DNA of 27,455 bases, from IMG/VR virus record IMGVR_UViG_3300043640_000111, positions 1-27,455 of that record. One strand, written 5' to 3'. Position 1 is the first letter of the stretch; the number at the start of each line of letters is the position of its first letter. The position numbers were made by a program, and so were the translations under genes. The notes below the pieces were generated by a model. It was not told where the DNA came from and made no database searches. It was given only the letters and a program-made list of their open reading frames with translations. This document shows positions 1 to 27,455 of the stretch, piece by piece. The stretch is from a virus.

Positions 1-1
1 T

Positions 2-268
2 GCATTTTTAGAACATGCCAAACACCACATTCAAAACAATAGCGATAAAAAATTAAGCCAGTACCAACGGGTAAGAGGATTGCTAACCATTCTGAAAAAC
101 ATAAAACCCAGTGGCGAACACTTTTGTTCAAAGGGTTTCATTGATTCAGAAACTAGAAAATTGAAAATTGAAAGAGAAAAGGCGCGCGAGTTGGCCTTTC
201 AAAAATCACAAGATGAACAATACGCCAAACGGATGGCTGTTTATGAGGCAACTCAAAATAAAGCATAA
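2..268 (+). CDS. C-terminal part of an unrecognised protein, truncated by the window edge
   Basis: The frame is open from base 2 with no stop before TAA at 266-268, so this is the 3' end of a gene that starts outside the window. An internal TTG at 80 could be taken for a start, but the reading frame continues upstream of it without interruption. The visible 88 residues are basic and largely helical, with a Lys/Arg/Glu-rich stretch near the end (around ETRKLKIEREKARELAF), and have no recognisable catalytic motif. The next gene starts 10 bases downstream, so the two are probably co-transcribed. Position beside the 74-aa gene would fit the end of a replication block, but this is inference only. 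Confidence 0.7.
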   Translation, partial: AFLEHAKHHIQNNSDKKLSQYQRVRGLLTILKNIKPSGEHFCSKGFIDSETRKLKIEREKARELAFQKSQDEQYAKRMAVYEATQNKA

Positions 269-277
269 GGATTATGT

Positions 278-502
278 ATGCACTGGCTTTATAGTGAATT
301 TAGGCTTTACTGTGAACGCAAAGATATTAAAATTTTACGGGATGATATGCGCTACATTGAAAGGCGTTTAGAGAACATCCCCCGTGATGACCATAGGCGT
401 GTAATGCGTGACTATGTGCGCGTATGGTTAAGAGCGAAAGAAAATGGCCAGGGTGACAATGAAGGACGAAAACAGGCCAATGAATTTTTAATGGGGAAAT
501 AA
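278..502 (+). CDS. Small hypothetical protein, 74 aa
   Basis: The ATG at 278 has an AAGG Shine-Dalgarno at 267-270, seven bases upstream; an earlier ATG at 274 opens only a six-codon frame. The protein is rich in Arg, Asp and Glu and predicted mostly helical (for example DDHRRVMRDYVRVWLRA around residues 37-53). Its C-terminal half (VMRDYVRVW, then GR/K..AN.FL) resembles, from memory, small proteins found just downstream of phage replication genes. No enzymatic function can be assigned. It is the second gene of the plus-strand block that enters from the left edge. Confidence 0.75.
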   Translation: MHWLYSEFRLYCERKDIKILRDDMRYIERRLENIPRDDHRRVMRDYVRVWLRAKENGQGDNEGRKQANEFLMGK

Positions 503-554
503 CCCCTGATTAGTGTCTAACTTCGCATGTTGTTAATGGGAATCTAATCAAGGG
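503..554. repeat. Imperfect inverted repeat after the 74-aa gene
   Basis: The arms CCCCTGATTAG (503-513) and CTAATCAAGGG (544-554) pair at 10 of 11 positions, with a 30-base spacer. Neither side is followed by a T tract in the transcribed direction, so this is not a normal intrinsic terminator. It could be a protein-binding site or an mRNA structure at the end of the plus-strand block. Confidence 0.5.
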
Positions 555-570
555 CTAAAAAGGTAAGGTT

Positions 571-669
571 ATGATCAACCCGTTTAAATTGTTGGTTCTG
601 CGTGAAACCCTTTGTTTAAAAGGATTTCTTGATGTTACGCACTGCTTTACCCACTGTTTTTGTGGATAA
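571..669 (+). CDS. Possible 32-aa protein
   Basis: An ATG at 571 is preceded by AAAGG and AAGG repeats (around 558-568) and opens a 32-codon frame ending in TAA at 667-669. The product is hydrophobic and Cys-rich at the end (C..C...C pattern in its last dozen residues) and resembles no known family. Support is the ribosome-binding site and the fact that it fills the gap exactly, ending one base before the stop of the convergent minus-strand gene. It is too short for coding statistics to be persuasive, so it remains tentative. Confidence 0.35.
   Translation: MINPFKLLVLRETLCLKGFLDVTHCFTHCFCG
648..668 (-). other. Stem-loop at the convergent gene ends, containing a DnaA-box sequence
   Basis: The minus-strand transcript can form a 7-bp stem (one G-U) with a 7-base loop, arms at 648-654 and 662-668. 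No T tract follows, so terminator function is doubtful. Bases 661-669 read TTATCCACA on the minus strand, a perfect match to the consensus bacterial DnaA box. A single copy can occur by chance in a sequence this long. Confidence 0.4.
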
Positions 670-912
670 CTAATGTGTCGTTATGGACGGATATAATTCA
701 GCCATTGTACGCTTTACCATTTCAGGGGCTTTGAATTGAACAAAATCAAAAATACATTTGATGTAACAGTACGCTACTTGCTGGTCAATCTCACTCTTTG
801 AATTAAGGTTTAATCTTAACTCGTTAATTGCTTTGTTTAATTCAATCAGCATACTGTTAGCCAAATTGATACAATCACTCTTACAAACAAACTCGTCCTT
901 GCTTTCTCTCAT
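670..912 (-). CDS. Small hypothetical protein, 80 aa
   Basis: The start ATG at 910-912 overlaps the stop of the preceding gene in the arrangement ATGA, which fixes it and implies translational coupling. The protein is predicted all-helical, with two Cys near the N terminus (residues 10 and 14) and two more near residues 49 and 53. No family is recognised. It is the last gene of the minus-strand accessory cluster, and its stop abuts the end of the opposing plus-strand block. Confidence 0.7.
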   Translation of the reverse strand: MRESKDEFVCKSDCINLANSMLIELNKAINELRLNLNSKSEIDQQVAYCYIKCIFDFVQFKAPEMVKRTMAELYPSITTH

Positions 913-1109
913 TGCACTCTCACTTTAGTGGTTATAAATCCGTCTAACTTTGTGAGCATATCGGCTGTACTCTTAGCCGTTAAATACCATTTGCTTAACC
1001 GCTTTTTATTGTTTAGCTCAACCAGTATGCGCTTAGACTCTGCAATGATAGTGCCTTTGTAATCAGTCAACCAGCCAATAACATCAATTTTACTTTGTAA
1101 CTCGTCCAT
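909..1109 (-). CDS. Small hypothetical protein, 66 aa
   Basis: The start was chosen at ATG 1109, which has GGAG nine bases upstream; a TTG five codons earlier keeps the frame but lies on top of that Shine-Dalgarno. The product (begins MDELQSKIDVIGW) looks helical and basic in its middle (LNNKKRLSKW), with no recognisable domain. Its stop TGA overlaps the next gene's ATG. The start lies one base after the stop of the tiny membrane-peptide frame at 1111-1185, consistent with a compact polycistronic mRNA. Confidence 0.65.
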   Translation of the reverse strand: MDELQSKIDVIGWLTDYKGTIIAESKRILVELNNKKRLSKWYLTAKSTADMLTKLDGFITTKVRVQ

Positions 1110-1110
1110 T

Positions 1111-1185
1111 TTATAAATCTCCAAAACCGGTAAGGGCTGCCCATAGAACTATGAGCAGTGCAAGGATTAACAGAATATTCAACAT
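1111..1185 (-). CDS. Possible 24-aa single-pass membrane peptide
   Basis: ATG at 1185 opens a 24-codon frame, nearly all hydrophobic (MLNILLILALLIVLWAALTG, then FGDL), consistent with one transmembrane helix and almost no soluble part. GGTGAG lies a few bases upstream. It sits exactly between the stop of the 40-aa gene (1189) and the start of the 66-aa gene (1109), which supports it being real. Such peptides are common among phage lysis, holin-modulating and superinfection-exclusion proteins, but nothing identifies which role this one might have. Confidence 0.5.
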   Translation of the reverse strand: MLNILLILALLIVLWAALTGFGDL

Positions 1186-1188
1186 AGC

Positions 1189-1311
1189 TCACCAGTGTTC
1201 AGGATCATCATGCCAGTCATCAGCATGAGCATCTTCATACGCCTCACGGCTTGCCCTATATTCTGCTGCTATCTCGTCTTCATCCCCGTGCGCTTCATTT
1301 TGGCTACTCAT
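1189..1311 (-). CDS. Small very acidic protein, 40 aa
   Basis: ATG at 1311 overlaps the preceding stop as ATGA and has a strong AAAGGAG eight bases upstream, inside the end of that gene. The 40-aa product is strongly acidic, with Asp, Glu and His runs (for example DAHADDWHDDPEHW at its end). Small acidic phage proteins are sometimes DNA mimics or inhibitors of host enzymes, but there is no specific resemblance here. The good ribosome-binding site and coupling make expression likely. Confidence 0.6.
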   Translation of the reverse strand: MSSQNEAHGDEDEIAAEYRASREAYEDAHADDWHDDPEHW

Positions 1312-1553
1312 TGCGCTAACTCCTTTAGCTTGTTATTACAAAGGTTCTTGATGTATGGGATCAATGCAATCAGCATATCACTATCTTTTGTGGACTGGCT
1401 GAATGTGTCGCTAATCCATAGCTTGTATTCAGTGTCCTGTGCTTCATTGTGTTTGTGATGCCAAAAGCTTATTTCAAGATTTGCGGATACGTTCAAAGTA
1501 TCTTTAACCCAAGTGACCAAGTTTTTTAATTCTGTGATGTGTTCAATGTTCAT
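1308..1553 (-). CDS. Small hypothetical protein, 81 aa
   Basis: ATG at 1553 has AAGGA five bases upstream. The product is helical, with a Trp/His-rich centre (ISFWHHKHNEAQDTEYKLW, around residues 28-46) and no family I recognise. Its 3' end carries the Shine-Dalgarno and overlaps the ATG of the acidic 40-aa gene, so the two are coupled. A possible internal promoter (TTGACA at 1590-1595) lies upstream, so this gene may head a sub-operon of the accessory cluster. Confidence 0.7.
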   Translation of the reverse strand: MNIEHITELKNLVTWVKDTLNVSANLEISFWHHKHNEAQDTEYKLWISDTFSQSTKDSDMLIALIPYIKNLCNNKLKELAQ

Positions 1554-1564
1554 GATGTTCCTTA

Positions 1565-1595
1565 ATGTTAGTTCATAGTTTTATGGTTTTGTCAA
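1565..1595 (-). promoter_or_regulatory. Candidate internal promoter of the accessory cluster
   Basis: On the minus strand a perfect -35 hexamer TTGACA (1590-1595) is followed after 19 bases by TAACAT (1565-1570), a 4/6 match to a -10 element. The 19-base spacer is longer than optimal and the -10 is weak, so this is only a candidate. It lies in the 58-base gap before the 81-aa gene, the longest gap within this otherwise overlapping cluster. Confidence 0.3.
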
Positions 1596-1611
1596 GTTGT
1601 CGGAATACGCT

Positions 1612-1833
1612 TTAATCGTTATCCGGGAAACTCCGGCCTCTTGCCTTTAATCGCTCATACTCTGTGCAATCATCCATAATCTTTTGTTGCAAGTGATAAT
1701 ACGCTTCGTCTGATGTATCATAGTTTGGTGAGCATCTATGCCATTGGTTCAAGTGCATTAAGTCGTATTTGCTGGCCACGTAATACATTGAACCGTGTTT
1801 TTGGATGCTGTAGCCGTCAACTGTAGGTTGCAT
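1612..1833 (-). CDS. Small hypothetical protein, 73 aa
   Basis: Two in-frame ATGs (1842 and 1833) are possible. AGAGG lies nine bases before the second and directly abuts the first, so 1833 (MQPTVDGYSIQ) is preferred. The protein has aromatic-rich segments (SMYYVASKYDLMHLNQWH) and a charged C terminus; no domain is recognised. It begins at the end of the exported-peptide gene, so the two are likely coupled. Confidence 0.65.
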   Translation of the reverse strand: MQPTVDGYSIQKHGSMYYVASKYDLMHLNQWHRCSPNYDTSDEAYYHLQQKIMDDCTEYERLKARGRSFPDND

Positions 1834-1835
1834 TA

Positions 1836-1985
1836 TTACCATCCTCTAGGGGTGATATCCCCGCTGTTAGTTTGTGTCGTTGTGCAATGTGTTTGACCGC
1901 TTGAATCAGTCCAACACTCTGTTTCACTATCTGCAAAGCTCATGCTTGCACTAAGCATTAAAATTGCTGTGATTAGTAGTTTCAT
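1836..1985 (-). CDS. Small exported peptide with signal sequence, 49 aa
   Basis: ATG at 1985 overlaps the upstream stop (ATGA) and has GAGGG about seven bases upstream. The first 18 residues, MKLLITAILMLSASMSFA, form a typical Sec signal peptide ending in S-F-A, a good signal peptidase I site. The predicted mature part is about 31 residues, Thr/Ser-rich, with two Cys (in TECWTD and THCTT) that could form a disulfide in the periplasm. No function is known. Export from a lysogenic or infected cell would fit a moron or superinfection-exclusion role, but that is inference. Confidence 0.6.
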   Translation of the reverse strand: MKLLITAILMLSASMSFADSETECWTDSSGQTHCTTTQTNSGDITPRGW

Positions 1986-2155
1986 TGTGTACCCTCTTTT
2001 AGTTTAAGTTCTTCTCTTGCTCTTTTGGCTTTCAGTTTTTTAATGCGTAGCCTGTCCATTTCTGCTTTGCGTATATCTGCTGGCAATTCAAACCAGCATT
2101 CAGTGCAAAACGCCTTAATGTCTTCACATTCTTCACACCCGTCTGTGTAGCTCAT
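1982..2155 (-). CDS. Small four-cysteine, probable zinc-binding protein, 57 aa
   Basis: ATG at 2155 follows AAGGGG by six bases. The N terminus carries two CxxC pairs (C7, C10, C17, C20; CEEC and CTEC six residues apart), a compact zinc-finger-like arrangement. The rest (residues 28-57) is a highly charged Lys/Arg/Glu helix, possibly a coiled coil or nucleic-acid-binding tail. The stop overlaps the exported-peptide ATG. Binding of DNA, RNA or a protein partner is plausible for this layout, but nothing specific is recognised. Confidence 0.6.
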   Translation of the reverse strand: MSYTDGCEECEDIKAFCTECWFELPADIRKAEMDRLRIKKLKAKRAREELKLKEGTQ

Positions 2156-2172
2156 TATTAACCCCTTAATGT

Positions 2173-2189
2173 GGCTGCATTAAGCAGCC
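2173..2189 (-). other. Stem-loop at the end of the DnaJ-like gene
   Basis: Perfect 6-bp stem (2173-2178 with 2184-2189, GGCTGC/GCAGCC) around a 5-base loop that contains the gene's stop codon. No T tract follows, so it is more likely an mRNA structure affecting 3' stability or coupling to the next gene than a terminator. Confidence 0.5.
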
Positions 2190-2674
2190 CTTAGTTTTTG
2201 TCTGTCTTTCATTGTTACCTTTTCGCTACCGTGCGCACTGCGAATCTGATCCATTGAAAACTTACCACGGCCTTTTGATTTGTAATCTGCTGGCCTGAAA
2301 TACCATAAACATTTTTTTGGCGCCCATCTGAATTTTGCCTCTTTCAGAATGTCTTTATGTGGCTTGGTGTCACCGTGTAGCCATACCCAAGAACCGCATA
2401 TTTCAATATCAAATCCTAAGTGAATGATTTTAGATAGCGCGTTGAATATGTCTTCACCGTAGCTTGATAAGTCGCCAGCTTCATTAACTTGCGCTGTACC
2501 TGATTCAGCTTTTAAAACGTCATAGGCTTGATTGACCATTTTCATCATCTCTAAACCTGCTGGGTTTCTATCAGGGTGATACACGCTGCACGCCTTGCGA
2601 TAGGCTGCCTTAATAGTTTCTGGCGTGTACTCACCAGTGATAGAAAGTATCTGCAAAGCGTCTTTGATGTTCAT
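2180..2674 (-). CDS. DnaJ-domain (J-domain) protein with C-terminal phage/plasmid-type module, 164 aa
   Basis: The start was placed at ATG 2674, which has AGGA six bases upstream; the frame stays open 20 codons further, but that stretch covers the promoter. Residues 1-60 are a J domain, with the helix II-III signature HPD at 33-35 in SVYHPDRNPAG. J domains stimulate the ATPase of Hsp70 (DnaK). No Gly/Phe linker or zinc-finger domain follows, so it is a minimal class III type. Instead residues ~95-164 form an aromatic-rich module (CGSWVWLHGDTKPHKDILK then RWAPKKCLWYFRPADY) that I recall in J-domain proteins of other phages and plasmids. It probably recruits host DnaK to a phage-related target. 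It is the first gene of the accessory cluster, directly under the promoter at 2705-2734. Confidence 0.88.
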   Translation of the reverse strand: MNIKDALQILSITGEYTPETIKAAYRKACSVYHPDRNPAGLEMMKMVNQAYDVLKAESGTAQVNEAGDLSSYGEDIFNALSKIIHLGFDIEICGSWVWLHGDTKPHKDILKEAKFRWAPKKCLWYFRPADYKSKGRGKFSMDQIRSAHGSEKVTMKDRQKLRAA

Positions 2675-2704
2675 TTTTAATCCTGTTCTGTTAGTTCGGA
2701 TTGG

Positions 2705-2734
2705 AGTATAGCGGATACGAAAAGTATATGTCAA
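2705..2734 (-). promoter_or_regulatory. Sigma70-type promoter of the accessory cluster
   Basis: On the minus strand a perfect -35 TTGACA (2729-2734) and a -10 TATACT (2705-2710, 5/6) are separated by 18 bases. The predicted start site lies about 25 bases upstream of the DnaJ-like gene's ATG. An inverted repeat lies six bases upstream of the -35. This reads as a constitutive-strength host-RNA-polymerase promoter that would fire early or in a lysogen. Confidence 0.75.
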
Positions 2735-2739
2735 GAAAA

Positions 2740-2762
2740 TATATCACTTATTTTGTGATATA
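2740..2762. promoter_or_regulatory. Inverted repeat, candidate operator in the divergent intergenic region
   Basis: TATATCAC (2740-2747) and GTGATATA (2755-2762) are perfect 8-bp inverted arms with a 7-base AT-rich spacer. The repeat lies just upstream of the -35 of the minus-strand promoter and between two divergent operons, a typical position for a dimeric regulator. The dyad size (23 bp) suits a helix-turn-helix dimer. No matching regulator gene is in the window. The plus-strand promoter for 2843 onward could not be identified with confidence; TAATAT at 2824-2829 is a possible -10 without a good -35. Confidence 0.55.
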
Positions 2763-2842
2763 GTTTTGTGTGTTATCTTTAAGTAAAGGGATGATTGATT
2801 AGTCTAATTGTGTACAGTTAGGTTAATATAGGTGAATATTGT

Positions 2843-2983
2843 ATGGATATTAAGAAAAGAGTAAATAAATTGTACCAGAATGTAAGGCTTAGTAAAATGA
2901 AAACTGAGTTTTATGTGATCTCGAAAGAGGATGAACCGCCACCAATTGCCAAGGACACTATACAAGTGGTTCTTGTTCTATGA
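2843..2983 (+). CDS. Small hypothetical protein, 46 aa
   Basis: ATG at 2843 has AGGTGA about seven bases upstream and opens a 46-codon frame. The product starts MDIKKRVNKLYQNVRLSKMK, a basic helical segment, followed by KEDEPPPIAKDT and a short hydrophobic end. Its stop overlaps the ATG of the next gene as ATGA, good evidence that it is translated. It is the first gene of the short plus-strand operon ending with the large terminase. No family is recognised. Confidence 0.6.
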   Translation: MDIKKRVNKLYQNVRLSKMKTEFYVISKEDEPPPIAKDTIQVVLVL

Positions 2984-3237
2984 GTCTGAACTTAAACCAA
3001 ACCAGCCAAGCGATTTTTGACCGCGCTTTGAATTATGAATTACCCAATGTTTATTTTCATGGGCTGCACTATATCCCTTTTGATTGCACTTTTGCTTTTG
3101 ACCTGTCTTTACAGGTAGGCTTTAGAGTCTTGTTGAGATACGATTTCTTACCTAGCAGTTGCCACTTAAACCCTTTTGAAATGGCTCAACTAGTGAGCAA
3201 GGATATAAAGAACTACTTTCACCCTATGTGGTGTTAG
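2980..3237 (+). CDS. Hypothetical protein directly upstream of TerL, 85 aa
   Basis: The ATG overlaps the stop of the 46-aa gene (ATGA); there is no good Shine-Dalgarno of its own, so it probably depends on coupling. The protein is aromatic- and Leu-rich (YFHGLHYIPFDCTFAF around residues 25-40) and ends with HPMWC. It has no helix-turn-helix region and does not look like a small terminase, despite lying in the usual TerS position just before TerL. Its stop TAG abuts the TerL ATG without any gap. Confidence 0.7.
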   Translation: MSLNLNQTSQAIFDRALNYELPNVYFHGLHYIPFDCTFAFDLSLQVGFRVLLRYDFLPSSCHLNPFEMAQLVSKDIKNYFHPMWC

Positions 3238-4575
3238 ATGATTATAAAACCGCAAAGAATCATCCTACCCCACAAGATGATTTTGCGGGAATATCAAACC
3301 CCTGTTTTTGATGCCCTCTTTAAACGCAAGATAAAGCGCATTGTTGACGTTATCCATCGAAGGGCTGGCAAGAGTAAGACTGCGCTCAATATCCTTATCA
3401 GCGCGTCCTTTGAGCGCGTAGGGCTGTACTTTCATTGCTTCCCCCAATTAACCCAAGCAAAAAAAGCAATCTGGCTGGGTATTGATGGTGATGGTATGGC
3501 CTATATTGACCACTACCCAAAAGAACTGGTTAAGCATATAGACAATACAGAAATGCGCGTAACCATGATTAACGGCTCGATCATACAATTAGTGGGTTCT
3601 GATATGTATGATAAATTGCGTGGCTCTAACCCCGTTGGAATTGTCTTTGACGAGTACGCGCATAGCTCCCCTTTCTGCTGGCAATACACGTCACCCATTT
3701 TGCGGGAAAATGGCGGTTGGGCAATGTTCATTTACACCCCGAACGGCCATAACCACGGATATGATTTATACAATAATAACTTAAATAATCCAAAATGGTT
3801 TGTTAGAAAACTAGATATTACCCAGACTCGCAAGCATGACGGCTCTTTGATTATCACTGAGGATGATATACAAGAGGAACGCGATAGCGGTATCAGTGAA
3901 GAAGCAATCCAGCAAGAGTATTATGTATCCTTTGAGGCTGCCGTTATTGGCGCATACTATGCGGAACAATTGCGCATTGCTGAGCGTGAAAATAGAATCC
4001 GTTTGTTCCCCATTGATAAGAAACTGCCTATCTTTACAAGCTGGGATTTGGGGTTCAGGGATTCAACATCAATTTGGTTTGCTCAAATGGTAGGCCGTGA
4101 ACTTCGGCTCATTCACTACTTTGAAGATTCAGGCCGGAAAATGTCGGACTATATCGAGTATTGCAAAGCGTTCATTGCATCAAATGGCGGTAGGCATGGG
4201 CTGCACTTTGCGCCTCATGATATCGCGGTTCATGAATTTACCACGGGAAAAACACGGCTTGAGACTGCGCGAAAGCTGGGCTGGCGTTTCCGTGTGGTAG
4301 GCCAGCATCATGTGCAAGATGGTATTGATGTGGTACGTGAGGACTTAGGCTACACGGTCATTCACTCTGAATATGCAAAACAAGGTCTGGCACTGCTCAA
4401 GATGTACAAGAAAGGATTAGATGGTAAACCAGAACATGGGGTTTCAAGTCACTGCTCGGACTCATTGCGCATACTGTACATGGGATTAAAAGGCCATCAT
4501 TCAGAACCCGTGGACAATGCGCCTAAACAAGTTAAGCGCAACACCTATGCAAGCTCAAATATTATGACGGGCTAG
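3238..4575 (+). CDS. terL: Phage terminase large subunit (packaging ATPase and nuclease)
   Basis: This is the motor that cuts concatemeric DNA and drives it into the procapsid through the portal. Residues 1-190 form the ATPase: Walker A in RRAGKSK (41-47), Walker B in GIVFDEYA with D138-E139, and a coupling motif near IYTPNG. Residues ~240-420 form the RNase H-like nuclease, with acidic positions D270 (SWDLGFRD), D328 (APHDIAVHEF) and D408 (SHCSDSLR). At 445 aa, length and motifs are complete. The gene starts immediately after the preceding stop with no clear ribosome-binding site. Oddly, it lies on the strand opposite all virion genes, far from the TerS-like gene at 23157. Its TAG stop shares the CTAG palindrome with the stop of the convergent VRR-NUC gene. 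Confidence 0.95.
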   Translation: MIIKPQRIILPHKMILREYQTPVFDALFKRKIKRIVDVIHRRAGKSKTALNILISASFERVGLYFHCFPQLTQAKKAIWLGIDGDGMAYIDHYPKELVKHIDNTEMRVTMINGSIIQLVGSDMYDKLRGSNPVGIVFDEYAHSSPFCWQYTSPILRENGGWAMFIYTPNGHNHGYDLYNNNLNNPKWFVRKLDITQTRKHDGSLIITEDDIQEERDSGISEEAIQQEYYVSFEAAVIGAYYAEQLRIAERENRIRLFPIDKKLPIFTSWDLGFRDSTSIWFAQMVGRELRLIHYFEDSGRKMSDYIEYCKAFIASNGGRHGLHFAPHDIAVHEFTTGKTRLETARKLGWRFRVVGQHHVQDGIDVVREDLGYTVIHSEYAKQGLALLKMYKKGLDGKPEHGVSSHCSDSLRILYMGLKGHHSEPVDNAPKQVKRNTYASSNIMTG

Positions 4576-4958
4576 CCTTTCAAGTACTCTTTCATTGCTG
4601 CAATGCATTCATCAACCCCGACACAAAAGGCAAAGTGATAGCCGCGCTTCATCATCTTTGCACCAAAGGCTATTTGTCTTTCGTGGTGTTCCTGCTTGCT
4701 CTTGGTAAGCTTCCAACCTTCTGGCTTAATCTCCATCCACAAGCCATAGTATTTAAGCGTAGGCCATGCGTGGAATAAGTCACTAGCACCAACATGCAAA
4801 CCGCATCTGATGGCCTCTGCTCTGTTGGTTGTTCCTTCATTGTCTATTTTAAGCGTGTTCTCAAAGATGGGTCTATGCTGTAAGGCCAGCCATTCAAGGT
4901 ATGCTTTTTGTGTTTTGTTCTCTCGGTACTCGCGTTTTTTCTTAATGGGTAAACTCAT
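4572..4958 (-). CDS. VRR-NUC domain nuclease, 128 aa
   Basis: Small PD-(D/E)xK-type nuclease. The pattern is visible as D60 in HVGASDLF, E76-x-K78 in LWMEIKPEG, and Q89 in TKSKQEHH, the usual VRR-NUC active site. Members act on branched or structured DNA; stand-alone phage versions are suspected Holliday-junction or packaging-associated nucleases. ATG 4958 has AAGGA five bases upstream and overlaps the stop of the DUF1353 gene (ATGA). The stop codon overlaps the TerL stop on the other strand. It is the last minus-strand gene of the late region and lies beyond the terminator at 5388-5413. Confidence 0.88.
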   Translation of the reverse strand: MSLPIKKKREYRENKTQKAYLEWLALQHRPIFENTLKIDNEGTTNRAEAIRCGLHVGASDLFHAWPTLKYYGLWMEIKPEGWKLTKSKQEHHERQIAFGAKMMKRGYHFAFCVGVDECIAAMKEYLKG

Positions 4959-5374
4959 GATTTCCTTTGAAAGTGCATCCAGCCAAACAGGCGCACGCCA
5001 AGATAATATTTAATTGCTGTACATTTCTTGGTGTTCCCGTGTATCAGTGAATAATAAAAAATATCGTCCGCTTCCTTGCGTGTTACCCTTGCATTGAAAC
5101 GATACATGTAATCGTGTAGGATTGCCGCGCCTATGGTGTATGTATCTTGAGGCGGGAACAATGCCCACAATGGGCGCGGTATGCTGGCAAGGTCTGTCTC
5201 AAACCCTTCCGGCACGTTGTAAATGGTATGGTCAACCATTACCACAAAATCCCGGCAAAGCTTAAAATCAAAGCGTTTGAACGGTACTAAACAGGGGTGT
5301 GTGATAAATTGAACTGTGTGGGTAGTGCAACCCAATAGAGATAATAGAATCATAGATAATGCAATCCTTTGCAT
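4955..5374 (-). CDS. DUF1353-family protein with lipoprotein signal, 139 aa
   Basis: ATG 5374 has AAGGGA five bases upstream. Residues 1-16 (MQRIALSMILLSLLGC) are a short basic-hydrophobic signal ending in a lipobox-like LLGC, so C16 may be lipidated. The body matches DUF1353: GFETDLASIPRPLW (58-71), LHDYMYR (86-92) and KEADDIFYYSL (100-110), with His/Asp residues suggesting a metal-binding helical site. DUF1353 proteins are frequent in phage late regions and of unknown biochemical role. A lipoprotein form would place the domain in the cell envelope, perhaps in lysis or exclusion. It lies downstream of a terminator, so it may need read-through or its own promoter. A weak candidate (TATAGT with a 3/6 -35) lies around 5430-5460. 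Confidence 0.85.
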   Translation of the reverse strand: MQRIALSMILLSLLGCTTHTVQFITHPCLVPFKRFDFKLCRDFVVMVDHTIYNVPEGFETDLASIPRPLWALFPPQDTYTIGAAILHDYMYRFNARVTRKEADDIFYYSLIHGNTKKCTAIKYYLGVRLFGWMHFQRKS

Positions 5375-5387
5375 TGTGTTCCCTTAT

Positions 5388-5413
5388 AAAAAAGGCTTGC
5401 GGTTAGACAAGCC
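5388..5413 (-). terminator. Rho-independent terminator of the late operon
   Basis: On the minus strand a 6-bp GC-rich stem (GGCTTG/CAAGCC, arms 5408-5413 and 5394-5399, 8-base loop) is followed by six T's (5388-5393). It lies after the coiled-coil gene and directly before the DUF1353 Shine-Dalgarno. This is the clearest intrinsic terminator in the window. Confidence 0.8.
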
Positions 5414-5466
5414 CAAAGTGGATGTAACATTTTTACTATATAGGTTATTTACGGCTTTTGGAACTG

Positions 5467-5778
5467 TTAGACTTCCCCGCCTTGCTGTAGGCTATCGCTG
5501 CTGCTTGGCTTGGTTTCTTGCCCGCATTGATTTCCGTCTTGATGTTCGATTGTATTGTTTTCTGTGACTTCCCCGGCTTCAATGGCATTTTGTCGATCCT
5601 TTTCTAATTGCAATTGTAGTTCAGCTTCCATCTTTGCGGACGCTTCCTTCATCATCTTCATTTGGTGTTCAATAGCCTGTATCGCACCTGAACATTGGTT
5701 AACACAAACTTGGTGTTTCTCTAACTGTTGGTAATAGCCTTTCAATTGACCATCTAAATCAGCCATAGTTAAAATCAT
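5467..5778 (-). CDS. Coiled-coil hypothetical protein, 103 aa
   Basis: ATG 5778 has AAGGAG eight bases upstream. Residues ~8-70 form a long amphipathic helix rich in Gln, Glu, Lys and Met ([20 protein letters not shown]), likely a coiled coil, followed by a polar, probably disordered tail (residues 70-103, Ser/Gln/Gly-rich). No enzymatic motif is seen. It is the last gene before the terminator and follows the tailspike. A scaffold, chaperone or spanin-like role cannot be distinguished, and there is no signal peptide or membrane segment. Confidence 0.7.
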
Positions 5779-5797
5779 TGTGTAAGCTCCTTAATTA

Positions 5798-6847
5798 TTA
5801 AATTACTGTCCATCCTGAAAACTGAGTCTGTCCGGTTGAACCGTACATATCCCAGCGAATTTGATTCGATTGCGCAATGATAGTGCCGTTCCCAATATTC
5901 GCACCTGTAGCCATAAACATGGTGTTTGGATTGTTTCCGGGCGTGGCTCGAATCTTAGCGGAATGAACTTTCACCTGTGCAATGTAGCTTTGAGCATTCA
6001 GATAAATACCATACTGGGTACGATAAGTATCATTGCTGTACATTTGAAGATTGTGAAACTCCATCCCGGTAATGCCATAGCATTGTAAATGCTTTCCAAC
6101 GTTGTTTTCAAACGTTAAGTTATTCGCTAGAATGTTGCTACCAAGTCCAGCACCGCCTTCGATATAAAGCCCACGGTTTTGACAAAGTACAAACGCTGCG
6201 TTATCGAACTGTAACATTTGACCGCGCCAGTACATGCCACCTCCTACCTCTCCGGCTGCTGTACCGCATCCCTCAATAGTCGAATCACGTATTGATATAA
6301 AGCTTGTCTCATTATTTCCGGTTCTAACATCAGTCTTAATACCCCATTGACCGCAATTTGTGATCCGGCTGTTTTGTAAAATGATATGATTGCTCGCATC
6401 ATTATCACCGGGGTTGCCTTGATTGATGATATTCCAGCCCAGCGTGCAACCGTCAATAATCACGTCATGCAATGAAAAGCTAAACTGTGCGTGGGTTCTA
6501 ACCCCTTGAGTATTCGCTTTAGCACCACCGACAATACTACATTCTGCAATGTGGCCACCCATTTGGAATTTTAAAGCTGCTGGCTGAACGTAGTTAAAAA
6601 TAACCGTTCCGGGGTCTTTAGCAACAAAGCGTGTGTTTAACATGCCCGCGCCATCAATGTAATTGCCACGGCTAAAGGTACTCGAACCATCAAAGGGCAT
6701 ATTGATTGTGCCTGTTAGATAATCACCACCATCACAATACAGGCCAGTCTTTTGATCGAATGCCTCATTAACCGCTTGTTGTAACGCTGCTGTATCGTCT
6801 GTTACTCCATCACCTACCGCACCAAAATCATGTAAGTTAAGCATCAT
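5798..6847 (-). CDS. Right-handed beta-helix tailspike (pectate-lyase-like fold), 349 aa
   Basis: The N terminus NLHDFGAVGDGVTDDTAALQ (residues 4-23) is the hallmark start of phage pectate-lyase-like (Pectate_lyase_3 type) beta-helix proteins. The rest shows repeating short strands with Asn/Gly/Thr turns (for example HIILQNSRITNC, FISIRDSTIEGC, LQMYSNDT), as expected for parallel beta-helix coils. Such tailspikes bind and often depolymerise surface polysaccharides. There is no separate tail-binding domain, so it may attach through another protein. Two adjacent ATGs (6847, 6844) are possible; AAGGA three to six bases upstream slightly favours the second. It lies behind the tail fibre and its accessory gene, giving this phage two candidate receptor-binding proteins. 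Confidence 0.85.
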   Translation of the reverse strand: MMLNLHDFGAVGDGVTDDTAALQQAVNEAFDQKTGLYCDGGDYLTGTINMPFDGSSTFSRGNYIDGAGMLNTRFVAKDPGTVIFNYVQPAALKFQMGGHIAECSIVGGAKANTQGVRTHAQFSFSLHDVIIDGCTLGWNIINQGNPGDNDASNHIILQNSRITNCGQWGIKTDVRTGNNETSFISIRDSTIEGCGTAAGEVGGGMYWRGQMLQFDNAAFVLCQNRGLYIEGGAGLGSNILANNLTFENNVGKHLQCYGITGMEFHNLQMYSNDTYRTQYGIYLNAQSYIAQVKVHSAKIRATPGNNPNTMFMATGANIGNGTIIAQSNQIRWDMYGSTGQTQFSGWTVI

Positions 6848-6853
6848 GTATCC

Positions 6854-7309
6854 TTATGGCCAAGTTATTGTTGGTAATGCGTTTAAAAATTCTGTCTCTG
6901 TTGGAACGGGATCGTTGTTATTTTCAACCCCATCAAGTATGGCTAGGGATGTTTCATAAACATTATCTCGCCAAGCGATAAAGGCTGTAGCCTCTGCAAG
7001 CCATTGGGTGTTAGTACTCAAGCCATAGCTCACACAATGCAAAGCATCGTTGTATGTTTTAGCCTGTGCCGTGGTATCAAGTAAGTTTTGAATCAATCCC
7101 CGGCTTGTGGCTTTCAATAAATTCAATTGATAGATAGGCTCCCAAATTGAGGCTTCTGCTAACAAGCTTGCCTCTGTTGGTTGCTCCACTCCTTCCACAT
7201 TCCAAGTGTCAATTAAAATATCTTCCTCTGGCTGTCGAAACGTGATGTTCCACGCTTCAACTTGTCCAGGGTATTTTAATCTGCATATTTCAACGATATT
7301 GATGCTCAT
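6854..7309 (-). CDS. Tail-fibre accessory / XkdW-like protein, 151 aa
   Basis: AGGGGA lies just upstream of ATG 7309. The N-terminal part (KYPGQVEAWNITFRQPEED, then TWNVEGVEQPTEASLLAE) resembles XkdW-like and tail-fibre-assembly proteins that pair a short beta domain with a W-x-(5-8)-QPT motif. The end, with AWRDNVYETSLAILDGVENNN then PTETEFLNALPTITWP, matches a C-terminal pattern I recall in small proteins next to fibre genes in many phages. It probably assists fibre folding or attachment, or is a minor tail component. It lies between the fibre and the tailspike genes. Exact function is not established. Confidence 0.65.
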   Translation of the reverse strand: MSINIVEICRLKYPGQVEAWNITFRQPEEDILIDTWNVEGVEQPTEASLLAEASIWEPIYQLNLLKATSRGLIQNLLDTTAQAKTYNDALHCVSYGLSTNTQWLAEATAFIAWRDNVYETSLAILDGVENNNDPVPTETEFLNALPTITWP

Positions 7310-7317
7310 GTTATCCC

Positions 7318-9930
7318 CTATAGTCTAATTGCCACAATGTACCCACTACCCGCCACTGAACCAGATCCAAAAGTTGCATAGCCCGATAAATAAACCGTTT
7401 GCGCTGCACCAGTCGCATTATTAACAATAAGCGGGGGTGTTGTAATGTTATATTGTGATGTGGCTGCTGATGACATACCGGAACGAATTGAGTTATCCGG
7501 CAAGGTTGCTGATGTTAAACTGCACCATGCAATACCTTGAGTAATGTTTGAAGAACCAGCCAAAGACACCACACCCATGACAAGCCAGCTACCCGGCTGT
7601 ACTTGGAATGATGCAATGATGTTTCTAGGAATGCTGGTAGTCATAGCCACCCCACTCGCTGCTAGCAATGCTGAACTTACTACCTCACCTCTGTACCCTG
7701 CTGGCGTTAATCCTGTTTGCTGTCCAGCAATGTATACTCCACTTGTACCTTTACCCGTTATTTGAAAACCGATATTGGTATCAGCACCAACGGCACTCAT
7801 GATGGGTGAACCTGTTGCAATATTATTTTGCAATCTTAAAAAGTTAACTGCTGAACCTACGGCATTAAAATCAAGTATTGTGTTGCCGTTATTATCCAGT
7901 AAACCCGCATTGCTCAATCTTAAAGATGTTGCCAAGGCTGCGCCAAGTGTGGGGGCAACAAGTGTAGGGCTATTGCTAAACACTACCACGCCAGTTCCGG
8001 TTTCATCGGTCAAAGCTGCTGCAAGGTTAGCACTGCTTGGGGTTGCCAAGAATGTAGCCACGTTTGCACCAAGCCCAGCCAGTGCGCCTACTGTGTAGCC
8101 TGTAGTGTTGACCAAGTTACCACTTGCGGGCGTTCCTAAATTGTTTGCACCTGTGAAGGTCTTAACGCCTGTAATCGTTTGGGCTGTGTTCAGAGTCACC
8201 ACGTTTGGATTGATGAACAATGTGAAGGTGATTGGGTCTGTACCGATTGTGGTTACAACGGCGGTTTCCATCCAGCCCGCACCTGTATAAACAGTTCCTT
8301 GGGTTACGATAACAGAATCACCGGGGTCAATATCGCTAGGCTCATCATAGTCTGTTGCCCGTGTGTATACTGCTGGCGTTCCTGCGCTTCCCAAATCGGT
8401 TACTGTATAAATACCATTTTGGAAACTGGAACTTTGAAACGGGAATATTGCCCGGTCATTTAGTGCCAGTGTCACACCGTCCACGGCTGCTGCACCGTTC
8501 ACGGTTGCGGTTAAGGTAGCACCCACACCGGACGCGCCATTGTTGTATGTGGCTGAAAAATTGGCTGTAGCGGATACTCGCACGGGGTCAATAAAGTACT
8601 TACCCTGTGATGTTAAATCCACATACAGTTTATTGGCTGCGTCTGTATTAACTGTTGGTGTGGCTAGGTTCTCAATCTTCACTGAGTTAGCATCAAGGGC
8701 ATTGAATAGCTGCGCACTCTCAAGCTCAACTTTTCCGCTAAAGGGTGAAATACGATTGCCATTGAACCGTAGATTGTCCATAGCAAATGAACCTATGATT
8801 GCCACGTTGCCCGCGCCATCAGTTGTAAAATTCGGATCACCACCAAACGCGCCATTGTCATTGTATTGCATGTTGGTATTTGCGCCACCTGCTGCGCCTC
8901 CAACGGCATTGTCTACATAGTCCTTTGTGGCTGCATCATCAGGGTCAACGGGCGTGGGTAGGTTATGGATAAAATTAGCATCCATATCAATTGCACCGCT
9001 CATTGTTCCCCCGGCAAGCGGTAGAAATAATCCTGCTGCTGCTGATGGAATGGCAACCCACTGCGCACTGATATAGGCTTCAACCTGTCCAAGGTCTGTA
9101 TTGAAACGTAGTCCAATACTTGGAGGGGTTGGGGTAACTCTCTGCGCTGTTGTTCCTGATGGAATACCCATCCCAGCCGTTCCGGGTAGTGTAGGGTTAT
9201 CAATAATTCTAAACGTGGGGTTTCCCGCAAGTCCACTAGGGTTAACAATACCTATTTGAAATGGAGTACCCGCAAGGACTCGGCTTAATTGAACGCCTGT
9301 TGTTGCTGTGTTGACCACAAGCCCGCTCGCCAAGTTACCCATGATTTGCGCATTAGGCAAAGACAAGTCTTGAGTCTGAATTAAATAGGTTGATGTGCCG
9401 GGCGCAAGACTTTGGTCTGGCGGTATGTCCACCACTACTATTTCATCATTGTCATTGTTCTTAGCCCAAATTTGATTTGCACCAAGGACTGGGATAATGG
9501 TATCAACCAAGGGAACGACAATTGCAGAATTCCAATAGCTCAACATGCGTGATGTTTCATTGAACCGTGAAAGCTGTTGTATCAAAGTCTGATTATCAAA
9601 CTCCACATTTAAGTCTTGTGCGCGTAGCACGCCACCGGGTGTAAAGGATGTATCCCGTTCAACGGGTATTCCCTGCTTGATAGTAATAACATCGTTCAAG
9701 GCTGCTGGTGTAACAAGGGTAATCGTGCCACCGTTTTGCTGTCCTGCGCCTGTGACCGTGTATTGTGAATTTAAAACCAGTACGTTGGTAACATCATTAG
9801 GGTCTGTTCCCACTGGCGTTAAGTAAACAAGCAAGTCTGTATTGTCTACAATCTCGAATGTGTAGTTAAACACGGTCTGTCCATTTGATGCGTTGTATTG
9901 ATCATATGGCGTATTAGCTGCAACGGTCAT
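7318..9930 (-). CDS. Tail fibre with T7 gp17-like N-terminal anchor, 870 aa
   Basis: Receptor-binding fibre. Residues 1-~145 match the T7 gp17 tail-attachment domain: NGQTVFNYTFEI near the start, TNVLVLNSQYTVTGAG, and DVITIKQGIPVERDTSF followed by LRAQDLNVEFDNQTLIQQ. The middle contains the fibre motif LPLAGGTMSGAIDMDANFIH then DDAATKDYVD, and around residues 450-570 a beta-domain common in phage tail proteins (GVGATLTATVNGAAAVDGV, then NGIYTVTDLG). The C-terminal third is Gly/Ala/Thr/Asn-rich and probably holds the trimeric tip. ATG 9930 follows AAGGACAATAATC, a context identical to that of the portal gene. The gene follows the gp16-like protein, as in T7-like phages. Confidence 0.93.
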   Translation of the reverse strand: MTVAANTPYDQYNASNGQTVFNYTFEIVDNTDLLVYLTPVGTDPNDVTNVLVLNSQYTVTGAGQQNGGTITLVTPAALNDVITIKQGIPVERDTSFTPGGVLRAQDLNVEFDNQTLIQQLSRFNETSRMLSYWNSAIVVPLVDTIIPVLGANQIWAKNNDNDEIVVVDIPPDQSLAPGTSTYLIQTQDLSLPNAQIMGNLASGLVVNTATTGVQLSRVLAGTPFQIGIVNPSGLAGNPTFRIIDNPTLPGTAGMGIPSGTTAQRVTPTPPSIGLRFNTDLGQVEAYISAQWVAIPSAAAGLFLPLAGGTMSGAIDMDANFIHNLPTPVDPDDAATKDYVDNAVGGAAGGANTNMQYNDNGAFGGDPNFTTDGAGNVAIIGSFAMDNLRFNGNRISPFSGKVELESAQLFNALDANSVKIENLATPTVNTDAANKLYVDLTSQGKYFIDPVRVSATANFSATYNNGASGVGATLTATVNGAAAVDGVTLALNDRAIFPFQSSSFQNGIYTVTDLGSAGTPAVYTRATDYDEPSDIDPGDSVIVTQGTVYTGAGWMETAVVTTIGTDPITFTLFINPNVVTLNTAQTITGVKTFTGANNLGTPASGNLVNTTGYTVGALAGLGANVATFLATPSSANLAAALTDETGTGVVVFSNSPTLVAPTLGAALATSLRLSNAGLLDNNGNTILDFNAVGSAVNFLRLQNNIATGSPIMSAVGADTNIGFQITGKGTSGVYIAGQQTGLTPAGYRGEVVSSALLAASGVAMTTSIPRNIIASFQVQPGSWLVMGVVSLAGSSNITQGIAWCSLTSATLPDNSIRSGMSSAATSQYNITTPPLIVNNATGAAQTVYLSGYATFGSGSVAGSGYIVAIRL

Positions 9931-9932
9931 GA

Positions 9933-12900
9933 TTATTGTCCTTGTTGGTTAGATGCCACATTATCAATAATGTGTCCTGTCCTTTTGCCCTTGATGTTCT
10001 GAATCATGTTATCAAATAACAGCGTATTAAGGGCTGGTCTTAACATGGGAACACCACCAAATTGTGACGCTAAAAACTTAATGCTGTTTACTTGGGCGTT
10101 GGTGTAGTCACCCTTCCAAAAACCCTTTTCAAATTGTGTGACGATACGGGCTACTTTTTCAACATCTCCACCTATTGGTCCTGCAACCATTCTGGTAATT
10201 GAACTGAGCAAATTTTGACCTTCAATCCGCGTCAAATAAGATATTGGACCAAGGCTACCCGTTAAGGCTTCCATAGCTGTTTCACCGTTTAGAGGCTGCG
10301 GGCTTCCAGTAGTTGCTAAGGATTTCATTTGGTTAATGGCAAGCTCCATTCCAAAACTCATGCTCATTAATTTCATAAGCCCGTGCCAGTCTGCTGTGCC
10401 TTGGATTTGGGATATCCTGTAGCCCTGCGCACCACGTCCATAAATGCGATCACCTACGTGTCTGCGTATCCACATAAACCCGTAAGTCTTAAACAGCATC
10501 AAGCCATTAATCACGTCATTGATTGCACTGGGTTCATCAGCCTTACGCTTAAACCGTAGCAAATCGGTTTCAATCAGGCTCTTGCGGTTCAGGGCATCAT
10601 CCATCTGGTCTTGCATTAATAGCCTGTAACGCTGGGATAATTCATCCCGTGCAATATCAATCCGGTCTTGGGTTGGCTCTGTGATTCCCTTTTCTCCTAG
10701 ATACTCCACAATGTCGGAGTCTGTAAGCTCGTGGACTGTATCCCATCCTATATACTTTTTATCGCCATATTCACGGATAGCCTTTTTCAAAGCGTTCCAT
10801 TCAGGCGAACCAATTTCATAACGCTGCAATGTGGCTCTTGATGTTTTATCGATTGCATCAAAGGCGTGGCGTTCCATATTAACCGCCATCCAGTTGGATA
10901 GTGATTGACCTATCATTGAGCGGTTCGAGTACTCGCTATTTTCAGTGCCCGTGATTTTCATCGTTATTCGGATCATCTTGTTCAAGCGGTCTGAAAGTGT
11001 GCCATCCTCAAAGTGTCTATAGTAGCCGCCAAAATATTGCTCTTTGGATACGTTAAACATACGCTGGTAATCGGCTATCTGCTCCGGGGTATAGCGTGAG
11101 AATGTTTCTTTTAGGCCATTCAAAATAGATTCTTGCATCGGGATACTGAAACGGTTTAAGGCGTTCGCTGCGGTCAAAGAGTCTGAGAAATTCAAAAATA
11201 AAAGGTTGCCAAGCTTCGTGACTGATTCATAGGCTTTTAGGTTATAGATAGCCTCTGAGAACATTGAACCCGTGTGGGCTGCTCCAAAGCGCATTAAATG
11301 CATTAACCGTTTGGGCGTGTCCATGTCCTTGCGCAATGAGTATTCACGCCATCCGGGCAAATCCTCTGCGTGCTTTAGAACATCGTCTAGCATCTTTTCA
11401 GGTTCAGCACCCCAATCTTTGACAAGCTCAATCTCTCGGAACATGCCGTTTAATTCACGGATGATTGCGGATTGCGCATCCCCTGCGCCAAACTTTCTAT
11501 TGTAGGCTGCAAAGTCCTCTGGCGTTTTAAACTGCAACACCCGTTGTTTGCTGCGCTTGTTCAGTAGGTTTGTTTTCTCTCGCCTAAAGTCACGCTCAAC
11601 AATTTTATCAAACGTCCTGCGATAAAAATCTTTCACGGCTTTTGGGTCTTTGATATCAATCCAACTAGGCTCACCGTCTTCAATGACGGTCGTTTTAAAT
11701 GTTTTTTCCATGTCGATTTTATCGGCAATGAAGCTGTGCCAGTCTTCAAAGGCTTTATCTCTGCGCTCTGATAAAGATAGTTTCATCCTGTCGCGCCAAC
11801 TCATTTTCATAATGCGTGCCGGGTTATGCCACTGATGAAACATACGTCCTTTAAGCTTTGGTATTAAAATACCCTCTTTGGCATAAGCATCAATTGCAGC
11901 ATCGTAAAACTCATTAATAATTTTAGCTATGCGCTGGGCTACCGGGGAAACATCATCCATCGGCAAGTCCATATCATGATTGAAAATAGCCCGTGTAATC
12001 TCGGTACTTGAATTGGTATCGTTCCAAAATTCCATAGATTTTGATTCATCCAGGGCGATATTTAATTGGCCTTTGAATCGCTGCTCTGCATCGTTCATCT
12101 TTCGGAATGTTCCAGCGTTCGCACCTTCAAATTGAAACAATGAGCGGTCAAGCAAAGCGTTTAAGCCTTGTCTGATACCCTGCGCGTCCTTTTCACCCAT
12201 TAACTTGATGGCATTATCAAGCACGGCTTTCTTGCGCTCAAAGCTCACCGCATCCCTTTGGCTGCGTATCACTTGGGCTTTGATGTATTCAAACTGTCTT
12301 TTGATGGCTTCCTGTAATTGTTCAGGCGTTGCGCTAAATACATTATTGGCATTTTGTGAACGCAAATCTTCAATAACGGTTCGGATGCTATCAAGCATAA
12401 AATCAGTATCAGTTTTGTTCGCATCGAGTAAGTCCTCAATTCCTTCTAACCCATCAGGGGCTAGGAAATTAAAAAAGCTCTTGATGTACTCCGGGGTTAA
12501 CTCAACCCCTTGATCTATTTCTTTTGCTATCTGTTCGCCAAACTCTGAAATAAAATCTGTAAGCGGTTGCTCATATTTTAAAAGGTTCTTACGCCTTATA
12601 GCACGTCCTGCAATGGCGTTACCTTCATCATGCAAGCCTTGCATTTCCGCATCACTAAACGCCTCTACCCGTTTGTTTAATACCTCTGCGCGATCGCCTT
12701 TCTCAATATTGGCAACGTCAATGTATGGGCGTTCTGTATCTTCAAAGTGAACTTGGTTCTCACGCATCGAACGGATAAAGGATGCTTTGGCTTCATCACT
12801 GGGTATCACTTCATCCTCTGTGCGCTTGGCCAAATCAATCAAGGCTTCATTGGTTGCTATCTGCTGCAATGCGTCCATGCTTGGATTTTCTTCATCCAAG

Positions 12901-14072
12901 CCCTGCATAAGATCGGCACGTTGAGATTCAAGGCTTTCAATAAAGGCATCAGGCGTTAATTCCGATTGTCCGATAAATCCCTGTAGCCGTTGCCATGCCT
13001 CATGTCGGTTTATCTCATGTAAGTAATCACTGTTAGGCTCTTTGCCAGCTTCAAGGGCTTGTGAAACATTATCCAGTGTTTCACGCTCTGTAGATTCTTT
13101 GGACGATTCAAAGAACGCTTTAATCACTTGGGCTGATTTCTTAAATACTTCGGACGTGCTGCCGGGTTCAAAGCTCATGGTGTGAATGTTATTAAGCATT
13201 TCCTCACGGGTCTTTGCTCTCTGGCCTTTCTCGGTTTCTTTGCGTGCGCTTTTCTGCTCTGGCGTTTCCATGACAAAGGATTTATCAATCATCTTTCCTG
13301 TCAATTTCTCGGCACTTAATCCCAACAATCCACCGACAAGGCCACTGGATGCCACGTTAAACACGCCATCCATTAAGCGATAGTCTGCCTCATTGGGCGT
13401 GAGTACACCGGATAGTTGCGCACTTCCCTGAGTCTCAAGCTCACTAATTCCAGTGAAGGTTGCAAGTCCAGCACCTCCTTTTAGAAACGCCAATTTCCCG
13501 GCATTGTCTGCTATAAGCTGCTGTGCTTTGACGGATGCTGTACCTCCTAAACGTGACACGGCACTTTCAGCAAACTTGCTCGCCAGCAATTCAGAACCTT
13601 TTGTGATCCCTTTAGTAACCCATGACGCGCCACGCAATGCCGGAATGTTAGTTAATGAACCCGCCATCTCTCCGGTAAACACTGCTGCTTCTGTTGCAAA
13701 GCCGGGTGATGCGTGCATTTCCAAATACTCTAAAGCCTTTTCACGCTCACGCCTGTCAATGGCTGCTTCCACTTGTTCTCTGGATGCCTCTTTGCCGATA
13801 TCAATCTCTGGATAGAATTGTTTAACCCTCTGCAATGATTGCGCACTCAAAGGCTCTGATACTTCGGGTTCTTCTGAAAACAATCCGTCTGCTGCTTGCT
13901 TTACAAACTGTGTACTTGTACGCGCCAAGCTCTTAATAGTTCCCACGTTGTTTAATACTTCCAAGCCAAAGGATGTAAACGCACCCTGCAAAGGATTAAT
14001 TTGATTCGGCAAATTATAGGGGCTTAGGCGTTCATCTTGAACGGGTAAATCATAGGCGGTCATTATCCCCAT
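9933..14072 (-). CDS. Internal virion (ejection) protein, gp16-like, 1379 aa
   Basis: This very large protein sits in the position of T7 gp16 (last core protein, before the fibre) and has a similar size (T7 gp16 is about 1,300 aa). Such proteins leave the capsid at infection and form a channel or motor across the envelope. There are small Ala/Gly-rich hydrophobic helices at ~140-250 (for example LAFLKGGAGLATFTGISEL), long charged helices through the centre, and a C-terminal hydrophobic stretch near 1240-1300. Unlike T7 gp16, I see no lytic transglycosylase motif at the N terminus. The first ATG (14072, AAGGGG nine bases upstream) is preferred over ATG 14063. It overlaps the gp15-like stop by one base (TAATG). 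Confidence 0.82.
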   Translation of the reverse strand: MGIMTAYDLPVQDERLSPYNLPNQINPLQGAFTSFGLEVLNNVGTIKSLARTSTQFVKQAADGLFSEEPEVSEPLSAQSLQRVKQFYPEIDIGKEASREQVEAAIDRREREKALEYLEMHASPGFATEAAVFTGEMAGSLTNIPALRGASWVTKGITKGSELLASKFAESAVSRLGGTASVKAQQLIADNAGKLAFLKGGAGLATFTGISELETQGSAQLSGVLTPNEADYRLMDGVFNVASSGLVGGLLGLSAEKLTGKMIDKSFVMETPEQKSARKETEKGQRAKTREEMLNNIHTMSFEPGSTSEVFKKSAQVIKAFFESSKESTERETLDNVSQALEAGKEPNSDYLHEINRHEAWQRLQGFIGQSELTPDAFIESLESQRADLMQGLDEENPSMDALQQIATNEALIDLAKRTEDEVIPSDEAKASFIRSMRENQVHFEDTERPYIDVANIEKGDRAEVLNKRVEAFSDAEMQGLHDEGNAIAGRAIRRKNLLKYEQPLTDFISEFGEQIAKEIDQGVELTPEYIKSFFNFLAPDGLEGIEDLLDANKTDTDFMLDSIRTVIEDLRSQNANNVFSATPEQLQEAIKRQFEYIKAQVIRSQRDAVSFERKKAVLDNAIKLMGEKDAQGIRQGLNALLDRSLFQFEGANAGTFRKMNDAEQRFKGQLNIALDESKSMEFWNDTNSSTEITRAIFNHDMDLPMDDVSPVAQRIAKIINEFYDAAIDAYAKEGILIPKLKGRMFHQWHNPARIMKMSWRDRMKLSLSERRDKAFEDWHSFIADKIDMEKTFKTTVIEDGEPSWIDIKDPKAVKDFYRRTFDKIVERDFRREKTNLLNKRSKQRVLQFKTPEDFAAYNRKFGAGDAQSAIIRELNGMFREIELVKDWGAEPEKMLDDVLKHAEDLPGWREYSLRKDMDTPKRLMHLMRFGAAHTGSMFSEAIYNLKAYESVTKLGNLLFLNFSDSLTAANALNRFSIPMQESILNGLKETFSRYTPEQIADYQRMFNVSKEQYFGGYYRHFEDGTLSDRLNKMIRITMKITGTENSEYSNRSMIGQSLSNWMAVNMERHAFDAIDKTSRATLQRYEIGSPEWNALKKAIREYGDKKYIGWDTVHELTDSDIVEYLGEKGITEPTQDRIDIARDELSQRYRLLMQDQMDDALNRKSLIETDLLRFKRKADEPSAINDVINGLMLFKTYGFMWIRRHVGDRIYGRGAQGYRISQIQGTADWHGLMKLMSMSFGMELAINQMKSLATTGSPQPLNGETAMEALTGSLGPISYLTRIEGQNLLSSITRMVAGPIGGDVEKVARIVTQFEKGFWKGDYTNAQVNSIKFLASQFGGVPMLRPALNTLLFDNMIQNIKGKRTGHIIDNVASNQQGQ

Positions 14073-17011
14073 TATTTTTTACCCCTTGTTAAGTCTTTGG
14101 TCACGGTCTGATTGTTAATGCTCTTGCCAGCAAACTTGCGTTGCCTCTCTTGCATGTCTTCAAACAGGTAGTTATAAAACTCTTTGGAACGATTGACCGC
14201 CATTGATGACATTTTTTCAAACGTGCTAAATGAGTTCGGTATCTTGGCAAGGTCTTGATTCTCACCATTAGCCACACCCATTTTTTCCTGATTAAAGGAC
14301 ACATTGTTTTTATTGAACAGGTCATAGGCTGAATGCGCATAGGCTTGGGCTTCCTCTGTGCCAAGGTCAACACGGTTTAATTTGCTCATATCCAGTCGTT
14401 GCATTTTTTGCATAGACTCAAAGGATATAAAGAGCGGGTTGCCGTTACTCATCTTGTTGACCATACCATTGGCATTTACCCAAACCAAACCTTGGTCTGT
14501 AGGGTCTGTAGCCCAGTGGCCGTTTTCAATGTTCTGTTTAAAATAATTCACATTGTCTGTGCGTGATGCTTCCGTACCATAGTCACCCTTCATAGGCATT
14601 TGCCAATTGATTTTATTAATCATCTCTGGCGTGTTCGCTGCAAGGGTTGAAAAGTCATTGTAATTAATTTTATGCTTAGGCAAGCGCACAATGTTGTCTT
14701 TGTAGTCCACCATCTCATACTGGTCTGCAATCGCTCTCACCGATTGAGATAGCGCATCTTCCTCTGTCATGCCGCGCATTTTAATATAATAATTAGTTAA
14801 TTTGTTCACTGATGTATCAATTGTATTGAGCAGCTCACCTGTGTTGTACCCGGACGCGCTCATCATGGATTCAGTCAACGCTTTGAGTTTTACCTCTGAT
14901 GGTGTGGACTGCATATCAAATAATGCGGGCGTGCCAAACAATCCAGTATTGGTTTCTGTTGCGTCAAACTCACGGCCTGTTACTGCACCTCTAATCTGCT
15001 GGTAAGCAAAGCCCAAGAATCTGCGCGTTGTTCCAACATCAGGATGGGCGCGTTCGCTGGCCACATTCATGGCCTTATCAACCCGTGTTTTAACTGAGTT
15101 CTTTTGCTCGGTTGTATAGTCAAGCTGAGTATTGGTAATCGCATTAACCACGTCCGGCAATGCGCCACTATCAGGGTCAAGTGATGTAAACCATCCATAT
15201 TCACGGGGAACACCACCCTTGGCGATAAGCTGCTGCATTACATTAGGCGCATACTTGCCGTATTGCTTGGTGATGTTTTGAATCATCCGCACCTTATCAC
15301 TCGGATCAGCTTTTAATAAATTGCCTCCAAACTCGCGGGCTTGGGCATTCGTTAATAGCTGGGCTTGGTTTGAAGGGATGCCGTGGATTCGTTGCCACTC
15401 AATGCTGGCGCGTAGCGTGCTGGCCTCTGGCAATTTCAAATCATCAGGTAAGTACACCCCTGATTTTTCCTGTATCTTTTGCTGTGTGGCTATATCCCCG
15501 ATTAAATTCTTTTCGAGTAGGAACTTTTGCGGATCATCTTTTAAGTCCTTGAAATAGGTCATGGTGTTTTTCAAAGCTGAATCTAGGGCTTGTTGATTCA
15601 CGGCCTTATCTGCTGATGGCATATCAGGATGGGCATTTTGTTGTTGCAAGTGCGTGAACAAAGCCAAGGCTTGGGCTTCCGTTCCTGCTGTGAACTGCTG
15701 GTATAAACCACCTGATAGCTCGGCAACCTTTTTATCATGGGCATAGCTTGGAAATAGATTAGGCGCACGGCTTGCCAGTGAATCAGCATACACATTGTTA
15801 GGCTTGCCAAGCTCAAGGTTCTTGACGTTATCCGTCATAAATTCACGGGCTGTGACTTCGGATATGGCTTGCTCTGCTAAGTCTCTATGCTCAATCTTTT
15901 TAAATTCTGCAATGTGCTTGGCAAAGGTTGCAGCACCCGCACGGCCTTTTTGTGACTTGGCATAGCTTTGGATGAACGCATCACCCTCACCATTCTCAAC
16001 CGCCAATTGATACTTGTGGTAAAGCATTTCATCGTTGGTTTGGGTGATGATTTTCTCTTTCATCTTCACCGCTTGGGCTGGCGTTAAAATACCCGTTCGT
16101 CCAGCAACATCGATTTGATTTAATACTTGGGATAGATTGTACTGCACTGAGTCAATGCTAGGCGCAACACGCTCCTTCGTTGGTTCTTCCTCACCGCTTA
16201 GTTTTCTGGCCTCACTCTCATGCAATTGCTGTGCAAATTTATCCGCTTGCTTTTGAGTCTTGAACACACCAAGGTGTTCATATTCCTCATGGTACAAGTC
16301 TACTGCTTCCTTGTCGGATATGATTTCACCCCAAGGTGTTACAGTCGGAATAACAATGTATCGTCCGTCCTCTTCAATGGTGATTGAACGCACGGTACTG
16401 ATTGAACCGTCTTTATTCTTAACCTGTGGCCTGTCGGTTAAATCAATATTCCCTTCGGCTATTTGGCCTGCTGGCTTTGCATTCGTAGCACCATGATGGC
16501 TCACGGCCTCATCATAAGGAATTAAATTAATACTCTGGGAAATATCTTTGCCATAGTTATTAATGCTGTCCAAGAAATTCATTCGCGTTTCATTGAACGC
16601 TTGCTTGACTGCTGCTGCGTGCAAGGGTTGCAAGTTCGTGGCCTTGGCATGTTGGGCATAGGCTTTGATAGTCTCTGCGTGCATCCCGCCTACACCTTCA
16701 ATTAACTTGTTGGTGTATTCATCAGCCTGTGCTTCAAAGGATGCAATCCCCGTCTTTGGGTCAAACTGGTTTGTACTGCTGCGGGCAAAAGAACGCATGG
16801 CATTATCCACGTTGGTTTTTAAAACCATTTCCGTGGCTTTCTCTTTCAAGCCCACTTGCGTTCCAACAACATCTGAACCTTTGTTTGTAAAGTTCTGGAC
16901 GATATTGCCAAATTCGGCCACACGGGTTGCTACTTGCTCCGCGCCACTTGGCATCACAATTTCAGGGGCTTGCCCTTTGTATTGTGGTAAATCACTGCTT
17001 TGTCTAGGCAT
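14072..17011 (-). CDS. Internal virion (ejection) protein, gp15-like, with an inserted phage module, 979 aa
   Basis: By position (after gp14-like, before gp16-like) and size (T7 gp15 is about 750 aa) this is the middle core protein, a mostly helical component of the DNA-ejection conduit. Residues ~186-268 contain a separate module: EGNIDLTDRPQVKNKDG, STVRSITIEEDG, IPTV, then EAVDLYHEEYEHLGVF and KQADKFAQQLHE. I recall this same pattern in many unrelated phage structural and polyvalent proteins, which may explain the extra length. GAAGGAG lies eight bases upstream of ATG 17011, which directly follows the gp14-like stop. The rest is Gln/Asn/Lys-rich helix without recognised enzymatic motifs. 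Confidence 0.8.
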   Translation of the reverse strand: MPRQSSDLPQYKGQAPEIVMPSGAEQVATRVAEFGNIVQNFTNKGSDVVGTQVGLKEKATEMVLKTNVDNAMRSFARSSTNQFDPKTGIASFEAQADEYTNKLIEGVGGMHAETIKAYAQHAKATNLQPLHAAAVKQAFNETRMNFLDSINNYGKDISQSINLIPYDEAVSHHGATNAKPAGQIAEGNIDLTDRPQVKNKDGSISTVRSITIEEDGRYIVIPTVTPWGEIISDKEAVDLYHEEYEHLGVFKTQKQADKFAQQLHESEARKLSGEEEPTKERVAPSIDSVQYNLSQVLNQIDVAGRTGILTPAQAVKMKEKIITQTNDEMLYHKYQLAVENGEGDAFIQSYAKSQKGRAGAATFAKHIAEFKKIEHRDLAEQAISEVTAREFMTDNVKNLELGKPNNVYADSLASRAPNLFPSYAHDKKVAELSGGLYQQFTAGTEAQALALFTHLQQQNAHPDMPSADKAVNQQALDSALKNTMTYFKDLKDDPQKFLLEKNLIGDIATQQKIQEKSGVYLPDDLKLPEASTLRASIEWQRIHGIPSNQAQLLTNAQAREFGGNLLKADPSDKVRMIQNITKQYGKYAPNVMQQLIAKGGVPREYGWFTSLDPDSGALPDVVNAITNTQLDYTTEQKNSVKTRVDKAMNVASERAHPDVGTTRRFLGFAYQQIRGAVTGREFDATETNTGLFGTPALFDMQSTPSEVKLKALTESMMSASGYNTGELLNTIDTSVNKLTNYYIKMRGMTEEDALSQSVRAIADQYEMVDYKDNIVRLPKHKINYNDFSTLAANTPEMINKINWQMPMKGDYGTEASRTDNVNYFKQNIENGHWATDPTDQGLVWVNANGMVNKMSNGNPLFISFESMQKMQRLDMSKLNRVDLGTEEAQAYAHSAYDLFNKNNVSFNQEKMGVANGENQDLAKIPNSFSTFEKMSSMAVNRSKEFYNYLFEDMQERQRKFAGKSINNQTVTKDLTRGKK

Positions 17012-17521
17012 TTACAATGCTCCTTCGGGGGCTATGCTTTTAGAGTTTGAGGCAAGCTTTTGCATATCCAGCAATGATTTGTATTTTGTGCCAAGGGTGA
17101 GCGCACTCTCTGCAAAACCAAGCCCAGCTTTAACCATACCGTTTCGTTTCTCAAGGCTGTTAGCAAGTGATGCTTGAGTTAATGACAATTTCTTAGTGGT
17201 GAAATTGAGTTTATTAATATCATTAATACGGTCAAATTCTGTGAAGGTGTCATTGGTTAAAGCCGCCAAGCTGCCAGAATCAGAACGGATATTGCGCACG
17301 CCAGCCATCACTTCCTGTCGGGCTAGGATATGCTCAAGGTTATCCATGTTCTGGATATCGGCCTCTGTCTCTTGCAGCCTCAAAGCAGTTTGCTGTGAGC
17401 GGATTTGACGCTCACGAATGTCTGCGGCTTCGCTTGCTGAAAACATATTAAACCCAGCACCCACTGCTGATGTTGCAATGCTTCCAATTACCAACATACT
17501 GATCGGGTCAAATCCGGCCAT
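17012..17521 (-). CDS. Internal virion (ejection) protein, gp14-like, 169 aa
   Basis: T7 gp14-type ejection protein, thought to form the outer-membrane part of the ejection channel. The N terminus has a hydrophobic Gly/Ala segment (SMLVIGSIATSAVGAGFNMF, residues 8-27) typical of this family, followed by a long charged helix (residues 28-75) and further helices with a small hydrophobic segment near 130-145. Length is close to T7 gp14 (196 aa). GAGGTG lies about five bases upstream of ATG 17521. It lies between tail tube B and the gp15-like gene, the canonical place. Confidence 0.82.
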   Translation of the reverse strand: MAGFDPISMLVIGSIATSAVGAGFNMFSASEAADIRERQIRSQQTALRLQETEADIQNMDNLEHILARQEVMAGVRNIRSDSGSLAALTNDTFTEFDRINDINKLNFTTKKLSLTQASLANSLEKRNGMVKAGLGFAESALTLGTKYKSLLDMQKLASNSKSIAPEGAL

Positions 17522-17522
17522 G

Positions 17523-19571
17523 TTACACCTCTATGTTCATGCCTATGCCTATGATGGTAAAGGGCGCGGGCGCATCCTGCGAAATAACAATTTCAACCCG
17601 TGGATCCCATCCACTCATAGGCGATATATTATCGAAATTAGTTTGTGGCACTATTGATGTGTTCATCAAATCCCCATCCATATTAAAATAAGGAATGGGT
17701 GTATCATCAACCGTGATGTTCAATGATTCATAAAAATCAACGTACAGGTTTTTAATTGATTTGGGGTGATACACGTTATTGCCAATTTCAGTGGCTACCA
17801 ATAAAGGCATCGTGCCAATTAATGGAGTAAAACGAATCCCCACATAACCCTGTGTGACTGGCGTATCGATAGTGACTGCGCCACCCGATACGGTATGTAC
17901 ACCCTCAAATCCTATATCGGTTGCAGATGTTCCGGCAATCACGTCCACCGCTAAACCTTGCAAAGTACTCAATCCAGTAATCGTTGCGCTGGATGCTTGC
18001 GTGAATGGGATTGAGCAATCAGTTAAATAATCGAATGACATTTTTTCAAGATACAGTTTAGAGACTGCGTTGACCGTTCTTTGGATAATAAAATAAACGT
18101 CTTGACCATCACTCACCACATGCCTAAACCCTTCACCTGTTGGGTCAACCCCTGTGTTTTGTAAAGTCCATGCGGTAATGCCCTGCTCTTGAATCAAGTT
18201 GTATGTAGCCAAGCATCCTTTAACATCACCGTCATTATTGACTACCATCAGATAACTTCCGTCTATCGTTTCTGATGCGTCCATCACGGCTGAACTGTAC
18301 GGGTCGTTCACCAAGTGTGAGGCTAGAATATTAAGCGTTGCTGCTTGATAGTCCTTGCCATCATCACTCAATACCAAGGTCTTAACTCGTGAACCACCAC
18401 GGTCATAGAATATGACATTGTTCTCTAAGATGTTTGGCAATAAGTTATTGGTGATATCCCCTGATTGTAGATTGATAAAAGCCACGTTCAATGGGGTTAT
18501 AGGCTCGAATAAGTCCAAGGATGTGGAGTACACCCCTGATGTGGTAAACACTACAAGCGATTTATAAGAGATTAAATGGTTCACAAGCGTTGACCTACGG
18601 CCATACAGGACGGTAGATACAGCACTTGTTTCAAGAGTCCTTGAATCATCAAAGTTTAAACGGCCTGATGTAAAGCCATTATAGACTGAACCCACCACCA
18701 AGCCCGGCAATGAGAATGTTCTTGCAAACCATAGTCTATTTTGGAAAAAGGTAACTTTCTCCGGCCAGCCTCTTTGGGCTGAAAACATCCGTTCAGTCAC
18801 CACCGATTGCGTACCGGGTATGGTTCTGTCTGCTGAACCTGTATCAAGCAATGCGCACTTTTCATCAAAGGTCTTGATGATGATACCGTCCATTTGTGTG
18901 GTACTGCGCAAGGCTCTAAAGCGAATTGTTCCACCACCACCAAAGTATAAGCCGTCCACATAGTTAGCAGTAAACATGGCGGTACTTGATGTTAATGTAA
19001 CCTGTGTGCCAATTAGATTTGTTCCGGCTACTAGTATCGTAGCACTAGCGTACAGGTAGGCGACAAAACTATAGTTATCATACTGCTGTGTAAAGTCATA
19101 GGTTGGTTGATGCGTGAACACGGGCGTTGCATTTAAGCTCCATCCTGTGTGTGCCAGCGTCCTTGAAAGGATGGCTGGGCTTTTGCCACGGCACGTAATG
19201 AATATCAAATCATTGGACTGGGCAATGTCTAACAGGCGAACTTCATCACCTGAATAGGTAGTAACCACTGTAGCTACAACCGCATCATCATGGTAAATGG
19301 TAATCTTCAATGGGGTAAATAGCATCACGTATTTACTACCATCGGCATGGGTAAAGAAAAAAGGTTTGTAGTTTACATAGACTGGATCAAGGGCTGTTAG
19401 GTCTGAAACAAACAGCGTACCAAAACGCCTACGCGCTCCACCTTGTGGAATCACTAAGCAGTTTCTTAAACGCTTTGCGCCATTGCCATAGATAGGGCTT
19501 GATGTGCGCGCGAATAATAACGGGCTTACTTCACCAAATTTAAAGTCACTTTGTAAAAGGAATGTTGCCAT
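17523..19571 (-). CDS. Tail tubular protein B-like (gp12-like nozzle), 682 aa
   Basis: The N-terminal signature (FKFGEVSPLLFARTSSPIYG, then NCLVIPQGGARRRFGTLFV) is the one seen in gp12-type tail nozzle and stabilisation proteins of podoviruses. The rest is beta-rich, consistent with the propeller-like nozzle. Length is near T7 gp12 (794 aa) but shorter. It builds the lower part of the short tail, under the gp11-like ring. A GGTGGA sequence lies some ten bases upstream of ATG 19571, inside the preceding gene's end. The gene overlaps nothing but is only three bases from its upstream neighbour. Confidence 0.92.
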   Translation of the reverse strand: MATFLLQSDFKFGEVSPLLFARTSSPIYGNGAKRLRNCLVIPQGGARRRFGTLFVSDLTALDPVYVNYKPFFFTHADGSKYVMLFTPLKITIYHDDAVVATVVTTYSGDEVRLLDIAQSNDLIFITCRGKSPAILSRTLAHTGWSLNATPVFTHQPTYDFTQQYDNYSFVAYLYASATILVAGTNLIGTQVTLTSSTAMFTANYVDGLYFGGGGTIRFRALRSTTQMDGIIIKTFDEKCALLDTGSADRTIPGTQSVVTERMFSAQRGWPEKVTFFQNRLWFARTFSLPGLVVGSVYNGFTSGRLNFDDSRTLETSAVSTVLYGRRSTLVNHLISYKSLVVFTTSGVYSTSLDLFEPITPLNVAFINLQSGDITNNLLPNILENNVIFYDRGGSRVKTLVLSDDGKDYQAATLNILASHLVNDPYSSAVMDASETIDGSYLMVVNNDGDVKGCLATYNLIQEQGITAWTLQNTGVDPTGEGFRHVVSDGQDVYFIIQRTVNAVSKLYLEKMSFDYLTDCSIPFTQASSATITGLSTLQGLAVDVIAGTSATDIGFEGVHTVSGGAVTIDTPVTQGYVGIRFTPLIGTMPLLVATEIGNNVYHPKSIKNLYVDFYESLNITVDDTPIPYFNMDGDLMNTSIVPQTNFDNISPMSGWDPRVEIVISQDAPAPFTIIGIGMNIEV

Positions 19572-19574
19572 AGT

Positions 19575-20174
19575 TTATTGTCCACCGTTACGGCCTACCC
19601 AATAGTTTTGACGGCAATCAATAACAGGACTATTAAACAATCGCTCACCCGGTCTGCTCTGCGCGTCAACACTCATTGCTGTGCCTTTCTCTACATACAA
19701 GTCTTTGCCTATGTTCGCTGCAAGGTTTGAATCTTCGGCCACACTCTTGGCATACCATTTGCATAAAACATAAATAAAGTAGTTCACAAAATAAGCTGGA
19801 CACTGGCTAGGGTCGGGTAAAAATCGGTATTCCATTTTCATGGAACTTGCGTTTGACCATAGTTGTTTTTCATAAATCTGAAACCGCACTGCTGGCCATG
19901 TCTTACGTAAGGCTAGGTAATCAGATGGTAAGTTATAGGCATACATATAAAAAGGATCGGCTGGCGGGATCACATTTTGGGATAGCACCTGTATCTTAGA
20001 TGCAAACCGCCAGTCGTATTGAGATATTTCTTTTGCGTATAAAAGGTCATAGGCTCGGTCTGCGGAATCCGCAAACTCACCACTGGATTGCACTTGGTTA
20101 GCACTGCGTTTTCCCAGCATATTAAATGCCAGGTTAAGTTGCTCTAACTTCGTCCATGCCAGTTGCATTACCAT
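19575..20174 (-). CDS. Tail tubular protein A-like (gp11-like gatekeeper), 199 aa
   Basis: Matches the T7 gp11 type in length (T7: 196 aa), position and pattern. The N-terminal helix (LEQLNLAFNMLGKR) is followed by EFADSADRAYDLLYAKEISQYDWRFASK, the ADRAY-(x)n-hP-W-x-FA pattern typical of gp11-like adaptors, then PPADPFYMYAYNLPSDYLAL. It forms the dodecameric ring joining portal and nozzle. The very strong AGGAGG four to five bases upstream of ATG 20174 indicates high expression. A second ATG two codons on (MQLAW) is a less likely start. Confidence 0.92.
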   Translation of the reverse strand: MVMQLAWTKLEQLNLAFNMLGKRSANQVQSSGEFADSADRAYDLLYAKEISQYDWRFASKIQVLSQNVIPPADPFYMYAYNLPSDYLALRKTWPAVRFQIYEKQLWSNASSMKMEYRFLPDPSQCPAYFVNYFIYVLCKWYAKSVAEDSNLAANIGKDLYVEKGTAMSVDAQSRPGERLFNSPVIDCRQNYWVGRNGGQ

Positions 20175-20190
20175 AATGACCTCCTGTCAA

Positions 20191-20961
20191 TTACACTGTA
20201 GCTACAGTTTTGTACCAAACCTTAGCCACCATTGCACTGTTACCAGTAGTAAACGCTCCTGTAATGTTGGACAAGTACAAGCCCTTATTAACAGTAGTCG
20301 TAAACGGTAATGGAACAACACCGGGGTTAAAGTTAAATGATGTACTGGCTGCTGCTTGGAATGTAGCTGCTGAAAGCGTAGTACTCGCAATCACACCCGC
20401 ACCGTTAACAGTAGAATCATATTGCACTGCTGCAACACCACCAGCCGCATACGCTGCGCTGTTGTAGGTCATGATCAATTCTACTTTATCGATAAGCAAT
20501 AGCTGGTTAGCTCCGGGGGCTGCTACTAGCAACTTAGGCGCTGCATACATGCCGTTAAACTCTGCTGCTGTAATGGCTACTGTTGCCAATTGTAAGTTGC
20601 CAGCAACACCAGTCACTGTAACAACACCAGTGTTTGACATTGTAGCGTCACCGCTCATGGTTCTGGCTACTGCATCGTTGGACGCATCACCAACCCAAAT
20701 GCTACCGTTTGCCAAGTTAGACACGGCATTGGTATCAACCACTGTAGTGGTAGGGCTTAGTCCTGCGATTCTCAACCACACTGTACCGTCACCACAATTG
20801 CAACGTACTGCATCGTTTAAACCTAAGCGTGGTTCAGCGTTAAAGTAACCGCTTGCCTCTACAGTTGCGATTGTGTCAGTGGTGACATAACCCCAAATGT
20901 TTGGCACTGCTGTGTAAGGGGGGCTGCTGATTAAGGCTAACCCGGATATCAAATATGCCAT
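20191..20961 (-). CDS. Structural protein after the capsid gene (head fibre or decoration type), 256 aa
   Basis: Ala/Thr/Gly/Val-rich beta protein without charge-rich segments. The middle (GDASNDAVARTMSGDATMSN then GVVTVTG, ~residues 91-117) is a repeat type found in phage fibres and head fibres. The C-terminal half (PGANQLLLIDKVELIMTYNSAAYAAGG onward) resembles capsid-associated structural proteins I have seen downstream of major capsid genes. It is most likely a head fibre or decoration protein, or a minor tail-fibre-like component. ATG 20961 has GGAG about eight bases upstream. A hairpin lies in the short gap between it and the capsid gene. Confidence 0.6.
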   Translation of the reverse strand: MAYLISGLALISSPPYTAVPNIWGYVTTDTIATVEASGYFNAEPRLGLNDAVRCNCGDGTVWLRIAGLSPTTTVVDTNAVSNLANGSIWVGDASNDAVARTMSGDATMSNTGVVTVTGVAGNLQLATVAITAAEFNGMYAAPKLLVAAPGANQLLLIDKVELIMTYNSAAYAAGGVAAVQYDSTVNGAGVIASTTLSAATFQAAASTSFNFNPGVVPLPFTTTVNKGLYLSNITGAFTTGNSAMVAKVWYKTVATV

Positions 20962-20990
20962 GATCGTTTCTCCAAAAGGTTAAGAACTTA

Positions 20991-21006
20991 GCGACACGAA
21001 TGTCGC
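20991..21006 (-). terminator. Stem-loop after the major capsid gene (weak terminator or processing site)
   Basis: On the minus strand a perfect 6-bp stem GCGACA/TGTCGC closes a TTCG tetraloop, immediately downstream of the capsid stop. It lacks a T tract, so it is at best a weak or partial terminator. Similar placement in T7-like phages (T-phi after gene 10) sets the capsid-to-tail expression ratio; here that is inference. Confidence 0.45.
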
Positions 21007-21019
21007 CAAGGTAAGGCTA

Positions 21020-21868
21020 TTAAGGGATTATGATAGATTCATCATAGTTGACATCGATAACGCCCACGTTGTCGATACAGACAGCGTTTGCAAAAATCTT
21101 GCCAAGTATTTGCCATGAATCGTATTCAGGAACACGCTCAATTTGAGTATTGAAATACTTACCATACGCTTGCCCCATAGCGGTTTTTTGCCATGCAAAA
21201 GCAGTACGGATATTTCCATTAAGCGGTAAACCACCCTCAACCATCGTTGGGATAATTTTCCACTTCATACCCATAGTGAATACGTTGTTCAATGAACCAG
21301 TAGTGATACTGTGCAAGTTGGTGTAAAAGTTACTTGTGAACTGATCGTCCGCAAATAAGTCCTCTTGCCCTTTAGCCGATATCGCTATATAGCGTTCCTC
21401 TGGCGGTACTGCATTGTCGTCAAAGAATTTAGCTACTGCGCGAATCTTTTGGAAAGTCAAACCAGTACCGCCAGTGGCGATAATATTTGATGTACCGGAC
21501 GCATCTAACGCATTAATTAACAATTGGTCAGAACGTCTACCGATAGCCATAGCGATTGCTTCGGCATCTTCTTTTCGTTCGTCAAAGTTAACCAAGAAAC
21601 GCTCAACATCATCAAGCAACGTAGCAACACGCCAAGGATTCAACGTCACTTCTACAGGTTGAAAGTTCGGGTCTTGGTAGTTTACTTGAGATTGAAATGC
21701 GTATTGTTGCGCAATCAATTCACCCATTTTACGGAACTGTACTTGCGTACCTTCCACGTTCTCACGGGTTCTTGCACATTCTCTTAATAACCAACCTTTC
21801 GATTGGAATGCTTGCTTCACCATCGCATCAAAAATCTTTTGCTGGACGGCTGATAGGCTTAATGACAT
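21020..21868 (-). CDS. Major capsid protein, 282 aa
   Basis: The protein follows the scaffold and precedes the tail-tube genes. It has the layout of short podovirus major capsid proteins of the HK97-fold group: an N-terminal helix (SAVQQKIFDAMVKQAFQ), an E-loop-like region (EGTQVQFRKMGE), a spine helix (DAEAIAMAIGRRSDQLLINAL), a P-domain repeat (FDDNAVPPEERYIAIS) and a C-terminal A-domain-like section. AAGGAG lies six bases before ATG 21868, but the loop of an upstream leader hairpin can pair with this site (see the leader entry). The gene has its own promoter at 21997-22024, consistent with high expression of the main virion protein. Confidence 0.88.
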   Translation of the reverse strand: MSLSLSAVQQKIFDAMVKQAFQSKGWLLRECARTRENVEGTQVQFRKMGELIAQQYAFQSQVNYQDPNFQPVEVTLNPWRVATLLDDVERFLVNFDERKEDAEAIAMAIGRRSDQLLINALDASGTSNIIATGGTGLTFQKIRAVAKFFDDNAVPPEERYIAISAKGQEDLFADDQFTSNFYTNLHSITTGSLNNVFTMGMKWKIIPTMVEGGLPLNGNIRTAFAWQKTAMGQAYGKYFNTQIERVPEYDSWQILGKIFANAVCIDNVGVIDVNYDESIIIP

Positions 21869-21870
21869 AG

Positions 21871-21996
21871 CCCTCTCCTTAGTAAATAGTTAATAAAAAA
21901 ACCGCTCGAATTAACGGGCAATCTGATTATTAGTGTTATCCAAAAGAGGGCACTAATGCGGCATCGTGTCGCGTAGATTGTTGTCCATCTATTTAC
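21871..21996 (-). promoter_or_regulatory. Structured 5' leader of the capsid mRNA
   Basis: Between the promoter at 21997-22024 and the capsid ATG lies a leader of about 120 nt. It contains (a) a hairpin with a 7-bp perfect stem (ATTAGTG/CACTAAT, arms 21951-21957 and 21929-21935) and a 15-base loop including CCCTCT (21945-21950); (b) a terminator-like hairpin at 21895-21917; (c) the Shine-Dalgarno AAGGAGAGGG, of which AGAGGG (21871-21876) is perfectly complementary to the CCCTCT in the loop. Loop-to-SD pairing could mask the ribosome site. The structure is visible; regulatory use is inference. Confidence 0.5.
21895..21917 (-). terminator. Terminator-like hairpin in the capsid leader
   Basis: On the minus strand a 5-bp stem (CCGTT/AGCGG with one G-U) and a 6-base loop are followed by seven T's (21895-21901). 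It lies downstream of the capsid promoter but upstream of its start codon. It could end incoming transcripts from the scaffold genes or attenuate capsid transcription. The stem is short, so efficiency is uncertain. Confidence 0.5.
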
Positions 21997-22024
21997 AGTA
22001 TAGCGCATACCACATAATTGTAAA
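21997..22024 (-). promoter_or_regulatory. Sigma70-type promoter for the major capsid gene
   Basis: On the minus strand TTTACA (22019-22024, 5/6) and TATACT (21997-22002, 5/6) are separated by 16 bases. It lies in the 172-base gap between scaffold and capsid genes, the longest gap within the late operon, and would start transcription about 120 bases before the capsid ATG. Confidence 0.7.
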
Positions 22025-22040
22025 ATATTAAAGCTAAAAT

Positions 22041-22877
22041 TTAACCCCAAACTTTTTGGGCTTTCGCTTCTACCTCGGCACGGAACAATGGGTCTTTGTT
22101 AAAGCGTTCATCGGCTATCATTTCCAGCAATTGCCGTTCTGATAACTGATTGCTTTGCTGGCCACGGGTAGTATCAACGGCAACCTCTGGCGTTGATGTG
22201 GCTGCTCTGCGTAGCTTTTGCAACACCTTAAATGAATCAGCCGTTGTCACCATTGACTTAAATATTTCATACTCATTCTTGTCAAGGCGTTGTCCTGCCC
22301 ATTCGCTGAGTTGCGCAATCTCGGCCTTGGCATTCAAGCCAATTTTCTCAAGCTCGGCTTGTGGGTCTGGCGCATAAAAGTTTTGCGAGTTGACATAATG
22401 ACTTAACGCCTTGGTAACAAAGTCTTGGGATGCGTTGGATTTTTTTGCTAAATCCAAAAACTCCGCAAGCATCGGATCACCTTCCTCAAATTTGAAATCC
22501 GGCATTTCAGGTATCGCTGTATCGTAAGCCTCTGGCGCACCTTTAAAACTGCCAAATTTCTTTTCAAGTTCATTGAAAGACTTTGCAGCATCCGCAACAC
22601 TTTTAAACTTAGGCTGTAGCCATTCGGGTCGTTCACCAGTACCGGGCGTATTGTCATCATAATACCAAGCGGATGGATCAGCCGCTTTAGCTTCTGGCGT
22701 AAGGACTGCGTTTGCGTGTTCCCCACCGTTGGCTCGTTGAAACTCTTGATTAAGGGCGTCAACCGTTTTTCCTTCTGTAGCTGCTGTAGCAGTTGTAGCA
22801 GTAGCTGCTCCAGTTCCTTGTCCTTCACTGGCGGTTGTTGTTGGCGCACTTGCACCCCCTGCGTCTAATATACTCAT
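22041..22877 (-). CDS. Capsid scaffolding protein, 278 aa
   Basis: Recognised by position between portal and capsid and by its composition. The N-terminal ~55 residues are Ala/Thr/Gly-rich and disordered, followed by acidic and helical segments with the recurring scaffold pattern ERPEWLQPKFKSVADAAKS, then ELEKKFG and FKGAPEAYD (around residues 80-125), and a helical C terminus (QLSERQLLEMIADERF) of the kind that contacts the capsid. It guides procapsid assembly and leaves before or during packaging. ATG 22877 overlaps the stop of the preceding gene (ATGA). Confidence 0.85.
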   Translation of the reverse strand: MSILDAGGASAPTTTASEGQGTGAATATTATAATEGKTVDALNQEFQRANGGEHANAVLTPEAKAADPSAWYYDDNTPGTGERPEWLQPKFKSVADAAKSFNELEKKFGSFKGAPEAYDTAIPEMPDFKFEEGDPMLAEFLDLAKKSNASQDFVTKALSHYVNSQNFYAPDPQAELEKIGLNAKAEIAQLSEWAGQRLDKNEYEIFKSMVTTADSFKVLQKLRRAATSTPEVAVDTTRGQQSNQLSERQLLEMIADERFNKDPLFRAEVEAKAQKVWG

Positions 22878-23170
22878 TGTTTTTTCTCCTTCTTAGCTTT
22901 GCGAACGTCCTCTTTATTCTGCTTTTCTTTCAAAGCATTCTCTTGATCAAGATAGCCTTTGGCGTGCAGCTCAATGTATTTCAACATAGACAATTGCCCG
23001 GCACGGGTTGCCATGAATAGTTCAGCACCCCCAAACTGTGCCAGAACCTCTGCGGGCTTTGGTAATGCCGGGTCGTTCGATAGCATCATTTTTAATTCAT
23101 GGATTAACTCTCTACCTTGCGCTTGTTTCGTCAACCAATAACACAATTGACCTAGTTTATTTTTTTCCAT
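22874..23170 (-). CDS. Small hypothetical protein between TerS-like and scaffold genes, 98 aa
   Basis: Starts inside the 3' end of the TerS-like gene (14-base overlap), with AGAGG six bases before ATG 23170, and overlaps the scaffold ATG, so all three are tightly coupled. The protein is helical. A motif FGGAELFMATRAGQLSMLKYIE (around residues 46-67) is followed by a strongly charged Lys/Glu C-terminal tail (about the last 20 residues). No family is recognised. Its place in the head-assembly block suggests a role in procapsid formation or packaging. Confidence 0.75.
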   Translation of the reverse strand: MEKNKLGQLCYWLTKQAQGRELIHELKMMLSNDPALPKPAEVLAQFGGAELFMATRAGQLSMLKYIELHAKGYLDQENALKEKQNKEDVRKAKKEKKQ

Positions 23171-23738
23171 ATTCAGCCTCTATTTCTTCAACCTTAGTTA
23201 ATAAATCCTGTACCTCGGCAAGCTTCGCCTGTTTCCCTATCAAGTCCTGTAGTTGATGTGCCTCGCTTAGTGTAATCAATTGATTGCATAGCGCATCCAG
23301 CACGGCTTTGTTTTTCTCCTTAATGGTTTTTTTCTTGTGTAGGTCGGTAATGTAAATCGTCCTTTCGGTTGTATTCACTTCACCGTATTGCATTATCTTT
23401 TCCCAGCCACGCTGGTTAAAGGTTGTTTTAAAATCTAAGACAAGGTGATCTTTTAAATAATCTATCCAGTACACCTGAAAAGCTGCTTGACCGATATAGT
23501 ACGCATCACGCAAGTCTGGATATTTATTTTTCCAGTCATTGAATAATTTGGGCGATATATTCCAGTCAAGCACTATATGAACCTTGTGCAATCCTTGTCT
23601 GCTTTGTTTAATGTAATCACCCGGATGAAACTCCGGGTCAAATACATACTTAGCGTTTCCGTTCAATATGTCCTCATGGTCGTGTGTATTAACATAACGG
23701 CCTCGGCCACGTTTTTTAGGTTCATCACTGAGCAACAC
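23157..23738 (-). CDS. Probable terminase small subunit (TerS-like DNA-binding protein), 193 aa
   Basis: Residues ~30-100 resemble the helix-turn-helix of phage small terminases: FHPGDYIKQSRQGLHKVHIV, DWNISPKLFNDWKNKYPDLR and DAYYIGQAAFQVYW match the usual pattern of F.P..i..l...G.s...ia...gis..t...W...hpeF..A...g....W. Next comes a GWEKIMQYGEV segment, and residues ~145-193 form a helical coiled-coil-like C terminus of the oligomerising type. TerS selects the packaging site for TerL. The start is GTG 23738 (GAGGAG upstream within the portal gene); no in-frame ATG is near. It overlaps the portal 3' end by 14 bases. It lies far from TerL and on the other strand. Confidence 0.6.
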   Translation of the reverse strand: MLLSDEPKKRGRGRYVNTHDHEDILNGNAKYVFDPEFHPGDYIKQSRQGLHKVHIVLDWNISPKLFNDWKNKYPDLRDAYYIGQAAFQVYWIDYLKDHLVLDFKTTFNQRGWEKIMQYGEVNTTERTIYITDLHKKKTIKEKNKAVLDALCNQLITLSEAHQLQDLIGKQAKLAEVQDLLTKVEEIEAEYGKK

Positions 23739-25353
23739 CCATCTCCTCTGGCGTGTCTGCTGCTGCTGTTGTACCTACCGCATCAGGCGCACTGGTATCA
23801 TTTGGTTGAGGGGTCAAGGCTGCTTGTGCCTCCTGAATCTTAGCCTGTACTTCCTCTGGCGTGTTAATCAAAGACAAGTCAATATCAAACTTGGTTGCAA
23901 GCCATGTGGGCAATTGCTCGGCTTTATAACCAAGCAATGCAGCTTGTTCGCCTACCAGTTGTTGAATGGCTGCGTTGTACTGCATCAGCTTTTGAACATC
24001 CTGTAATTGCTGGGATTGCTCAAGAGGCGATTTAAACCGTACGCGGTACAGGTCTTTGAATTGATCACTAGCCAAGTCTGCTGGCAAGAGTCCTTTATCC
24101 AAGAGAATAAAAATTACCCGGCTGATAAGCTTTGGCAATACTTCCACTTCAATGCGTGAAAAGGCTGGCGCGATTTCCTCAAGGAATGCTTGCTGTCTTA
24201 TCATGATTTCAGTAGCAGTCTGTGCCGGGGCTTGTACAGGGCGCACAGGGTCAACATACATGAGCGTGTTAATTTGTGTGCGTAGGTCATTCATGGTTAG
24301 CTCACCAAACTGCACGTCACCTGATACGTCAAGCTTACGCAATGGCATATTGGCTGCACTATCTGGCGATATAGGAATGATTGTATTAGGCTGGACAATG
24401 TAGGTGTTTGGGTTAAATACCCCGTCACTGAATCCAAGCCAAGGGGGTGTTGCGTTCATGGCTGCGGCTTCAATCAAAAAGCGTGCCATCATGTTTAGAG
24501 TACGTGCCGTTGGTAGGGCTTCAATTGCTGGTCCTCTACCGCCAATTTCTCTGGGTGACTTAGCCCACCTTCCTACAACCCAAGGGCTAGAGGGTGTAAT
24601 TTTATCCAGAACAAAATCAGGATAATCTTGCCAAAGAACCACCACGCGATAATCTTTTGTCTTCGGTTGATAGATAACTCCTTCCACAAAGCTAAATTTC
24701 TTTTGTTTGTTTTGGGTGATCAGTTGTTGCATCTGCTCCGGTATCTTTCCATCAGGCCATAATCGCAATACGTCCTCATTGTTAATATCGCAAAAATCAC
24801 GCCACACCGTATTAACATCATCAAACGCATCCTGCTCCGGGGCAAGCCTATCAATAGCGCAAGGCTTAAATACAATAGGTTTTTTATCATCATCAGTTGG
24901 AAACACCTGTAAGGCCAGCGTACCGATAATCAAATCATGGAACACTTCATTGATAGCCAGGTCAAAGTTAGAGTTATTAATAGCACTGTAAATGATGGCT
25001 GTTAATTGCTGCAAGGCTTGCTGGATTTGTTTTTTCTGATTCTCGTCAGTGATTAATTCGGACGGCTCAAGGGCGAACCACTGCAAGCTTGGCGGTACAA
25101 GATTTGCATGTAACTTGGAAACTAGCTTTCTTGCTCCTATGCAAAGCGTGCTATCAAACACCTGTAGGTTCTTACGCTGTCCGGGTGTCTCGTCATATTC
25201 TTCATAGTATGGGTTCTTGTTGGGGAATGTGTAATCGTAAGTCTCCATATATAAAGACTTCCAATTATCCCAATCACCTGATGCGGTTTTGTAGCGGTTC
25301 ATCAGCGTGGTGTAATCTTCCTCTTTTGAGGCTTTGACATTTTCTGGCAACAT
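23725..25353 (-). CDS. Portal protein (head-tail connector), 542 aa
   Basis: Podovirus-type portal similar to T7 gp8 (536 aa). The N terminus has the usual pattern YTTLMNRYKTASGDWDNWKSLY and TYDYTFPNKNPYYEE, followed by VFDSTLCIGARKLVSKLHANLVPPSLQWFALE. Later landmarks are GGRGPAIEALPTARTLNMMARF (around 270-292) and the long helix PAQTATEIMIRQQAFLEEIAP (~360-380). It forms the dodecameric vertex through which DNA enters and leaves. The C-terminal ~40 residues are Ala/Thr/Pro-rich. AAGGACAATAATC before ATG 25353 is identical to the sequence before the tail fibre ATG. Confidence 0.95.
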   Translation of the reverse strand: MLPENVKASKEEDYTTLMNRYKTASGDWDNWKSLYMETYDYTFPNKNPYYEEYDETPGQRKNLQVFDSTLCIGARKLVSKLHANLVPPSLQWFALEPSELITDENQKKQIQQALQQLTAIIYSAINNSNFDLAINEVFHDLIIGTLALQVFPTDDDKKPIVFKPCAIDRLAPEQDAFDDVNTVWRDFCDINNEDVLRLWPDGKIPEQMQQLITQNKQKKFSFVEGVIYQPKTKDYRVVVLWQDYPDFVLDKITPSSPWVVGRWAKSPREIGGRGPAIEALPTARTLNMMARFLIEAAAMNATPPWLGFSDGVFNPNTYIVQPNTIIPISPDSAANMPLRKLDVSGDVQFGELTMNDLRTQINTLMYVDPVRPVQAPAQTATEIMIRQQAFLEEIAPAFSRIEVEVLPKLISRVIFILLDKGLLPADLASDQFKDLYRVRFKSPLEQSQQLQDVQKLMQYNAAIQQLVGEQAALLGYKAEQLPTWLATKFDIDLSLINTPEEVQAKIQEAQAALTPQPNDTSAPDAVGTTAAADTPEEMGVAQ

Positions 25354-25355
25354 GA

Positions 25356-25712
25356 TTATTGTCCTTGGCCGTCATCGTCCAACATCATGCCCATGATTGT
25401 GGATTTCATAGGATTAGTTACTGTGCGCTTGGTCAAAGGCTTAGGTGTTGAATATTTCTGATCTGCTGTGCCAGCACCTTGGGGCTGCTGCGAATTGCTA
25501 TCACTTGATGCTACTGATGCCACACCTTGACCACCACCCTCTGGGGCTGCACCACCAAAACGCGCTCTCATGGTTGCGATACGTTGGGATTCAATATCCT
25601 TTTCCATAGCACCTTTCTTGGCATTTTCTTTTTTAAGCGTGGCCTCTTGTTCATTCATCAAACGTTCTTCGGCTTCGGCTGCTCTCTTTCGTGCGTGTCG
25701 TCCTGTACTCAT
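25356..25712 (-). CDS. Small disordered protein before the portal gene, 118 aa
   Basis: AAGGGG precedes ATG 25712 by about seven bases. The first half is a strongly charged helix (RKRAAEAEERLMNEQEATLK), the second half a Gly/Ser/Gln-rich disordered region (residues ~54-85) ending in TKRTVTNPMKSTIMGMMLDDDGQGQ. The placement directly upstream of the portal and the low-complexity basic/Gly composition recall T7 gp7.3, a small tail-assembly protein before gp8, but sequence identity is not evident. It is probably a minor virion or assembly protein. Confidence 0.7.
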   Translation of the reverse strand: MSTGRHARKRAAEAEERLMNEQEATLKKENAKKGAMEKDIESQRIATMRARFGGAAPEGGGQGVASVASSDSNSQQPQGAGTADQKYSTPKPLTKRTVTNPMKSTIMGMMLDDDGQGQ

Positions 25713-25721
25713 GCTATCCCC

Positions 25722-26156
25722 TTATAGTATCATTTGAACTGTGCGTATCCCGTTTCTAAATTTGTCTCGTTCAGATAATCTTAGCAACTTCCGATACAAG
25801 CTGTAAGGTGTGATTGCTCTGATACGAATCCCTAGTGCGTACTTAATAAACGACACGCAATTATTTAAGCGTGAATGTCTAATCGAGTTCTTTGTTGATC
25901 TATCAAAGAATGTGATTTTAAGTACCGTGTATCCTTCATTCCTTAGCAACCTTGGCACTGGCTCTGTTACCTTATAAGGGGCGATACCATGTGTTAACCT
26001 TAATCTATGTGGGTCATGGAATATCCAGTTGTATTCATCCTTGGATACCATCAGCACATGACCAAAGCCTTTCTTTAAAAACTTTTGCAGCCAGTAACCT
26101 TCGCCTTGCTTGAACACAAGCCACACGTCATAGGTTACTGAATAGTTAAAATCCAT
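25722..26156 (-). CDS. Permuted papain-like (NlpC/P60- or LRAT-like) protein, 144 aa
   Basis: AGGGG lies about three to four bases before ATG 26156. The sequence has the order expected of circularly permuted NlpC/P60-type thiol enzymes: an early His in KKGFGHVLMVSK (H33) on a predicted strand, a WIFHDPHR segment, then a Cys opening a helix in NNCVSFIKYALGI (C100), like the NC..F motif of LRAT-type proteins. The end, IRAITPYSLYRKLLR, continues the helix-strand layout. I have seen similar short proteins with NCVxxxKxxLGI then TPYxL near podovirus virion genes, always uncharacterised. Possible roles are peptidoglycan peptide or amide cleavage during entry or lysis, or acyl transfer. Catalytic activity is inference. 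Confidence 0.6.
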   Translation of the reverse strand: MDFNYSVTYDVWLVFKQGEGYWLQKFLKKGFGHVLMVSKDEYNWIFHDPHRLRLTHGIAPYKVTEPVPRLLRNEGYTVLKITFFDRSTKNSIRHSRLNNCVSFIKYALGIRIRAITPYSLYRKLLRLSERDKFRNGIRTVQMIL

Positions 26157-26167
26157 TTAACCCCTAT

Positions 26168-26428
26168 TTACTTTTTAGCTTTAGTCTCGCCTAACAATTC
26201 AGGCTTAGGTACTTCATCAAATTCAGGTGTACCCCATTTATGTTCAGGGTCGTTAATGAAAAGGTGATCCGTATCATTTGGGTGAGCGTTGGTATTAACC
26301 AAGCGGATTAACCAGCCTCCGGGTAGAGGGCATCTGTAGCTATGACGGCCACAAGAAACATCAGCCTCAATCTTTTCCCATTCTAAAATGTGAACGCACG
26401 GCTCACCTTGTATTTGTCTTAGGCTCAT
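26168..26428 (-). CDS. Hypothetical protein, 86 aa
   Basis: The start is fixed at ATG 26428 by an ATGA overlap with the endolysin-like gene; an in-frame TTG four codons upstream is unlikely. The protein has a His/Cys-rich first half (EPCVHILEWEKIEADVSCGRHSYRC) that could bind a metal, then PLPGGWLIRLVNT and an acidic/Pro-rich end (EFDEVPKPELLGETKAKK). No family is recognised. Coupled translation with the endolysin-like gene hints at a lysis or entry role, but there is no membrane segment or signal peptide. Confidence 0.65.
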   Translation of the reverse strand: MSLRQIQGEPCVHILEWEKIEADVSCGRHSYRCPLPGGWLIRLVNTNAHPNDTDHLFINDPEHKWGTPEFDEVPKPELLGETKAKK

Positions 26429-26862
26429 AATTTTTCGCAATCCTCTATGAATTCAATATTGAAAGGTTGAAAGCCATTCTCTACAAGGATAATTCCTGCA
26501 ACGAATAAGGGCTTTAAGGTTTTGGTTTGGATATTGGTTTGCTGTTTGTTCTTATGCAGTATTGCTGCATCTTGTGTATTGGCATGGTCGAACATATAGC
26601 TGTAAACAGAATTGATATACTTGGCTGTTGCGTTCTCACTAGGGGGCGCATAACGGCTGATGATTTCTTCAATGGTGTTTAATTTGTATTTGCTGGAAAA
26701 ATTATTTATGAGTTTGAAGATGGCGCGAATGCCAAACTCTACGGAAACAAAGCTTTCAAAAGCTGTATCGCTTCCTTTTGTTTCGCCTTGCCAGTCATTC
26801 CCATGACGTATATTGCCGGGGTTGTTGTTTTTGAAACCCCGTGTATTAGTTTTAAAATCCAT
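26425..26862 (-). CDS. Endolysin-like peptidoglycan hydrolase (P5/lysozyme-like phage family), 145 aa
   Basis: The N terminus GFKNNNPGNIRHGNDWQGET (residues 9-28), FESFVSVEFGIRAIFKLI (35-52) and ISRYAPPSENATAKYINSV (68-86) match the family annotated as phage structural protein P5-like or transglycosylase-like lysozyme, which cleaves glycan strands (NNNPGNI, F.sf..G.rA, WAPP.EN.T..Y). There is no signal peptide, so a holin would normally be needed for release; none is recognisable here. AAGGA lies nine bases before ATG 26862, and an extended -10 promoter lies 50-80 bases upstream. It could be a lysis endolysin or a virion-associated wall hydrolase. Confidence 0.82.
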   Translation of the reverse strand: MDFKTNTRGFKNNNPGNIRHGNDWQGETKGSDTAFESFVSVEFGIRAIFKLINNFSSKYKLNTIEEIISRYAPPSENATAKYINSVYSYMFDHANTQDAAILHKNKQQTNIQTKTLKPLFVAGIILVENGFQPFNIEFIEDCEKL

Positions 26863-26888
26863 CTTACACCATCCTTGTTTTTGGTGTC

Positions 26889-26900
26889 CTCATCAATGAG
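26889..26900. promoter_or_regulatory. Short dyad near the late promoter start site
   Basis: CTCAT and ATGAG are inverted 5-bp arms around CA, centred about 20 bases downstream of the -10. The size and place would suit a small operator or an mRNA hairpin at the 5' end. Weak evidence. Confidence 0.3.
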
Positions 26901-26912
26901 GGTAGCAACTAG

Positions 26913-26940
26913 ATTATAGCACATTTTTTATCCGTTTTAA
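26913..26940 (-). promoter_or_regulatory. Extended -10 promoter upstream of the endolysin-like gene
   Basis: On the minus strand a perfect TATAAT (26913-26918) is preceded by TGC, giving an extended -10 (TGnTATAAT). A weak -35, TTAAAA (26935-26940, 4/6), lies 16 bases upstream. The start site would be ~45 bases before the endolysin-like ATG. The -35 overlaps the inner end of a 13-bp inverted repeat, suggesting control by a DNA-binding protein. It is well placed to drive the late operon from the endolysin-like gene onward. Confidence 0.7.
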
Positions 26941-26980
26941 GTCTGATTATTAGGTCTGGTAATAAGCATAATCAGACTTA
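26938..26980. repeat. 13-bp perfect inverted repeat with an extra internal copy of the motif
   Basis: TAAGTCTGATTAT (26938-26950) and its exact reverse complement (26968-26980) flank 17 bases that contain a third, degenerate copy (GTCTGGTAATAA, 26954-26965) in direct orientation to the left arm. Three sites of a GTCTG(A/G)T(T/A)AT motif thus lie at and upstream of the late promoter's -35. No T tract follows the dyad on either strand, so it is not an intrinsic terminator. A cluster of binding sites for a phage regulator is the simplest reading. Confidence 0.65.
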
Positions 26981-27000
26981 GTGAGCATGGTGTTTAATTA

Positions 27001-27294
27001 TTAGACTGGAATGAACCCGCATTTACCACACATAATTTTAGTTGGGGGCGCGAGTAATGGTATCTCATTCCAATCTTTAACTGCTATGGGTAAAGGTACT
27101 GTTAATGCTTTCCACTCATGATCGCAATGTGCTTTAGTAACAAACAGTTCATCTGATTGTTGACATGCTATTTCATTTAATAGGCCACCAAGCCCGTCAA
27201 TAACTGGAATCGGGGCTTGCTCATGAATCATTCTATGCAATAGGCTTTGGCAAAAATCCATTAACTGCATCACTTGCCTTTCACTGATAACCAT
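27001..27294 (-). CDS. Small zinc-ribbon-type hypothetical protein, 97 aa
   Basis: ATG 27294 overlaps the preceding stop by one base (TGATG). The C-terminal half has H56-C57-D58-H59-E-W (KAHCDHEWKAL) and C89-x2-C92 (MCGKCGFIPV), a C/H plus CxxC spacing consistent with a single zinc ribbon. The N-terminal half is helical (QLMDFCQSLLHRMIHEQ). Such small proteins occur in phage genomes without known function; a regulatory or nucleic-acid-binding role would fit. It lies upstream of the dyad and promoter at 26913-26980. Confidence 0.65.
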   Translation of the reverse strand: MVISERQVMQLMDFCQSLLHRMIHEQAPIPVIDGLGGLLNEIACQQSDELFVTKAHCDHEWKALTVPLPIAVKDWNEIPLLAPPTKIMCGKCGFIPV

Positions 27295-27455
27295 CAGTAA
27301 CCAAGCTTCAACATTTTATTAATCAGCTCTTGTGCTGCTGGATGAAACTCTTTTAACTTTTCGCTTAATTCAAATACCAAGTCAATGCCCTTCTTCAAAT
27401 CATCTTGCGCATTGCGTTGGTACTTAGCATCAGATTCATAGGCTGATACTGGTCT
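27294..27455 (-). CDS. C-terminal part of an unknown protein, truncated by the right window edge
   Basis: The frame is open from the window end to TGA at 27294-27296, giving 53 residues (RPVSAYESDAKYQRNAQDDL at the start of the visible part). It looks helical and charged, ending KLKEFHPAAQELINKMLKLGY, with no recognised domain. The stop overlaps the next gene's ATG (TGATG), so the two are translationally coupled. Its real start lies outside the window. Confidence 0.65.
   Translation of the reverse strand, partial: RPVSAYESDAKYQRNAQDDLKKGIDLVFELSEKLKEFHPAAQELINKMLKLGY

Follow-up and report, generated by a model that had tools for sequence, protein, structure and literature searches.

Does the gap in front of a major capsid gene hold an RNA structure that controls translation of that gene? 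The question arises at one locus of an IMG/VR virus record; the whole record, 27,455 bases long, is called the window here. The gap lies on its minus strand, between the capsid assembly gene and the major capsid gene (Table 1), and is referred to below as the leader. A first-pass annotation of this DNA had proposed a separate promoter for the capsid gene, and that a hairpin in the leader can mask the Shine-Dalgarno (SD) sequence of the capsid gene.

The locus and its relatives

The major capsid protein has a sequence match to the solved capsid 9eg4. The label "T7-like" given to the phage fits in part: the portal and scaffold proteins match T7-type Pfam families, but the capsid belongs to Pfam Phage_capsid_2, and no RNA polymerase is annotated in Methylophilales phage MEP301, which has the highest capsid identity among named phages. 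A DNA similarity search against named phages gave no matches. The portal, scaffold, capsid and tail genes are encoded on the minus strand of the window, and a terminase-like gene is found on the plus strand (3238-4575).

Relatives at several distances were sampled: L001-L003 have 83-94% capsid identity to the window, L012-L015 have 59-68% and L004 has 53%, while the capsids of L022 and L023 are 70% and 68% identical to that of L015. A pattern scan for the P1-P2-P1 arrangement described below gave seven matches, three of which (L016, L017 and L020) were dropped as they lie within coding genes of unrelated phages. The sister group around MEP301 comprises at least 563 confirmed capsid relatives from a single viral-contig collection; a capsid search of bacterial genomes found none. 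In L014 a tRNA gene (2528-2600, plus strand; Rfam tRNA, 43 bits) is located approximately 240 bases upstream of the capsid leader.

Table 1. Features of the window around the capsid leader.
Feature	Position	Strand	Basis
Capsid assembly (scaffold-like) gene, upstream of capsid gene	22041..22877	-	PF05396 / PHROG 1052
Sigma70-type promoter of the capsid gene, -35 hexamer TTTACA	22019..22024	-	Sequence; 11/11 leaders
-10 hexamer TATACT, 7 nt before helix P1	21997..22002	-	Sequence; conserved position
P1 5' half GATGG [ACAA] CAATCT	21975..21989	-	Pairs with 21913-21924; covariation, shuffle control
Hairpin P2 ATTAGTG [C] CC-TCTTTT-GG [ATAA] CACTAAT	21929..21957	-	Covariation; recurring internal loop
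Anti-Shine-Dalgarno GCCCTCT, P2 5' side and loop	21945..21951	-	Complementary to 21870-21876
P1 3' half AGATTG [C] CCGTT	21913..21924	-	Covariation in 11 leaders
A/T-rich hairpin candidate GTTAAT...ATTAAC, with T7 tract	21889..21915	-	Low confidence
Extended Shine-Dalgarno region AAGGAGAGGGC	21870..21880	-	Sequence; close relatives
Major capsid gene	21020..21868	-	PF19821 Phage_capsid_2 / PHROG 3437

A promoter kept in position

Promoter-like strings are no commoner in this part of the window than in shuffled sequence (24 seen, 29.6 expected), nor are terminator-like strings (14 seen, 16.0 expected), and conservation therefore became the question; it is their conservation in relatives that sets the promoter, the hairpin and the complementarity to the SD apart from chance occurrences. 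The promoter in the window matches the consensus at 10/12 positions with a 16-nt spacer between its hexamers. All 11 leaders of the window's clade have a sigma70-type promoter scoring 8-10 of 12, placed 6-8 nt 5' of helix P1, with a mean score of 9.5 as compared to 6.6 in shuffles. The hexamers lie where the first-pass annotation had placed them, and its proposal of a separate capsid promoter is supported. From the promoter-P1 spacing, transcription probably starts almost exactly at P1. The lack of an annotated RNA polymerase in MEP301 is consistent with a host-type promoter. At many loci of the sister form considered below, inspection by eye finds a terminator-like hairpin and T run after the scaffold gene, upstream of the promoter.

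The first-pass annotation had also suggested that the leader might attenuate transcription. In this rival reading the hairpin before the T7 tract ends most transcripts 5' of the capsid gene, as an attenuator or as the source of a terminated small RNA. A weak hairpin followed by T7 is indeed present (21917-21902); it has 5 pairs, of which 3 are G-C, and in L002 and L003 the run of T is interrupted although the remaining leader is kept. Together with the unexceptional frequency of terminator-like strings, this makes termination extremely improbable, and both the T7-tract attenuator and the free small RNA were rejected. The 11-codon ATG...TAG frame (21988-21953), proposed to couple translation to folding, likewise exists as described, has no SD or ribosome-binding site of its own, and stops at differing places in L001-L003, for which reason a uORF-coupled leader was rejected too. 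Attenuation and coupling are both unsupported because neither the tract nor the frame is conserved. The arms of the A/T-rich hairpin candidate are present in L001-L003. CsrA-type ANGGA sites were dropped as candidates, being missing from most of the sister form and from P2 of the window.

Two helices with one internal loop

At the start of the transcript, a long-range stem (P1) encloses a hairpin (P2) in the 11 leaders of the window's clade. P2 is the hairpin of the first-pass annotation, and its perfect 7-bp stem (ATTAGTG, 21957-21951, with CACTAAT, 21935-21929) is retained with compensatory changes in relatives; what had been missed is the larger fold, and an internal loop that recurs in many phages. 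This loop is asymmetric, a single C opposite AYAC or AYAA (hereafter C / AYAC), and is shared by P1 and P2. It is flanked by GG/CC on one side and, in 10/11 leaders, by a C-G pair on the other, and in distant members of the window's clade a third copy sits in a later hairpin, P4.

P1 and P2 were aligned by hand, since MAFFT places the helices wrongly in the distant leaders. In the hand alignment the first three inner pairs are formed in 11/11 leaders, both in P1 and in the outer stem of P2, with two to four different pair types at each; in L004, for example, AATTGG[ATAA]CGTTA pairs with TAACG[C]CCAATT. Searching eight leaders, in which a near-identical four were represented by one, for the motif plus its helices gave summed helix lengths of 49 for the hairpin form and 46 for the long-range form, whereas 1,000 dinucleotide shuffles gave means of 2.6 and 0.6 and maxima of 16 and 14, respectively. 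The closest relatives, L001-L003, keep the leader from the -10 box through the start codon. The alignment of relatives that had been suggested as a check on the hairpin yields both conservation and covariation. As predicted helices P1 and P2 are supported by compensatory changes in 11 leaders, and these changes, the set position and the coding strand indicate that the capsid leader is a cis-acting, conserved structured mRNA leader.

Pairing with the Shine-Dalgarno region

The proposed masking of the SD starts from a complementarity that is present in the window, between CCCTCT (21950-21945) and AGAGGG (21876-21871), and that extends to the 7 bp GCCCTCT/AGAGGGC. The minimum-energy structure predicted for the window leader, and for most relatives, pairs the SD region with the 5' strand of the last motif hairpin and thereby excludes that hairpin. 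We examined this pairing in a swap test on eight leaders of the window's clade, using a 16-nt segment at the last motif hairpin: the mean energy was -11.5 kcal/mol with a leader's own SD and -8.45 kcal/mol with swapped ones, and 6 of 40,320 permutations were equally good, a count that is not a true probability since the leaders are related. The signal peaks at the last motif hairpin, is weaker in overlapping neighbor segments and is absent from other segments of the leader; L012, with weak anti-SD pairing, is the exception. These results are supportive of co-evolution of the loop/SD pairing across the eight leaders, that is, in the window's clade only. The same test was negative in the sister form, where the pairing is undetectable.

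In Vibrio phage MG592548 (L234, approximately 1058-1155), which has a distant member of the capsid genes, the leader ends in GAGGGC, with GCCCTC some 80 bases upstream and a predicted pairing between them; SD masking of the GCCCTC type may have arisen in another lineage.

We read the gap before the capsid gene as a cis-acting structured leader that controls capsid translation by an SD-masking switch, and put the probability of this reading at roughly 0.6. Transcription would proceed from the capsid gene's own sigma70-type promoter, starting at about P1. In one state, P1 and the enclosed P2 would form and the SD would be freer; in the other, the 5' side of P2, GCCCTCT, would pair with AGAGGGC and mask the SD; the two states would be mutually exclusive. 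While sequence comparison establishes the fold, the place of the promoter and the co-evolution of the SD pairing, we infer the direction of the switch and the existence of a factor: the masked state would be the default, opening when the motif-bearing P1/P2 fold forms. Given that the energy models favor the masked state, something must stabilize the P1/P2 fold, and this would take place via the repeated internal loops, probably through a factor that recognizes them, turning capsid synthesis on. In the window, forcing P2 to form costs 7.8 kcal/mol and raises the predicted accessibility of the SD from 0.13 to 0.60; in several relatives the forced hairpin leaves the SD unfreed in the energy model.

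The same energies would also suit a timer set by the order of folding, with no ligand, in which P1/P2, being upstream of the SD, can form first and leave it open until the masked form, lower by 7.8 kcal/mol in the window, takes over, so that translation is limited in time for each mRNA. Such a timer leaves the repetition and strict conservation of one internal loop unexplained, and we regard it as unlikely.

A sister form linked to the same capsid family

Leaders of the MEP301 type have a series of four hairpins (H1-H4), of which the first and the last contain the internal loop. Searching with a covariance model of this sister form gave 64 strong matches (E ≤ 3e-6), every one immediately 5' of the capsid gene, and a single match in the MEP301 genome. 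Paired letters occupy 95.3% of the pair cells (78.8% when shuffled), both sides have changed in 21/24 pairs, and the covariation score is 0.391, compared with 0.116 after shuffling and no more than 0.057 after sliding; these figures are not probabilities, given related sequences and an alignment made to fit the structure. RNAalifold on a separate, unfitted alignment of the sister form found compensatory changes in 13/19 predicted pairs. The window leader gives no match to the sister-form model, and the two forms are therefore joined by their position and the internal loop alone.

At A7 columns 10/45, the inner pair of H1 beside the internal loop, the letters are U-A, C-G or non-standard, the last in 22 sequences and by eye mostly C/A. 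They seem to track the letters of the bulge (CCYA with C/A), a hint that this pair belongs to a non-canonical core.

The fold might act without switching, as a stabilizer that shields an abundant mRNA at its 5' end or as an enhancer that aids ribosome loading. The sister form, in which the fold is strongly conserved with no detectable SD switch, would be accounted for in this way; the co-evolved SD pairing in the window's clade would not, nor would internal-loop letters that are stricter than a plain stem requires, and we judge a purely stabilizing or enhancing role to be quite unlikely.

A pattern scan with one stretch of the sister-form RNA gave at least 120 exact matches in one viral-contig collection. 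In all 114 of these that were assessable, having enough downstream sequence, the next gene encodes a capsid of the same family, a strict genetic linkage between leader and capsid protein. Motif hairpins, present in 59/72 loci, have a density of 3.99 per kb within 220 bases 5' of capsid genes and of 0.07 per kb elsewhere. The cultured Pelagibacter phage OQ414636 has two motif hairpins 5' of its capsid gene; in MW202572 one is seen by eye at this position, where the strict scan was negative. The motif was not found in HTVC010P, four other pelagiphages or the Vibrio phages inspected.

Several observations on these records are of separate interest. The locus tags of OQ414635 and OQ414636 seem to be swapped, the "Hodr" record carrying Baldr tags and vice versa. 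In MW202572 a 90-base "hypothetical protein" annotated immediately ahead of the capsid gene (26091-26180, minus strand) overlaps the leader region and may be no gene. HTVC010P, Skadi-4, HTVC035P, HTVC203P and Lederberg (L102, L230-L233) have a different conserved leader, AGACTTTAAATNCAAGANNTGCC, which lacks C / AYAC and lies about 100 bases before the capsid gene; this may be another RNA of the capsid-leader kind.

Translational riboswitches, too, are laid out as a compact conserved fold plus an alternative pairing that masks the SD, and the internal loop might bind a metabolite whose level reflects the condition of the infected cell. Against a small-molecule ligand, there were no matches to Rfam riboswitches, and the loop occurs two to three times per leader and, in the genomes examined, only before capsid genes, with no metabolic gene; a riboswitch is accordingly a highly improbable reading.

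For the preferred reading, an SD-masking switch opened by a factor, our guess is that the factor would be a phage protein linked to the capsid, on the grounds of the strict linkage to one capsid family, the near-absence of the motif elsewhere in the genomes searched, and the repetition of the site in each leader. More specifically, it is possible, though doubtful, that the capsid or scaffolding protein itself binds the C / AYAC loops and sets the rate of capsid translation. Were this so, an RNA operator would govern the shell protein of a dsDNA phage, and capsid supply would be tied to head assembly.

Comparison with known systems

A search of Rfam 15 under gathering and E-value thresholds returned no relevant family for the leader, and no capsid leader of this kind is described in the literature searched or in two surveys of structured RNAs, sources whose coverage is incomplete. 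Among the described families found, none is a conserved leader RNA dedicated to a capsid gene. The short folded RNA is common and recurs in many aquatic phages; its last hairpin, apparently suited to covering or exposing the ribosome-binding site, suggests an undescribed route to shell-protein dosage in tailed phages. Since it occurs in the cultured phage MEP301, its function is testable.

Ribosomal-protein leaders and translational riboswitches combine conserved structure at the 5' end with a competing pairing by which the SD is masked. The capsid leader shares both elements and differs in having no Rfam family, a repeated internal loop and a strict association with one capsid family. In MS2-type ssRNA phages, the coat protein represses the replicase gene via an operator hairpin; here too a hairpin with unpaired letters is found near a ribosome-binding site in a phage structural operon. 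However, MS2 has an RNA genome and its replicase gene is the one repressed, whereas in the present dsDNA phages the leader precedes the capsid gene itself, and protein binding is putative. Tailed phages must balance the supply of capsid and scaffold, and the leader would offer a concrete RNA operator on which questions of timing and dose can be asked. The scaffolding protein of P22 reportedly exerts post-transcriptional feedback, for which the papers searched gave no confirmation. This, too, would be control of head-protein synthesis in a tailed phage, but in P22 it is the scaffold gene that is controlled, while the leader described here precedes the capsid gene and any feedback is putative.

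Structured cis-regulatory RNAs in aquatic phages have precedents in the glutamine riboswitch and the manA/wcaG RNAs of marine phages (PMC9004378, PMC2864571). Their downstream genes are tmRNA or host-metabolism genes and they have Rfam entries, unlike the capsid leader on both counts. In phage Mu, Com binds mom mRNA and activates its translation (PMC6483171). The target of Com is a DNA modification gene and that of the leader a capsid gene, and the two are likened by proposed mode of action alone: in Mu a phage protein activates a phage mRNA, and the opening of the SD proposed here would match.
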